The notes under the pieces are model-generated. The model was not told the origin of the DNA. It saw only the letters and a list, made by a program, of their open reading frames with translations, and ran no database searches. The position numbers and the translations under genes are program-made. Shown in pieces: positions 1-64,000 of a DNA stretch of 64,000 bases; position 1 is the first letter of the stretch; every line of letters begins with the position of its first letter. Source of the stretch: Oceanobacillus luteolus (GTDB taxonomy: Bacteria > Bacillota > Bacilli > Bacillales > Amphibacillaceae); assembly GCF_023715655.1 (NCBI RefSeq), contig NZ_JAMBON010000008.1, forward strand, positions 1-64,000. Reading direction: 5' to 3'.

Positions 1-273
1 TATAGTTGTTGTTTTGGTAGACTCTAACTATATAAAATTGGGTCCTCTTTTTCACGTAAAACGCCCTTTATACTACCGCGCTTCGCTTGCTTGCCCTGTC
101 TTTGGTGTTGAAGTCTTGCGACTTCAAAACCAAAGACAGGGTATATGTTCTCCCACAAACATTTTACTCTAACGCGTCAAAGAGCTTCCTTGTAATGGGA
201 ACATCAGACAATCTAAACGGTCTTGTTCTCATTAATGGTGACTATTTTGTTTTACATCAGACATTTTTAACTA
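1..273. other. Non-coding left edge
   Basis: No convincing coding sequence is seen in this stretch. The only long open frame (plus strand, from about 87) has no ribosome site and resembles no family I know. In B. subtilis yabM follows spoVT here, but neither its start nor its end is visible. The one clear structure is the hairpin at 94-141, listed separately. Confidence 0.5.
94..141. repeat. 22-bp inverted repeat (hairpin)
   Basis: Two 22-base arms (94-115 and 120-141) pair with a single mismatch around a 4-base loop TTGC. No T-run follows on either strand, so it is not a classical terminator. It lies beyond the spoVT terminator, in DNA with no recognised gene. Confidence 0.8.
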
Positions 274-306
274 GAAAAAGGTCAACCAGGACTGCCCTGA
301 TTGACC
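274..306 (-). terminator. Rho-independent terminator of spoVT
   Basis: On the minus strand an 11-12 bp stem with one G-U pair (arms 295-306 and 280-290, loop CAGT) is followed at once by TTTTT. It lies 9 bases past the spoVT stop codon. Confidence 0.85.
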
Positions 307-314
307 CAATGAAG

Positions 315-851
315 TTATTCCATCTGTTTTCCTAAAAATATGGATGCTGTTTCTGAAACCTTCGCTTCGACATCTGTTAACTTTTGACCTTCTGTTGAGA
401 ATAATAATACACAGCCAATCGGATCGCCGTTCGCTACTATTGGGCTAAGACAATAAGATTCAAGCTCTGTTTCCTTACCGTCCAGTAATTCAAACGTCCC
501 TTTATCCGTTTTAAGTATTTGGTTACGACCCTCAATAGCTTTTGTTACATCGGAACCAATCATTTTATTTAAATAGTCCTTTTTCGATTCACCAGCAACC
601 GCAATTACATCATCACGATCACATATCAACACTGGTATTTTTAATGAATCAAATAGAGACTCTGCATATTCCTGCGCGAAATGTCCTAGTTCACTAATAG
701 GCGAATATTTCTTTAGAATAACTTCCCCATCCCGATCGACGAATATTTCAAGAGGGTCGCCTTCTCGGATACGTAACGTTCGTCTGATTTCTTTAGGAAT
801 AACAACCCTGCCTAAATCATCAATCCTTCGTACAATTCCTGTCGCTTTCAT
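315..851 (-). CDS. spoVT: Stage V sporulation protein T (SpoVT)
   Basis: SpoVT is a forespore transcription factor that modulates SigG-dependent genes. The 178-residue product has an AbrB-type swapped-hairpin DNA-binding domain at about 1-50 (MKATGIVRRIDDLGRVVIP), followed by a GAF-like domain. The length equals that of B. subtilis SpoVT. I chose the ATG at 851, not an upstream in-frame ATG, because the protein then begins at the conserved MKATGIV and is preceded by GTGAGG. A SigG-type promoter lies upstream (912-941) and a terminator directly downstream, so it is probably transcribed alone. The N-terminal domain is homologous to AbrB, encoded at 20.5 kb. Confidence 0.97.
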   Translation of the reverse strand: MKATGIVRRIDDLGRVVIPKEIRRTLRIREGDPLEIFVDRDGEVILKKYSPISELGHFAQEYAESLFDSLKIPVLICDRDDVIAVAGESKKDYLNKMIGSDVTKAIEGRNQILKTDKGTFELLDGKETELESYCLSPIVANGDPIGCVLLFSTEGQKLTDVEAKVSETASIFLGKQME

Positions 852-911
852 ACCATTCTGCCTCACTTTCAAGTAGAAAATACATTTACTAAATATCACC
901 AGTGTTGGTGT

Positions 912-941
912 TAGTATGAAGCAACATGGGATAATTATACA
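912..941 (-). promoter_or_regulatory. SigG-type promoter of spoVT
   Basis: Minus strand: TGTATA, 17-base spacer, CATACTA. The -10 equals the SigG consensus. spoVT is a known SigG gene in B. subtilis, so the match fits biologically. Confidence 0.75.
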
Positions 942-953
942 TTATCAATAAAT

Positions 954-3900
954 TTAGGTATCACGGTTTACATTCGCTAATTTTTTGATTAGTTCTTCCG
1001 CCACTTCATAGCGCTTCCGTTCGGTTTCTCTCGTCCATGTAATAACAATCTTCAATCTGTTATTCTCCGTTCCAAGCTGGACATTACGACCAAAACTGTT
1101 GGCCAATTCAAAGAGCTTGGCACCGTCTACCATTTGACTCCGATTTTCTTCCAACAACATTTCCAGTTGCTTTTTCTTCTCGGTGATAAATTCTACCCTC
1201 TCTTTGCGGCCATGCAATCGCAGTTTCGATACCGTAAATAGATGTTCCACTTCTTCTGGATAATCACCGAAACGGTCAATGAGTTCGTCCTGTAGTTCGG
1301 AAATATCCGCTTCTGATTCGATCGTTTGAAACAGTTTATAAATATCAATCTTCTGCTTGCCGTCCGGGATATAATCTTCTGGGATATAGGCATCGATTTT
1401 TAATGAGATCTCCGGATCAAACGGTGTGATATCTTCTATTTCCTTGCCCTGCTTTCGAGCATCGATTGCATCTTTCAACATCTTCGAATAGAGGTCATAT
1501 CCAACAGAATCAATGAATCCGTGCTGCTGCGAACCAAGCAAGTTACCTGCCCCACGAATGGATAAGTCTCGCATAGCAATTTTAAAACCGGAACCGAGCT
1601 CTGTGAATTCTTTGATGGCCTGTAAACGCTTCTCCGCCACTTCACTAAGGATTTTGTCCTTCTTGTAAGTGAAATACGCATAAGCTACCCGATTCGAACG
1701 ACCGACCCGGCCCCTCAATTGATAGAGCTGGCTTAATCCCATTCGATCCGCGTCGTTTACAATCAACGTGTTCACATTGGGAATGTCTACTCCAGTCTCA
1801 ATAATCGTCGTACTTACCAAAACATCAAATTCCCCTTCAAGGAAGTTTAAAATTACATTTTCCAATTCTGATTCGCTCATTTGTCCATGTGCAATCCCAA
1901 CTCGGACACCATCGACGAGCATACCGACATCCCTAGCTACTTTATCGATATTTTCAACTCGGTTATATAGGAAAAATACTTGTCCTCCTCTGGCCATTTC
2001 ACGTTCAATGGCTTCCCGAACCAAGATGGGATTATATTCCATGACATAAGTTTGGATCGGAAATCGATTTTCTGGTGGCGTCTCAATGACCGATAAATCA
2101 CGTACACCTAACATGGACATATGCAATGTTCTCGGAATCGGTGTCGCCGTCAGTGTAAGCACATCGACATTGATCTTTATCTGTTTAATTTTCTCTTTAT
2201 GTTTTACACCAAATCGTTGCTCTTCGTCGACGATAAGTAAACCTAAATCAAAATACTCCACATCTTTAGATAACAAACGATGTGTCCCGACTACAATATC
2301 AACTGTTCCTTTTTTAAGTCCTTTTAATGTCTCCGTCTGCTGTTTTCTTGTTCGGAAGCGGCTCAGTAACCCAATGTTGATCGGGTAATCCTGGAATCGC
2401 TCTCGAACCGTCTCATAATGCTGTTGAGCCAGTATGGTTGTAGGCACAAGGAAAGCCACTTGTTTTCCATCCATAATGGCTTTGAATGCTGCACGGATAG
2501 CAACTTCTGTCTTTCCATATCCAACATCCCCACAAAGCAAGCGATCCATTGGTCGAGCCTTCTCCATATCAGCTTTAATTTCTTCAATACATCGGAGTTG
2601 GTCTTCTGTTTCCTGATAAGGGAAGGAAGCTTCAAACTCCCGCTGCATTTCCGTATCTGGAGAAAAAGCATAACCTTTCTTCGCTTCCCGTTCGGCATAG
2701 AGCTTAATAAGTTCATCCGCAATATCCTCTACATTCGATTGCACACGGCGTTTTACCTTCGTCCATTCTGTTCCACCAAGTTTATAAAGCTTTGGTTCTT
2801 TCCCTTCTGAACCGACAAACTTCTGGACTTGGTCAATTTGATCAATAGGGACAAAGAGCTTATCGTCTCCAGAATATTTAATAAGCATATAATCATTATG
2901 CATGCCGTTCATTTCTAATGTTTCAATACCTAAATATTTCCCGACTCCATGGTTCGTATGAACGACGTAATCGCCGATATTCAGCTCTTGATAGCTTTTA
3001 ATCCGCTCAGCATTGGAAATTTTTTGTGTTTTACGTTTTCGTTTCGTCTGCTTTTTAAATAACTCGTTTTCGGTGATGATGACCAATTTATGCATCGGCA
3101 ATTCAACTCCGCTCGATAAGTTCCCAACAACAATTGTAGGCTTGGAAACCGGGAGCTGTAATTGTTCAGCCACTACCGCCTCAATTTGATAATCCTCTAA
3201 AATGGCATGGACTTTCTCTCTCCGCTGTTCATTAGGCACCAATATGAGTACCGATGAAGCTGATTTTTCCCAACGCTGCAATTCGCTTTTGAATAAATGC
3301 ATCTGACCGTGAAATTCTTGCATGGCCCGTGATGAGAGATTAATGATATTTTCGGGTTGGGTATTCGGAATATGACGTAGAAAAACAGACATGTAAATAC
3401 GCTGTTGTTTCATTTTCTCCAGAACAATCTGCCAATCAAAAGAAAAACGGCTGTCTTTAACCATGCGATTGGCCTCTAAGAGACTGCTATACCATTCAGC
3501 TTCTTCTGTATCCAAGTTTGTTGCGGTCTCCTGAATTCTGCCCATTTCTTCCAAAACAATCAGACCATCATCTGGTAAGTAATCTAGTAAACTCTTAGGA
3601 CTTTCATAGAAAAATCCGATATATTTATACATTTCCTGAAAGCGTTCCATATTTTTCAAACGACTAATATCATGTTCAATCGTTTCTACAAGTTCCTCTT
3701 TTCCTGACTTTGATGTTTTGTTCTTCAAAGTTTCTGCCAACGCCTTTTCAATCCGCTCTGCTGCAGACAGCAGATCTTCCTGTGTAAGGAGAAGTTCTGT
3801 CGCTGGGCCGATATTAATTTCCGTAATTCTTTCTAATGAACGCTGTGTATCCGCATCAAAGAAACGAATAGAATCGATTTCTATATCAAACAACTCAATA

Positions 3901-4478
3901 CGAACAGGGTGCTCTTCTGTAAGTGGATAAATATCAATAATTCCGCCTCTTTGACTGAATTCCCCAGGGGCCGTGACCATTTGTGTACGCTCATAACCCA
4001 TTTCTACTAAAAAGGAAAAATAGGCGTCTACATCGATTTCTTCTCCCTCTTTAAACTTCAGTTGATATTTCAACCAGTCACTCGGACTTGGAAGTATCCT
4101 TTTTAAAGCAGCAATAGGGGCAATCAGAATGCCCGACTTTCCTTTCGACCAGGCAGTAAGCGCCTCAATCCGCTGACTTCTTAACTCAGGACTCGCTGTA
4201 GCAATTTCAGATGCTATCAACTCATTTACCGGATAAAGGTGTACCCGGTCTTCCCCGACTAAATCTGTGATGTCATCATAAAGCTGCTCAGCTTGCAATA
4301 GTTGATGAGTCACTAACAGTACCGGCCGTTTAGTTGATTCATTAATGGCAGAAACGAGCATGCTTCTAGCAGGACCAGCTAATCCCGCTACAAGCTGCTC
4401 CTTCATGCCATTGGATATCCCGTCCAGAATCGTCTGGATATCCTCTTTTTCCTGTAAAAATTGATGTATTTCCCTCAT
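954..4478 (-). CDS. mfd: Transcription-repair coupling factor Mfd
   Basis: Mfd displaces RNA polymerase stalled at DNA lesions and recruits the UvrA/UvrB excision machinery. The product is about 1174 residues, the usual size. In order it shows a UvrB-like N-terminal region, a CarD-like polymerase-interaction domain (YVVHTNHGVGKYLG), a RecG-like helicase core with Walker A GDVGYGKTE and a DEEQRFG Walker B, the TLTATPIPRTL motif, and the C-terminal TRCF domain. I chose the ATG at 4478 (MREIHQFLQ) rather than 4529 by homology and the AGGTAGAG just upstream. It lies between fin and spoVT as in B. subtilis. Confidence 0.97.
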   Translation of the reverse strand: MREIHQFLQEKEDIQTILDGISNGMKEQLVAGLAGPARSMLVSAINESTKRPVLLVTHQLLQAEQLYDDITDLVGEDRVHLYPVNELIASEIATASPELRSQRIEALTAWSKGKSGILIAPIAALKRILPSPSDWLKYQLKFKEGEEIDVDAYFSFLVEMGYERTQMVTAPGEFSQRGGIIDIYPLTEEHPVRIELFDIEIDSIRFFDADTQRSLERITEINIGPATELLLTQEDLLSAAERIEKALAETLKNKTSKSGKEELVETIEHDISRLKNMERFQEMYKYIGFFYESPKSLLDYLPDDGLIVLEEMGRIQETATNLDTEEAEWYSSLLEANRMVKDSRFSFDWQIVLEKMKQQRIYMSVFLRHIPNTQPENIINLSSRAMQEFHGQMHLFKSELQRWEKSASSVLILVPNEQRREKVHAILEDYQIEAVVAEQLQLPVSKPTIVVGNLSSGVELPMHKLVIITENELFKKQTKRKRKTQKISNAERIKSYQELNIGDYVVHTNHGVGKYLGIETLEMNGMHNDYMLIKYSGDDKLFVPIDQIDQVQKFVGSEGKEPKLYKLGGTEWTKVKRRVQSNVEDIADELIKLYAEREAKKGYAFSPDTEMQREFEASFPYQETEDQLRCIEEIKADMEKARPMDRLLCGDVGYGKTEVAIRAAFKAIMDGKQVAFLVPTTILAQQHYETVRERFQDYPINIGLLSRFRTRKQQTETLKGLKKGTVDIVVGTHRLLSKDVEYFDLGLLIVDEEQRFGVKHKEKIKQIKINVDVLTLTATPIPRTLHMSMLGVRDLSVIETPPENRFPIQTYVMEYNPILVREAIEREMARGGQVFFLYNRVENIDKVARDVGMLVDGVRVGIAHGQMSESELENVILNFLEGEFDVLVSTTIIETGVDIPNVNTLIVNDADRMGLSQLYQLRGRVGRSNRVAYAYFTYKKDKILSEVAEKRLQAIKEFTELGSGFKIAMRDLSIRGAGNLLGSQQHGFIDSVGYDLYSKMLKDAIDARKQGKEIEDITPFDPEISLKIDAYIPEDYIPDGKQKIDIYKLFQTIESEADISELQDELIDRFGDYPEEVEHLFTVSKLRLHGRKERVEFITEKKKQLEMLLEENRSQMVDGAKLFELANSFGRNVQLGTENNRLKIVITWTRETERKRYEVAEELIKKLANVNRDT

Positions 4479-4547
4479 GTATACCACTCTACCTATTTCA
4501 AAATAAATGCAAAAAACGCTTTGGTCCAACCACCAAAGCTGTATATC

Positions 4548-4778
4548 CTAATGTATAAAATAATCGAGTTCATGATAATGCGGATGTTCTTGCAGGGTAT
4601 CCTCACATGCATCACAAATCGCAAAAATTTTTATATTACCGTCTTCTTGATACTTCAACATTTCTTGTTTTTCCTTTGCTGTAAGTTGATCAATACCGAG
4701 TAGGGCGGCATCCAGTACTTGTTCCTCTAGTCTGCCAATCTCTTCCTTACAATGTCTGCATTGATAGATAATCGCCAC
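4548..4778 (-). CDS. fin: Anti-sigma-F factor Fin
   Basis: Fin (YabK) is a small forespore protein that inhibits SigF and helps the switch to SigG. The 76-residue product has paired cysteines C7/C10 and C55/C58, which fit a zinc-binding fold as known for the family. The start is GTG, preceded by a strong GAGGAGG 8 bases upstream. A SigF/SigG-type promoter sits in the pth-fin gap (4809-4836), so it can be expressed separately from pth. The position between pth (spoVC) and mfd is conserved in Bacillus. Confidence 0.93.
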   Translation of the reverse strand: MAIIYQCRHCKEEIGRLEEQVLDAALLGIDQLTAKEKQEMLKYQEDGNIKIFAICDACEDTLQEHPHYHELDYFIH

Positions 4779-4808
4779 GTATATCGCCTCCTCAGAGTCT
4801 ATAAATAA

Positions 4809-4836
4809 AGTTTATCCGATTCAGCATCGTTTATAC
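4809..4836 (-). promoter_or_regulatory. SigF/SigG-type promoter of fin
   Basis: Minus strand: GTATA, 14-base spacer, GGATAAACT. The -10 fits the SigF pattern GGnnAnAnT. fin is a known SigF and SigG target in B. subtilis. Confidence 0.65.
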
Positions 4837-4848
4837 GTGAGCGTTCAC

Positions 4849-5412
4849 TTAACTGTTGTAATCATTCATCACTTCAAGGAAACTTTTGCCCTTTATCCAT
4901 TCTTCACAAGCATCAGCTGCTTTTCCAATACTATCTTGGATTACATCTTGCTCTGATTTCGCAAAATTAGCGAGCACATAATCGACGATAGGCATCGCAT
5001 TTGTCGGTCTGCCAACTCCAAATCTGACCCGCTTAAACTCTTTTGAACCGAGATGTTCAATGAGGGAGCGCATTCCATTATGTCCTCCATGCCCACCTTT
5101 AGCCCGAAGTCTAATCTTCCCAGTCGGCAAATCAAGATCATCATAAATTACAAGAAGATCCTCCGAATCGACACCATAATAGTCCATTAACGGGCGAACA
5201 GCATTTCCTGATAAATTCATGAAGGTTTGCGGTTGCAAAAAGATAACCTTCTCCCCATGAACCATTTCCATGGCATAATCTCCGTTGAATTTACTTTTAT
5301 CCAATTTTAAATCATGACGTGCAAGCAGTTCGTCAATCACCAAAAACCCAATATTATGTCTGGTTTTATGATATTTTCTTCCCGGGTTGCCTAACCCAAC
5401 TATTAATTTCAT
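4849..5412 (-). CDS. pth: Peptidyl-tRNA hydrolase
   Basis: Pth (SpoVC) releases peptides from peptidyl-tRNAs that dissociate early from ribosomes. The 187-residue product begins MKLIVGLGNPG and carries the catalytic His19 in RHNIGF, Asn9 in GLGNPG, and the conserved YDDLDLP and GGHGGHNG segments. I chose ATG 5412 over the upstream ATG because the family starts at MKLIVGLGNPG and GAGGAAG lies 7 bases before it. It follows ctc, with a terminator-like structure in the gap. Confidence 0.97.
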   Translation of the reverse strand: MKLIVGLGNPGRKYHKTRHNIGFLVIDELLARHDLKLDKSKFNGDYAMEMVHGEKVIFLQPQTFMNLSGNAVRPLMDYYGVDSEDLLVIYDDLDLPTGKIRLRAKGGHGGHNGMRSLIEHLGSKEFKRVRFGVGRPTNAMPIVDYVLANFAKSEQDVIQDSIGKAADACEEWIKGKSFLEVMNDYNS

Positions 5413-5493
5413 GTTATACTTCCTCATTTACTATTTTGTCGGCTCTCCGCGTAACTGAATTTTCTAAATTCTATCGAGTCACGTTTTCGGGAT

Positions 5494-5562
5494 AAAAAAA
5501 GACTAAACAAGCCCTCCTAACACAACATCTGATATGTTCTTGATAGGAGGGTTGTTCTCTAG
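5494..5562 (-). terminator. Terminator after ctc
   Basis: Minus strand: an 8-bp arm CCCTCCTA/TAGGAGGG extends by AACAA/TTGTT across a bulge, encloses a smaller hairpin, and is followed by a T-rich tail ending TTTTTT. Readthrough into pth is possible. Confidence 0.65.
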
Positions 5563-5583
5563 TATATATGCAACTCTTGGTAA

Positions 5584-6204
5584 TTATTCGTTCTCTTTTT
5601 CACCATCAACAAGTTCAGGCTCTGCATCTTCATCAACTTCCGCAGGCTCTCCTGAAGAAGGCGCTACAATTGTAACAACTGTAGTATCCGGCTCATCGAC
5701 ATATTCGAATTTATCGGATTTTGGCAGATCTGCAACGGAGATCACATCACCGATTGCCAATTCTGTCACATCGACTTCAATTTCCTCCGGAATATCAGCA
5801 GGCTTCACTTTAATTAACAATTCGTACTGTGCAAGCTGTAACACACCACCATCTTTAACGCCTACAGCTTCCCCTTCAACACGGACAGGTACGGAAACTT
5901 CCATTTCCTCACTCATATCAACCACATAAAAATCTGCATGGATTAATGAATTTTTAATCGCATCCATTTGATATTCATGAAGCATAACATCTGCCTTCGT
6001 GTCATTTTCGATTTCCAGTGTGATGATTGCGTTTCTTCCTTCATCACGTACAGTTTTTAGTAGTTCAACACTATCAACCGCCACCGTTTTCGGCTGTTTA
6101 TCCTTTCCGTAAACAACTGCTGGGACTTGTCCCTCGTTTCGAAGTTGTTTCGTTACTGATTTACTTAAATCATCTCTCTTAACTGCCTTAAGTTTTACTG
6201 CCAT
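5584..6204 (-). CDS. ctc: 50S ribosomal protein bL25 / general stress protein Ctc
   Basis: This long-form bL25 binds 5S rRNA in the large subunit; in B. subtilis Ctc is also induced by SigB under stress. The 206-residue product has the L25 domain at about 1-92, the TL5-type beta-rich domain to about 180, and a very acidic tail. I chose the ATG at 6204 (MAVKLKAVKR) because GGAGG sits 9 bases upstream; earlier in-frame ATGs lie too close to or upstream of that site. No clear SigB promoter was found in the 170-base gap from prs. Confidence 0.93.
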   Translation of the reverse strand: MAVKLKAVKRDDLSKSVTKQLRNEGQVPAVVYGKDKQPKTVAVDSVELLKTVRDEGRNAIITLEIENDTKADVMLHEYQMDAIKNSLIHADFYVVDMSEEMEVSVPVRVEGEAVGVKDGGVLQLAQYELLIKVKPADIPEEIEVDVTELAIGDVISVADLPKSDKFEYVDEPDTTVVTIVAPSSGEPAEVDEDAEPELVDGEKENE

Positions 6205-6376
6205 CTTCATCATCCTCCAAAAATTTACTATTAACCACACCAACGTATGCTTACTAACCTTTGGTAGCTGAATCTTACACATGTATCTTAAGTCGAGCTA
6301 AAAAAACGTTTTGTACTATCTAGTAATCATGGAAAAACAACCATAGATATATACCTTACTGCAAAACCTCCGAAAT

Positions 6377-7330
6377 TTAATCAAACAATATACTTACGGA
6401 TTGTTCTTCATGAACGCGGACAATCGCCTCTCCAATCAATGGAGCAACGGATAATACACTGATTTTATCCACTCGTTTTTCTTCTGGGAGTGGAATACTA
6501 TTCGTCACAACCAACTCCTTGATTTGGGATTTTGAAATCCGTTCAATAGCTGGTCCTGATAATACTGGGTGTGTACAACAAGCATACACTTCTGTAGCTC
6601 CATTTTCAATTAAAGCGTCTGCTGCGAGCGTAATCGTACCACCAGTATCGATGATATCATCAATTAGAATGGCAGTCTTGCCTTCTACATTCCCGATAAT
6701 ATTCATAATTTCTGCGACATTTGGTTTTGGTCTTCGCTTATCAATGATACCAATAGGTGTTTTTAAACGATCGGCAAGTTTTCTTGCACGTGTTACCCCA
6801 CCATGATCAGGAGATACAACAATAACATCTTGGAGATTCTTCTCTTCGAAGTAATCAGAGAGGATTGGTACCCCTTGTAGGTGATCGATTGGTACATTGA
6901 AGAACCCTTGAATTTGTGGCGCGTGTAGATCAAGTGTAATGACCCTGGTAGCTCCTGCTGTTTCTAGCAAGTCAGCAACCAATTTCGCTGCGATCGGCTC
7001 TCTTGAACGTGCTTTTCTATCCTGTCTTGCATAACCGTAATAAGGCATAACAATATTGATTGATTTAGCGGATGCACGCTTCAAAGCGTCAATCATAATT
7101 AGTAATTCCATTACGTGGTCATTGACCGGTGCAGAAGTGGATTGCAACACGTATACTTCACTTCCACGTATACTTTCTTCAATATTAATCTGTACCTCAC
7201 CGTCACTAAACCTTGATACAGTACATTTTCCTAAGGAGATCCCGATATGATCTGCGATTTCTTGTGCCAATTTAGGATTTGAATTAAGTGTAAATAACTT
7301 TAGCGATCCGTCCTCATATTTCGATGCCAT
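6377..7330 (-). CDS. prs: Ribose-phosphate pyrophosphokinase
   Basis: Prs makes PRPP from ribose-5-phosphate and ATP for purine, pyrimidine, histidine, tryptophan and NAD synthesis. The 317-residue product has the catalytic-loop segment [15 protein letters not shown], the metal/ATP region [11 protein letters not shown], and the PRPP-binding loop [10 protein letters not shown], all intact for class I enzymes. GGAGGG stands 8 bases before the ATG. It lies 15 bases downstream of glmU, so the two are almost certainly one operon. Confidence 0.97.
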
Positions 7331-7345
7331 TAAAATAACCCTCCG

Positions 7346-8731
7346 TTAATCTTTTTTTCCTTTGTTTCCCTTGAGTCGCTCTGCATAATTCTCTTTATTC
7401 GTCTGTCTTGCTCTGGCGATGGATAATGCATTGTCAGGCACATCTTTATTAATGGTAGAACCTGCAGCAACATATGCCCCTTCACCGATGGTAACCGGTG
7501 CAATCAAGTTCGAGTTGCAACCTACGAATGCATTGTCTGCTATTTTGGTTAAATGTTTATTCTGTCCATCATAATTAACTGTTATCGTACCACAGCCTAC
7601 ATTTACATTTTTCCCTATTTCTGCGTCACCTATATAGCTTAAATGGGAAACTTTACTTTCATCACCGAGGGTAGCTTTTTTAAGTTCAACAAAGTTGCCG
7701 ACTTTTGTGTGATTTCCTACTATTGAATCTGGGCGGATATGTGCAAATGGGCCAACTGACGTTTCACTTCCAATTTTACTATCATGTACCACACTCTGTT
7801 TGACGACAGTATTTTGACCGATATGCGCGTTAATAAGTTCACTATTCGGTCCAACCACAGCGTCTGATTCAATTGTTGTTTTTCCTTGGATTGTAGTTCC
7901 CGGGTGAATCGTCACATCTTGTTCGATAACGACATCCGGACCGATATATGTCTGTTCAGGATCAAGAATGGAAACGCCATTACGCATATGCTTTTCGTTG
8001 ATCCGTTTCTTCATAATACGTTCTGCTTCTGAAAGCGCAACCCGATCATTTACCCCGAGTGTCTCTTCAAAGTCAGAAGTCAAGTAAGCTGTAACAAGCT
8101 TGTTATCATCTTTCATAATTTCAATGACATCCGGTAAATAATATTCACCTTGGACGTTGTCATTAGATACTTTTTGAAGTGCTTCAAACAGATGTGCATT
8201 ATTAAAACAATATGTACCTGTATTTATTTCATTGACGAGTAGCTCTTCTTCGCTTGCATCTTTATGTTCGACAATCCGCTCTACTTGCTGTTCCGCATTC
8301 CGAATAACCCTCCCGTATCCAGCAGGGTCAGGAGTATCAGCTGTTAGAATTGTTGCACTTGCTCCTGATTGTTCATGGTGTTCAACTAATTTACGGAAGG
8401 TTTCTCCTGTAATGAGTGGTGTATCCCCACAAGCAACAATAGTTGTCCCTTCGGCATCTTTCAGTAAATCCTTCGCTTGTAGAACGGCATGGGCTGTACC
8501 CAATTGTTCTTCTTGAATCACAAATTCCGTTTGTGCTCCAATCTCTTCTTTTACTTTCTCAGCACCAAAGCCGACAACAGTAATCGTTTTATCTAAGTTA
8601 ACGGCATTCAAATGATCTATAACATGCTGAACCATTGGTTTTCCGACTACAGGGTGCAGCACTTTATAAAGCTTTGATTTCATCCGAGTACCTTGCCCTG
8701 CAGCAAGAATGACAGCATAGCGTTTCGTCAT
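7346..8731 (-). CDS. glmU: Bifunctional GlmU (GlcN-1-P acetyltransferase / uridylyltransferase)
   Basis: GlmU makes UDP-GlcNAc for peptidoglycan and teichoic acids. The 461-residue product has an N-terminal uridylyltransferase with LAAGQGTRM near residues 9-17 and a C-terminal left-handed beta-helix acetyltransferase from about 250 with hexapeptide repeats. It starts at ATG behind GGAGG. A housekeeping promoter lies at 8770-8798 and the spoVG terminator separates it from spoVG. It is cotranscribed with prs. Confidence 0.97.
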
Positions 8732-8769
8732 AAAGAAACCTCCAATATTCTTCTAATTGTCCACTTTAA

Positions 8770-8798
8770 AATATATCGTAAACGTATAAGGATTTCAA
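8770..8798 (-). promoter_or_regulatory. SigA-type promoter of glmU-prs
   Basis: Minus strand: TTGAAA, 17-base spacer, TATATT, placed just upstream of glmU and downstream of the spoVG terminator. Confidence 0.6.
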
Positions 8799-8847
8799 GG
8801 GATTGCGGGAATATGCAGGTGTTTTTTTATGGAAAGGAAAGGAGGAC

Positions 8848-8884
8848 AAAAAAAGAGGCTAACCTATGTAAGATTAGTCCCCCC
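8848..8884 (-). terminator. Terminator of spoVG
   Basis: Minus strand: a 10-bp stem with one bulged A and G-U pairs, 7-base loop, then TTTTTTT. It follows the spoVG stop codon and separates it from glmU. Confidence 0.8.
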
Positions 8885-8902
8885 TGTTTATTTATGGCCG
8901 AT

Positions 8903-9193
8903 TTAGGAAGCGCCTGCTTCTTCGAATTCGACTTCACTTTCTCCTGATTGTCGGTACGCCTCAAGTACTGCGTCCTGAATTTTATTTCTCGTATTAGAAT
9001 TGATTGGATGGGCAATATCTCTAAATTCTCCATCCGGTGTACGTTTGGACGGCATCGCTACAAAAAGCCCATTATTCCCATCAATTACACGGATATCATG
9101 GACTACAAATTCCTGGTCCAAAGTAATAGATGCGATCGCTCTCATTCTGCCCTCAGTATTTACGCGGCGCAATCTTACGTCAGTAACTTCCAC
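8903..9193 (-). CDS. spoVG: Septation/regulatory protein SpoVG
   Basis: SpoVG is a conserved small RNA- and DNA-binding regulator linked to asymmetric septation and virulence-type regulation in Firmicutes. The 96-residue product begins [11 protein letters not shown] and is near-identical to the family core. The start codon is GTG, with the AAGGTGGTG ribosome site typical of spoVG. A SigH-type promoter with the B. subtilis spacing lies at 9233-9261. Unlike in B. subtilis there is no yabJ between it and purR. Confidence 0.97.
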
Positions 9194-9232
9194 GATGTTT
9201 CACCACCTTTTCCCATTTGAACTCTATTTCTA

Positions 9233-9261
9233 TAGTTCAACAAAAGTCTTAAAATTCCTGC
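9233..9261 (-). promoter_or_regulatory. SigH-type promoter of spoVG
   Basis: Minus strand: GCAGGAATT, 11-base spacer, GTTGAACTA. The -35 fits RnAGGAwww; the -10 differs from RnnGAATww by one base. Spacing equals that of the B. subtilis spoVG promoter. The upstream flank is very A/T-rich, as in the known AbrB target. Confidence 0.75.
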
Positions 9262-9337
9262 TTTTATTTTAAAAAAGTTTCTTTTTGGTTAAAACAACTT
9301 TCAAAAAAGGGAAAAGGCAACTATTTTAGGGGAATTA

Positions 9338-10147
9338 TTATCTATAATTCCCCGGAATGATCTCCATTTTCTTTTCTTCAGGATCAACATGTGAAATTTT
9401 AATAAGCGATGTATAGTTGGTAACCTTTCTTTCTTCTTCTTCATCGTCGGCTTCCGCAAATACACCAATCGCTTTTACCTCTGCATCAAACTCAGCAAGC
9501 AAATTCATAATACCAGTTATCGTTCCGCCTGCTTTCATGAAATCATCGATGATACAAACCTTAGACCCTTCTTTAAGGCTGCGTTTTGCAAGCACCATCG
9601 TTTGAATCTTTCTGGAGGAACCTGAAACATAATTAATACTTACTGAAGAACCTTCAGTCACTTGCGGATCTCTTCTGGCAATGACGACGGGGACATTCAA
9701 AAATGAAGCTACTGCATAAGCAAGGGGAATTCCTTTCGTCGCTACGGTGACAACGGCATCAATCTCTAGAGAAGCAAAACTGGAAGCAAAGATACGGCCA
9801 ATTTCCCGGACTGTCTTCGGGTCGCCTAGCAAATCACTCATATATAAATATCCACCCGGTAAAATACGATCAGGATCCTTCAATATTTCACAAAGGCCTT
9901 GAATGAATTTCTCATTTTTTCCCTCTGTGTTTTTAGGAATGAATCGTACTCCCCCACTAGCTCCTGTCGTCCGATGGAGATATCCTATACCTTGCTGTTC
10001 AAATACATCATGTATAATATCTAGATCTTCACTGATGGAAGATTTGGTTGTATTACATAAATCCACAAAATAAGGTAATTGGGTATGTGTATGGGGATTT
10101 TCTAGAAAATATTGGGTTAACACGATCAAACGGTTACTTCTTTTCAT
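9338..10147 (-). CDS. purR: Purine operon repressor PurR
   Basis: PurR represses purine synthesis and transport genes, with PRPP as the effector that relieves repression. The 269-residue product has an N-terminal winged helix (about 1-75, MKRSNRLIVLTQYFLENP) and a type I phosphoribosyltransferase-like domain with the PRPP loop IIDDFMKAGGT near residue 200. GAGGTG lies upstream of the ATG. It follows ispE after 66 bases that contain a candidate promoter. yabJ, normally the next gene, is absent. Confidence 0.95.
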   Translation of the reverse strand: MKRSNRLIVLTQYFLENPHTHTQLPYFVDLCNTTKSSISEDLDIIHDVFEQQGIGYLHRTTGASGGVRFIPKNTEGKNEKFIQGLCEILKDPDRILPGGYLYMSDLLGDPKTVREIGRIFASSFASLEIDAVVTVATKGIPLAYAVASFLNVPVVIARRDPQVTEGSSVSINYVSGSSRKIQTMVLAKRSLKEGSKVCIIDDFMKAGGTITGIMNLLAEFDAEVKAIGVFAEADDEEEERKVTNYTSLIKISHVDPEEKKMEIIPGNYR

Positions 10148-10180
10148 TTCTACACCTCAAAACCCGTATATTTTTATCTA

Positions 10181-10210
10181 AATATACCATTTTCATACGT
10201 ATTTAGGCAA
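10181..10210 (-). promoter_or_regulatory. Candidate SigA promoter of purR
   Basis: Minus strand: TTGCCT, 18-base spacer, TATATT in the ispE-purR gap. No clear PurBox was recognised. Confidence 0.45.
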
Positions 10211-10213
10211 TAA

Positions 10214-11068
10214 TTATCCTAAAAGACGGACTAAATAAACTTCATCACAAAATCCCCGCATCCCATTATAAATCCGCTTTGCTTTCTGATGTTGCTGGAC
10301 TAAACCATAAACTGTAGGGCCTGTTCCACTCATCAGTACACCAGGAGCCCCTAAATTCTTCATAGAATCTTTGATTCGTTTCACTTCTGGATGCAATCCC
10401 ATCGTAATCGATTCTAAAGAGTTTTCGATATGCTTGCATATCCCTGAGAAATCCCTCTTATAAAGCGCTTCAATAAGGGCGTCGTTATCCGGATGGACCA
10501 ATTCATCCACATTCACATGCTGAAAGATCGTTCGAGTGGAAACACCAATATTTGGTTTTGCCAGAACGACCCAACACGGTGGTGGAGAAGGTAATTTTTC
10601 AATGATCTCTCCGTATCCTTTAGCAATTGCCGTCTCCCCGTAAAGACTAAAAGTGGCATCTGAACCACATTTCGCTGCAACAGGAGCAAGCTCAGAAAGC
10701 TCCAAGTCTAGATTCCATAAGCGGTTAAGACCACGCACGACAGCCGCAGCATTCGTACTTCCTCCCCCTAAACCTGCAGAGACTGGAATGTGTTTATCAA
10801 TTTTAATGTGAACGCCTTTTTTAATACCAAATTTATCTTTAAATACTTTCGCTGCTTTATATGCCAAATTCCGTTCATCGTTTGGTACGTAACGGCTTTC
10901 TAATGAGATTTCTATCCGATCGTCATCAAGAGAGGTGAATTCCAGGCGATCTGCTAAATCAATTGTTGTCATAACCATTTCCACATCATGATATTCATCC
11001 GTTTCCCGTTTACGCAATACATCAAGGGATAGGTTTATTTTTGCTGGTGCTTTCTCTATGATTGTCAT
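10214..11068 (-). CDS. ispE: 4-diphosphocytidyl-2-C-methyl-D-erythritol kinase
   Basis: IspE phosphorylates CDP-methylerythritol in the MEP isoprenoid pathway. The 284-residue product is a GHMP kinase with [12 protein letters not shown] at the N-terminus, the glycine-rich ATP motif [15 protein letters not shown] near residue 100, and the C-terminal [10 protein letters not shown] motif. I chose the ATG at 11068 because upstream in-frame codons encode a hydrophobic, non-conserved stretch; AGGTGA lies 5 bases before the start. It sits between sspF and purR as in B. subtilis. Confidence 0.95.
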
Positions 11069-11171
11069 GATCTTCACCTGCTTCAATAAAAAGTTAAACA
11101 AATTGTACCATAATCGATAAATAGTGGCGACTTCTATGGTAATCACCCAATAGCTAGTATATCTATAAAGA

Positions 11172-11204
11172 AAAAAAGACAAACCACCTATGGTTTGTCT
11201 TTTC
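11172..11204 (-). terminator. Terminator of sspF
   Basis: Minus strand: a perfect stem of about 13 bp (AAAAGACAAACCA paired with TGGTTTGTCTTTT) whose 5' arm overlaps the last codons and stop of sspF, followed by a T-run. Confidence 0.85.
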
Positions 11205-11367
11205 CGATACTTTCCTCCGCCATTTGAATGGCTCGCTTCACCATATTACCGGCGTCTCTGGCCTTAATCCCGCCCCAGCCTTCTTGTTTCACCGTGTCGT
11301 AAAATCCTAACTCTTTGGCAATTTCTTCTTTCAACTGGTCTGACATAACTCCTCTACGCCTTCCCAT
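11188..11367 (-). CDS. sspF: Small acid-soluble spore protein SspF (alpha/beta type)
   Basis: A 59-residue alpha/beta-type small acid-soluble spore protein, a class that coats spore DNA. The product begins [12 protein letters not shown] and contains [14 protein letters not shown] and the [14 protein letters not shown] segment typical of SspF. AAGGAG lies 10 bases before the ATG. Position between veg and ispE matches B. subtilis sspF. I found no convincing SigG promoter. The terminator stem runs into the 3' end of the coding sequence. Confidence 0.93.
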
Positions 11368-11596
11368 GAAAAAACAGCTCCTTTTTGTTATGGCATTTAC
11401 GACACCCTTAGTTTAACCGATTGTGCATCAGCAACTCCCGGAAGCTTACGGGAACAAAGGGAAAGTTTAGCACAAAAGCGAAAGCGCCTGTTTTAACCGA
11501 TAAGTTTTATATCTAGGCACGATATTTATGTGAATAACAAATAGAAACACCAAAAAATAAAGCAGTAGGTATTCTACTGCCTTCATGTATATTTCT

Positions 11597-11839
11597 CTAT
11601 TTCTGATCTAAAAATTTAAGTTCAACAGTCTCTGTAAGTACGTCTGCATAGCTATAAGAAACACGTTCGAATGCATTTTCGTCTTGATCGAGCTCAACGA
11701 TGAACACAGAAGGATAAGTTTCCGCCAAAACACCGGATCTAACAATTGTTTTCTTTCTGCCGCCGTTTGCTTTCAATTTCAAACGCCTTCCAATTCGGCA
11801 ATCAAGACCTTGCTTAATTTCGTTCAATGTTTTCGCCAA
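11597..11839 (-). CDS. veg: Veg protein (biofilm-related)
   Basis: Veg is a small, highly expressed protein that promotes biofilm matrix gene expression in B. subtilis. The 80-residue product contains [20 protein letters not shown] and the [17 protein letters not shown] ending. I chose the TTG at 11839 ([10 protein letters not shown]), preceded by GTGAGGTGGAG, because it aligns with B. subtilis Veg; an in-frame ATG further upstream lacks a ribosome site. A near-consensus SigA promoter lies at 11863-11891. Confidence 0.95.
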
Positions 11840-11862
11840 TAGACTCCACCTCACTGTAATTT

Positions 11863-11891
11863 ATTATAACACAGGCTTGTTCGGTAGTCAA
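11863..11891 (-). promoter_or_regulatory. Strong SigA promoter of veg
   Basis: Minus strand: TTGACT, 17-base spacer, TATAAT. This fits the known strong vegetative promoter of B. subtilis veg. Confidence 0.85.
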
Positions 11892-12089
11892 ATGAAACTA
11901 AATATTATAACAGCATACCAATTTACCTGTCAACAATAATATTTTGGCTATTACACGTATTATTTCTAGTTGTTAACTTTTTATGTATGATTTGACAATA
12001 TTTATTCTGTATCCTACTTTCATACTATAGTATGGACTAAATATATAAATACTATGTAACGGGACAAGGCTTACCCAGTCCCTAAATCG

Positions 12090-12995
12090 TCAAAATTCCT
12101 TGATATTTTCATCATCAGGTTGATCTGTATGCTTTTCTGCCTCTTCAATGAACGGTAGTCCTGTCCGCAAAAGACCGCGGGTCTCAATTCCTCCCATGCC
12201 CTTCTCACCTGTTAGTGTATTCCGGACGGCATCGGAGACATTAACACTCTCCATAAACGGTGTATAAGCTATTTTTGCAGCAATATAAACTGGATCTAGA
12301 GCGTGGATATTAATCCGATAAGGAGAGCTGGCAAAGTTAGCCCCAGCTCGAATCATTGACTCAAAATGAGATTGACAAGCACCAGCAAAAATGACTAATT
12401 GATCTAGATGTGGATTGACCCTTCTTGCTTCTCGGACCGTTTCCACAAAGTATTTGGAATTACGATAAGCACGTAAATCTTTCTTTTCCCCTTTGTTTTT
12501 AGAATAGGAGTCATGACCTGTAATGACAATGATATCAGGTTGGATTCTTTCAATAAGCGGACCAACGGCCTGTGGCATTTCTTTTTCCGACAAATGCACT
12601 CCATGGACATGTAAGCCTATGCGCTGATATAGGCTGATACATTTTCTTAAATATATTAGGTCACCATCTAAATGCAACACCTTCGCAGGCAGTTGAAAAT
12701 AAGATAAATTCCGTTTGTATCCACCACTGATCTGGTGCGTCTTTTTCTCTCGCATCAACTGATAATCTTGACGGAACAACCGATATGAAAACTCTTCTTT
12801 TTCCTTTGACTTCTTTTGTATTTTTTCCAAGTCTGTTCGAACTGCAATGGTTAAATCATCGAGCGGAGCATCCGCTTCAAGACGTAATTCGACTCCAAGG
12901 AGCTGTACAATCTGTTTATCTACATTTGAGACTCGAAATACAATATCATGGTTATATGACTTCCTTGTAACGATATCTCCAATTTTTATATCCAT
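12090..12995 (-). CDS. yabG: Sporulation-specific protease YabG
   Basis: YabG is a mother-cell protease that processes spore coat proteins before cross-linking. The 301-residue product has the family start MDIKIGDIVTRKSYN and the conserved IIVITGHDSYSKN and IFAGACQSHFE segments; the cysteine in the latter is a candidate active-site residue (inference). Length is close to B. subtilis YabG. GAGGTG precedes the ATG. A SigK-type promoter is present upstream (13028-13055), matching late mother-cell expression. Confidence 0.94.
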   Translation of the reverse strand: MDIKIGDIVTRKSYNHDIVFRVSNVDKQIVQLLGVELRLEADAPLDDLTIAVRTDLEKIQKKSKEKEEFSYRLFRQDYQLMREKKTHQISGGYKRNLSYFQLPAKVLHLDGDLIYLRKCISLYQRIGLHVHGVHLSEKEMPQAVGPLIERIQPDIIVITGHDSYSKNKGEKKDLRAYRNSKYFVETVREARRVNPHLDQLVIFAGACQSHFESMIRAGANFASSPYRINIHALDPVYIAAKIAYTPFMESVNVSDAVRNTLTGEKGMGGIETRGLLRTGLPFIEEAEKHTDQPDDENIKEF

Positions 12996-13027
12996 CTACA
13001 CACCTCAATCGCCCAGGATTACTTCTA

Positions 13028-13055
13028 TAGGCTATGTCAAAAGGATTGAATTTGT
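13028..13055 (-). promoter_or_regulatory. SigK-type promoter of yabG
   Basis: Minus strand: AC, 17-base spacer, CATAGCCTA, fitting the SigK pattern AC/CATAnnnTA. B. subtilis yabG is SigK-dependent. The short motif makes chance matches possible. Confidence 0.55.
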
Positions 13056-13217
13056 GCTTATACCCAAAATATATCTAACCTGCCTCACCATATCGGTTGG
13101 TTCTGAACCAATTTCCCAGTCTTTTTAAAAGCGGTGACTCCGTAATGTATGAAAATAATTGAACGGAACACACTATGGCTAGTGCTTGTTGGCATGAATA
13201 TACTTAGGAGGTTTAAT

Positions 13218-13730
13218 ATGGGGATATTTAGTGGGAATCCAAAAGAACAACCGCTGCATTATGGTGAGGTATTTGGAATATGGTCGTATTTAATGACAGC
13301 TAAAGGTACAGTCGCCGCCAATCAAACGCAATATAATCACGCAGGAGATGAAGATCTTAAGAAGATGTTAGAGGAAGCCATTCGTTGCAGCCAGGAGGAA
13401 ATTAAGCAGATTGAAGCTCTTTTAAAGGTAAACGGCGTAGGACTGCCTCCAACGCCTCCAGAAAGGCCACACGCCCACGCAGAGGATATTCCTGTTGGAG
13501 CAAGATTTGCAGATCAGGAAATGGCAACAATGCTCGGAGCACAGAATTCAGCTGGTTTAGTGGCGTGCAGCACCATCATGGGAGAATCTATTCGTGAAGA
13601 TATTGCTATGATGTTCGGTCAATTCCACATGCAAAAAGCATCCTTTGGCGGTAAACTCTTACGTATGATGAAGGAGAAAGGTTGGATTGTACCACCACCA
13701 CTTCATAATTATCGGTTAGAAGATCATTAA
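13218..13730 (+). CDS. DUF3231 family protein
   Basis: A 170-residue protein of the DUF3231 family, predicted to be helical and ferritin-like; no biochemical role is established that I can name. It begins MGIFSGNPKEQPLHYGEV and has a proline-rich linker LPPTPPERPHAHAED between two helical halves. I chose ATG 13218, which follows TAGGAGG; an upstream in-frame ATG lacks a ribosome site. It is on the opposite strand to ksgA and yabG, which are neighbours in B. subtilis, so it is an insertion. A bidirectional terminator follows. Confidence 0.85.
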   Translation: MGIFSGNPKEQPLHYGEVFGIWSYLMTAKGTVAANQTQYNHAGDEDLKKMLEEAIRCSQEEIKQIEALLKVNGVGLPPTPPERPHAHAEDIPVGARFADQEMATMLGAQNSAGLVACSTIMGESIREDIAMMFGQFHMQKASFGGKLLRMMKEKGWIVPPPLHNYRLEDH

Positions 13731-13742
13731 CATATGTTAAAT

Positions 13743-13783
13743 CGAAAAACGGCAGTACGCTAAAAGCGTACTGCCGTTTTTCG
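13743..13783. terminator. Bidirectional terminator (DUF3231 gene / ksgA)
   Basis: A perfect stem of about 17 bp (AAAAACGGCAGTACGCT and its complement) with a 3-base loop, T-runs on both strands, between two converging genes. Confidence 0.92.
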
Positions 13784-13784
13784 T

Positions 13785-15222
<1,438 letters not shown>

Positions 15223-15348
15223 GTTCTTTCCTCCTACCACAAAAGCGTAAGCACCCTCGCAGGCTAAATTCGCGACATATGCTCAGCACCTGCGGCTATT
15301 CCACGAACAGCTTTAAAGAGTAGTAATAATATTTTCCCGCACTGCACA

Positions 15349-15388
15349 AAAATAAAAGCTCTTCCCCTGATTTTAACACGAGAAGAGC
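15349..15388 (-). terminator. Terminator of yabE
   Basis: Minus strand: GCTCTTC/GAAGAGC stem with an 17-base loop, then TTTTATTTTT, shortly after the yabE stop codon. Confidence 0.7.
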
Positions 15389-15407
15389 ATATTGCCTAAG
15401 TATTCTA

Positions 15408-16634
15408 TTAGTCAAGAATTTTAATCGTTACTGTACGGACTCCCCAATCATTCGCTGCATCTTTATTTGGAACATGTACATCAATGCGATTACCACGTAT
15501 TGCTCCGCCAGTGTCTCCAGCTACCGCTTCACCATAGCCTTCCACCCACACTCTAGTCCCAAGTGGAATGACAGTGGAATCTACTGCAATCACTTTTTGA
15601 TTTGGGTTTGATTTCAAATCAATTCCCGTTGATGTTACTCCAGAACACCCATTACAATCGGCGGTGAAAGCACTTGCTGTAACAGTCATCGACTTACCAC
15701 CACTAGATTCTGAGGATTTGCTTGATAATGTAACAAGCTTTCCACCAGAGTTTGTCGATGCTGTTTGCTGCATAGGTTCCTTCGTACCAACTGCAACAAC
15801 ACGGTTTTTACTTTCCTTTATGATTTCTTCCTCAATCAGCTCACGGGAGACTTCTTCACCATTTTCCTTTGTGATTTTATACCTTCTGACCACTTCACCA
15901 TTCTCTCCCTGAGTGATCACTTGTTCTTTCCCTTTCAGAAGGGTATCATCTTCTTGTTTTTCTGTCTTAAATTCAATATCTTCGGAGATTTCTTTCATTT
16001 CAGATGTAACACGGACAATATTAACCTCTGTATCCTTTGTTACTGCTTTATCTAATGCTGGTTTGATTCGATCTTCTCCATTCAACTCAATGCCATTAGC
16101 TTGCAGGAGCTCATCCACGGTTCCACCAGTTGTATATACCTCAAGCTCTTTCCCACCATCATTTACTGCAACGTTGAACGCCTGCTTTACAATAATCTCC
16201 AAGCCATCAAATAACGCTTCGGCAGTGGAATGGGAAATTTCGTCATGCTCAGAAAAAGATAAATCATTCTCCTCGAAGAAACTCTGTACTGTTTCTTCTG
16301 TTGTATAGTAAGTTTCAGGGTTTCCATCGATGTCAACGGTAACCTGCTTTGCTGTCTTATAATCGATTGTCATTCCATCTTCAATTGGTGTTTCTTGATC
16401 ATGAGATAACTCATCATAGGCACCAACTGCAATTCCCATTTCTGAAAATAGTTCTCCCACCGTCTTCTTGTGGGTATTTACGATTTGTTCTTCTCCGTTG
16501 TCTATGATAGTAACTTCTGCTTTAGAAGCTTCGACTACTATCAAACTCGTAAATAATACGAGAGCTAAGACACCAAATCCAGAAAGAACCATTTTCGTTC
16601 TGGATCCTAGCATTAGCTTATGAATTAATTTCAT
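15408..16634 (-). CDS. yabE: YabE: DUF348-G5-3D cell-wall protein (resuscitation-promoting-factor analogue)
   Basis: A secreted or membrane-anchored putative muralytic enzyme of the Rpf-like/Sps class. The 408-residue product has an N-terminal membrane segment (about 15-37), three DUF348 repeats (about 38-200), a G5 domain (about 205-280), a serine-rich linker, and a C-terminal 3D domain with VTASAFTADCNGCSG and the Asp residues GDTGGAIRGNRIDV. AAGGAGG precedes ATG 16634. A SigA promoter is at 16659-16688. It sits between rnmV and tatD as in B. subtilis. Confidence 0.93.
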   Translation of the reverse strand: MKLIHKLMLGSRTKMVLSGFGVLALVLFTSLIVVEASKAEVTIIDNGEEQIVNTHKKTVGELFSEMGIAVGAYDELSHDQETPIEDGMTIDYKTAKQVTVDIDGNPETYYTTEETVQSFFEENDLSFSEHDEISHSTAEALFDGLEIIVKQAFNVAVNDGGKELEVYTTGGTVDELLQANGIELNGEDRIKPALDKAVTKDTEVNIVRVTSEMKEISEDIEFKTEKQEDDTLLKGKEQVITQGENGEVVRRYKITKENGEEVSRELIEEEIIKESKNRVVAVGTKEPMQQTASTNSGGKLVTLSSKSSESSGGKSMTVTASAFTADCNGCSGVTSTGIDLKSNPNQKVIAVDSTVIPLGTRVWVEGYGEAVAGDTGGAIRGNRIDVHVPNKDAANDWGVRTVTIKILD

Positions 16635-16658
16635 GCTCCTGCCTCCTTGTTCGAATCG

Positions 16659-16688
16659 ATTATAGTAATTGATTGTATGTGAAGTCAA
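16659..16688 (-). promoter_or_regulatory. SigA promoter of yabE
   Basis: Minus strand: TTGACT, 18-base spacer, TATAAT, about 25 bases upstream of the yabE start. Confidence 0.75.
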
Positions 16689-17014
16689 AGCCATTCCGTT
16701 TACAATCAAGTTACATTTCTATTACACTTCGATTCGATTTATATTTCAAAGCTACCAAACCCTTGAACCACAAGGGTTTGAAGTTTTGCGTAATATTCTA
16801 TCAATTATCGATTAGGCTTAATATAAAGCTTCAAGGAGTTTAGGTTTTTCTGCTAATAAGACAATTATTACTTATATATTGCAATATTATAGGGAATTCG
16901 ACATAGTTATCCCAAATGGTTTTCTCCAATGAGGAAACTTTAAGATAATAAGCTGATTCATCTTATTTAATGGCATATTTAGCGACATACATCCATTTTT
17001 AATCTCATCAAATA
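16689..17014. other. tatD-yabE gap with hairpin
   Basis: A/T-rich gap of more than 300 bases without a recognised gene. It holds one perfect 9-bp hairpin (CAAACCCTT/AAGGGTTTG, 16756-16780, 7-base loop) without a T-run. No riboswitch signature was recognised. Confidence 0.6.
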
Positions 17015-17057
17015 AAAAGAGGGCTCATTAGAGAAAAAGCTCTAGTTCGCCCACTTC
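17015..17057 (-). terminator. Probable terminator of tatD
   Basis: Minus strand: GGGC...GCCC and TAGAG/CTCTA stems separated by an internal loop, followed by TCTTTTT, just after the tatD stop. Confidence 0.6.
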
Positions 17058-17060
17058 GCT

Positions 17061-17831
17061 TTATGCTTTAATATTAAAAATCTGAAATGCATTTTCCGTT
17101 GTCTGCCTTTCCACTTCCTCTAAGGGGATACCTCGCAGTTCGGCAATTTGTTCTGCAACAAGTTTTACATAAGCAGGTTCATTCCGCTTCCCACGCTTTG
17201 GATGCGGCGCGAGGTATGGTGCATCGGTTTCAATCAGTAAACGCTCTAACGGAACTTCTTTGGCCACCTCTTTTGGAAGGGGGGCATTTTTGAATGTCAC
17301 CGGCCCACCGAGAGATATATAAAAATTCATATCGAGAACTCGCTGGACATATTTTACCGAGTCATTGTAACAATGCATAATCCCGCCAACCATATGCGCT
17401 TCCTCTTCTTCGAGAATTTGGATAATATCTTCTGTAGCCTCCCGATTATGGATAATAATCGGCATATCCAGTTTCTTTGCAAGCCGGATTTGTTTACGGA
17501 ATACATTAGCTTGTACATCTTTCGGAGATTTATCCCAGTGGTAGTCCAATCCCATTTCTCCAATGGCGACAACTTTGGGATGCTCGGATAATTCTTCTAT
17601 CCAGGCCAGTTCTTTATCTGTCATATCAATCGCATCAACGGGATGCCAACCGACTGCAGCATAAATCGTTTCGTACCTTTCTGCAATTTCTATCGCAAGT
17701 GGGATTGTTTCGTGGTCAAAACCTACAACAACCATGTATTTAACACCTGTGTCAAACGCACGCTGAATCGTCTCTTCCCTATCTTCTTTAAATTGCCAAG
17801 CATTTAAATGTACATGTGTATCAAATAACAA
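17061..17831 (-). CDS. tatD: TatD family metal-dependent DNase (YabD)
   Basis: A TIM-barrel metallohydrolase with probable 3'-5' DNase activity. The 256-residue product shows all expected metal ligands: HVH in MLFDTHVHLN, the Glu of GEMGLDYH, His in IIHNREA and MHCYNDS, and Asp in IETDAPYLAP. The start is TTG, preceded by TAGGAGG at 8 bases. It lies 60 bases downstream of metS, with a terminator hairpin in between, as in B. subtilis. Confidence 0.95.
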   Translation of the reverse strand: MLFDTHVHLNAWQFKEDREETIQRAFDTGVKYMVVVGFDHETIPLAIEIAERYETIYAAVGWHPVDAIDMTDKELAWIEELSEHPKVVAIGEMGLDYHWDKSPKDVQANVFRKQIRLAKKLDMPIIIHNREATEDIIQILEEEEAHMVGGIMHCYNDSVKYVQRVLDMNFYISLGGPVTFKNAPLPKEVAKEVPLERLLIETDAPYLAPHPKRGKRNEPAYVKLVAEQIAELRGIPLEEVERQTTENAFQIFNIKA

Positions 17832-17851
17832 CTTCCCTACCTCCTATCTTT

Positions 17852-17883
17852 AAAAAGAAAACCCTGCTGAACGTAGCAGGGTA
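17852..17883 (-). terminator. Terminator after metS
   Basis: Minus strand: perfect ACCCTGCT/AGCAGGGT stem with a 6-base loop, followed by TTTTCTTTTT. It may allow readthrough to tatD, which has no other obvious promoter. Confidence 0.8.
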
Positions 17884-17891
17884 TATAACAA

Positions 17892-19910
<2,019 letters not shown>

Positions 19911-19940
19911 TCATTCTAGTATCATTAACTTATAAAATCT

Positions 19941-19969
19941 ATTGTATCGATTATATAAGAATTTGCCAA
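19941..19969 (-). promoter_or_regulatory. SigA promoter of metS
   Basis: Minus strand: TTGGCA, 17-base spacer, TACAAT, about 40 bases before the start codon. Confidence 0.6.
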
Positions 19970-20305
19970 ATAATGTTTTAGCAAAACCGATGTATCTTCT
20001 TATATTTGACGCTTTAGGGATTTTTCAAATGCATTATAAACATTTCTTCAATAAAAGGGATAAAATGTCGTTAATTGGATATTGTGTTAATTATATAAAG
20101 TGTTGATTTAACTGTATTTAATGGCTACATCTGTATTAGATACATTATATATTCAAATATTAAATTATGTTATTATGTCGCTAATTGATTAATTCTTTAT
20201 TGATAATGACTAAAAATTTATACAGATTCTTAACATTCATTATCCATTTTATATAATAATTTAACAGGCGAATTATCTGACTAGTGTATATTTTTGGAAA
20301 TAAAA
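19970..20305. other. Divergent metS-abrB intergenic region with direct repeats
   Basis: Very A/T-rich, no coding sequence recognised. Two near-identical plus-strand elements, ATGTCGTTAATTG (from 20065) and ATGTCGCTAATTG (from 20175), lie 110 bases apart. They resemble but do not match the Spo0A box (TGTCGAA). Function unknown. Confidence 0.5.
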
Positions 20306-20334
20306 TTGACATTATTTTCAGGTGTTGGTATTCT
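20306..20334 (+). promoter_or_regulatory. SigA promoter of abrB
   Basis: Plus strand: TTGACA, 17-base spacer, TATTCT. It implies an untranslated leader of about 175 bases, with an 8-bp hairpin AGTTGCAG/CTGCAACT at 20389-20426. Confidence 0.6.
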
Positions 20335-20516
20335 ATTGCTTAGAAAGATTTTACTATTAGCTCTTTTGTATCATTTATTTTTATCAGTAGTTGCAGAAAA
20401 GAGAGATTAAAAAATCCACTGCAACTTATTTTGGTAAAGATAAAGATAAAAAAAGAAAAGGAAGCGTTTTCTATCAACAGTGAAACGATTCCGACATTTA
20501 TTGGGGAGGATAAAAT

Positions 20517-20798
20517 ATGAAATCTACTGGCATTGTTCGCAAGGTCGATGAGCTTGGAAGGGTGGTCATCCCTATTGAGCTGAGACGTACACTGGACATC
20601 CATGAGAAAGATCCAATTGAAATCTACGTGGATGACGACAAAATTATTTTGAAAAAGTATGAATCTCGGATGAGTTGCCAAATTACTGGTGAAGTCTCAG
20701 ATGATAACTTGCTTTTAGCAGGGGGTAAACTGATTCTAAGTAAGGAAGGCGCAGCAGCATTAGTTAAAGAAATCGAATCCCGTCTTGTTGCTGAATAA
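20517..20798 (+). CDS. abrB: Transition-state regulator AbrB
   Basis: AbrB represses post-exponential genes, including spoVG in B. subtilis, during growth and is itself repressed by Spo0A. The 93-residue product has the N-terminal swapped-hairpin domain MKSTGIVRKVDELGRVVIP and a C-terminal oligomerisation region with a conserved Cys. GGGGAGG precedes the ATG. It is transcribed divergently from metS, as in B. subtilis, and ends at a stem shared with rsmI. Confidence 0.96.
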   Translation: MKSTGIVRKVDELGRVVIPIELRRTLDIHEKDPIEIYVDDDKIILKKYESRMSCQITGEVSDDNLLLAGGKLILSKEGAAALVKEIESRLVAE

Positions 20799-20819
20799 AT
20801 ATTAAAGATAAAATAGAAT

Positions 20820-20855
20820 AAACTGGGTGAAATATCCTACCCAGTTTTATTTTTG
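20820..20855 (+). terminator. Terminator of abrB
   Basis: AAACTGGGT/ACCCAGTTT stem followed by TATTTTTG. Located between the converging abrB and rsmI. Confidence 0.8.
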
Positions 20856-20862
20856 TGTATCC

Positions 20863-21738
20863 CTATTCTTCAATATGGTAAGTTTGATAAACCGTCCGCT
20901 TTGGAACCCCTCGATCCTTCGCTACCTGTTTAATTGCTTCTTTACTCGAAATCCCTTCTGTTTCGATATAGTGGTCCACATGTTCCTTTACACCAAGATT
21001 AGACCACCAGTTATCTTCAGCATCTTCTGCTCCTGCTTCTGCTCCTTCCACAACAATAACAAATTCACCTTTCAGTTCATTTGTCTTAACCCAGGCCAAT
21101 AAGTCATCCACCGTTCCGCGAATATATTCCTCGAAACGTTTTGTGAGCTCCCGTGCTAATGCTACTTTTCTATTCCCTAGGGTGTCTCGAATATTCTCAA
21201 GTGTATCTTTCACACGAAATGGTGATTCATAAAAAAGCAGTGTTGCAGATATTTTTTTTAAATCTGTAAGTGCTTCTATTTTTTCTTTCTTCTTACGTGG
21301 TAAAAATCCATAAAAATAAAATTCATTGGTAGACATACCAGAACCTACGAGAGCGGCGAGTGCAGCATTTGCTCCAGGCAAGACAATCACTTTGACATTT
21401 CGCTTCAACGCTTCTTCCACTAAACCAGAACCTGGGTCAGAAATAGCCGGCATACCCGCATCACTGACAACAGCAATCTTCGCCCCCTCTTCCGCTTGGC
21501 GGATTAGATCTTCTATTTTCCCTAAATTAGAATGCTCGTGATAGCTTGTTAGCGGTGTGTTTATTTCGAAATAATTAAGGAGTTTTTTCGTATTCCTCGT
21601 ATCCTCTGCCGCTATAACATTTGCTGTTTTCAATGTATTTAACGCACGATATGTAATATCCTCCAAATTGCCGATTGGGGTTGGTACAAGAAATATTGCA
21701 CCTTCTGCTTCATTATCAAAACTTTTTTGGATCATCAT
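20863..21738 (-). CDS. rsmI: 16S rRNA C1402 2'-O-methyltransferase RsmI
   Basis: Methylates C1402 in the decoding centre of 16S rRNA. The 291-residue tetrapyrrole-methylase-fold protein shows VPTPIGNLEDITYRAL, AEDTRNTKKLL, the SAM loop VSDAGMPAISDPG and LPGANAALAAL. I chose ATG 21738, whose ATGA overlaps the yazA stop, over the GTG at 21750: length and coupling fit better. Last gene of the trmN6-yazA-rsmI operon. Confidence 0.95.
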   Translation of the reverse strand: MMIQKSFDNEAEGAIFLVPTPIGNLEDITYRALNTLKTANVIAAEDTRNTKKLLNYFEINTPLTSYHEHSNLGKIEDLIRQAEEGAKIAVVSDAGMPAISDPGSGLVEEALKRNVKVIVLPGANAALAALVGSGMSTNEFYFYGFLPRKKKEKIEALTDLKKISATLLFYESPFRVKDTLENIRDTLGNRKVALARELTKRFEEYIRGTVDDLLAWVKTNELKGEFVIVVEGAEAGAEDAEDNWWSNLGVKEHVDHYIETEGISSKEAIKQVAKDRGVPKRTVYQTYHIEE

Positions 21739-22007
21739 GTCAGCAAGCACTTCTTTCCATTGCTCTCGATTAATTTCTCCTTTTCCGGACGGGAGAGCTG
21801 TTTAATTTGATATTCACGCCGCATAGCCTCTTCCTTTGTTGGAAATTCCTCCATGTAAGCGACTTTAAAAGGACCCCGGCCACGCGTATATTTGGCACCT
21901 TTCCCCATTTCATGCATTTTTAATCGATGAGGCAGGTTGTTTGTATAACCTGTATAGAGTGTATCATCCTTACATTTCAATATATATACGAGATGTACTT
22001 CATCCAT
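21735..22007 (-). CDS. yazA: GIY-YIG nuclease superfamily protein YazA
   Basis: A 90-residue single-domain GIY-YIG (UPF0213) protein. The VYILKC and [16 protein letters not shown] segments carry the Tyr and Arg of the nuclease motif; the biological target is not known. I chose ATG 22007 behind AGGAG. It overlaps trmN6 by 8 bases and rsmI by 4, so all three are translationally coupled, as in B. subtilis. Confidence 0.92.
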
Positions 22008-22740
22008 AAATGATACTCCTAGCTTCCTCTGTATACGTCCCGTCATCATTGTAAATGTAGAGCGGGGGGAGGATTTTTATATCGGGTTTCCCATCACGGA
22101 TTCCCTCGAATAAAAGCATATTCGCTTCTTTACCTCGCTTTGGATAAACAAACTGGATACGTTTAGGCTCCAATTTGTATTTCCGGAATAAATCAATGAT
22201 ATCCACCAGCCTCCCTGGGCGATGAACCATTGCAACTTTACCGCCTGGGCGGACATGCAGCTTGCACGCTTTCACTACATCTTCCAGTGTACAATATACC
22301 TCATGACGTGCAATCGTCAAATAATCATTGTCATTATGCTCCGTCGACTTCGGTGAGCGGAAGTACGGGGGATTACAAGTTACAACATCAAACGTACTGT
22401 GGCCCAGCACCGGTTGCATTTCCTTCAGGTCACCAAGAAGGACTGAGATTTGATCCTCAAGCTCGTTCACTTCAATACTTCTTTCCGCCATGCTGAAAAT
22501 ACGTTCTTGTATCTCCACACCGGTAATTTTCGCTTGTGTACGTCTTGATAACAACAAAGGAACCACTGCATTCCCCGTACATAAATCAAGTATTGACCCA
22601 CGCTTGATTGGAATATGTGCAAAATGAGAGAGCAGCACAGCATCCAGTGAAAATGCAAAACTGCTCGGGCTCTGTATTATTTTCATTGATTCATCGGCCA
22701 ATAAATAGTCGAGCCGTTCATCGTCGTATAGTTTTACCAT
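22000..22740 (-). CDS. trmN6: tRNA1(Val) A37 N6-methyltransferase (TrmN6/YabB)
   Basis: A 246-residue class I SAM methyltransferase with the SAM motif [14 protein letters not shown] and the N6-adenine catalytic NPPYF. The family modifies A37 of tRNA-Val. AAGGA lies upstream of the ATG. It heads the operon with yazA and rsmI, downstream of the yabA terminator. Confidence 0.92.
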
Positions 22741-22909
22741 GATGGTGTCCTTTCTATTCCAATATTAAATTTTACAAAGACTGAGTGACCTTTCAGGAGA
22801 GCGCCGTAGTGTACTTCGGATTAAGTCACACATAGTCTTACGAGAATATATGAAGCTTCTGTAGACTATTAATAAACAACCTGTAATTCGGTTGATTTTC
22901 CTATACATT

Positions 22910-22945
22910 GAAGAAAACTGCCCTACTTTAAGAATAGGACAGTTC
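22910..22945 (-). terminator. Terminator of yabA
   Basis: Minus strand: about 10-bp stem AACTGTCCTA/TAGGGCAGTT with one G-U pair, followed by TTCTTC. The 217-base gap to trmN6 holds no other recognised gene. Confidence 0.65.
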
Positions 22946-22957
22946 AAGTTTAAAGCA

Positions 22958-23311
22958 TTATTTTCTCTTTGCAAAGAAATCCAAACAAAAAATACAATCT
23001 TCATTCTGTCGTGGACTTCCAAATTCTAAGTTACAGATATGGAATCCTTCATCATAAAGCCTTGCGAGGTTGTCACGTCCTTCTCCCGGGAGATATTCCT
23101 TCGTTTCCTCGCCACTCTCTTTCGCTTGTTTTTCTTTTTCCTGATTCGTTTGCTCCAAATGATTGCGCAAATTATGATTTTCAACTTGCAGGCGATGATT
23201 TTCTTCAAGGACACTACTTAGTTTTCCCTTCAATTCGCCAAGTCGTTCATACAACTCACCAATTTGCTTTTCCATATCGGCAACTTGGTCAAATATTTCT
23301 CTGTTATTCAC
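22958..23311 (-). CDS. yabA: Replication initiation control protein YabA
   Basis: YabA bridges DnaA and DnaN and restrains re-initiation. The product (117 residues from the GTG at 23311, or 119 from the GTG at 23317) has an N-terminal leucine-rich coiled coil and a C-terminal zinc motif FHICNLEF...CIFC. I prefer 23311 because GAGGTGA then stands 6 bases upstream; from 23317 there would be no spacing. It belongs to the tmk-darA-yaaR-holB-ricT-yabA cluster. Confidence 0.95.
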
Positions 23312-23515
23312 GCCCACTCACCTCTTTATCACGCATTAACCGGCTGAAACCTTCCATTTTTATAACAAAATTGGAGAATGGAATGCAGCCCGCAAATTCC
23401 TGACTCGTTCGACTGACATTCAATGAGGATAGAAGCCGATTAACGTGAGTATCTATTAAAGTAAGTCCATTAGCACGTTCAGCGCCTTAAATAACCCATT
23501 GAATGCAGCGTCATC

Positions 23516-24340
23516 TTATTTTGTGGTCTGCGCTAAGATTCCTTCTTCAATCATTTCATCTAATGTATATTCAATCGTGCGTTCATGTTCTGTTAATTCA
23601 ATTTGCACGAGTTTTTCCAATATGTTTAGTCCAACGACTTTTCCTTTTCCATGTGGAGTCTTAACGGATTCACCAAAGTCTGGCATCTCCCGTTTAGCTT
23701 CTTCATAATGGTCATTTTCATACTTTAAGCAACACATTAATCTTCCACATAATCCTGAGATTTTTGCTGGATTGAGAGAGAGATTTTGATCTTTCGCCAT
23801 TTTAATGGAGACCGGCTCAAAGTCCCCTAAAAACGTTGAACAACAAAGCATTCTACCGCACGGTCCAATACCACCCAGCATTTTTGCTTCATCGCGTACA
23901 CCAATTTGGCGTAACTCAATTCTTGTCTTGAACATAGCTGCAAGATCTTTAACAAGATTTCGGAAATCAATCCGACCATCTGCTGTAAAGTAAAAAATAA
24001 TTTTATTTCTATCAAATGTATATTCAACATCGACTAGATTCATTTCCAAGTCATGTTCTTTCACCTTTACGGAACAAGCTTCCAATGCTTCTTTTGCTTG
24101 TCGCTTATTCTCAACGACAGTTCGTTTATCTTCTTCCGTTGCTACACGGATAACCTTCTTCAAAGGAAGTACAACATCTTCTTCATCGACCTTCTTACTG
24201 GCAATGACAACTTTCCCGAACTCAATACCACGAATTGTTTCTACGATCACATAACTATCAAGTGTGATATCTTCTTCCCCCGGGTCAAAATAATATATTT
24301 TACCCGCTTTTTTAAAGCGGACACCTATAACTTCTATCAT
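23516..24340 (-). CDS. ricT: RicT (YaaT), PSP1-domain protein
   Basis: RicT forms the RicAFT complex, which supports RNase Y processing and phosphorelay activity. The 274-residue PSP1 protein has the cysteine-rich stretch GPCGRMLCCSTF and SGLCGRLMCCLKY, known in the family to bind iron-sulfur clusters. ATG with AGAGGTG upstream, directly after holB (10-base gap). About 200 bases separate it from yabA and hold no recognised gene. Confidence 0.96.
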   Translation of the reverse strand: MIEVIGVRFKKAGKIYYFDPGEEDITLDSYVIVETIRGIEFGKVVIASKKVDEEDVVLPLKKVIRVATEEDKRTVVENKRQAKEALEACSVKVKEHDLEMNLVDVEYTFDRNKIIFYFTADGRIDFRNLVKDLAAMFKTRIELRQIGVRDEAKMLGGIGPCGRMLCCSTFLGDFEPVSIKMAKDQNLSLNPAKISGLCGRLMCCLKYENDHYEEAKREMPDFGESVKTPHGKGKVVGLNILEKLVQIELTEHERTIEYTLDEMIEEGILAQTTK

Positions 24341-24350
24341 TCTAATTTTT

Positions 24351-25340
24351 TCACCTCTTCATTTGCAGTACAAGCTGCTCCATTACTAATGTAGGCTGTA
24401 CATTTTGCGAGAGTTTCCGTTTGGCCTGGATAATTAAATCGAGTAGTTTCGATAAATGGTTTTGCGAAAATCTCATCGAGGTCTTCTCTAGTAATGTATC
24501 ATTTGGTTTGAAAACGGTCATCTTCCCCTCATTACCAATATGGTAGTAAAGAACATCACGTAAAGATAGGAGCAGCAGATCAAGCCCCCGTTCGTGATCT
24601 TTTCTCTCTTTAAAATGCGTAAGCCACTTACTATGGAGATAGAGATAGATATTCTCAGGCCTTGTGGTTAGCATTTCTATTAATTGTAACACTAGCGTTC
24701 TCGCTTCCACAAACCATTCGTCTTCAGAGAGCTGAAACGCATCATCTAAATTATTCGTAAGCGCACTCATCAGGAATGCATCCTGTTCTTTCATCCCTTC
24801 ACTGATCAACTGTTTTTGGAACTGGAGAGGATTAAGTGGTTTTAAGTCTATCACCTGACAACGGGAGCGAATCGTTGGAAGAATCGACCCACTATTTTCA
24901 GTGAGCATCATCGCAGTCGTCTGTTTACTTGGTTCCTCTAAAAATTTAAGGAGGCTGTTTGCCGCGTTTACCGTCATCCTATCAGCATGTTTAATAACAT
25001 AAACCTTCTGATTGGACTCCATACCTGAAAACGCGAATTCCTTTTGCAGGTGCCTCACTTGCTCTTTTGATATAGATAAACCCTCTGGCTCGATCCAATG
25101 GACGTCCGGATGGTTGCCAGATAGGATACGTTTGCAATTATTACATGTGTTGCACGGTTCTATTCCTTGCTTGTTTTCACAAAAAAGACTCATTGCCATT
25201 ACAAGGGCGATCCGTTCTTTTCCCGTGCCTCGTTCACCTTGCAGGAGGTACGCATGAGAAATTCGGCCTTTTTCCAAACTGTTGGTGAGAATAGTCGTTG
25301 CAAGTGGCTGTATTTCTGCAATTTTAGACCAAGTGTTCAT
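24351..25340 (-). CDS. holB: DNA polymerase III subunit delta'
   Basis: The delta' subunit of the clamp loader, which opens DnaN clamps with DnaX and delta. The 329-residue AAA+ protein has GERGTGKE, a zinc module (C followed by CNTCNNC), and the SRC-type IRSRCQV. I chose ATG 25340 (MNTWSKIAEIQP) by family alignment; the upstream GGGA is weak. It lies between yaaR and ricT. The window also encodes the DnaX partner at 31.7 kb. Confidence 0.94.
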   Translation of the reverse strand: MNTWSKIAEIQPLATTILTNSLEKGRISHAYLLQGERGTGKERIALVMAMSLFCENKQGIEPCNTCNNCKRILSGNHPDVHWIEPEGLSISKEQVRHLQKEFAFSGMESNQKVYVIKHADRMTVNAANSLLKFLEEPSKQTTAMMLTENSGSILPTIRSRCQVIDLKPLNPLQFQKQLISEGMKEQDAFLMSALTNNLDDAFQLSEDEWFVEARTLVLQLIEMLTTRPENIYLYLHSKWLTHFKERKDHERGLDLLLLSLRDVLYYHIGNEGKMTVFKPNDTLLEKTSMRFSQNHLSKLLDLIIQAKRKLSQNVQPTLVMEQLVLQMKR

Positions 25341-25405
25341 GAGTATCCGTCCCTTTTCGTCCAACACTAACGCTCAGGCAGCCATGAAACTTATTTGAAA
25401 AGACC

Positions 25406-25439
25406 TGGAAGTTCGACGCGAGAAACACGCCAAACTTCC
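25406..25439. other. Hairpin in yaaR-holB gap
   Basis: Seven-bp arms GGAAGTT/AACTTCC with an inner GCG/CGC pair, no T-run. It sits in a 147-base gap inside an otherwise tight operon; could affect mRNA processing. Confidence 0.4.
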
Positions 25440-25487
25440 CGTCATTCACAGTCCATCTGCTGCTAAATGAGCGTGTGCAATTTGTTG

Positions 25488-25922
25488 TTACGTATATATG
25501 TTAATCAGCAGACCTTTGATTTCACCGATGTGACCAAGTATGTCCACTGTCTTCTTTTCCTGATTCATAACATCTTCCGTTAATTCCAATAACTTCTCGT
25601 CGATTTTCTTTAAAATCGTAAGTTTACGGCTACTTCCATCAAAACCGATGGAATGGCCTTGTTTTAATTGATAACTGTTTGATACAGTTTCTTCTAAAAA
25701 ACCTTTAATCAATCGTTTGAACTTTGTAAGCTCACGTAATGTGCGATAATGTGCAAGTTTTTCACCTTGACTTGCAATATTTTTAACCAATTCTTCAAGC
25801 TCTTGTTGTTTTACCTTTAGAGACTCAGACTGTACGAGTTTTTGGAAGGATTGGGTTTCAGCTGGTGCAGTTCTTGTTACCTTAACTTCTGTCTGAGATT
25901 TAAATTCTTGGCTGATTTTCAT
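25488..25922 (-). CDS. yaaR: YaaR family protein (DUF327)
   Basis: A 144-residue all-helical DUF327 protein of unknown function, conserved between darA and holB in Bacilli. It is rich in charged residues, with a predicted coiled coil at about 30-60 and no membrane segment. GGAG is seen upstream of the ATG. Confidence 0.9.
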   Translation of the reverse strand: MKISQEFKSQTEVKVTRTAPAETQSFQKLVQSESLKVKQQELEELVKNIASQGEKLAHYRTLRELTKFKRLIKGFLEETVSNSYQLKQGHSIGFDGSSRKLTILKKIDEKLLELTEDVMNQEKKTVDILGHIGEIKGLLINIYT

Positions 25923-25958
25923 TCATGCTCCGCTCCTTCCAAGTTCACTTTTTCCTTT

Positions 25959-26928
<970 letters not shown>

Positions 26929-26932
<4 letters not shown>

Positions 26933-28362
26933 GTCTGCTTCTCCTTCAGGTTGCTCATAAATATACGTATGCCTTCTTCCCGTTGCTGGATTCTCACCCC
27001 TTGCTCGATAAGCTGGTTGATTGCTGTATAGTGCTCCAGTGTAACGATTTCTCCTTTTGAAATTAGAGGAATCCCCGGTGGATACGGAATCACCGGCTCT
27101 GCTGCAATTTCACCTATTGCTTTTTCAAAAGGGATAAGCTTTTGTTTCAATCCTTCCATTTCCCGGTAAGTTAAGGCTAATTCTTGAATCGTACTGGTAA
27201 AATAGTTTACCACTTCTATTGTAGCATGATTTCCATTGTTTTTTAATGCTTCCATCACGTATTTCAGGACTTTTTTCAGACGTGCCCATTCACTGAAAGG
27301 GCCTAAACCAAAAATAAAAAGTATTTGCCTGTCTGTAGTCAGTTCCGGATAAATTCCTTGTTCCTCAAACAACCTCGCAGCCTCTTTTGCAGTATACCCA
27401 TCTTTAAGCTGAATCGTTAATTTTAACGGATCGTCAGATGGAATGATGTCCCAGTGACTGACTGCCTCCCGAAATAATGCTTTTATTTTGTCGATGTCTT
27501 CTAAGATTTGTTGGATCCTCTCCTGATTCAGCATGGCGAGATAATATCTTGCAATATCTAAAGAAGCCATTAATGGATATGACGGGCTGCTCGATTGCAG
27601 CATCTGCAATCGATATGCCAGACTTTCCTTTGTGATCAGCTTCGATTTTATATGTAGATAAGAAGCCATCGTCATTGCCGGAGCCGTCTTATGAGCCGAA
27701 TGGACGACGACATCCGCGCCAAGCTCGAGGGCAGACTTTGGAAATGGTTCCCCTAAAGCGAAATGCACTCCATGGGCCTCATCTACAAGAACGGGAATAT
27801 TCCGGTCATGAGCGAGCTCAATCATCGTTTTGATATCATAAGTACGACCAAAATAGTCGGGATAAGTAAGGATGACAGCTTTAGCATCCGGATGTTCATC
27901 TAGTGCTTTTTCAAGTGTATTAATCGCTGGACTGGTGAATCTCTCCACTTTGGCATCATACTCCGGTGCAAGAAAGACCGGTCTCACACCAGCAAGTTCC
28001 AGCCCATTCAAAATCGACTTATGACTATTTCGCTGAACAATCACTTTATCATTTTGCTTACACGCAGCAAGAATCATCGCTAAATTTCCTACCGTGCTGC
28101 CATTGATAAGGAAGAAGGTATGATCAGATTGGAAAAACGCACTCGCCAATTTTTCTGCTTCAGCAATTGCTCCATGGGGAGCGTGAAGGTCGTCTAAGCC
28201 CGGTAGTTCGGTCATATCCAGTTTTAAAATATGTTCATAATATGACTTCGCCTGCTCCGGAAAGATAACCCCACTTTTATGGCCAGGAACGTGAAATGAT
28301 ATGGATTTGGTAGTGGAAAATTCTTCTAGCATTTGTAAAATCGGGATGTTTTTCTGGTTCAT
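26929..28362 (-). CDS. yaaO: PLP-dependent Orn/Lys/Arg decarboxylase family (YaaO)
   Basis: A 477-residue fold-type I PLP enzyme of the Orn/Lys/Arg decarboxylase class; substrate not assignable from sequence. It shows FHVPGHKSG, the DEAH motif (194-197) and the PLP lysine Lys225 in [10 protein letters not shown], plus the smaller C-terminal domain. GGAGGAG precedes the ATG. It overlaps tmk by 4 bases. In B. subtilis xpaC and yaaN lie upstream; here a NERD gene and a 21-bp repeat array occupy that place. Confidence 0.93.
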
Positions 28363-28465
28363 TGGAGACTCCTCCGTGATTTTTGGTTATATTCTTTAGT
28401 TTATCATAGAGTGAGCAGGGCTGGGGGTGCGAGGAACTGGCTTGATACAGCGGATATTTGTGAAT

Positions 28466-28570
28466 TTGAGCATTATTATCTTGGACTTGAGCATCTTTAC
28501 TGCCAACTTGAGCATTTTTAATGGGTATTTGAGCATTTATCTGGTAGATTTGAGCATTTACCTATACATC
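28466..28570. repeat. Five-copy 21-bp-period repeat array
   Basis: The core TTGAGCAT recurs at 28466, 28487, 28508, 28529 and 28550, exactly 21 bases apart, with degenerate 13-base fillers. Since 21 is seven codons, the array keeps one reading frame: the plus frame from GTG 28460 to TAA 28573 reads a heptad repeat LSIxxxx. The minus frame is continuous with the NERD gene beyond its TAG and reads NAQIxxx. I do not claim either is translated. Confidence 0.9.
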
Positions 28571-29557
28571 TAATAGATGATAAGGTTCGAGCTTATATTC
28601 TAGTCCGCTTTTTATCCCATAGCTTTCTAACTTCTCCTTTTGTAATAATTGCTTAACAATATGTCTAGACTCCAACTGCAAAAACTCCCTCGCTTCTCGA
28701 TTTTTTATATATTCATTAACTAATAGTCCGTATTCCGCCAATGCACGTCTATGAGCTTTTTTCGAGGCTGCTCTACAATAATAACAAAGCCATTTTCCTC
28801 CTTTACGTATCATTGGTGCTTGCAAGCATTCTGGACAGATAACTCCTTTTATTAATTCCCCATAAGAAATTTTGTATTTGGCCAGAAGATCTTCTTTTTT
28901 CTCGGAGTGTGCAGCAAGTAACCGATTGGAAATCTCCATCAATTGGTCTCCTGATAGTCTTGCTACCGGGTACATCTTTTCAAATTCCTCAATTTTATCA
29001 AGCAGCTTATCCTTATGCATAACCATTTTGGGCAATTCATTATTATTGGTATGATTTTTAAGGATGGTATTCGAGTTACTATAGACTACAATTTTTTCAA
29101 TTGGAAGGGAGGGGAAATCGTACTGCCTTAGCCAGCGGAGTAGTCGGAGGTGTTGCAGTTTCACTTGAAATACCGGATTGGTAAATGCTTGTTCTTTATC
29201 AACTTCTTTTCGTATTACCTGTCCCATTTCATCAAATATGACATGGTCACGAATATTTTTTACTTCTATGATCAGTAAGTATTGTGCAGACAATAGTAGA
29301 ATATCAATTTGGAAATAACTCTGATTATCCTTGATGCGTAGATATTGGAAGATAAGATATTTTTCTGGAGGAAGGAAGTTCAGCATATACTGAAGGTCTT
29401 GTTCTCCGTTATATCCGGCGCGTATGTTTCTTGCTCTTGAATCAATGATTTCTTTTTGAGGATGATTTTGAGGAACCCTTTCGTTTAAAGCTTCATGCTG
29501 CAGCAATTCGATCGGAGGTTTAAGAGGTTTAATAATCAACGATACACTACCTTTCAT
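28562..29557 (-). CDS. NERD-domain protein with C-terminal zinc ribbon
   Basis: A 331-residue predicted nuclease-related protein. The NERD region (about 45-165) carries a PD-(D/E)xK-like triad: Asp85 in FQIDIL, and Glu98 and Lys100 in IIEVKN. A zinc ribbon follows at 241-261 (CPEC...CYYC). No signal peptide or membrane segment is seen. The ribosome site is weak. It replaces xpaC/yaaN between csfB and yaaO compared with B. subtilis. Function unknown; DNA processing or phage-related roles have been proposed for NERD proteins, but nothing here proves it. Confidence 0.85.
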   Translation of the reverse strand: MKGSVSLIIKPLKPPIELLQHEALNERVPQNHPQKEIIDSRARNIRAGYNGEQDLQYMLNFLPPEKYLIFQYLRIKDNQSYFQIDILLLSAQYLLIIEVKNIRDHVIFDEMGQVIRKEVDKEQAFTNPVFQVKLQHLRLLRWLRQYDFPSLPIEKIVVYSNSNTILKNHTNNNELPKMVMHKDKLLDKIEEFEKMYPVARLSGDQLMEISNRLLAAHSEKKEDLLAKYKISYGELIKGVICPECLQAPMIRKGGKWLCYYCRAASKKAHRRALAEYGLLVNEYIKNREAREFLQLESRHIVKQLLQKEKLESYGIKSGLEYKLEPYHLLDV

Positions 29558-29656
29558 ATGTATTTTCTCGTTGCTTTATATTCGGCAAAAGGGAGAAAAA
29601 TCCTGCATGAAGGGCGAGTTTAATTTCTACGACAATAACCTACATTACAAAAACAA

Positions 29657-29687
29657 ATAAAAAAGCCTTTGCTTTATACAAAGACTC
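29657..29687 (-). terminator. Terminator of csfB
   Basis: Minus strand: AGTCTTTG/CAAAGGCT stem with one G-U, then TTTTTTA. Its upstream end touches the csfB stop codon. Confidence 0.75.
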
Positions 29688-29875
29688 TAGGAAAATAGTT
29701 GCTGTTGATTTACACTTTTTAATTTCTGTACATAGTAGCGGTATTTTTCTTCACGTGGTTCAGTATGGATGATATTATACTCACACTCTTGGCAAATAAA
29801 CATTGTATAAAGATGAATACCATGTTGCTTTTCTTCTTCACATATACCACAAGTTTTAAGCGTCTTTGCTTCCAT
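29687..29875 (-). CDS. csfB: Anti-sigma factor CsfB (Gin)
   Basis: Gin inhibits SigG (and SigE) to prevent premature late forespore gene expression. The 62-residue product has a zinc-finger-like CGIC...CQEC pattern and the family core GIHLYTMFICQECE. I chose ATG 29875 behind GGAGGTG; upstream in-frame codons are not conserved. A strong SigF-type promoter match is present upstream. Confidence 0.94.
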   Translation of the reverse strand: MEAKTLKTCGICEEEKQHGIHLYTMFICQECEYNIIHTEPREEKYRYYVQKLKSVNQQQLFS

Positions 29876-29895
29876 TTCCCCACCTCCATGAAAGT

Positions 29896-29924
29896 AGTAT
29901 CTCCTAATCTTATGATTTCTATTC
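29896..29924 (-). promoter_or_regulatory. SigF-type promoter of csfB
   Basis: Minus strand: GAATA, 15-base spacer, GGAGATACT, fully fitting GGnnAnAnT. csfB is a known SigF gene. Confidence 0.75.
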
Positions 29925-29953
29925 ATGGAATGTGAATATTACTATTTTCATAA

Positions 29954-29989
29954 TAAAAAAATGGACCGTATACGTAGGGTCCAATTTTT
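29954..29989. terminator. Terminator of bofA
   Basis: TGGACC/GGTCCA stem with a 10-base loop flanked by an A-run and a T-run, so it can act in both directions; lies past the bofA stop. Confidence 0.7.
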
Positions 29990-30035
29990 GATCTCATGTT
30001 GAAACGGATATATACCCTGACATTCTGGCCCATTT

Positions 30036-30299
30036 TTATAATATGAAAATATGGATTGCGACCAAGGATGCCACTCCGAAAAGGCCCAATATCCCGGAAA
30101 CAAGTGCAGTGAAGAGGTTAATCGGGACATGAATACCAAAATTGGCTCCGAAAACGTTGACGAAAAATAATAATAATACCCCGATTACTAGTTTCACAGA
30201 CCCTTGTCCGAGCAGTTTCATTGGTTTCACCGGTGCTCCAACGGTAAGCAACAAAATAATAATGGAAATCATTATGATAATTACCATGGTTGAGCTCAT
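30036..30299 (-). CDS. bofA: Inhibitor of pro-SigK processing BofA
   Basis: BofA holds the SpoIVFB protease inactive in the outer forespore membrane until engulfment is signalled. The 87-residue protein equals the B. subtilis length, with two membrane segments (about 5-22 and 36-54) and the conserved NxFGxNFGIHVPINL region followed by a hydrophobic end. AGGAGG precedes the ATG. It lies between yaaL and csfB; no rRNA operon is present here, unlike in B. subtilis. Confidence 0.95.
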   Translation of the reverse strand: MSSTMVIIIMISIIILLLTVGAPVKPMKLLGQGSVKLVIGVLLLFFVNVFGANFGIHVPINLFTALVSGILGLFGVASLVAIHIFIL

Positions 30300-30387
30300 T
30301 CTTTAACAATCCTCCTACAACTCAAGTCTAACGAGAACAAGATTCGAACTCCATGTCCCACTTAGTCTATGTATATGTATTTACATA

Positions 30388-30419
30388 TAAAAAAAGACTA
30401 AGGTTCAACTTAGTCTTTT
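30388..30419 (-). terminator. Terminator of recR-yaaL
   Basis: Minus strand: AAAGACTAAG/CTTAGTCTTT perfect stem with a 6-base loop and a long T-run, overlapping the yaaL stop codon. Confidence 0.85.
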
Positions 30420-30630
30420 AAATATCCAATGCATTAACATTTCGGCGTCGCGCTTCCCGGAGCAAATATAAATATTTGGCCTCAGCAAGTTTCTCGGCAG
30501 CTCTGCTTTCAAGGGTGCGTTCAATACTCCTTGAGCCTAATTCGCGAATTTGTTTCCACTCTTTTTCTACTACAAATATCGCATGCAGCAGCTCCGCATC
30601 CACCTGTTTTTTATTCAATTTCCTTGCCAT
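30418..30630 (-). CDS. yaaL: YaaL family protein (DUF2508)
   Basis: A 70-residue charged helical protein of unknown function, conserved downstream of recR in Bacilli. The C-terminal AEAKYLYLLREARRRN matches the family signature. I chose ATG 30630; GGTGAAG just upstream is a weak site, and the gene is only 16 bases after recR, so translation is probably coupled. Confidence 0.88.
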   Translation of the reverse strand: MARKLNKKQVDAELLHAIFVVEKEWKQIRELGSRSIERTLESRAAEKLAEAKYLYLLREARRRNVNALDI

Positions 30631-30646
30631 GTTCTTCACCCGAATT

Positions 30647-31243
30647 CTATAATTCTCTTCTTCCCTCTAACGCTCTTGATAGTGTCACTTCATCCGCATA
30701 TTCTAAGTCACCGCCAACCGGTAGTCCGTGGGCGATTCTAGTTGTGCGGATACCAGATGGTTTCACAAGTCGAGAAATATACATCGCTGTTGCTTCCCCT
30801 TCAATATTGGCATTGGTCGCAAGGATGATTTCTTTTACTTCTTCATCCTTCAGGCGATTAAGTAAATCAGGGACATTGATATCTTCTGGGCCAATTCCAT
30901 CCATCGGTGAAATCGCACCATGAAGAACATGGTATTTACCATTAAATTCTTTCATTTTTTCCATAGCGATAACGTCTTTCGGATCCTCGACTACACAAAT
31001 AATCGATTCATCCCGATGCGGATCGGAACAAACTGCACAAACTTCCTTATCCGTAATGTGGCCACAGATCGAGCAATGAGTAAGCTCTCTCTTCGCATTG
31101 ACCAACGCGTTTGCAAAGTTCAAGACATCATCGTCCTTCATATTCAAAACGTAAAAGGCCAGACGAACAGCGGTTTTGGGACCGATTCCTGGCAATTTCA
31201 TAAAGCTATCAATAAGCTTTGAAATCGGTTCTGGGTAATACAT
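30647..31243 (-). CDS. recR: Recombination protein RecR
   Basis: RecR acts with RecO (and RecF) to load RecA at gaps. The 198-residue protein has an HhH motif ([16 protein letters not shown]), a C4 zinc finger ([16 protein letters not shown]), and a TOPRIM domain ([15 protein letters not shown]), in that order. It is downstream of dnaX-yaaK, with a hairpin in the yaaK-recR gap. Confidence 0.97.
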
Positions 31244-31267
31244 GAACTTTTCCTCCTAAACAATAAG

Positions 31268-31302
31268 GGAAAAAAGCACCTGCTAAAAACAGGTACTTTT
31301 TC
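31268..31302 (-). terminator. Intercistronic terminator-like hairpin, yaaK-recR
   Basis: Minus strand: GTACCTG/CAGGTGC stem with one T-G pair, extended by A-T pairs, followed by TTTTTT. Because recR normally is cotranscribed with dnaX, partial termination is likely. Confidence 0.65.
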
Positions 31303-31319
31303 AATCCATTAGAATGTGT

Positions 31320-31634
31320 TTAAAACATTCCTGGCATATTTAAGCCTTTAGTAAATTGTCCCATCGTTTCATTTGATTTTTCGTCAACCTGATTTAAAAC
31401 ATCGTTTGTTGCAGCAATGATCAAATCTTGCAGCATTTCGATATCATCTGGATCGACAACTTCTTCTTTAATCTGAACGTCTGTGATCTCTTTTTTACCG
31501 TTGGCAATCACAGTTACCATACCGCCACCAGCAGAAGCTTCAAATGTCATCTCATGAAGTTCTTCTTGTGCCTTCATCATTTTCTTTTGCATTTTTTGCA
31601 TTTGTTTCATCATATTGTTCATATTTCCTCTCAT
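31320..31634 (-). CDS. yaaK: Nucleoid-associated protein YaaK (YbaB/EbfC family)
   Basis: A small dimeric DNA-binding protein with a tweezer fold. The 104-residue product has a Met/Gln-rich N-terminal helix, the core [18 protein letters not shown] and the ending [13 protein letters not shown]. It lies directly after dnaX, the conserved arrangement across bacteria. Confidence 0.95.
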
Positions 31635-31680
31635 GGAAATACCTCCCTCAAATTTGAAATGGTTATTTTAATAAGAGCAC

Positions 31681-33378
31681 TTACTCTTGAATTTCCAATA
31701 GGTCATCGCCCACGAGCTTCCTTGCCTCTTCAATGAGCGGATCACTCTTTTTTTCTTTTTCGTCTTCCTTCTCAACTGGCTTATCCTGAGAATCGATGAA
31801 CGATTGTCTCAAATCCAGCCAATTCGCATCTGGAAGTGGGATAATTCGCAATTGCTTACCTAAAACACTTGCGAGTACGGATTCAACAAGCTCCCGATTA
31901 TCTAAGAAAAGGGAACAATGAATTTCATATTTAAACGCAACGACAAGAGACTCTGGAGATGCAGCGACCGGTTTACTATCCTGAATCGTCGCATGTGCAG
32001 GGGCATTCGTGCTTTTGAGCCGTTCTAAGAAGCTCGCCCAGTTGCCCTGAACATTTCTTAATTCCTGTTTTTCTGCTTCTCTCAGCACACCATATATCTG
32101 TTCAGTCGGAACTTTGAAACTGCTCTTTGCGCCACGGGATTGTGGACGTCTTTGTTCCCGTTGTGGTGTTGGTTGACTAGCTGCGGCTGGTGCCTGTTCC
32201 TTGAAGCGGGTAAGCTCTTTCTCCAATTGAGCCAACTTATCGGTTAAACGCATAACCTCGTCACTTGCTACTGCATTCTGACTACCAGCATTGTTAGGGC
32301 CATTTGTAATCGTAAGTATAGCAATTTCAATATATACTTTCGGACTGTTACTCCATTTGATTTCCTGTTGGCATATGTTCAGACGGGTGATTGCTTCCTG
32401 AATCCAATTGACTGTAACCTCTTCTGCCAGCCCGCGAAAAGCATCGTCTACCCGTGCACGTTCAAGCATTCCTTCTAAAGTTGGATTACTCTTAAATAGT
32501 AATAGGTCACGCAAGTAATAGATAAGGTCATATACAAAGCGCCCGGGGTCTTTTCCTTCTTGAATGATCGTATCCAACAGCTTGATCGCATGCTGGACAT
32601 CACGGTCAAACATCGCCTTTGTGATTTCGGTTAAAATTCCTTGAGATACACCGCCTGTTACGGCAAGCACATCTTCTAACGTCACCTCATCACTGCTGTA
32701 TGAAATGGCCTGATCCAAGATACTTAAAGCATCACGCATTCCACCTTCTGCCGTCCGCGCGATTGCATCCAGCGCTTCCTCCGTAACCTTCTGTCCATCT
32801 GTCTGAACGATTGTTTTCATACGTCCTACAATGGCTTCATTGGATATCGGCTTAAAGTCAAATCGCTGACACCGGGAAATGATTGTCAGTGGAATTTTAT
32901 GTGGTTCTGTCGTAGCTAAAATAAACACGACATGTTTTGGTGGCTCCTCTAATGTTTTTAACAAGGCGTTAAACGCATTAACAGAGATCATGTGGACCTC
33001 ATCGATAATATAGACTTTATAAGGAACAACGCTCGGTGCATATTTTACTTTATCACGGATTTCACGAATATCATCGACACTCGTGTTCGAAGCTGCGTCA
33101 ATCTCAATAATATCCGAAATGGAACCATCCTGGATTCCTAGGCAGGCAGCACATTCATTACATGGCTCTTCCACCGGATTTCTTTCACAGTTGATGGTTT
33201 TTGCAAAGATCTTCGCCGCACTCGTTTTCCCTGTTCCACGTGGACCAGTGAATAAATAAGCATGCGAAAATTTCTCATGCAAAATCGCATTCTTCAATGT
33301 CCTTGTAATATGTTGTTGTCCAACGACGTCCTCGAAGGTTCTTGGACGCCAAACACGATATAAAGCTTGATAGCTCAT
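31681..33378 (-). CDS. dnaX: DNA polymerase III subunits gamma/tau
   Basis: ATPase of the clamp loader. The 565-residue protein has the P-loop TGPRGTGKTSAA near 45, a zinc module CNECAAC, a DEVHMIS Walker B and SRCQRF sensor region, and a C-terminal tau-like extension. AGAGGAG precedes the ATG. It is the first gene of dnaX-yaaK-recR-yaaL. In B. subtilis the SRP RNA gene lies directly upstream; here about 14 kb of accessory DNA intervenes. Confidence 0.97.
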   Translation of the reverse strand: MSYQALYRVWRPRTFEDVVGQQHITRTLKNAILHEKFSHAYLFTGPRGTGKTSAAKIFAKTINCERNPVEEPCNECAACLGIQDGSISDIIEIDAASNTSVDDIREIRDKVKYAPSVVPYKVYIIDEVHMISVNAFNALLKTLEEPPKHVVFILATTEPHKIPLTIISRCQRFDFKPISNEAIVGRMKTIVQTDGQKVTEEALDAIARTAEGGMRDALSILDQAISYSSDEVTLEDVLAVTGGVSQGILTEITKAMFDRDVQHAIKLLDTIIQEGKDPGRFVYDLIYYLRDLLLFKSNPTLEGMLERARVDDAFRGLAEEVTVNWIQEAITRLNICQQEIKWSNSPKVYIEIAILTITNGPNNAGSQNAVASDEVMRLTDKLAQLEKELTRFKEQAPAAASQPTPQREQRRPQSRGAKSSFKVPTEQIYGVLREAEKQELRNVQGNWASFLERLKSTNAPAHATIQDSKPVAASPESLVVAFKYEIHCSLFLDNRELVESVLASVLGKQLRIIPLPDANWLDLRQSFIDSQDKPVEKEDEKEKKSDPLIEEARKLVGDDLLEIQE

Positions 33379-33409
33379 GATATAGATTCTCCTCTACAGT
33401 CTATTTCTA

Positions 33410-33439
33410 ATTATACCCGATATGAGGGGTGAATGTGAA
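33410..33439 (-). promoter_or_regulatory. Candidate SigA promoter of dnaX
   Basis: Minus strand: TTCACA, 18-base spacer, TATAAT, about 30 bases upstream of dnaX. Confidence 0.5.
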
Positions 33440-33618
33440 CCGATGAAGGTAAACATTTGCGAAAATGTAATTTGGAAATATTGTTACAGACTATTTATTT
33501 ACCGCTGCGTTTGATGTAGACTGAACTTATAGAAATAATTGAAAAATATGGGATTTTAAGTGCTGGGATTTTTTTTTGGTTACATCTTGGAAAACATTTA
33601 CTTATAGGAGGGTTTAAC

Positions 33619-33834
33619 ATGGCTAAAGGATTAAAAATCATGTTTTACTGGTCATTTGTTTTCCCTATTTTAGTTACCTTTTTCAGAATCTCCTTCGACG
33701 TATTGTTAGGTAACGAAATCGTATGGATGTCACATATCGCCTTTTTCTTAGCAACTATTTTTGCCGGGTTGATATTTGGCGGGCCATTAAATTTCCTTAT
33801 TTTTAAGTATTACGCTAAAAAAAGAGTAAGTTAG
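33619..33834 (+). CDS. Small membrane protein, two predicted helices
   Basis: I do not recognise this 71-residue protein. It has two hydrophobic segments (about 8-27 and 38-62) and a short basic C-terminal tail (KYYAKKRVS). A strong ATAGGAGG site precedes the ATG. It is the first plus-strand gene of the accessory block and lies 10 bases before the next small membrane protein, so they are probably cotranscribed. Confidence 0.7.
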   Translation: MAKGLKIMFYWSFVFPILVTFFRISFDVLLGNEIVWMSHIAFFLATIFAGLIFGGPLNFLIFKYYAKKRVS

Positions 33835-33844
33835 GAGGATAACG

Positions 33845-34027
33845 GTGGAAGTGATATTTATGTTTGCAGCGGCAATTGTTGTGGTCTTCGTTGCTGTGAT
33901 TGGAATCATTGGCGGTTTATCACAAAGATTTACAAAACCCACAGCCGAACTAAAAGAGCGAGTCACCTTATTAGAGACAAGATTACAGGAGTTGGAGGAA
34001 AAAATAAACGATAATAACCAACTATAA
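33845..34027 (+). CDS. Small single-pass membrane protein with coiled coil
   Basis: A 60-residue protein: one N-terminal membrane helix (about 4-25) and a cytoplasmic coiled coil (LKERVTLLETRLQELEEKI). The start is GTG, preceded by TTAGGAGG. Its topology resembles that of the next gene; both look like small membrane-anchored coiled-coil proteins. Function unknown. Confidence 0.65.
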   Translation: MEVIFMFAAAIVVVFVAVIGIIGGLSQRFTKPTAELKERVTLLETRLQELEEKINDNNQL

Positions 34028-34089
34028 TTATATTTACGGAAGAATTATTAATGCACTTCGATTATGTAAGCGATTAAGAGGTGGGAATC

Positions 34090-34278
34090 ATGTATTCTTT
34101 ATTAACAATAAATCAATTTCAAATAGGTGACTTCATCGTACAATTATTATTCATTTTTATCCTGTTGACATTGATTGTGAGCATCGTTTCTATTATAAGA
34201 AAATCGAGAAGGAACAACGAGAGATTGAAGCGTATAGAAGAAAAAGTAGAAGAGTTATTATCAAAAAAAGATACATAA
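34090..34278 (+). CDS. Small membrane protein, DUF4083-like
   Basis: A 62-residue protein with one membrane helix (about 14-36) and a basic, heptad-like tail (RLKRIEEKVEELLSKK). The layout resembles DUF4083 proteins of Bacilli; that assignment is tentative. I chose ATG 34090 because GAGGTGG sits 5 bases upstream. It lies 20 bases before the amidohydrolase gene. Confidence 0.65.
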   Translation: MYSLLTINQFQIGDFIVQLLFIFILLTLIVSIVSIIRKSRRNNERLKRIEEKVEELLSKKDT

Positions 34279-34297
34279 GTGAGAAGGGGGAAATTGT

Positions 34298-35041
34298 TTG
34301 AGGGTATTCGACGCCCATTTTCATATTATTGATTACCGCTATCCAATCTATGAAAATCAGGGATATTTACCACCAAATTATGTCGTAGAAAACTATCGAG
34401 AAATAACAAAAGACTTGCATATACTTGGTGGAGCAGTGGTATCTGGTTCCTTCCAAGGTTTTGATCAGAGTTATTTGATCGACGCTCTAAATAAACTGGG
34501 ACCATCATTTTGCGGCGTAACACAATTGCCGTTTACGGTTTCAGATGAGGAAATCATTAAGCTCAATCAAGCAGGTGTAAAAGCACTACGTTTTAACATT
34601 AGACGTGGGGGATCAGAAGATTTATCAAACCTTGATTACTTAGCAAGAAGAGTATATGACTTAGTGGGCTGGCATAGCGAACTATATATCGATGCCAAGG
34701 ATTTACCTGATATAACTGCAACCATTGAAAGCTTGCCCGCTATATCGATAGACCATTTGGGATTATCCGAGGAAGGTCTACCACATCTACTGAGATTGGC
34801 GGATCAAGGGGTTCGAGTAAAAGCTACCGGGTTCGGCCGTGTCGAGCTCAACGTAACCAGTACTTTAAAATCGATCTATGATGTAAATCCAGATGCACTG
34901 ATGTTTGGTACAGATTTGCCTTCCACGAGAGCAAAGAGGCCTTTTGAGTATGCAGATATTGAAATGATTATGGAGTTGTTTGATAAAATAGCAATAGATA
35001 AAATAATGTATTTCAACGCATGGAATTGGTACTTTGGATAA
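34298..35041 (+). CDS. Amidohydrolase-2 family metal-dependent hydrolase
   Basis: A 247-residue TIM-barrel protein of the amidohydrolase 2 / COG3618 type (relatives include 2-pyrone-4,6-dicarboxylate lactonase). It has the metal HxH (His7, His9 in FDAHFHI), VKALRFNIRRGG, ISIDHLGL and the Asp of FGTDLPSTR. The substrate is not known. The start is TTG with AAGGGGG upstream. It follows the three small membrane genes closely. Confidence 0.82.
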   Translation: MRVFDAHFHIIDYRYPIYENQGYLPPNYVVENYREITKDLHILGGAVVSGSFQGFDQSYLIDALNKLGPSFCGVTQLPFTVSDEEIIKLNQAGVKALRFNIRRGGSEDLSNLDYLARRVYDLVGWHSELYIDAKDLPDITATIESLPAISIDHLGLSEEGLPHLLRLADQGVRVKATGFGRVELNVTSTLKSIYDVNPDALMFGTDLPSTRAKRPFEYADIEMIMELFDKIAIDKIMYFNAWNWYFG

Positions 35042-35091
35042 GAAAATAGCCAGTATACATCTATTAATGTCCTAATTATTCGGGGGAAAAA

Positions 35092-35976
35092 ATGCAAATT
35101 ACAATAAACGCCTATGAAAGTGAAGATAAAGAACAATTGAAGCATTTATTTCAAGTTAATTTTGAAGATGAAAACTTGCTTACAATAGTGTATGGAGATA
35201 GAAAGCTTTTTGCATATTCTGCCCTCCTAAATCATAAGCTAGTCGGAATTTTATTCGCTTGGAAGAACACCATTCATCCAAATTGCATTTACTTTCGTAT
35301 TTTAGTAAATCCACTCTATCATTCCTTACCAATTGCCGAATTGCTTTTAGAAAAACTAGAGACTCTTACATTAGTAAATTTACCATTGCAAACATCACTC
35401 TGGGAAACTTCAGATTCCCTATTAAGAATATACAGAGAGAATGGATTTTCTATAATCAGAAAAACTTACACACCGACTTTAACTCTTACAAAAGATATAG
35501 ATCTTACTGAATGCAAACAAATAAATTATAAAAAGATAAATCTTGAAGAGGCATCAGCAAACAACTTATTGATGAAAAAACTTACGTCCCTTGTAAGAAG
35601 GAATTATGAACAGTCACATCTGGTAAATCCTGTAGCAAGATTAGATTATGAGCAATGGCAGGAGTTTATTTTAGCTGATGATGTATTAAAGAAACACAGT
35701 TATATGTTTTTGGACCATAGTGAAATATTAGCCTATTCATTCCTTCACAAGTCTGATTTGAAAGGCAATCTTGAATTAGGGTGGTGTGGAGCAAATAATG
35801 TGGAACATTCATATCTAATTCCTCAATTAGTTATACATCAGGCACGGGATGCGATAAAACTAGATTACCAAACATTTTCTGGAGAATTCGATACAACAGA
35901 CAAATATGCTTTAGAAACGTTGAACCATTTTCCGTTCGCTCCAGCTCCTACCTTGGTTACATTGCAAAAAAAGTAA
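35092..35976 (+). CDS. GNAT-like acetyltransferase, probably two-domain
   Basis: A 294-residue protein. The N-terminal half (about 1-130) resembles a GNAT domain, with GILFAWKNT, a beta-bulge-like FRILVNPLYHSLPIAELLL and the typical YRENGFSIIRKTY ending. The C-terminal half (about 150-294) looks like a second, degenerate GNAT unit. The acetyl-CoA pyrophosphate loop is not canonical, so activity is uncertain. CGGGGG precedes the ATG. Confidence 0.6.
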   Translation: MQITINAYESEDKEQLKHLFQVNFEDENLLTIVYGDRKLFAYSALLNHKLVGILFAWKNTIHPNCIYFRILVNPLYHSLPIAELLLEKLETLTLVNLPLQTSLWETSDSLLRIYRENGFSIIRKTYTPTLTLTKDIDLTECKQINYKKINLEEASANNLLMKKLTSLVRRNYEQSHLVNPVARLDYEQWQEFILADDVLKKHSYMFLDHSEILAYSFLHKSDLKGNLELGWCGANNVEHSYLIPQLVIHQARDAIKLDYQTFSGEFDTTDKYALETLNHFPFAPAPTLVTLQKK

Positions 35977-36005
35977 TACCCATTCATATAAAGGACAGTG
36001 AACAA

Positions 36006-36245
36006 ATGAAAACCTTCTATCTAGCCGTCACGTATGATGTATGTGCACATAATCAATTGTTCGAGGACATGAACAGGTACGCTCTGGACTTGTCTATCAA
36101 TCTAGATGAGCAAATAAGAGAATTTGCTAAACAAGATATTGCACCGGTAGTGAGATTATTTACATCAGACAATCAAGACTTTGAGAACCTAAAATTTATT
36201 AAAGAATATACCTTTATAGAGTACGAGTGTAATTGTCAGGAATAA
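36006..36245 (+). CDS. Hypothetical protein
   Basis: A 79-residue protein I do not recognise. It is acidic, without membrane segments, and ends in a short Cys pair (YECNCQE). AAGGAC lies upstream of the ATG, and it starts 29 bases after the acetyltransferase-like gene, in the same direction. Confidence 0.5.
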   Translation: MKTFYLAVTYDVCAHNQLFEDMNRYALDLSINLDEQIREFAKQDIAPVVRLFTSDNQDFENLKFIKEYTFIEYECNCQE

Positions 36246-36288
36246 CTTCCTTTACTTCAAGTCCTACCAATTTTATAGCGTCTCTCAC

Positions 36289-36302
36289 TGATACAAGTAT
36301 CA
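36289..36302. promoter_or_regulatory. Candidate operator, inverted repeat
   Basis: TGATAC-AA-GTATCA, a perfect 6+2+6 inverted repeat 37 bases before the methyltransferase gene. It has the look of a dimeric repressor site; no cognate regulator was identified. Confidence 0.4.
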
Positions 36303-36338
36303 CTAGTTAGTTAAATAATATTTATTGGAGGAAGATAC

Positions 36339-36965
36339 ATGTTAGACAAACAAGGTTTTAATCTATGGTCAGATAATTATGATCAAACAGTAAAGGTTAG
36401 TGAAGATAATCATGAATATCCCTTTGCCGGATACAAACAAATTTTGAACCATATCTATAATGAAGTCATGCAAAAATCCAGTTCAAACGTACTTGATATC
36501 GGTTTTGGAACAGCAGTATTAACGAGTCAATTATATGAACGCGGCCACTATATAGATGGTTTGGATTTTTCGGATGAAATGATCACCATTGCAAAAGAAA
36601 AAATGCCCAACGCTCGTTTATTGGAATGGGATATCACACAAGGATTGCCTTCTCAGATTTCAGAAAATAGATACGATTCCATCGTCAGTACATACACATT
36701 ACATCATTTAAATGATAAAGAAAAAATTGAGTTTATAAATAGACTGTTGCCACTCTTAAAAGAAGAAGGAAAAATATATATCGGTGACGTTGTGTTTCAA
36801 AACAGAGAAGATCTGAATCGCTGCCGCCAAGAAAATCTTCATCATTGGGATGATGATGAGTTTTATTTTGTCTTTAATGAATTCGAATCAGATTTAGGAA
36901 ATTCATGTCATGTTCTTTTTCAACCATTCTCACATTGCGGTGGGGTTATTACCATTTCGAGATAA
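36339..36965 (+). CDS. Class I SAM-dependent methyltransferase
   Basis: A 208-residue Rossmann methyltransferase (YrrT-like overall) with SAM motif I VLDIGFGTAV (51-60), acidic motif II GLDFSDEM, and YDSIVSTYTLHHL as motif IV region. Substrate not predictable. TTGGAGG precedes the ATG. A palindromic operator candidate lies upstream. Confidence 0.82.
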   Translation: MLDKQGFNLWSDNYDQTVKVSEDNHEYPFAGYKQILNHIYNEVMQKSSSNVLDIGFGTAVLTSQLYERGHYIDGLDFSDEMITIAKEKMPNARLLEWDITQGLPSQISENRYDSIVSTYTLHHLNDKEKIEFINRLLPLLKEEGKIYIGDVVFQNREDLNRCRQENLHHWDDDEFYFVFNEFESDLGNSCHVLFQPFSHCGGVITISR

Positions 36966-37128
36966 TAGATCGGGGCTTTGCTATTTCTTGAAGTATGCTT
37001 TTTTATTTTCTTATCATTAAATTTTTTGCAAGAAAAAGTATAATAAAACAAAATAGATTGAATTTTCTAACAATTAGTTGCGGTGAATAATAAACAGTAT
37101 CCCTTTCATTGTTAAAAGGGGAAATGAA

Positions 37129-37634
37129 GTGAGTAAAAGAAAAGTATTTTCTTACACTTATCCAAGCTTCGGCGTTATGAAACAACACATTAAAAATGAA
37201 GAAGGTTCTAATGTTTTAACCATCCAGCCAGAGTTTAAGTTCCAGCCCATATTTAATTTTTTTCAAGGAACTCATCTTATTTACAAAGGAAAAGTGAAAA
37301 AGTTAAGTCTTACAAGATTTAGCTTCATACTAGAAAATGTAGAAGGGCATCCTATCGCTAACATTAATCAAGTTCCTGTACATAAGAAAAAATCTATATT
37401 TAAGGAATACCACATCAATATAGATGATGAAGTGTTTAAAGTATCCTTTAAGCTTGCCGATCATTCCTTTTCTATTTCATATAGGGTAGGGAACTTGGCA
37501 TCCAAGCAGACCGAGTATCTTCATTTTTGAAAAAAATAGTAGATTATAAAACATATCGTTTTGAAGTGAATGAGGGTAGATTTCCTTTGGAACTTTGGAT
37601 GGCAATTGGAGCAGGGGTTATTATACTAGACTAA
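37129..37634 (+). pseudogene. Tubby-C-like protein gene with frameshift near the 3' end
   Basis: The first frame (GTG 37129, behind AAGGGG) encodes 133 residues and stops at 37530, inside a T5-GA-A7 homopolymer stretch. A second frame continues without stop from that point to TAA 37632-37634 and reads a plausible C-terminus (FEVNEGRFPLELWMAIGAG). A single-base indel would join them into about 168 residues, the size of tubby-C/LURP-one-like proteins of Bacilli. The family call is tentative; either a real pseudogene, a phase-variable tract, or a sequencing error. Confidence 0.55.
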
Positions 37635-37747
37635 TTTATAAAAAATATATTGCCCTGGAAATAATTAGTCTTATGAAAGAGTACAAAATCACACTTCAAT
37701 AATAACTTATTACAAAACACCAATGGAGGTAGAGCACAATTAGGAGC

Positions 37748-38983
37748 ATGAATAACTGGAAAGACCCAGCAATTTTATTATCCTCGATTGGATTTTCAAG
37801 TATCGGTGACTTTATCTATCTAGTGGCAATCAATATTATGGTGTATCAGCTTACAGGTTCAGCAGCCGCTGTCGCAGGTCTTTGGATTATAGGACCTATC
37901 ACGAACATCGTTATGAAACTTTGGACTGGAAGCTTTATCGACTATCGAAGCAAACGTAAAGTAATGATGGTTACCTATTTAATCCGAGCTCTTTTTATTT
38001 TCCTTATTCCGTTCGCACCGAATACGGTAGTTATTTACGGAATATTAGTAATTTTAAGTGGGGCTAAGGCATTTTTTAATCCTTCTTCTATTACATATAT
38101 TACTATCCTTATTCCAAAAGATAAAAGAAAGCGTTTTAATTCCATTCGATCATTTACGAGCTCAGGGGCTTTCATTGTAGGTCCTGCAGTTGGTGGTTCT
38201 CTGCTATTAATCACATCAATCGAAGTGACTTTATGGATAAATTCAATATTCTTTTTGATATCAGCAGTTTTATTATCATTTCTTCCTGAAAAAGAATATA
38301 TAGATAAAGGAAGCATTCCTACTTTAACTCTGAATCAGATAATACGTGACTTTACGGTTGTTCAGAAATTTATGGCAAATAATAAATATGTAGCTTATGT
38401 GTATCTCAGCTTTGTTGTGATCATCGTCTTTTCATTTGCAATGGATGCACAGGAAGTTGTTTTTACCCAACAGGTGATTGGTCTCTCTGAATTTGATTAT
38501 AGTCTACTTGTAAGTATAACCGGCATCGGTTCGGTCACAGGCGCTTTCCTATTATCGGTTTTTTCTAATAAAATCCCGCTTCGATTCATGATTTCTATTG
38601 GATTAATCATGATGACGGCCGGCTATATCATTTATGCCTTTTCATGGTCTTTTACTTCTATTGTTGTTGGTTTTGTCATTTTGGGATTCTTTAACGTGTT
38701 TTTGAATGCTGGAATGATGACATTTTATCAAAATAACGTCCCGGTGGAAATGATGGGTAGAGTAACGAGCATATATGATCTCATCCAGAGCGGCATTCAA
38801 GTCTTTGCTGTTTTAGGAATAGGGGTTGTAGCGGATATTATTTCAATGCGAAGTACTATTGTCACCCTCGCACTTTCCATGCTGCTCGCGTCCTTTATTT
38901 TTTCATTTTATATATGGAAACCTGAGAAAAGGAACTTCTTCCAGGATGAAAATCAGCTGGAAATCAGTGTGAGAGAAAGCTAG
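37748..38983 (+). CDS. MFS transporter
   Basis: A 411-residue major facilitator with about 12 membrane helices and the loop 2-3 motif FIDYRSKRKVM. It resembles DHA3-type drug exporters; substrate unknown. The start ATG 37748 has AGGAG only one base before it and a better GGAGGT 17 bases upstream, so initiation may be inefficient or the true start may differ. It is followed after 11 bases by a DUF1992 gene. Confidence 0.85.
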   Translation: MNNWKDPAILLSSIGFSSIGDFIYLVAINIMVYQLTGSAAAVAGLWIIGPITNIVMKLWTGSFIDYRSKRKVMMVTYLIRALFIFLIPFAPNTVVIYGILVILSGAKAFFNPSSITYITILIPKDKRKRFNSIRSFTSSGAFIVGPAVGGSLLLITSIEVTLWINSIFFLISAVLLSFLPEKEYIDKGSIPTLTLNQIIRDFTVVQKFMANNKYVAYVYLSFVVIIVFSFAMDAQEVVFTQQVIGLSEFDYSLLVSITGIGSVTGAFLLSVFSNKIPLRFMISIGLIMMTAGYIIYAFSWSFTSIVVGFVILGFFNVFLNAGMMTFYQNNVPVEMMGRVTSIYDLIQSGIQVFAVLGIGVVADIISMRSTIVTLALSMLLASFIFSFYIWKPEKRNFFQDENQLEISVRES

Positions 38984-38994
38984 GAGGAATCAAT

Positions 38995-39333
38995 ATGGAA
39001 AAGAAGTACAATGATTTAATTGGGGAAATACTAGAAGCTTCAGGGGAAAAAGATAATTTTAACTACGAAGGAAAAGGAAAACCTCTTTCGAAAGATTATT
39101 TGAAGATGGACACGTTTCAACACTTTCAAAAGATAGCAAAGGATGCAGGGTATTTGCCTCCTTGGTTAGAGTTGCAAAAAGAAATCTCTCAATTAGTCCA
39201 TAGTTGTGAAACAGAAAAGCATGTAAAAGCAATCAATAAAAAAATCAATAAATATAATAAATCATGTCCGCCTTCCATGCAGAAAAACTTAATCAGCCTA
39301 GATGAATTAGATGCGGCTAAAAATATCTGGTAG
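38995..39333 (+). CDS. DUF1992 (DnaJ-homologue-like) protein
   Basis: A 112-residue DUF1992 protein. The family signature is clear: GKGKPLSKDYLKM and KDAGYLPPWLELQKEI. Proteins of this family have been annotated as DnaJ-C28-like though a J domain is not seen here; function unknown. AGGAGG precedes the ATG, and it is coupled to the MFS gene upstream. Confidence 0.82.
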   Translation: MEKKYNDLIGEILEASGEKDNFNYEGKGKPLSKDYLKMDTFQHFQKIAKDAGYLPPWLELQKEISQLVHSCETEKHVKAINKKINKYNKSCPPSMQKNLISLDELDAAKNIW

Positions 39334-39356
39334 ATTGTACTTGAATTTATTATAAG

Positions 39357-39396
39357 AAGTCTACAAAAGCTAGAATACATCTTACTTTGTAGGCTT
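39357..39396. other. Hairpin between DUF1992 and small membrane gene
   Basis: A 12-pair stem (AAGTCTACAAAG-type arms, one G-T pair) without a T-run. The rest of the 180-base gap holds no recognised gene. Confidence 0.45.
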
Positions 39397-39512
39397 CAGG
39401 TTGTCCTGAGAAAAATACACCGTTCTTTAAAGCGGGAAGAATCAAGAAGGAAAATGACACTGTTTTGTTGAACATATGGATTAGGAAATAGAAGGATTAC
39501 ATTGGAGTAGAC

Positions 39513-39746
39513 ATGATATTTATTGAAGGGAATGACACTTTGGTTAGTTTATTGGAAAACATCTTTCAAATATCAGCAGCAATACTAATCCTTTGTTCCT
39601 TCTATTACTACAGACAGTTTAAGAAAATGAAGAAAGAAAGGAAACTGACGAGTAGTGAACTTTCTATTTATATTGTCACCCAAATCGCCATTTATCTCTG
39701 TGCAGGCAGTTTTCTACTTTTATTTCTAGATAGGAATTTTGGATAA
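39513..39746 (+). CDS. Small membrane protein, two helices
   Basis: A 77-residue protein not recognised. Two hydrophobic segments (about 15-34 and 54-72) flank a basic loop (YRQFKKMKKERK). TTGGAG precedes the ATG. It lies 39 bases before the APH-fold kinase. Confidence 0.6.
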   Translation: MIFIEGNDTLVSLLENIFQISAAILILCSFYYYRQFKKMKKERKLTSSELSIYIVTQIAIYLCAGSFLLLFLDRNFG

Positions 39747-39785
39747 AAACTTGTTTTCTATTATAAAACTAATTAGGAGACATAT

Positions 39786-40796
39786 ATGACAACAAAAATA
39801 ATCTTTGGTTCAAATAAACTAGGTAACATTCGAAATGAACAGCTGCAAGCAACGCTCGTCAAGTTTAAATTAGGTACGCTGTTAAGTGCAAAGAAAACGG
39901 AACAAGGAGCAATGGGACAAACTATGTTCATCATTTCCACTAAAGGAGAGTTTGTATTTAAGGGGAATCCGCTATATAAAGGACAATTAGAAGAAGAAAA
40001 ATACTTTATCGAACAACTACGACAGAGAACCGAAGTACCCGTCCCAATTCCTTATCTTATTGATGATTCTACGGATATTTTTGGATGGAAGTATGCTTTG
40101 ATGCCACTACTAAAAGGGAAACATTTAACTGATTCTACGTTGCAACATACCATGAATACCAAAGATAAATGCAGTATTGCCCAATCCATTGCCGATGCAT
40201 TATTCGCTTTTCATCAATGGAAAGTGGAAGACTTCGGTGAACTTGACACCCATACATTAAAAATCACACCGTTTAAAACGGGTTATTATCAATGGCTCTT
40301 TGATAGAATTCTATTTTGGTTAGAGGATGCGAGGAAATATTCTAAAGTCACTCACGATGATTTACAATGGACAAAAAATCTGTTGGAAGATTCCAAGGAA
40401 GCTTTCCAACGTATTACCTCTCCAACGTTTGTAATGGGGGATTTTAAGCCGGGTAATTTCCTCGTTCAACAGAAAGAAAGCAGCTGGAGCATCAGCGGTG
40501 TTTTTGACTTTACCAATTCCTTTTTTGGAGATCCAGTTTCCGACTTGGTCAAAATGCTGACGTATTATCTTGATAACAATGAAAAAGTTGTAGCAAAACA
40601 TTTAGTTGATGCGTATTTTGATAAGCTGACTAATAAAGTGGATAGCATAACACGGTTGAAGGTGCATATGCTTCATCAAAAAGTTTTGGATTGGGGTAAT
40701 GCTAAAGCAACGAAGACAGTCACTTGGTATGATGAGCTTCCTTTTTATCATTGGGCTGGAGAGTATACGCAAGCGATGGAAGACCTATTCAGATAA
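39786..40796 (+). CDS. APH-fold phosphotransferase (aminoglycoside/choline kinase-like)
   Basis: A 336-residue protein of the APH/choline kinase fold. The Brenner-type motif reads VMGDFKPGNFLV: the catalytic Asp219 and Asn224 are present but the usual His before GD is Met217. The metal Asp241 lies in GVFDFTNSFFGDP. Function may be phosphorylation of a small molecule; resistance activity cannot be inferred. TTAGGAG precedes the ATG; a strong terminator follows. Confidence 0.75.
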   Translation: MTTKIIFGSNKLGNIRNEQLQATLVKFKLGTLLSAKKTEQGAMGQTMFIISTKGEFVFKGNPLYKGQLEEEKYFIEQLRQRTEVPVPIPYLIDDSTDIFGWKYALMPLLKGKHLTDSTLQHTMNTKDKCSIAQSIADALFAFHQWKVEDFGELDTHTLKITPFKTGYYQWLFDRILFWLEDARKYSKVTHDDLQWTKNLLEDSKEAFQRITSPTFVMGDFKPGNFLVQQKESSWSISGVFDFTNSFFGDPVSDLVKMLTYYLDNNEKVVAKHLVDAYFDKLTNKVDSITRLKVHMLHQKVLDWGNAKATKTVTWYDELPFYHWAGEYTQAMEDLFR

Positions 40797-40840
40797 CATC
40801 CGTTCCAACATTCTCGAAAGGCTATCCAGACCGTATTATT

Positions 40841-40880
40841 AAAGAAATGCGATTAACTTCAGGTTAATCGCATTTTCTTT
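40841..40880. terminator. Bidirectional terminator (APH gene / ABC permease)
   Basis: AAATGCGATTAAC arm and its complement with a 4-base loop, A-run and T-rich tails on both sides, between converging genes. Confidence 0.88.
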
Positions 40881-43464
40881 ATATATTCTCTTGTTTTAAT
40901 CCTTCGATAATATTTTCCTTTTTTATTTTCGCAATGGAGTAGAGCATCGCAGATCCTACAATCAAGAAAATGGCGATAATCACAAAGCCGATACTCATCC
41001 ACGGGAGACGAAATGCATATTCGAATGTATAATTCGTGGAACGATGAATGCCGTACATGATCAACATGCTGATAGGCAATCCATAGCCTAATGCTTTCAT
41101 TCCATAAAACATACTTTCATAACGGATCATTTTATTAAATCCTTTTGGTGTCATACCAACAGATCGAAGCATGGCAAACTCTCTAGTCCTTAAAGAAATA
41201 CTTGTTGTAATGGTATTAAAGATATTAGCAATGGAGATAAGCGAAATCAACGTAATAAATCCATAAGTGAATATAGACAAGAGCAAAATCATTTGTTCTT
41301 CACGCTGACGGCTTTGATAGACGTTATACACATGAACATTAGGTTCGTTTCTTTCTTCAATTGCTGCTTGTGTTGCTAAAGGATCCGAGCTATTCATATA
41401 TAGATAGGTGCTCACTCTCTCGTCAGATATGGAAAGCTGCTTCAGTGATGACTCAGGGATAATAAGATTAATCCCCCCAAGCATGACAGTATTAACACCC
41501 ACCGGAACCAGGTCAGTAAGGGCACCGATTTCTACACTAGTAAGAAATTCCGGCTCGTTTTGCTCTGACTCGATTTCACTATAAGACGGTAAATATACAT
41601 CAATTTTATTTCCTACTTCCGACTCAATCGACTTTGTTTCAATAATTTTACCTTTTGTTCCACCTTCATAGGAAATTTGTTCAATGACGATGGCAGTCAG
41701 TTGAGACGGGTCAGTAAATTTTTCAGTATCTACTCCGACTTCCTCCGCATAAGCTTGGAAATTTTCATCGTCCAAACTATATAAGGTGACATAATAAGGA
41801 TATTTCCCATCTTCCAAAGTCATGTCATATTCTTCTATTTGCATTTTCAATTCAGTTGGTAATTCATCCTTATCGATGAACGCATCAAGTAATACCTCAG
41901 AGACTAGAAATGATTCTGTGACATGGTCCATTGATGCAAAGCTTTTCAACTCATTTTTTTCCAACGTGTCACCGTATAGCTGAATATCGAACTGAATGTT
42001 ATCTTGAGACATCTCCAACGATTTTTTCAACCCATCCGTAAAGTATGAAACGGATAAAAATAGAACAATACTGATGACTAATGAAAATACAGTCGCTAAA
42101 TATCTCTTCTTATTGCGCTTCACATTCTTTAATCCAATTTCAGCTTCCAACCCAAATATTTTTCTTACAATTTTTGAAGTCTTCACAGTTCTCCCCGACA
42201 ATTTGATGTCTTGGGTTTGACGGATGGCATCTATCGCTGAAATCTTTGACGCCCTTTGTGCAGGTATATATGTGGAAATGAAGATCGTCAAAATAGAAAT
42301 AGCACATGCGACCAATATAGAAGCAGGGGTGACTACCAACTCCAGCTTTTCAGAAATTCCTAGTGCATTTTGAATAAATGTATTGATAAAAATAAAGGTG
42401 ACACCAATTCCCCCAAGGCCTGCTATAATTCCAATCGGTATACTAATTGCCCCAATTATCGTCCCTTCAAAAAAGACAGAGTTTCTTTTCTGCTTCTTTG
42501 TAGCTCCGACACTCGACAACATCCCTAAATGTCTAGAGCGTTCAGATACACTAATGGCAAATGCATTATAAATGAGAGCGACAGATCCAATAATGATGAC
42601 TGTCATAATTATACCGGCCAATGAGTATAACGTTTGGCGTAGATTATCATTAGCCGTAACTCCATAGTAACGAAGCAGATCAGAGTTAAAATTAACCGTT
42701 TCGATTCCCTGTTCCTTTGCCAGACTTTTTGCGTTTTCATAGATAGAACTATTGACGTCTTCTACAACTACATACGCATCGATGGAGCTTGTTTCACTCC
42801 ATAACTTTTCATCGACATAGCCAAGCACCGTATAACCTGGTGCCCACGGAACTTCCCAGGTTGGACGTTTCATTACCCCAACAATCACCATTTCTTTAGA
42901 TTCTTGGTTACGTAATTCTTCATGGAGAGTTTCTCCATCACGCTCAAGGAAGTGATGTTGTTTAAGCTTCATCCCTTCTAAATCCACACGTTCACCAATT
43001 TCAAGATGAAGTTCATCACCTATTTTATAATCTACCTTTGACTGACTTAACATCTCTTCAGAAACGACTATTTCATTAGGTTTATACGGTAGTCTTCCAT
43101 CTATAATCTCCACAGGGAATTGTTGCATCCCTGGGCCATTATAGCTTTGTATATAAATATATGGTTTATTGTCGTTGTTCGTCTCTTCAAAAAAAGCATA
43201 TCCATCACTTGAAATAACTAATTTCTTAGTTTCACTATGTTGCTCGATTGCCTCGATTTGATCTGGAGTGACATCACTATATTGAACATGCCACTCCCCA
43301 TTACTCGTAATATGTTGTCTAATCATTAAATCCAGGAAAGAAACACCAAGGGTTGCGACGGCAGTAATCATTGCTACAGAGATGATTACTCCAATAATGG
43401 TCACCAAGGTCCTGCGTTTATTCTCCTTTAAATGTCTAATCGTGACTTTATTGACGATGTTCAC
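40879..43464 (-). CDS. ABC transporter permease, two FtsX domains
   Basis: An 861-residue permease: N-terminal helix (about 20-45), a large extracytoplasmic domain (about 46-280), three helices, then a second unit with helix (about 458-478), extracytoplasmic domain (about 480-745) and three helices. This 2x(1+3) layout differs from the ten-helix BceB type. The start is GTG with GAGGTG upstream, overlapping the ATPase stop by 4 bases. With the ATPase, kinase and regulator it probably forms a cell-envelope or peptide response module (inference). Confidence 0.88.
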   Translation of the reverse strand: MNIVNKVTIRHLKENKRRTLVTIIGVIISVAMITAVATLGVSFLDLMIRQHITSNGEWHVQYSDVTPDQIEAIEQHSETKKLVISSDGYAFFEETNNDNKPYIYIQSYNGPGMQQFPVEIIDGRLPYKPNEIVVSEEMLSQSKVDYKIGDELHLEIGERVDLEGMKLKQHHFLERDGETLHEELRNQESKEMVIVGVMKRPTWEVPWAPGYTVLGYVDEKLWSETSSIDAYVVVEDVNSSIYENAKSLAKEQGIETVNFNSDLLRYYGVTANDNLRQTLYSLAGIIMTVIIIGSVALIYNAFAISVSERSRHLGMLSSVGATKKQKRNSVFFEGTIIGAISIPIGIIAGLGGIGVTFIFINTFIQNALGISEKLELVVTPASILVACAISILTIFISTYIPAQRASKISAIDAIRQTQDIKLSGRTVKTSKIVRKIFGLEAEIGLKNVKRNKKRYLATVFSLVISIVLFLSVSYFTDGLKKSLEMSQDNIQFDIQLYGDTLEKNELKSFASMDHVTESFLVSEVLLDAFIDKDELPTELKMQIEEYDMTLEDGKYPYYVTLYSLDDENFQAYAEEVGVDTEKFTDPSQLTAIVIEQISYEGGTKGKIIETKSIESEVGNKIDVYLPSYSEIESEQNEPEFLTSVEIGALTDLVPVGVNTVMLGGINLIIPESSLKQLSISDERVSTYLYMNSSDPLATQAAIEERNEPNVHVYNVYQSRQREEQMILLLSIFTYGFITLISLISIANIFNTITTSISLRTREFAMLRSVGMTPKGFNKMIRYESMFYGMKALGYGLPISMLIMYGIHRSTNYTFEYAFRLPWMSIGFVIIAIFLIVGSAMLYSIAKIKKENIIEGLKQENI

Positions 43465-44144
43465 GGACGGATCACCTCGTCTTTAGCAATCTTTCCATCT
43501 TCAATCGAGATGATACGGTCCGCTTGCAAGGCAATGCGTTCATCATGGGTAATGACAATGAGTGTTTGATTATATGTTTTATTAAACATTTTCAGCAATT
43601 CCATAATATCCTCGCTATTTTTGCTGTCCAAATTCCCTGTTGGTTCATCAGCCAGCATTAATGCGGGGTTACTAATCAAAGCTCGGCCAATCGATACACG
43701 TTGCTGCTGTCCACCTGAGAGCTGATTCGGCAAATGGGAGAGCCGTTTTTCTAATCCGAGGATGTCAACAATGTTATTAAACTGTTTGGTATCCACTCGC
43801 TGTTCATCCAAAAGCATTGGCAACTGCATATTTTCTTCCACTGTCAAAATCGGAATCAGATTATAAAACTGATAGATTAAACCAATTTGTCTTCTTCGGA
43901 AAATTGCCAGCTGTGTTTCGTTCAGGTCATATATATCCGTTCGGTCAATGAATACCTTGCCACTTGTCGGTTGGTCCACTCCACCGAGTAAATGGAGCAA
44001 CGTGGATTTCCCTGAACCGGAAGGACCGATAATACAGACAAATTCTCCCTTTTTAACTGTAAAGGAAACATCATCAAGCGCTCTTACTGCTGTTTCACCT
44101 TCGCCATACACCTTGGACAGATTCTTTACTTCTAATATATTCAT
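43461..44144 (-). CDS. ABC transporter ATP-binding protein (MacB/LolD type)
   Basis: A 227-residue ATPase with Walker [11 protein letters not shown], signature LSGGQQQRV, Walker [14 protein letters not shown] and the H-loop VITHDERIA, typical of partners of FtsX-type permeases. I chose ATG 44144 behind GGAGG. The promoter upstream carries three 11-bp direct repeats (44189-44221). It overlaps the permease gene. Confidence 0.93.
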
Positions 44145-44178
44145 AAAAATAACCTCCATTGATTAACTTCATGAGGTC

Positions 44179-44221
44179 AGTATACTTCGTCGGTATGACT
44201 TTAAAGTGACTCTTAAGTGAC
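44179..44221 (-). promoter_or_regulatory. ABC operon promoter with three 11-bp direct repeats
   Basis: Minus strand: GTCACTTAAGA, GTCACTTTAAA and GTCATACCGAC stand contiguously (44221 to 44189), each starting GTCA(C/T), with a -10 TATACT at 44179-44184 and no good -35. This is the usual pattern for an OmpR-family activator site; the regulator encoded at 45.3 kb is the obvious candidate. Confidence 0.65.
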
Positions 44222-44266
44222 AATTTATTCACTTTGAAAGAAAAAAAGAAACAGATGATGAATCGA

Positions 44267-45283
44267 TCAAATCACCTGCTTGTAAAATTTTATATGAAAA
44301 GTCGTTCCCTCGTCAGGATTACTTTTAACTTCCAAATCACCATTCTGGCTCGTAATGATGCTATGTGCCATAGCAAGTCCGATTCCTACACTTTCATCGC
44401 TGGCATTTTTTCCTTTATAAAATCGTTTAAAAATGTATGGAAGGTCTTCCCTAGGAATACCTGATCCATTATCCGAAATCTGAATTTCAGTGTATAACGG
44501 ATTCTCCAAAAAATGAATGCTAATCTTGCCGCCTTCAGGAGTATGCTCTACACAATTTTTCAGGATATTGACAAGCGCCTCCACCGTCCAGTTGAAGTCA
44601 CCTGTAAAAGTTGCCTGGTCTTCTCCTCGAATGGATAATTGTTGCATTTTAATATCCATTGGAATGTGCAGCGGCTCGACTGCGGTTTGAACTAGCAAAT
44701 CAACATAATGATTTTCCTGCTTGAAGGCGATGGTACCTGCATCAATCTTAGATAGCTTTAACAAAGAGGATACTAGCCATTCCATGCGTTTCAACTGTAC
44801 TTGCAGATTCCTTGTGAATTTTTCCCGCTGGTCATCTCCCAGTCCTTTATCACTTAATAATTCCACCATGACTGTCATGGAAGTGAGAGGAGTCTTTAGT
44901 TGGTGAGAGATATCTGATATGGCATCCGTTAGTTTTGCTTTATCTTCACGCAAAACGGTTCCATGCTCTGCAAGCATTTTCGTTACTTTATAGATTTGAC
45001 TCTTTAATATGCTCAATTCTCCTTCATAGTTATCCCGTACATCGAGATGATAATCACCACTGCCTATTCTTTGTAAATAATGGGATAGCTTTTCTATTTC
45101 CCGGTAACGCCATTTAGTGAAGACCATCATACAGATGATCAGTAAAGTGGCCAAACCAAGAATCATACCTGCTGCAGCATAGGAAATAAACAGCATCGTA
45201 GAAATAGTGAATAATACACTAATCAAAAGAAGTACAGTAAGCAGAATTTTAATTTCCCGATTTCTCAGCAACTCATTCACCAA
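44267..45283 (-). CDS. Sensor histidine kinase, short-loop (intramembrane-sensing-like)
   Basis: A 338-residue kinase with two N-terminal helices (about 12-33 and 37-56) joined by only a few residues, HAMP-like linker, H-box with His127 in SDISHQLKTPL, N-box ILKNCVEHT, and G-boxes DNGSGIP and GIGLAMAHSI. The start is TTG at 45283 or GTG at 45280 and overlaps the regulator gene. The minimal external loop suggests it senses through a membrane partner, probably the neighbouring permease (inference from BceS-like systems). Confidence 0.88.
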   Translation of the reverse strand: MVNELLRNREIKILLTVLLLISVLFTISTMLFISYAAAGMILGLATLLIICMMVFTKWRYREIEKLSHYLQRIGSGDYHLDVRDNYEGELSILKSQIYKVTKMLAEHGTVLREDKAKLTDAISDISHQLKTPLTSMTVMVELLSDKGLGDDQREKFTRNLQVQLKRMEWLVSSLLKLSKIDAGTIAFKQENHYVDLLVQTAVEPLHIPMDIKMQQLSIRGEDQATFTGDFNWTVEALVNILKNCVEHTPEGGKISIHFLENPLYTEIQISDNGSGIPREDLPYIFKRFYKGKNASDESVGIGLAMAHSIITSQNGDLEVKSNPDEGTTFHIKFYKQVI

Positions 45284-45956
45284 CCTTGTAGCCCATTCCG
45301 CGAATCGTTTGAATCAGCGTTGGATTCTGTGGGTCATCCTCTAACTTTTCCCTTAACCTTTTGATATAGACAGTTAGTGTATTGTCATTTACAAAATCCC
45401 CGCCAACATCCCAAATCCGATCTAAAAGCTGCGCCCGTGTAAGCACTTGTCCAATATGATTGGCAAAAATAAGGAAAAGCCGATATTCTAGAGCTGTCAA
45501 CAAGATTTCCTTGTTGTTTTTATACACTTTGCCTTCCGTAATATTAACTTTTATATTTTTAAGTTCAATTATATTTTTTTGTGGAGCACTGCGATGATAG
45601 CGACGATGTACAGATTTGATTCTAGAGATAAGTTCACGGATACGGAAAGGTTTGGTGATATAATCATCAGCTCCCATATCCAACCCCATGACTACATTGA
45701 CTTCATCATCATAAGCCGTTAAAAAGATGACAGGTTTATCTTCTTGTTCCTTCACTAACTTACATAAGTCATAGCCACTTCCATCTGGCAAGTTCAAGTC
45801 AAAGATGTATAAATCAATTTCTTTCATCTGTTGCTTAATTGTATTCCTCGCTTTAGAGGCATTGTAACAAACTACTGTCTCATAACCCTCTTGTTTTAAG
45901 GAATACTCCAATCCCGATGCAATCGTTCGATCGTCTTCCACCAATAGGATCTTCAT
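45273..45956 (-). CDS. OmpR-family response regulator
   Basis: A 227-residue regulator: receiver with acidic pair Asp8/Asp9, phospho-acceptor Asp53 in YIFDLNLPDG and Lys102 in YITKPF, then a winged-helix output domain (about 130-225) ending TIRGMGYKV. I chose ATG 45956 (MKILLVEDD) with AAGGTGA upstream. It overlaps the kinase gene by 11 bases. Probable target: the direct repeats upstream of the ABC ATPase gene. Confidence 0.93.
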   Translation of the reverse strand: MKILLVEDDRTIASGLEYSLKQEGYETVVCYNASKARNTIKQQMKEIDLYIFDLNLPDGSGYDLCKLVKEQEDKPVIFLTAYDDEVNVVMGLDMGADDYITKPFRIRELISRIKSVHRRYHRSAPQKNIIELKNIKVNITEGKVYKNNKEILLTALEYRLFLIFANHIGQVLTRAQLLDRIWDVGGDFVNDNTLTVYIKRLREKLEDDPQNPTLIQTIRGMGYKVGE

Positions 45957-46048
45957 CCGACTCACCTTACATTCGTTTTTCTTTTTATGTTACTGGAAGA
46001 ATATATCGTCGTCAAAATATAGACGATGAATATTTGCTATGTAGAGTC

Positions 46049-46095
46049 ATCATCATAAAAATACAGCAAGCAGTCCATAATAATGTTATGATGAT
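46049..46095. repeat. 10-bp inverted repeat in a divergent promoter region
   Basis: Arms ATCATCATAA (46049-46058) and TTATGATGAT (46086-46095) are perfectly complementary, 27 bases apart, between the response regulator gene and the divergent secreted-protein gene. Could be an operator or an RNA hairpin. Confidence 0.5.
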
Positions 46096-46117
46096 AGCTT
46101 AAAAAGGGCGTGTTGTT

Positions 46118-46867
46118 TTGACAACAAAAGTGTTTCTGTTAGTTACTGTTTCTTTCGCTTTATTCACATGTGGAAAAGTGGGGGCGACAGAAACTGCTGA
46201 AGTTAATAACATGTGGATAAATAGTTCACCTATTATAGAGAATGGTACGAAAGAGAAATATGAAATAATACCTGAAAAGTATGAGGATAAAAATGTAGTA
46301 ATAGAGTATCCCCAAATTACGGGAATTTCTGATAAAGAAAAGGAAGACGATATCAATCAGTTAGTCAAAAAAGAAGCAATAAAGCCTTATTTGGAAACCA
46401 TCATGCAATTAGAACCGGATCAACATTATGAAGCGGATGGTGATTATGAAATAAAGATGTTCAATGAAAATATTTTAAGTATCGCATATAAGAGTTACAA
46501 TAACATCACTCCATCTGCTCATCCGTTCAACCGCTTCTTTACAACGAATATTGACCTCCATACTGGAGAATTATTATTTTTACCCGACTTCGTTGAGAAT
46601 ATAGATGAAGCATTTATCCAGAAACTAAAAAACGCAACTTATATTGGAGATTTAGAAGATAAATACGTGGATCAAGTAAAAGAAATGGCGTTCAGCTCGT
46701 ATGAAAATGATCAGGTATTGATGGAAGCACTTGCTGATAGTGAAGACAGGAAACATGGTATTTTTATCTATGTAACTGAAGATTCACTAGGCATCAGTTT
46801 ACCGGTTCCACATGTAGCAGGGGACCACGTAGAATTAGAAATTCCTCTACACGAAATAGAGAATTAA
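46118..46867 (+). CDS. Secreted DUF4163/RsiV-like protein
   Basis: A 249-residue protein with an N-terminal signal peptide (cleavage likely near VGA-TET). The body (about 55-245) has the VVIEYPQITGISDKE start typical of DUF4163 and a DUF3298-like second half, as in PdaC and RsiV ectodomains. No membrane anchor or enzymatic domain remains. The start is TTG with AAAGGG upstream. It is divergent from the two-component system and could be part of the same envelope response (inference). Confidence 0.72.
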   Translation: MTTKVFLLVTVSFALFTCGKVGATETAEVNNMWINSSPIIENGTKEKYEIIPEKYEDKNVVIEYPQITGISDKEKEDDINQLVKKEAIKPYLETIMQLEPDQHYEADGDYEIKMFNENILSIAYKSYNNITPSAHPFNRFFTTNIDLHTGELLFLPDFVENIDEAFIQKLKNATYIGDLEDKYVDQVKEMAFSSYENDQVLMEALADSEDRKHGIFIYVTEDSLGISLPVPHVAGDHVELEIPLHEIEN

Positions 46868-46894
46868 CGATCATTCAGCACTTCAAGTGAAAGA

Positions 46895-46936
46895 TGCCAT
46901 TCCCACCTGAAGCGGAAATGGCACTTTTTAATTTTT
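46895..46936 (+). terminator. Terminator of the secreted-protein gene
   Basis: TGCCATT/AATGGCA stem with an inner CC/GG, then CTTTTTAATTTTT. It overlaps the 3' end of the converging hydrolase gene. Confidence 0.7.
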
Positions 46937-47737
46937 GATAAAATCTTCTAAAATCTGATTAAACTTCTCATGATGCTCCCAAAACATCATATGTCCACCT
47001 AACACTTCCAATTGTGTTTTTGGAGATAGCTCTTTTGTAAATCGGGCAGCTGTCTCTGCCCAATGCTCGGCTACAACAGTCAAGGTAGGAAGCTGTTCAC
47101 TTGCTTGTTTTGCTGCTTCTCTATAATCAGAGAACATACCTGATGCGAAAAGATTTCCAGCAATATAATATGGAGTATTCATTGACTGCTCTACTAAAAT
47201 GGTTAGTTCATCCTCACTTAATTCTCTCTGAATCATTACACCAGTAATATAAGCAGTAATAAATTCACGCTGTCCTTGTGGTGAACGGAGGGAATTATTA
47301 TAGATGCCAGCAATATCATCGAGTGCGCCTTCCACCCAGTCATCTACATGAACAGAAAGTGATTTTGGCGGCATATCAATTAATACCATCGATTTCAATC
47401 GTTCTGTACCATTTTGTTTAAAATATTCCCAGGCAGTTAAACATCCGAAAGACCAGCCGACAAGATTTACATCTTGAACATCCAATTCCTTTAGTACTTT
47501 AGCCAGATCTGTACCGTGAGTAACATAATCATTGCCATGAATAGTTTTTGTGGACTTTCCATGGCTTCTTGGATCAATAACAATCACTCGATTCGTTTTT
47601 GAAAAATAGGAGACTTGTTTCTCGAAAGATTCTGTTGTAAAAGTAAAACCAGGTATGAAAACGATGGGGTCACCTTTCCCAGTATCTTCAAAAAAAAGCT
47701 CAATTCCAGGGTCGACCTCGATATATTTTCCAGCCAA
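46928..47737 (-). CDS. Alpha/beta hydrolase
   Basis: A 269-residue alpha/beta-hydrolase fold protein with the oxyanion region FIPGFTF, nucleophile Ser96 in GWSFGC and a C-terminal His in LGGHMMFWE. Substrate unknown; could be an esterase or haloperoxidase-like enzyme. The start is TTG with AGGGAGGG upstream. Two 9-base direct repeats ATTTAGTTA lie just before it (47754 and 47767). Confidence 0.82.
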   Translation of the reverse strand: MAGKYIEVDPGIELFFEDTGKGDPIVFIPGFTFTTESFEKQVSYFSKTNRVIVIDPRSHGKSTKTIHGNDYVTHGTDLAKVLKELDVQDVNLVGWSFGCLTAWEYFKQNGTERLKSMVLIDMPPKSLSVHVDDWVEGALDDIAGIYNNSLRSPQGQREFITAYITGVMIQRELSEDELTILVEQSMNTPYYIAGNLFASGMFSDYREAAKQASEQLPTLTVVAEHWAETAARFTKELSPKTQLEVLGGHMMFWEHHEKFNQILEDFIKN

Positions 47738-47814
47738 AATAAACCCTCCCTTTATTTAGTTAGATAATTTAGTTAATTACATACTAGCATATCTGTTTAA
47801 AACTTTATATAAGA

Positions 47815-47866
47815 AAAATAAAAAACGACTCTAAACATCACCATACATGATGTTCAGAGTCGTTGA
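47815..47866 (-). terminator. Terminator of the SRP RNA gene
   Basis: Minus strand: about 17-bp stem (AACGACTCTGAACATCA with one G-U) and 7-base loop, followed by TTTTTTATTTTT. Confidence 0.9.
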
Positions 47867-47880
47867 TCATAAGCTATGTA

Positions 47881-48149
47881 ACCGTGCACCCAACGTCGAT
47901 ACGACGACCATATGCGCTTCTTAGCTTCATGGCTCGGCCTAGGCTTCCCTACGGCACACAAGAATGACCACTTACTGCTGCTTCCTTCCGGACCTGACAG
48001 GGTTCGTGGGTTCCTGTTGCGCAGGACCCGGGCGTCAACACCAATCCACTAAGGCTGACCATACAGTTGCCGTACCTTGGCTGGGAATTCGGCCTCGCTA
48101 TAGCGGATTGCGAGTACAGGGCACCGCTACCTCCCCGCTTAGCACGGTA
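47881..48149 (-). ncRNA. ffs: Signal recognition particle RNA (long Bacillus type)
   Basis: About 268 bases. The domain IV core GTCAGGTCCGGAAGGAAGC is exact, the 5' end CCGTGCTAAGCGGGGAGG and 3' end GGTGCACGG pair with each other, and the GGTGTTGACGCCCGGG region corresponds to the Alu-type part, all as in B. subtilis scRNA. Ends are inferred from this pairing and the promoter. It is next to tadA as expected, but is separated from dnaX by the accessory block. Confidence 0.95.
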
Positions 48150-48155
48150 TTTATC

Positions 48156-48184
48156 ATTATAACGGTTTTTGTGTCGCTTTGCAA
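48156..48184 (-). promoter_or_regulatory. SigA promoter of the SRP RNA gene
   Basis: Minus strand: TTGCAA, 17-base spacer, TATAAT; transcription would start about 7 bases downstream, at the observed RNA 5' end. Confidence 0.8.
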
Positions 48185-48226
48185 TGGAAAATAATTCATC
48201 TGCACTTAAAATGCTAGATAATCATT

Positions 48227-48688
<462 letters not shown>

Positions 48689-48811
48689 CTAACACACACA
48701 TTTCATAATTAGTTTGAAAAAAATGAGATTAGGAAATAATTAATTAGAAACATATTATTCTTAAACAATCTATCTATATACTAGGTATCTTACCACAAAG
48801 GAGAGGATGCT

Positions 48812-49342
48812 ATGAGGAATTTGGATGATACAGCAGTTCTATTTGTAGATTTGATTAATGATTTTAACTTCGTCGGAGGAGAGAAGTTACTAAGTAATAC
48901 AATGGAAATTTTACCTAATCTAATCAAATTAAAAAGCTTTGCCATAGAAAATGATTTACCTGTCATCTATGTTAATGATCATTATGGATTATGGCAAGCA
49001 GATTTCAATAAAATAATTGAGTACTGTACCAATGAAAACAGCAAAGAATTGATAGAGTCCATGAAACCAGATGATAGTGACTATTTCTTGATTAAACCAC
49101 AGCACTCTGCTTTTTTCCAGACTCCGCTGCAATCATTACTGACTGACCTCAATCGAAACACATTAATCATTGCGGGTATTGCCGGTGATATTTGTATTCT
49201 TTTCACCGCTAAAGATGCGTATATGTACCAAATGGATTTGTATATTCCTAAAAACTGTATGGCTTCTGAGGAAAAAGAAAATAATGATTATGCGCTATAC
49301 TTGATGCGTTCCGTAATGAAAGCAGATATTGACCCCATATAG
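48812..49342 (+). CDS. yaaI: Isochorismatase-family cysteine hydrolase (YaaI-like)
   Basis: A 176-residue cysteine hydrolase with the triad Asp13 (FVDLINDF), Lys95 (LIKPQHSAF) and Cys128 (AGDICILFTA). Substrate unknown. AAAGGAG precedes the ATG. It is divergent from tadA; B. subtilis yaaI has the same neighbour, which supports the name. A bidirectional terminator follows. Confidence 0.85.
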   Translation: MRNLDDTAVLFVDLINDFNFVGGEKLLSNTMEILPNLIKLKSFAIENDLPVIYVNDHYGLWQADFNKIIEYCTNENSKELIESMKPDDSDYFLIKPQHSAFFQTPLQSLLTDLNRNTLIIAGIAGDICILFTAKDAYMYQMDLYIPKNCMASEEKENNDYALYLMRSVMKADIDPI

Positions 49343-49384
49343 AAAACACTCTCCCTGGTAATCCAAGGAGAGTGTTTTTTTATT
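49343..49384. terminator. Bidirectional terminator (yaaI / DJ-1 gene)
   Basis: AACACTCTCC/GGAGAGTGTT stem with A- and T-runs on either side between converging genes. Confidence 0.85.
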
Positions 49385-49895
49385 TCAATATATTCAACGA
49401 CTCACGGGTAAAGGCTGGAATATCGTCTGGCTGACGGCTTGTTACGAGTTGGTCTTGGCAAACGACTACTTCTTTATCAGCATATTTTGCGCCGGCATAT
49501 TCCATATCTACTTTGATGGATTTATAACCTGTTGCATCGCGGCCTTCCAATGTTTTTGCAGTAATTAATAGCTGTGGCCCATGACATATCGCCAGGACTG
49601 GCTTTTTCTCGTCCATGAAGTGCTTGGCAAATTCTACAAAGCGATCATCCGCACGTAACTGGTCTGGTGAGAAGCCACCTGGGATAAAGAGAGCATCATA
49701 CTCATTGGGATCAACTTCATCGATTCCATAGTCAATTGGAACTTTGGATTCTTCCTGTTTACCAATAACGGTATCACCTTTTTGATTTCCAATAGTTACA
49801 ATTTCATGACCTGCTTCTTCAAATGCTTTTGCCGGCTCTGTGTACTCTGAATCCTCAAATAGGTTCGTAATGACAGTAGCTATTTTCTTACCCAT
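49380..49895 (-). CDS. DJ-1/PfpI family protein (general stress protein 18-like)
   Basis: A 171-residue class I glutamine-amidotransferase-like protein with nucleophile Cys104 and His105 in AICHGPQ and Glu14 in the N-terminal FEDSEY. It is close to B. subtilis YfkM; members have been described as proteases or deglycases, an assignment still debated. I chose ATG 49895 with AAGGAG upstream. Confidence 0.88.
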   Translation of the reverse strand: MGKKIATVITNLFEDSEYTEPAKAFEEAGHEIVTIGNQKGDTVIGKQEESKVPIDYGIDEVDPNEYDALFIPGGFSPDQLRADDRFVEFAKHFMDEKKPVLAICHGPQLLITAKTLEGRDATGYKSIKVDMEYAGAKYADKEVVVCQDQLVTSRQPDDIPAFTRESLNILK

Positions 49896-49978
49896 AATTC
49901 CCAACTCCTTTATATTGATATTACATAAAAGAGTTTTCCCATTTCATAGTTAATAAAACATAGCTACTTTGTTTGATA

Positions 49979-50497
49979 TCAATTATTATCAAACCGTACA
50001 ACCTTCTTGAGGCGACGGTAAATGGAGCCTGGTAAGACAAAAGCAGTGAGGGATTTTCGTTTTTTGCTCTGCAATAAATCTACACTTCCATTCGTGCCAA
50101 AGTAAAAGGACTGCCAAGTGAACTTGGAGCAATAATTATCCTCCAGTTTACGAAGGTCGGGGACGTAGACATACCGCCTGATTTGGTCATAATGCTGCAT
50201 AGCCCATTGTGCCGCTTGCTTCGCTTCCCGTTCATTGGAATGACGTAAAACGGTAATTTTTTCACCCTTTTTGTGACGGGAAAGATAAAGTGGCATACTG
50301 TCGGAGTGACCAAACCTTTTCCAGCGGTTAACATGGTAGATGCGGAAATTTGTACCGACAATTCCAGTATGGCCGACTAAAATTGAGGATAAAGCATACT
50401 TATGCGAATAAAGGACATCCCCTGGTTGCATACGAATAGAGGTGCCTGGGTAATAATGCGTCATTGCTGCTTCTTCGATGTCGTTCTTCTCATTCAC
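49979..50497 (-). CDS. YiiX/YebB-like permuted papain-type hydrolase
   Basis: A 172-residue protein with the permuted NlpC/P60 layout: His43 in VGHTGIV precedes Cys123 in NYCSKFTWQ. Members hydrolyse amide or ester bonds; no signal peptide is seen. The start is GTG behind AAAGGTG. Substrate unknown. Confidence 0.72.
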   Translation of the reverse strand: MNEKNDIEEAAMTHYYPGTSIRMQPGDVLYSHKYALSSILVGHTGIVGTNFRIYHVNRWKRFGHSDSMPLYLSRHKKGEKITVLRHSNEREAKQAAQWAMQHYDQIRRYVYVPDLRKLEDNYCSKFTWQSFYFGTNGSVDLLQSKKRKSLTAFVLPGSIYRRLKKVVRFDNN

Positions 50498-50558
50498 AAT
50501 GTTTCACCTTTCCACATGAAGTATATTCTAGCAAATCTAGGATTAACGATAAGCTAAT

Positions 50559-51413
50559 TTATGCTGAACGTAATGTCACTACAACAATTTCTGGACGGTT
50601 AAATATCCTGAATGGAACAATACTATTTCCAAGCCCACGATTAACAATCATTGTAGTGCCTTCTGAATGATGTTCCCCAGATGTAAACTCCGGAAATAAT
50701 CCTTGATCAGGAGCAATCAACCCACCAACAAAAGGAATTCGAAATTGTCCACCATGTGCATGCCCTGAAAATACAAGCTCAAATCCATAATCACTATAAA
50801 GAGAAAACAGTTCCGGTCGATGTGATAATAGAAATCGAAAATGGTCTTCGCCTTCAAAACCTGTGATCGCTTCTTTGATATTTTCTTCTGTCTTTGCTTT
50901 TTCTGCATGAGAGCTTCCCTCGATAGCCGGGTCGTCTAATCCAATGATCTGAATCTTATCCTCTCCAATGGTAATGTACTCACTTGTATTGCGCATGACT
51001 TGAACGCCGATAGATTCTAAATCTTCCTCTAATTCATTGAATTTTCCTGACCACCATTCATGGTTTCCCGTCACATAAAAAACCGGCGCAATCTCAATTA
51101 ATTTCTCCATCAGAAGAATACCAGTTTGCTCATCGGATCTATTCGAATCAATTAAATCACCGGTAAAGACGATTAAATCCGGTTCTGTCCTGTTCACCCG
51201 TTTAAGCAGGTCTTCTTGATCCTCGCCAAATAACTTACTATGCAAATCAGATAGTTGAACAATTTTATAGTTATGAAAGCTTTTAGGCAGATTATTGGAT
51301 GGAATGGTATATTCACTAGTCACTAAAGAATTGTTTTGATAGTAAAGGAAATATATTAGTAGAACCATCCCGATCAAATAATACAACCATTTCTTTTTCG
51401 TTTTTTCCTTCAA
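50559..51413 (-). CDS. Membrane-anchored metallophosphoesterase (YaeI/YkuE-like)
   Basis: A 284-residue calcineurin-type phosphoesterase with a membrane anchor (about 9-25), and metal motifs SDLH, GDLID, GNHEWW, SHRPE and GHAHGGQ in order. Related enzymes act on lipid-linked substrates in the envelope. The start is TTG with GAGG 8 bases upstream. Confidence 0.9.
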   Translation of the reverse strand: MKEKTKKKWLYYLIGMVLLIYFLYYQNNSLVTSEYTIPSNNLPKSFHNYKIVQLSDLHSKLFGEDQEDLLKRVNRTEPDLIVFTGDLIDSNRSDEQTGILLMEKLIEIAPVFYVTGNHEWWSGKFNELEEDLESIGVQVMRNTSEYITIGEDKIQIIGLDDPAIEGSSHAEKAKTEENIKEAITGFEGEDHFRFLLSHRPELFSLYSDYGFELVFSGHAHGGQFRIPFVGGLIAPDQGLFPEFTSGEHHSEGTTMIVNRGLGNSIVPFRIFNRPEIVVVTLRSA

Positions 51414-51457
51414 TCTTCTAACCTCAATCTATTACAAACTTAGGACATCCACCAGTG

Positions 51458-52090
51458 TCATGAGTTCACTCTATAAATTTTATCTGCAGTCATTTCCGGC
51501 TTCACTACTTCCAAATAATGCTCTTCAGCTAACCAATATCGCTTTCTATACTTATCTAATATTTTTTCTCTACTCCCTATATATGTATCTCGCTGCAAGA
51601 CTCTTTCGTACCGTATATCTCTTGGACAATCAACAAACACTGTAAAATCATAATATCCTATCCATTCAATCCTTTGATTAAATACACCTTCAATTATAAC
51701 AATAAAATTTGTTGGAGTCGGAATGTCTTTCATCGTATATGTATCATTTGATTTATCATAGAAGGGGAGAGTCAGGCAGGAACAATTTTCATGGATCTTC
51801 ATAAATAGTTCCTCTGTCAACATACTAATATCCCATTGTAAATAGTAGTATTCATACCATTCTTCTCTTCCAGTTCCATAGCGTTTGTTTCTTTCAACGA
51901 TATGGTCGTCCAGACGGATGATTACAACGGGGCAATATTTTTGTAAACGAGACATCAATTGATGAACCAACGTTGTTTTACCTGCTCCACCCAAGCCATC
52001 GATTCCAACAAGATATGGTCTTTTCATGCTTTTATTTCTAAAATTAGTACGGATGTCATTTATTAGTTCGTCGCATTCGACCAACTCCAT
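51458..52090 (-). CDS. Uridine-kinase-like P-loop protein
   Basis: A 210-residue kinase-like protein with P-loop GIDGLGGAGKTT (29-40) and a downstream DRxxR-like VDCPRDIRYERV region. Similar to uridine kinase/phosphoribulokinase-type proteins; substrate unknown. I chose ATG 52090, though AGGAGG is only 3 bases away and an upstream in-frame ATG at 52153 cannot be excluded. Confidence 0.72.
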   Translation of the reverse strand: MELVECDELINDIRTNFRNKSMKRPYLVGIDGLGGAGKTTLVHQLMSRLQKYCPVVIIRLDDHIVERNKRYGTGREEWYEYYYLQWDISMLTEELFMKIHENCSCLTLPFYDKSNDTYTMKDIPTPTNFIVIIEGVFNQRIEWIGYYDFTVFVDCPRDIRYERVLQRDTYIGSREKILDKYRKRYWLAEEHYLEVVKPEMTADKIYRVNS

Positions 52091-52236
52091 ATACCTCCTA
52101 TGCAATGAAGTTATTTTGAATTCAAAACCATAGTAAATCATGAGAGGGAACATGGCCTACCTCACCATGCTTCATTGCTGACTGGCTTTATGGTACCATT
52201 TGGCAAATGTTTCTGTCATGTTTAGTAGCAGGATGA

Positions 52237-52800
52237 TTAAACTTCTAGAGTATTTCCTCTGTCTATCCATTCTGGCTTCAATAGAGAAAAAACAAGCGCA
52301 TCATGTGACTGCTTGCGTTGATAGAGGTATCCTCTCAGTAATCCTTCCTGTGAAAATCCTAGTTTCCTTAATAATTGAATAGATGGTTCATTTTGCGGAT
52401 AGGTTACCGCGCCGATCCGAAATAAATCCAAGTCCTCAAACGAGTATTGCAGTACTTTCGTAACTGCTTCCGTTGTAATGCCCTTACCCCAATAAGAAGG
52501 ATGCAATTCATAACCTATCTCTGCCTTTTTCCCCTTAATATTAAGGTTGTTTAAACCTAATGTTCCAATAAATCCTCCAGTATCCTTCGATAGGATTCCC
52601 CATCTTATTCCTCTTTTCATTTCGAATGTGGAATGAAACGAATCGATCATTTCTACAGCCTGTTTTTCACTTTCCAAACTATCCATCCCATAATAAACCG
52701 TGACGTCATCTCTTGACATGATGTCATAATAAGCATTAGCATGCTCTTGTACGACTTGCACTAATTTTATCCGTTTTGTTTCCAACTCTGGAAAGTCCAT
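52237..52800 (-). CDS. GNAT family acetyltransferase (RimJ/RimL-like)
   Basis: A 187-residue acetyltransferase with ETKRIKLVQV at the N-terminus, IGYELHPSYWGKGITTEAV (acetyl-CoA loop) and NEPSIQLLRKLGFSQEGLLR as the C-terminal motif. It is of the RimJ/RimL ribosomal-protein acetyltransferase subfamily, but the target is unknown. AAAGGAG precedes the ATG. Confidence 0.88.
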   Translation of the reverse strand: MDFPELETKRIKLVQVVQEHANAYYDIMSRDDVTVYYGMDSLESEKQAVEMIDSFHSTFEMKRGIRWGILSKDTGGFIGTLGLNNLNIKGKKAEIGYELHPSYWGKGITTEAVTKVLQYSFEDLDLFRIGAVTYPQNEPSIQLLRKLGFSQEGLLRGYLYQRKQSHDALVFSLLKPEWIDRGNTLEV

Positions 52801-52839
52801 TTTATTTGCTCCTTTAAATTTATAAACTGACCGTTAAAA

Positions 52840-53601
52840 TTATTTCTTATGAACAATTGCCTCAAATGTAATGGTTTGCTCTAAATTTGTCGGATACTCT
52901 CCGTAATAATAATTGGCTGATATAACAATATCTTTAAACCCGACTGATTCCAGGAGCAACTTAAATTCCTCAATCCCATACCAACGAATCGGAAACCGCT
53001 CCAATTCCGTTTGAACCAATATTCCATCCCGCCATTTTTCGTAGCGGTTATGTGACACGGTATACTGATTGATATAATCGACTTCAACAATTTTTGTTTC
53101 TAATGTAATCCAGTCACCATTTTCTGTTTCCCAAGTCCTCGTACTTACTTGATCAATTGTTAAATCGGACTGCATAAATATATCAATGATTAGCTTACCT
53201 CCATCAACAAGATGACGATGGAAGTTTTTCAATGCCTGGATGGATTCTTCCCTCTTATGCAACAGTAGAAATGTTCCAGTTGGTACAATAATAGCTTCGT
53301 AGGCTTTATTTAGATTTAAGTCTTCCATTTTCCCTTGGTATAATATTGGTTTTAAGCCTCTCTGTTCACAGTTATCCTGACATATTTCCAGCATTTCAGT
53401 TGATACGTCAAATCCCTCCACATCCAATCCGTACTCAAGAAGGGGGACGAGAATACGACCTGTACCAACGCCCGGCTCAAGAATCGGACCTTTACAACCT
53501 TCTAATCTTGCTTGATAAAATTCTACATCACCAAAAGAGCGGCCAATATATTTGTCCAGATTATAGACTTCCGAGGAAAGCTTGCTGTAGTAGCCTAACA
53601 T
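52840..53601 (-). CDS. Class I SAM-dependent methyltransferase
   Basis: A 253-residue methyltransferase with SAM motif ILEPGVGTGRIL (40-51) and VEGFDVSTEML. Substrate unknown. AAAGGGGGTG precedes the ATG. It precedes the acetyltransferase gene in the same direction (39-base gap). Confidence 0.85.
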   Translation of the reverse strand: MLGYYSKLSSEVYNLDKYIGRSFGDVEFYQARLEGCKGPILEPGVGTGRILVPLLEYGLDVEGFDVSTEMLEICQDNCEQRGLKPILYQGKMEDLNLNKAYEAIIVPTGTFLLLHKREESIQALKNFHRHLVDGGKLIIDIFMQSDLTIDQVSTRTWETENGDWITLETKIVEVDYINQYTVSHNRYEKWRDGILVQTELERFPIRWYGIEEFKLLLESVGFKDIVISANYYYGEYPTNLEQTITFEAIVHKK

Positions 53602-53643
53602 ATGATCTACACCCCCTTTTGTTACAATTCAGTACTTTCTATA

Positions 53644-53688
53644 AGCTAAAATAAAAACCCTGTATCAAACAGGATTTTTATTTTAGCT
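53644..53688. terminator. Terminator of acsA
   Basis: Stem of about 19 bp (AGCTAAAATAAAAA plus CCTG and complement) with a 7-base loop; it starts at the acsA stop codon. A/T-rich arms serve as the T-run on both strands. Confidence 0.85.
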
Positions 53689-55390
53689 AAATCTCTAATC
53701 CCTCATCTACACCTTGCTCCCAAGACTTCAACAGATGACGCATGATCTTTCCGCTTCTTGTTTTTGGAATTTCTTCTTTTACTACGATTTCATCTGGTGC
53801 AGCATTGGCACTTAACGTGTTGCTTATAAATCCACGTATTTCCTCCAGTAATTCCACCGATTCTTCATAGCCCGGATTTAACGTTATAAACGCCTTGATC
53901 ACTTCACCATGTTTCGGATCAGGCTTTCCGATTACTCCCGCTTCAAGGACAGCAGGATGTTCAATCAATTTAGATTCTACTTCAAAGGGGCCGACACGCT
54001 CTCCTGAAGTATGAATGACATCATCCAGACGACCTTGGAACCAGAAATAACCATCTTCATCCACATAAGCACTGTCCCCGGTAATATACCAACCATCCAT
54101 GAAATAACTTTCATATTGTCCAGGGTTATTCCAGATTTTCCGCATCATTGCTGGCCAATCTGCTTTGATGGCGAGATTACCCATCTGTTTCGGCGGCAGT
54201 TCATTTCCTGCGTTATCTATAATTGCTGCTTCTATGCCCGGAATTGCTTTCCCCATCGAACCTGGTTTAATTTCATTACATGGAAGATTGGCAATAAGTT
54301 GTGCCCCTGTTTCAGTCATGAGCCAAGTATCATGGATCCTCAAATTCAACTCTTTCAAGCCCCACGTAATAAGTTCCGGATTTAGTTGCTGCCCGCCACT
54401 TACGATATGTCTCAATGCGAGGAGATTATAATTTTTAGTTACTTTTTCTCCTTGGCTTATAAGCAGTCGGAGCACTGTTGGGGAAGTATACCATACAGAT
54501 ACATTGTATTTTTCCAATGTTTCATAGTAATTTTCCGGTGTTCGTTCTCCATCAACTACAACGTTCGTTATCCCATGGAGCCAAGGTGCAAATATTCCGT
54601 AGCTCGTGCCAGCCACCCAACCTGGGTTAGCAGTAGAAAAGTATATATCATATGGTTTTAAATCAAGCACCCATTCAGCCGTTGCGTAATGCTGCACCAT
54701 CGCATGATGGACATGGTAGACTCCTTTAGATTTTCCTGTAGATCCAGGAGTATAATGAATCAACATTCCATCTTCCAAATCGACCCACTCGATCGGAAAT
54801 ACATCAGTTGCAGCTGCCATTTCCTCATCATAGCTAATAAAGATACTCTCTTTATTCGGAGTATCTCCAACTACAATGATTTTCTTTAAATGAGGAAGCT
54901 CCTGATAAGGCACACGCTCCAGTAACTCTTCTGTCGTGACAAGTACCGTTGCTTCGCTATCTTCTAACCTATCATATACTGCTTGCTCCATAAACTCATC
55001 AAATAGCGGACCGGCAATTGCTCCAATTTTTAATATCCCAAAAAAGACAGTATAGAATTCTGGCCTCTGCGGCATAAAAAGGAAAACGCGATCCCCTTTA
55101 TTCACTTCATATTTCCGAAGCACATTTGCAAATTTATTACTCAGCTTGCTTAACTCAAGAAATGTAAGTGTTTCTTCTCGAGTGGATGACGAATAAATTA
55201 AAGCCAGCTTGTCTTTTCTCTCCGGATTTTCTGCATGACGGTCTAATGCTTCATAAGCCATATTCACTTTTCCAGTTGTATGCCAGCTGAATTTCCTCTT
55301 AACATCTTCCCACGTAAAGTTCTCTCTGAACGAATCGTAATCCTGTAAGTTATAATCTCCGACTCTAGCAGGAATTGGCTGCATGTCCAT
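53687..55390 (-). CDS. acsA: Acetyl-CoA synthetase AcsA
   Basis: Activates acetate to acetyl-CoA through acetyl-AMP. The 567-residue ANL enzyme has the P-loop-like YTPGSTGKSKGV, the TETGA motif in WLMTETGAQ, the hinge FQGRLDDVIHTSGERVGP, and the catalytic, acetylation-prone Lys in PKTRSGKIMRHLL. The length matches B. subtilis AcsA (572). AAGGAGAG precedes the ATG. A cre site lies in the leader, so glucose repression through CcpA is likely. Confidence 0.92.
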   Translation of the reverse strand: MDMQPIPARVGDYNLQDYDSFRENFTWEDVKRKFSWHTTGKVNMAYEALDRHAENPERKDKLALIYSSSTREETLTFLELSKLSNKFANVLRKYEVNKGDRVFLFMPQRPEFYTVFFGILKIGAIAGPLFDEFMEQAVYDRLEDSEATVLVTTEELLERVPYQELPHLKKIIVVGDTPNKESIFISYDEEMAAATDVFPIEWVDLEDGMLIHYTPGSTGKSKGVYHVHHAMVQHYATAEWVLDLKPYDIYFSTANPGWVAGTSYGIFAPWLHGITNVVVDGERTPENYYETLEKYNVSVWYTSPTVLRLLISQGEKVTKNYNLLALRHIVSGGQQLNPELITWGLKELNLRIHDTWLMTETGAQLIANLPCNEIKPGSMGKAIPGIEAAIIDNAGNELPPKQMGNLAIKADWPAMMRKIWNNPGQYESYFMDGWYITGDSAYVDEDGYFWFQGRLDDVIHTSGERVGPFEVESKLIEHPAVLEAGVIGKPDPKHGEVIKAFITLNPGYEESVELLEEIRGFISNTLSANAAPDEIVVKEEIPKTRSGKIMRHLLKSWEQGVDEGLEI

Positions 55391-55407
55391 CGTTTATCTC
55401 TCCTTTA

Positions 55408-55423
55408 TTGTAAACGTTAACAT
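55408..55423 (-). promoter_or_regulatory. CcpA cre site in the acsA leader
   Basis: TTGTAAACGTTAACAT matches WTGNAANCGNWNNCW at every position and is nearly palindromic. It lies just upstream of the acsA ribosome site. Confidence 0.8.
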
Positions 55424-55639
55424 TTCATATAACATTAAATTGTTGAATTTTTTAGTAAGTTGAATCTATTTTAGAACATTTTGTGACATATATAAAGTAT
55501 TTGAGTATAAGATTTTTTATTTTTTCAGGTAGAATGCAGAGGGAAGGTTCTAATCTAATAGGCATTTAAACCCTCCAGAAGGCTAATTTTTTATTGTATA
55601 CTAAGTTAGGTAAATGAATCACGGAAAGGATGCTGTATA

Positions 55640-55855
55640 TTGGTATTATTAGTTTTTCCCTTCATTGCACTCATGATTTACTTTCCATTTGCGGCAGGGT
55701 CAATAACTATTTATTACAGAGATATTAAAAATAGTAAGTCGGAAGAAAAACAAAAGAAAGCTAGAAGAAAGATTCTCCTACTTAATATAGTTGGTATTTT
55801 GTTGGCAATCATTGCCTTTAAATACATGTGGCATAGTCTTATGGTTAATTTTTAA
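55640..55855 (+). CDS. Small two-helix membrane protein
   Basis: A 71-residue protein not recognised. Two hydrophobic segments flank a basic loop (RDIKNSKSEEKQKKARRK). The start TTG 55640 lies about 10 bases after GGAAAGGA. It has the same topology as the next gene and may be a diverged duplicate. Confidence 0.55.
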   Translation: MVLLVFPFIALMIYFPFAAGSITIYYRDIKNSKSEEKQKKARRKILLLNIVGILLAIIAFKYMWHSLMVNF

Positions 55856-55872
55856 AAGAGAGAGTTGATAGG

Positions 55873-56079
55873 ATGTTAGCTGTTATAGCAGTAGGTGCTG
55901 CGATGCTTGCCTATGTGCCTTTTGGCCTCGCAGTGTTATTTATTGATAAGAAATTATTTCAACGTGCAGATACAAAAAGGAAAAGAAGAATGGCTGGGGG
56001 ACTAATTATAACCATCAGTATCATTGGCATTATTGTTGGCATTTTAACCTTTAGAGGAATTATGGCAGATTATCTCTAA
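55873..56079 (+). CDS. Small two-helix membrane protein
   Basis: A 68-residue protein with two hydrophobic segments (about 2-23 and 42-62) and a basic loop (RADTKRKRRM). GAGAG lies before the ATG. It starts 17 bases after the previous gene and shares an aliphatic-Y-x-PF pattern in its first helix. Function unknown. Confidence 0.58.
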   Translation: MLAVIAVGAAMLAYVPFGLAVLFIDKKLFQRADTKRKRRMAGGLIITISIIGIIVGILTFRGIMADYL

Positions 56080-56087
56080 TATGAAAA

Positions 56088-56120
56088 GAACCCAGGTTTA
56101 AATAAAACCTGGGTTCTACT
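56088..56120. terminator. Terminator shared by tRNA-Arg and small membrane genes
   Basis: Perfect GAACCCAGGTTT/AAACCTGGGTTC stem, 5-base loop. On the minus strand it is followed by TTTT; on the plus strand by a weaker T-rich stretch. Confidence 0.8.
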
Positions 56121-56140
56121 ATTTATCTTTGTTCATGAAA

Positions 56141-56213
56141 CGGCCCCGGCAGGATTCGAACCTGCGACGCACAGTTTAGGAAACTGACGCTCTATCCCCT
56201 GAGCTACGGAGCC
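56141..56213 (-). tRNA. tRNA-Arg (anticodon CCT)
   Basis: A 73-base cloverleaf: acceptor GGCTCCG/CGGGGCC (one T-G), D-arm GCTC/GAGC, anticodon loop TTCCTAA (CCT), T-arm GCAGG TTCGAAT CCTGC. The outermost anticodon-stem pair is T-T. CCA is not encoded. It reads AGG codons. Its promoter overlaps the proC terminator. Confidence 0.95.
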
Positions 56214-56229
56214 ATACAGTAATGTTTTT

Positions 56230-56257
56230 ATTATACAAAATCTGATGAAAAAAACAA
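56230..56257 (-). promoter_or_regulatory. Promoter of tRNA-Arg
   Basis: Minus strand: TTGTTT, 16-base spacer, TATAAT. The -35 lies inside the T-run of the proC terminator. Confidence 0.65.
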
Positions 56258-56280
56258 GGCAGGATTTTTGCACCTGCCTT
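56247..56280 (-). terminator. Terminator of proC
   Basis: Minus strand: AAGGCAGG/CCTGCCTT stem with a 9-base loop followed by GTTTTTTT. Confidence 0.85.
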
Positions 56281-56286
56281 AACTTC

Positions 56287-57108
56287 TTAAACTTTTATAG
56301 CTTTTGCTAAATCCAAGGAGCGGTTCCTTGCACTGTGAATGCAAGCCATGATAATCTTTTCAAATTCATTTGCTTGCAGAGATTGAAGTCCCGCTTCGGT
56401 TGTTCCACCTTGGCTCGTAATATTTTTCCTTAGTGTATCAGCTGACTGCCCGGATTGCTCCAGCATTTTTCCGGCACCGATGATAGTCTGGGTGATCAGT
56501 GCATCGGCTGTCTGTGCATCCATACCTGCCTCTAAAGCAGCCTTCTTCATCGCTTCTACAAAGTAATAGATAAAAGCTGGACCACTTCCAGAAACAGCTG
56601 TCACGGTATGCATATCATCTTCAGATACAATCTTGGTCATACCGATCGTTTGAAATAATTTTTCTGCATATTCAAGTTGTTGTTCAGTTACATATTTTCC
56701 ACCCGTAATAGCAGTAGCGGAATGCCCAATTTGGGCAGATGTATTAGGCATCGTCCGAATAACAGCTACTTTCTTGTTGAGCGTTTCTTCAATCGTTTCC
56801 GTCATTACACCGGCCAACACGGAAATGATGAGCTGATTTTCCTTTATATAAGGATTAATCGTCAATAAAGAATCCTTTAAGTCTTTTGGCTTCATTGCTA
56901 AAACAACGACATCGGCACGGCTAAACAATGCTTCCTTATCATAGGAAGTCTTTACTCCATACGTATCCTTCATATAAGCTAAACGCGCTGTATCTTGTTT
57001 ATTGGTAACAAAAATTTGGCTTTTGTCGACTGTCTTTGTCTGCAACAAACCAGCAATGATTGCCTCTGCCATTGAACCACAACCAACAAATAAAATCCGT
57101 CTATCCAT
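56287..57108 (-). CDS. proC: Pyrroline-5-carboxylate reductase
   Basis: Catalyses the last step of proline synthesis with NAD(P)H. The 273-residue protein has the Rossmann motif FVGCGSMAEAI, the AMKPKDL segment, IRTMPNTSAQIG and the C-terminal VSGSGPAFIYYF/QGGTTEAG region. AAGGAG precedes the ATG. A T-box leader with a Pro specifier lies directly upstream, so expression should rise when tRNA-Pro is uncharged. Confidence 0.95.
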   Translation of the reverse strand: MDRRILFVGCGSMAEAIIAGLLQTKTVDKSQIFVTNKQDTARLAYMKDTYGVKTSYDKEALFSRADVVVLAMKPKDLKDSLLTINPYIKENQLIISVLAGVMTETIEETLNKKVAVIRTMPNTSAQIGHSATAITGGKYVTEQQLEYAEKLFQTIGMTKIVSEDDMHTVTAVSGSGPAFIYYFVEAMKKAALEAGMDAQTADALITQTIIGAGKMLEQSGQSADTLRKNITSQGGTTEAGLQSLQANEFEKIIMACIHSARNRSLDLAKAIKV

Positions 57109-57131
57109 AAAAATACACTCCTTCTTTAAAT

Positions 57132-57379
57132 TTCCAATAAAAAAAGCTGATTCCGTCCTAAAAAAGGACGGAAATCAGCTTCCGCGGTACCACCTAATTT
57201 GGCAATCTGCCCACTCTTCATTGATAACACAGTTTCCTGTGGTTAGTTTATAAGCTAACGACTCCCAGGTAGGTTCATACAAGCTTATCAGCAGGGATCT
57301 CTCAGCCGGTGAATCCCATTTTCTGTCAGATAGTTCTTATATTACTGGCCTCATCATCGTCTAAAATGTATTTGATTTC
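57132..57379 (-). promoter_or_regulatory. T-box riboswitch, specifier CCU (Pro), for proC
   Basis: Leader of about 250 bases. It shows stem I with an AGTA-type bulge, a specifier loop GAACCTACC placing CCT (Pro) before a purine, the T-box element AGGTGGTACCGCGG, and a terminator AGCTGATTTCCGTCC with complement plus a long T-run near 57140-57180. The specifier agrees with proC. Confidence 0.92.
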
Positions 57380-57384
57380 TGTTA

Positions 57385-57413
57385 ATAGTAGGATAAAAAA
57401 ATCGCTTTGTCAA
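57385..57413 (-). promoter_or_regulatory. SigA promoter of the proC T-box leader
   Basis: Minus strand: TTGACA, 17-base spacer, TACTAT. Confidence 0.75.
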
Positions 57414-57504
57414 GGGGCGGATTTTAATGGGTCAGGACACTTTCAATATAAGAGGGACTATAACTAGTAAGCTTTATCTTCATTAGGAATTTCTCCATTA
57501 AATG

Positions 57505-57537
57505 ACAAAAAACGCCTAATATTACTTAAGCGTTTTT
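57505..57537 (-). terminator. Terminator of tRNA-Ser
   Basis: Minus strand: ACGCTTAA/TTAGGCGT (one G-U pair) extended by A-T pairs, then T-run. Confidence 0.75.
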
Positions 57538-57559
57538 AAAGGATTTGAATTTATAAAAA

Positions 57560-57652
57560 TGGAGGAGGTAGAGGGATTCGAACCCCCGCGCGGTTTGACC
57601 CGCCTGTCGGTTTTCAAGACCGATCCCTTCAGCCAGACTTGGGTATACCTCC
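57560..57652 (-). tRNA. tRNA-Ser (anticodon TGA)
   Basis: A 93-base tRNA including CCA, with the long variable arm of class II tRNAs, anticodon loop CTTGAAA (TGA) and acceptor GGAGGTA/TACCTCC. It reads UCA codons. The discriminator is T, not the G expected for serine. It has its own promoter (57670-57699) and lies 115 bases after serS. Confidence 0.95.
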
Positions 57653-57669
57653 GTTTCAAGACAAGATAT

Positions 57670-57699
57670 AATATATCATAAAAACATGAATGATGTCAA
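57670..57699 (-). promoter_or_regulatory. SigA promoter of tRNA-Ser
   Basis: Minus strand: TTGACA, 18-base spacer, TATATT, in the serS-tRNA gap. Confidence 0.75.
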
Positions 57700-57730
57700 A
57701 TATTATTTTACGGCATTGTTAATGAGGGGA

Positions 57731-57755
57731 GGCTGCATGAGATGCTCATACAGCC
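57731..57755. other. Hairpin after serS
   Basis: GGCTG-x-ATGAG/CTCAT-x-CAGCC with a 3-base loop and a single internal mismatch. No T-run follows, so termination after serS is uncertain. Confidence 0.55.
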
Positions 57756-57766
57756 AACCTTCTATC

Positions 57767-59035
57767 TTACTTGATAACTTCTAGACCACCCATATAAGGT
57801 ACAAGCACTTTCGGCACGATGACAGAGCCGTCTTCTTGCTGATTATTTTCTAAAATCGCTGCAACTGTTCGCCCAATCGCGAGACCTGAACCATTTAAAG
57901 TATGCACAAATTCTGGTTTTGCATTCGCTTCACGACGGAAACGGATGCCTGCACGTCTTGCCTGGAAATCTTCAAAGTTAGAGCAAGAAGAAATTTCCCG
58001 GTACATGCTTTGGCTAGGAATCCAAACTTCAATGTCATACTTTTTCGCTGCAGTAAAGCCTAGGTCACCTGTACACATGCTCATCACACGATATGGCAAT
58101 TCAAGTTCCTGCAAAATCTTTTCCGCATGACCTGTTAACGTTTCTAGAGTTTCATAAGAATCTTCAGGCTTAACGAAGTGTACTAACTCTACTTTGTTAA
58201 ACTGATGCTGACGAATCAAGCCTCTTGTGTCACGTCCTGCAGAACCCGCTTCAGAACGGAAGTTAGCGCTGTACGCAACGTACTTTTTCGGTAAATCAAG
58301 TAAAATTTCATCACGGTGATAGTTCGTGACAGGCACCTCTGCCGTCGGGATTAAGAAGTAGTCCCATTCCTCTAACTTAAAGGCATCCTCTTCAAACTTC
58401 GGAAGTTGCCCAGTTCCAGTCATGCTCGCACGATTTACAATCTGTGGAGGGAGCACTTCTGTATAACCATGTTGATCCGCATGGTAATCCATCATGAAGT
58501 TGATTAGTGCACGTTCAAGTCTTGCTCCAAGCCCTGTATAGAAGACAAATCGGCTTCCTGTCACCTTAGCTGCACGTTCAAAATCTACAATAGATAAGTT
58601 TGTTGCAATATCCCAATGGGCTTGAATTTCAAATCCAAACTTAGGAAGTTCACCCCATTCACGGGCAACAACGTTATCGTCTTCGTCTTCCCCGATCGGC
58701 ACACTTTCATGTGGGATATTCGGAATGGAATACATGACCTGTTCCAGTCTTTCTTCCACTTCTTTCAACTCTTTATCCAGCTTGCCGATTTCTTCTCCAA
58801 CCTGACGCATCTCTTTGATTGCCGGTTCAGCATCCTGCTTTTCTTTCTTCAACTTTGCGATTTCTTGTGTCGCAGCATTTCTTTTAGCTTTTAACTGCTC
58901 GGTTTCAGCGATTAATTTACGACGCTTTTCATCCAATTCACCAAACGTATCAAGTTCGGATAAATCTTCACCCCGGTGCTGCAATTTTGCTTTTACTTCT
59001 TCGTAATTATTACGTAAAAACTTCATGTCTAACAT
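57767..59035 (-). CDS. serS: Seryl-tRNA synthetase
   Basis: Charges tRNA-Ser. The 422-residue class II synthetase has an N-terminal coiled-coil arm (about 30-100) that contacts the long variable arm, motif 2 [20 protein letters not shown] and motif 3 [24 protein letters not shown] precedes the ATG. A serine T-box controls it. In B. subtilis pdxS and pdxT lie between dacA and serS; here they are absent. Confidence 0.97.
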
Positions 59036-59065
59036 AATATTTTTCCTCCTTTTATTTTAAATAAC

Positions 59066-59328
59066 AAAAAACTCCCGTCCCAAAAATAGGGACGAGAGTT
59101 TAAATTCCCGCGTTGCCACCCTTGTTGAAGAGGAAATCCTCTTCCGGCTCAGCTGCTTTAACGGTGCAGGGACCCGGGTTTATTTACTCTAGAATATATC
59201 TATTTCCATAAACCAGTTCAAGGATGGATTCACAAGCATTCTACATCGATTTGCACCAACCATCGACTCTCTAAGTGAAGAATAACTTGCTACTACTTCC
59301 TGTCAGTACTATTAGTTATTAATATTTT
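59066..59328 (-). promoter_or_regulatory. T-box riboswitch, specifier UCC (Ser), for serS
   Basis: Leader of about 260 bases with AGTAGTAGC in stem I, the GGTTGGTGC distal loop, a specifier loop GAATCCATCC giving TCC (Ser), the T-box AGGGTGGCAACGCGGG and a terminator ACTCTCGTCCC with complement and T-run. Specifier and gene agree. Confidence 0.92.
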
Positions 59329-59333
59329 CTATC

Positions 59334-59362
59334 ATCATAGCCGATTTATTTTAAAAATGCAA
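59334..59362 (-). promoter_or_regulatory. SigA promoter of the serS T-box leader
   Basis: Minus strand: TTGCAT, 17-base spacer, TATGAT, immediately downstream of dacA. Confidence 0.65.
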
Positions 59363-59388
59363 GTGTACATTGTCTACAAGCCGATCAA

Positions 59389-60726
59389 TTAAAATAATCC
59401 TTTAATCCAATCGACAGCTGTCGTGAAGACATTACCGAAAAAGTCACCGATTGCTCCAAGAGTGAGCATGAACCAGTTAGCTTTTTCAACGGCTTCGTCA
59501 CTGACTAGGTCAACAGATACTGCTTCTTGTTCAAAAATATAACCGTGATCGGTTGCTTCGCCTTGATAGACGAGTGTAGCAGTTCCAACCTTTTCACCTT
59601 TTTCAATCGGTGCGACGAGTTCGCCTTCTTCATTCAACTTCTCTTCATCAATATGATATTCTAAGCTGTACAGTTCTGCTTCATCTGCTTTAATTGGCAT
59701 AGAAACTGGATCACTAATAGAAACACTCACTTCTTTTTCCTTACCTTTAGCGACTGGCAGGGTAGATTCATCCTCTAATTGATAGCCAGCTGCGAATAAT
59801 TCCTCACTCTGGAAGTTATTATATCCATAATCAAGAAGTTTTGCCGTTTCACGGAAACGTTCCTCTTTCGAGTTGGTTTTCATTACAACGGTGATAAGAC
59901 GCTTGCCATCTCTCTCTGCTGTACCTGTGAAAGTGTATCCAGCAAGATCAGTATTTCCTGTTTTTAATCCATCCATTCCTTCATAATGGAATTGTTGTAA
60001 GAAGGTTGCTTCATGAGGGAGCATCCAGTTCAAGTTTTCAATCGTATAACCTTCGAAATCCACTTCCGTCTGGCTTGAAATATCTAATGCATGCGGAAAA
60101 TCATTTACCAAATGATAAGCTAATTGAGCTGCAGATCTTGCGGATAATAAGTTACTCGCATTTGGATCAGTTCCTTCAGGGACATCATCACCTAAACTAG
60201 AGTTATCAAGACCAGTACTATTTACAAATAAATATTCGGAGAGGCCCAATTCCTCAGCCTTATCATTCATCATTTTTACAAATTCAGTTTCAGAACCTGC
60301 AATCAACTCTGCAAGTGCAATGGTTGTTGCATTATCAGAGAATACGGCCATTGCATTATATAAATCTTTTACAGTATAATCTTTATTTTGTGTTAAACCT
60401 ACTCCAGAAAAATAAATGTTCGCGGAGATTTTATATGCATAATCACTTATTTGAGTTGTCGTATCCCAACTAATTTGTCCATTTTCAATTGCTTCCAGGA
60501 CAAGATATTCGGTCATCATTTTAGTCATACTTGCTGGAGGAAGGGCAACATCTGCGTTTTTCGCATAGAGGACTTTTCCGGTACCTGCATCAACTAAGAT
60601 GGCAGACTCTGCATTTAAATCAAGGGTGCTTTCTGCATTTGCGGTTAGCGGTTGTATCGTAAACGTCGTGAACAACAATACAAGAGCGAGTATCATTGAT
60701 ACACTTTTTCTAGTAACTTGAATCAA
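59389..60726 (-). CDS. dacA: D-alanyl-D-alanine carboxypeptidase DacA (PBP5)
   Basis: Trims the terminal D-Ala from peptidoglycan stem peptides. From the chosen TTG 60726 the protein has 445 residues with a signal peptide ending LTANA (about 31), the serine-lysine motif Ser66-Lys69 (PPASMTKMM), Ser130-Asp-Asn, KTG in GLKTGNTD, and a C-terminal amphipathic helix WFMLTLGAIGDFFGNVF. I chose TTG because GGAGG lies 8 bases upstream; the in-frame ATG at 60744 contains that site inside its codons. It lies between guaB and serS. Confidence 0.94.
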   Translation of the reverse strand: MIQVTRKSVSMILALVLLFTTFTIQPLTANAESTLDLNAESAILVDAGTGKVLYAKNADVALPPASMTKMMTEYLVLEAIENGQISWDTTTQISDYAYKISANIYFSGVGLTQNKDYTVKDLYNAMAVFSDNATTIALAELIAGSETEFVKMMNDKAEELGLSEYLFVNSTGLDNSSLGDDVPEGTDPNASNLLSARSAAQLAYHLVNDFPHALDISSQTEVDFEGYTIENLNWMLPHEATFLQQFHYEGMDGLKTGNTDLAGYTFTGTAERDGKRLITVVMKTNSKEERFRETAKLLDYGYNNFQSEELFAAGYQLEDESTLPVAKGKEKEVSVSISDPVSMPIKADEAELYSLEYHIDEEKLNEEGELVAPIEKGEKVGTATLVYQGEATDHGYIFEQEAVSVDLVSDEAVEKANWFMLTLGAIGDFFGNVFTTAVDWIKGLF

Positions 60727-60876
60727 CTTTCTTACCTCCAACATAATTAAAGATTTTAATATGTAACACCTAGTTATTCTATCATATTTCGACTTAAAAA
60801 AATAGATGGACATTAAACAATACGAAGCTCCTTACCTGATTCATAGGGTTGAAATCTAGCTATGTTATTTCTCACA

Positions 60877-60922
60877 AAAAGAAACGCCTATCTTCATAGT
60901 TGAATAATAGGCGTTCTTATTA
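60877..60922 (-). terminator. Terminator of guaB
   Basis: Minus strand: AACGCCTAT/ATAGGCGTT perfect stem, 15-base loop, then TCTTTTTG. Confidence 0.8.
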
Positions 60923-60934
60923 TGTCTTAAAAGA

Positions 60935-62413
<1,479 letters not shown>

Positions 62414-62481
62414 CTAGCCTCCTAATTATTTATAAATCTTTATCCCGTTGATTAGCTATAAGTTATAAGTTATTTTTATTT

Positions 62482-62510
62482 ACTTTACGCTAAATATCGC
62501 GGTTTTTCAA
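62482..62510 (-). promoter_or_regulatory. Candidate SigA promoter of guaB
   Basis: Minus strand: TTGAAA, 17-base spacer, TAAAGT, about 70 bases upstream of guaB. A 14-pair imperfect hairpin without T-run lies further upstream (62566-62615). Confidence 0.4.
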
Positions 62511-62661
62511 CCACTTCGAACTTAATGGGAATAGTAAATAGATTCACAATTTTTACGAACAGTCAGGAAATGACTTTCCCTTTTATCTATTGCTTAAAAA
62601 GAAAAATCATTTCCCATTTATTTGCTATCCATCTTAAATAATCAGGTTCAAATAGTTACTG

Positions 62662-63876
62662 CTACCACTGGTTATTTTTATATTTTCGATAATAATTGAA
62701 CTGGCGCAGCAACATATAAAATTTACGCTTCAGACTCTTATCTTTTTTATAGAAGAGGGGATTACCCCATTTCTTAGCCTTGATGAGTCGCTTAACATCT
62801 TTCTTAACGGTCTCATCCTCCACAAAGTTATTCAACACAATACGTGGCACAACGGTGAACAGAAATTCTTCATTCAGATAAGTCACTGGTTTATCTTTCC
62901 CAAAAATGACATCATCTACAATGTATTTCGCCATATTATGTCCAAGGGCTGTCACATAATAACTGGAGCGTCCTTGTCGGATGTTCACTTCAAATATCTT
63001 AAACTTCCCGTCCCGCTCATCGTATTTCATATCAAAATTGGCAAAACCAACATAACCAAGCTCTTCTAAAAATCGCTGCAGCTTCTTCATCATATCCTCA
63101 TTGTATCTGGTAAGGACAGACGTGTAATTGCCAATTGCGGTAGCCGTATGCTCCTGAAGGACAACTTGTCCAAATGTCACTAGCTGAGTCTTACTTTCCG
63201 AATTCAAATAAAGGACAGAATCCCACATATACGTGTCCTCGCCCGGAATATAATCTTGGATAATCAATTCATCGCGGTAGCCACTTGCCTTAATCATGGA
63301 AATGACTTTATCTCGTTCCTCATCCGAGTTCACCCGGTACACTTTTTCCTGACCGGTAAAGGGATGTTTGTAATATTCAATTCCATTACTTGGTTTTATG
63401 ATGATCGGATAAATCATTTCCTCTTGGAAAGGAGCTTCATCCTTACAGTCATAAAAATGGGTCGTTGGAGTGTCGATTCCATACTGTTCACAAAGCTTAT
63501 AGAAGTTTGCTTTCTTTTGAAGCTTATTCATAAGCTCTTCGGAAATATAGTTGAAATGATAATATTCTTTCAGTGCTGCTTCATTTTCTATAATTAAACG
63601 CACATATGCATCATTTGTACCGACAAGAACTAATTTTTTATTACGGCTGCTTAATTCCTTAGCCAACTCCCCCAATATAGGAACGAATCTTCCTTCATCG
63701 GTTAAATCTGGATGAATATCAATTCGTTCCGGGATTGTACTAAAACTAGTGAATCCCATTTCTTGCTTCCCAACTAGGATGGGGTGAATATGATAAGCTT
63801 CATGGAAGGATATTGCCATATTGTAGGCATTAATATCTGTTCCGATGATTATTGGTATAAAAGGTTGATTACTCAT
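62662..63876 (-). CDS. ATP-grasp carboxylate-amine ligase, D-aspartate-ligase-like
   Basis: A 404-residue ATP-grasp protein. The N-terminus (FIPIIIGTDINAYNMAISF) resembles D-aspartate ligases of enterococci (Aslfm), which activate D-Asp for the peptidoglycan cross-bridge. ATP-grasp elements include YPIIIKPSNGIEYYK (nucleotide lysine), DYIPGEDTYMWD, and the metal-binding FEVNIRQGRSSYY. AGGAGG precedes the ATG. Substrate is inferred only; another amino-acid ligase role is possible. Confidence 0.75.
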   Translation of the reverse strand: MSNQPFIPIIIGTDINAYNMAISFHEAYHIHPILVGKQEMGFTSFSTIPERIDIHPDLTDEGRFVPILGELAKELSSRNKKLVLVGTNDAYVRLIIENEAALKEYYHFNYISEELMNKLQKKANFYKLCEQYGIDTPTTHFYDCKDEAPFQEEMIYPIIIKPSNGIEYYKHPFTGQEKVYRVNSDEERDKVISMIKASGYRDELIIQDYIPGEDTYMWDSVLYLNSESKTQLVTFGQVVLQEHTATAIGNYTSVLTRYNEDMMKKLQRFLEELGYVGFANFDMKYDERDGKFKIFEVNIRQGRSSYYVTALGHNMAKYIVDDVIFGKDKPVTYLNEEFLFTVVPRIVLNNFVEDETVKKDVKRLIKAKKWGNPLFYKKDKSLKRKFYMLLRQFNYYRKYKNNQW

Positions 63877-63906
63877 ATTGCCTCCTGTTTCTACTTACAA
63901 TTGATT

Positions 63907-64000
63907 TTAATCTAACATTACTTCTTCGATATGTAGCCCGGGGTTCATCTGCAAGCTGATTATCTCTTCTGTATCATGCAGTTTCACAATCGGCCTTGTT
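63907..64000 (-). CDS. Partial CDS, C-terminal end of an unknown protein
   Basis: An open minus-strand frame runs in from the right edge and ends at TAA 63907-63909. The last residues include PIVKLHDTEEIISLQMN and a final VMLD. It ends 31 bases before the ATP-grasp start, so the two may share an operon. I do not recognise the family from this fragment. Confidence 0.55.
   Translation of the reverse strand, partial: TRPIVKLHDTEEIISLQMNPGLHIEEVMLD

Follow-up and report, generated by a model that had tools for sequence, protein, structure and literature searches.

A 21-bp direct-repeat array beside a NERD-family gene of Oceanobacillus luteolus and its proposed recognition by the encoded protein

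Results

The NERD locus and its array

The window (the whole stretch of 64,000 nucleotides that was analysed) carries a gene for a NERD-family protein and, 4 bp from the stop codon of this gene (TAG, 28562-28564), an array of five short units. The features of the locus are listed below; the csfB-like and yaaO-like names, given from the sequence, are presumptive.

26929-28362, minus strand: yaaO-like PLP decarboxylase gene, right flank of the insertion
28366-29654: segment with the NERD gene and array, lacking a counterpart in the nearest relative (G023) by blastn, in which the flanks align
28466-28557, minus strand (sense of the NERD gene): array of 5 units with a 21-bp period and variable filler
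28562-29557, minus strand: NERD-family gene, 331 aa (ORF; Pfam NERD PF08378)
28589-28756, minus strand: predicted winged helix, residues 268-323, the proposed core-reading domain (AlphaFold2, covariation)
28775-28837, minus strand: predicted zinc ribbon, C241, C244, C258 and C261 (alignment)
29078-29419, minus strand: NERD domain, PD-(D/E)XK-type nuclease fold (Pfam, alignment, AlphaFold2, structure comparison)
29662-29688, minus strand: predicted intrinsic terminator of the upstream csfB-like gene (hairpin scan)
29687-29926, minus strand: csfB-like gene, left flank of the insertion

The core of the array is ATGCTCAA in the sense of the NERD gene and TTGAGCAT on the plus strand, where it begins at 28466, 28487, 28508, 28529 and 28550 with a spacing of exactly 21 bp (TRF score of 73), as the initial annotation had described. 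The same annotation held that a constant core with variable filler and a fixed period exceeds chance, and this was confirmed using 60 first-order Markov simulations of 64 kb (periods of 15-30, any 8-mer), in which the longest exact-period chain had two members versus five in the window array; chance is thus excluded and the array is real. The annotated array end of 28573 is instead the end of a plus-strand ORF (GTG start, 28427-28573, 48 aa), the last core ending at 28557. This frame is open, as had been stated, but since a 21-bp unit repeated without a stop in a given frame keeps that frame open trivially, its openness is no evidence for coding.

Apart from the window array, the window genome has the exact two-unit pattern in a single array (C125:8499-8548); allowing a looser core, this second array comprises five units at spacings of 21, 21, 20 and 21 bp (C125:8499-8591). 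The earlier expectation of similar phase-conserved arrays elsewhere in the genome was therefore correct, whereas the suggested coding on both strands was not, as the 20-bp spacing among the 21-bp spacings of this second array breaks the frame. It sits behind another gene, presumably encoding a VOC-like protein, with ATGCTCA reading in the direction of that preceding gene, as is also the case in the window. The looser search gave one isolated pair in addition, and the genome has two arrays only. Among 28 genomes of the genus, two-unit matches to ATGCKCA numbered nine in the window genome (G000), eight of them inside its two arrays; three other genomes had a single match each.

The protein matches Pfam NERD (PF08378) over residues 47-160 with an E-value of 7.2e-18 and 65.6 bits, against a gathering cut-off of 22.1. 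Residues E52, D85, E98 and K100 of the NERD domain, the presumed catalytic residues of this putative nuclease, are invariant in 62/62 aligned members, as are the four cysteines of the predicted zinc ribbon. An AlphaFold2 model calculated with an alignment of 61 relatives (61 of the 73 uninterrupted named ones) displays a winged helix with a mean pLDDT of 95.9, encompassing a recognition helix (residues 298-307) and a wing between strands 311-313 and 320-322; residues 302 and 303 lie in the recognition helix and residue 316 in the wing. In structure comparison, the NERD-domain model resembled PD-(D/E)XK nucleases with Z up to 8.8, and the winged helix gave Z of about 6-7 to ArsR/MarR-type and Z-alpha domains, a middling score for a common fold, matches at Z below 8 being possibly common arrangements only. 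Foldseek returned nothing at E 0.001, the best match (E 0.002) being an R2 retrotransposon protein, and a sequence search of solved structures gave no convincing relative of the protein. At E 1e-40, 3 of 249 genomes across the phylum matched the NERD protein: the window's own, one of the same order (G096; two loci, one with arrays) and one of the same class (G613; two loci, no array found). A plasmid or phage origin was rejected: the window array DNA gave no match in plasmids, the protein gave one partial match among 72,556 plasmid records and none in the phages searched, and none of 27 viral-contig stretches was confirmed.

Linkage of arrays to NERD genes in related genomes

The window NERD protein had a match in 20 of the 28 genus genomes, with 30 loci returned. 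Arrays, defined as at least three identical 7-mers of any letters at 19-22 bp, a definition that misses degenerate arrays, were detected in 21 of the 30 loci (four of these with three units only) versus none among 300 dinucleotide-shuffled sequences; of 20 control regions taken from this genus, each of 20 kb, 4 contained arrays (8 arrays in 400 kb). A search of related genomes had been proposed in the initial annotation, and arrays are present in relatives. Those of the genus lay mostly within a few hundred bases of the NERD gene. Their cores vary between loci and include GTTCACA, GCCGATA, CGCGGAA, GCGCCTATAAAA, GGTTGATAG and others. In five loci (L053, L055, L060, L072 and L075), arrays of a single core flank the gene and share one orientation; another locus (L062) has different cores on its two sides.

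A profile search with one genome per species yielded 294 relatives, the best 80 of which were kept and include Oceanobacillus, Virgibacillus, Lentibacillus, Fictibacillus, Metabacillus, Cytobacillus, Peribacillus and Rossellomorea. Of these named Bacillaceae loci, the best 80 of 294, 60 have an array no more than 300 bp from the NERD gene (upstream only in 40, downstream only in 10, on both sides in 10), and the detector gave none in the other 20; the window array is of the downstream-only kind. Array density fell with distance from the gene, from 1.46 per kb inside 300 bp through 0.16 per kb between 300 and 1000 bp to 0.016-0.032 per kb at more than 1 kb. The window array therefore belongs to the adjoining NERD gene. 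Its abutment on this gene had been recognised from the outset and stands; its reading as a continued frame is given up in favour of a gene with its own probable cognate sites. Counting the three commonest spacings of each of the 70 gene-adjacent arrays, 21 bp occurred 143 times, 20 bp 106 times, 22 bp 7 times and 19 bp 6 times. Spacings are mixed in 37 of the 70 arrays, mainly 20/21 bp, which argues against the readthrough of the NERD stop codon that had been envisaged; a spacing of 20/21 bp corresponds to two helical turns, not to a reading frame.

The NERD gene is interrupted by a stop or frame change in 7 of the 80 loci (L114, L131, L142, L147, L148, L167 and L188), and several interrupted genes still adjoin arrays. 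At a Metabacillus halosaccharovorans locus (L146 4824-5766), four small TGCAAAA arrays at intervals of about 215-430 bp lie upstream of the NERD gene, as if array and spacer had been duplicated as a block.

Core skeleton and covariation with the winged helix

Alignment of the cores by expectation-maximisation, starting from a loose seed pattern of our own, gave a skeleton common to them and variable in its middle, (A/T)T(C/G)G(C/T)N(G/C)A(A/T)A(T/A)A. The window sequence AATGCTCAA fits it. The skeleton is not palindromic, and the units are direct repeats. Covariation with the protein was analysed for 63 of 69 arrays, six (L067, L112, L113, L132, L148 and L153) being dropped for doubtful register. 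Core distance correlated with winged-helix distance (Mantel r 0.345, n 63), and this persisted in a partial Mantel test with NERD-domain distance removed (0.248, p 0.0005, n 63); the NERD domain gave no significant correlation beyond that of the winged helix (0.051, p 0.13, n 63).

In plain counts, which overstate independence as the 63 rows include close relatives, core column 8 is T in 18/18 loci with Asn at wing residue 316 and A in 21/22 with Thr at that position; where the residue is Lys (13 loci), the base is A in 9 and T in 4. In the recognition helix, Lys at residue 303 goes with G at column 2 in 13/16 and Arg with C in 22/32, and Lys at residue 302 with C at column 4 in 21/21. The fair test is that of independent pairs on a tree, which was built from the protein minus the zinc ribbon and winged helix. 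On this tree residue 316 changed 21 times and the base 17 times, and 6/6 independent pairs agree (median p 0.031); residue 316 was the best of 208 protein columns, with a mean net agreement of 5.9 versus at most 3.1. Residues 302 and 303 had only 3 and 2 supported pairs on the tree and were not significant. Of the 20 strongest among 3036 column pairs, 11 fall in the recognition helix and wing, which make up 8.7% of tested positions; strong pairs elsewhere in the protein involve, among others, residues 48, 68 and 249. Such covariation would be expected if the core were read directly and, at the level of sequence, suggests that the winged helix binds it.

Dispersed arrays of matching core

Two-unit matches to individual cores were counted in the 28 genus genomes. 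CGCGGAA was found in G013 (569) and G026 (23) only, both of which have a NERD gene with that core, and the backwards control of this core gave one match each in two other genomes. GCCGATA was found in G024 (239), G022 (25) and G005 (8), each of which has that NERD core, and in addition in G010 (9), G011 (8) and, once each, in G003, G004 and G016. Likewise, GTTCACA matches in G013 (37), G021 (29) and G006 (4), all with that NERD core, were accompanied by matches in G005 (10), G017 (5) and, once each, G011, G020 and G023. One GTTCACA pair in G005 lies about 190 bp from a NERD gene in opposite orientation. The G017 matches were rejected as arrays of their own, as by eye they resemble filler between the units of GCCTATAAAAAG arrays. 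In G011, a complete genus genome with arrays of one core (GCCGATAT, for example at C1:467428-467476), not even the profile search gave a NERD match; its arrays are perhaps orphans left after gene loss.

The converse comparison was made by fetching the NERD regions of seven genomes with known dispersed cores. Three of the seven fit. G175 has 404 three-unit matches, and its NERD gene lies between 49 and 14 units of that repeat; in G141 the NERD gene is followed by nine GCTCATA units; and in G006, CGCTCGA units, a core seen before in a control region on the same contig, flank the NERD gene, at a distance of 36 bp downstream and about 0.75 kb upstream. G082 fits partly (CTCATAA, 2.5 kb from the NERD gene), and G088, G338 and G010 do not. 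Besides these seven, G291 also fits. Arrays of one core are thus found mainly, not only, in genomes whose NERD gene carries that core. In G175, at least four NERD genes with different cores are present, and at one NERD gene a second array with another repeat unit (L339 2773-2930) adjoins the 49-unit array.

Several further matches were set aside. The exact window core in G088 is probably a coincidence of strand, as the other strand fits the skeleton and the main NERD gene has another core; a gene adjoining an array in this genome contains a coding 42-bp tandem repeat (L007 2079-2393). Matches with a 21-bp period in G201 (L025 1484-1762) and G323 (L029 1483-1586) were rejected as arrays because both are coding, the former for a His/Asp-rich stretch and the latter for a Met-rich coiled-coil-like protein.

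Placement and insertion site

Orientation was assessed for 37 arrays (the first loci returned for three cores, plus the two arrays of the window genome) using simple longest-ORF gene calls. Co-directional genes flank 33 of the 37 on the 5' side (p 1e-6) and 21, the chance level, on the 3' side; eight of the 37 adjoin a NERD gene, and without these 26 of 29 are co-directional by our tally. Upstream of NERD genes, a preceding gene within 300 bp is co-directional in 31 of 38 cases. A predicted terminator stands between the preceding stop codon and the array in 26/31 cases versus 46/127 control gene ends, the stretches compared (up to the array, at most 300 bp, versus 120 bp in controls) not being strictly matched. 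The window follows this rule, its NERD gene lying directly behind the csfB-like gene and the predicted terminator at 29662-29688.

No NERD match or array was found at the csfB-yaaO site in any of the 27 other genus genomes, and in 26 of the 27 the distance between the two genes, measured between tblastn alignment ends, is 78-512 bp. The same slot in the nearest relative (G023) is occupied by an unrelated 299-aa gene (L346 3006-3905), which by eye we take to be TraB/GumN-like and which also lies behind the csfB terminator. None of eight window neighbours was common to any of the 80 named loci, and 79 NERD loci have 68 different pairs of neighbours. Six Cytobacillus-type loci with one core have 6 to 17 exact units on the far side of the gene, with flanks that are 85-94% identical. 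Gene and arrays come and go, with horizontal transfer, transposition and loss as alternatives.

Discussion

Proposed explanation and alternatives

The array probably consists of cognate binding sites of the adjoining NERD protein, the gene and its dispersed arrays together forming a two-part genomic element. This proposal draws on computed gene linkage, the match of core to genome with its exceptions, the common skeleton, covariation, the orientation rule and the empty sites. The C-terminal winged helix would read a core of about 12 bp, with the recognition helix reading its variable middle and the wing the A/T step behind, and units of 20/21 bp, or two helical turns, would place several NERD copies side by side on one face of the DNA. 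Besides the arrays at the NERD gene, others of that core are scattered among host genes, where most follow the 3' end, and often the terminator, of a gene running in the same direction. The nuclease-like domain may act on array DNA or its surroundings when these are in a particular state (single-stranded, replicating or transcribed), an action that would expand or spread the arrays, so that the enzyme may also maintain them. Such cutting would have to be restricted, since unchecked cleavage of hundreds of sites would be all but lethal to the cell; a position downstream of terminators would do the host little harm and, as we propose, explain the orientation rule. A wider reading, held tentatively and at slightly less than even confidence, is that of a new class of mobile or self-maintaining element, in which NERD-winged-helix nucleases read, spread and keep phased direct-repeat arrays behind terminators using a readable recognition code (residue 316, Asn-T and Thr-A; residues 302 and 303, the variable box), with several pairs of different core coexisting in one genome.

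The same binding could instead serve the host, with array-bound NERD protein acting as a polar barrier that stops read-through transcription or replication forks, a regulatory and not a selfish role that can be likened to oriented terminator boxes elsewhere. Such barriers would account for the co-directional 5'-side genes and, in unequal stretches, the excess of terminators before arrays, but absence of gene and array at the window site in all 27 other genus genomes, the different neighbours at most loci (68 combinations in 79) and the presence of only two arrays in the window genome make them unlikely. Control of the NERD gene's own promoter through upstream arrays, with all other arrays as by-products, would suit the 50 of 80 loci with an upstream array within 300 bp (40 upstream only). 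We consider it quite improbable, given that only the downstream side carries an array in the window and in nine other loci of that type (10 of 80) and that, in some genomes, dozens or hundreds of arrays with the same core lie elsewhere.

Invariance of the nuclease residues in 62/62 members, together with one member-like match to the NCBIfam defence protein MAD6 that is far under its cut-off (23.5 bits of 460), would fit a defence or self-marking system, in which chromosomal arrays restrain or direct a nuclease and DNA that is without arrays, or interferes with them, is attacked; with 0 families in PADLOC (2023 library, E up to 1) and no recurring partner gene (159 neighbour proteins in 114 clusters, the largest of 5), this is very improbable. 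Repeats acting in 3' untranslated RNA would explain the sense orientation behind genes, yet the arrays often lie behind a predicted terminator (26/31) and would be little transcribed, their covariation partner is a winged helix, and the array has no Rfam family, an RNA family being rejected as the sole match was a sub-threshold snoRNA (20.8 bits of 55, E 0.12); we regard action at the RNA level as highly improbable. Coding heptads with readthrough, or an accidental minisatellite, draw on the two open frames over the array and are scarcely credible: heptads with readthrough are rejected by the mixed 20/21 spacing, the core is kept while the filler is free, simulations exclude chance and one skeleton extends across genera.

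Comparison with known systems

The two-part element proposed above most resembles REP/REPIN sequences and their RAYT (TnpA-REP) enzymes, which are described as having a gene beside its own repeats, dispersed cognate repeats and co-evolution of enzyme and repeat (PMC3116915, PMC8266576). NERD genes are likewise flanked by their own repeats, with others dispersed elsewhere. However, a RAYT is an HuH enzyme acting on palindromic single-stranded hairpins, whereas the NERD element has a PD-(D/E)XK-type NERD domain with a predicted winged helix and its arrays are non-palindromic direct repeats phased at 20/21 bp; no HuH (Y1) transposase was recognised, Pfam giving NERD only and the model resembling PD-(D/E)XK nucleases and winged helices. 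The NERD element thus has the REP/RAYT layout but is unrelated and not a member.

As far as described in the portion consulted, the STAR elements of staphylococci are intergenic direct repeats with a conserved core, a less conserved spacer and locus-specific copy number (PMC3532100), but have a 14-bp core with at least 40 bp between cores, as opposed to units of 20/21 bp, and no partner protein is named in that portion. The TAACTGA repeats of Beggiatoaceae and Cyanobacteria are similarly described as short intergenic direct repeats in sets; they are a single heptamer placed mostly just upstream of start codons and suggested to be sites of a post-transcriptional regulator (PMC4679880). CRISPR-like arrays differ in having longer repeats and unique spacers, against a core of about 8-12 bp in a unit of 20/21 bp here, and no cas-like gene was seen by eye among the ORFs of window positions 24000-34000. 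Group IIC introns prefer places behind intrinsic terminators in a fixed orientation. This placement is shared by the NERD element, and no intron or reverse transcriptase was seen in the NERD-array segment of the window. With winged-helix DNA-binding proteins, the model shares a predicted fold with recognition helix and wing, and covariation suggests specific binding of the core. Protein family, repeat type and probably chemistry differ from those of every system compared; by layout alone, the element is of the REP/RAYT kind. If arrays move, the REP/RAYT way of life would have arisen a second time, from unrelated components.

The proposal would give the NERD protein family a specific, testable partner and would explain dispersed 20/21-bp repeats in many Bacillaceae genomes, while dozens of homologues, each beside its presumed target, would constitute a natural recognition code for a winged helix. 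The NERD domain (PF08378) itself is shared with other NERD-domain proteins, to which the family of the window adds a zinc ribbon, a predicted winged helix and linked arrays. No link between NERD genes and repeats was found in the titles and abstracts of the open-licence papers returned by our searches. A NERD gene of B. methanolicus MGA3 is reported 456 bp downstream of upp (PMC12802215). B. methanolicus PB1 (L178) has a NERD gene with an array upstream.
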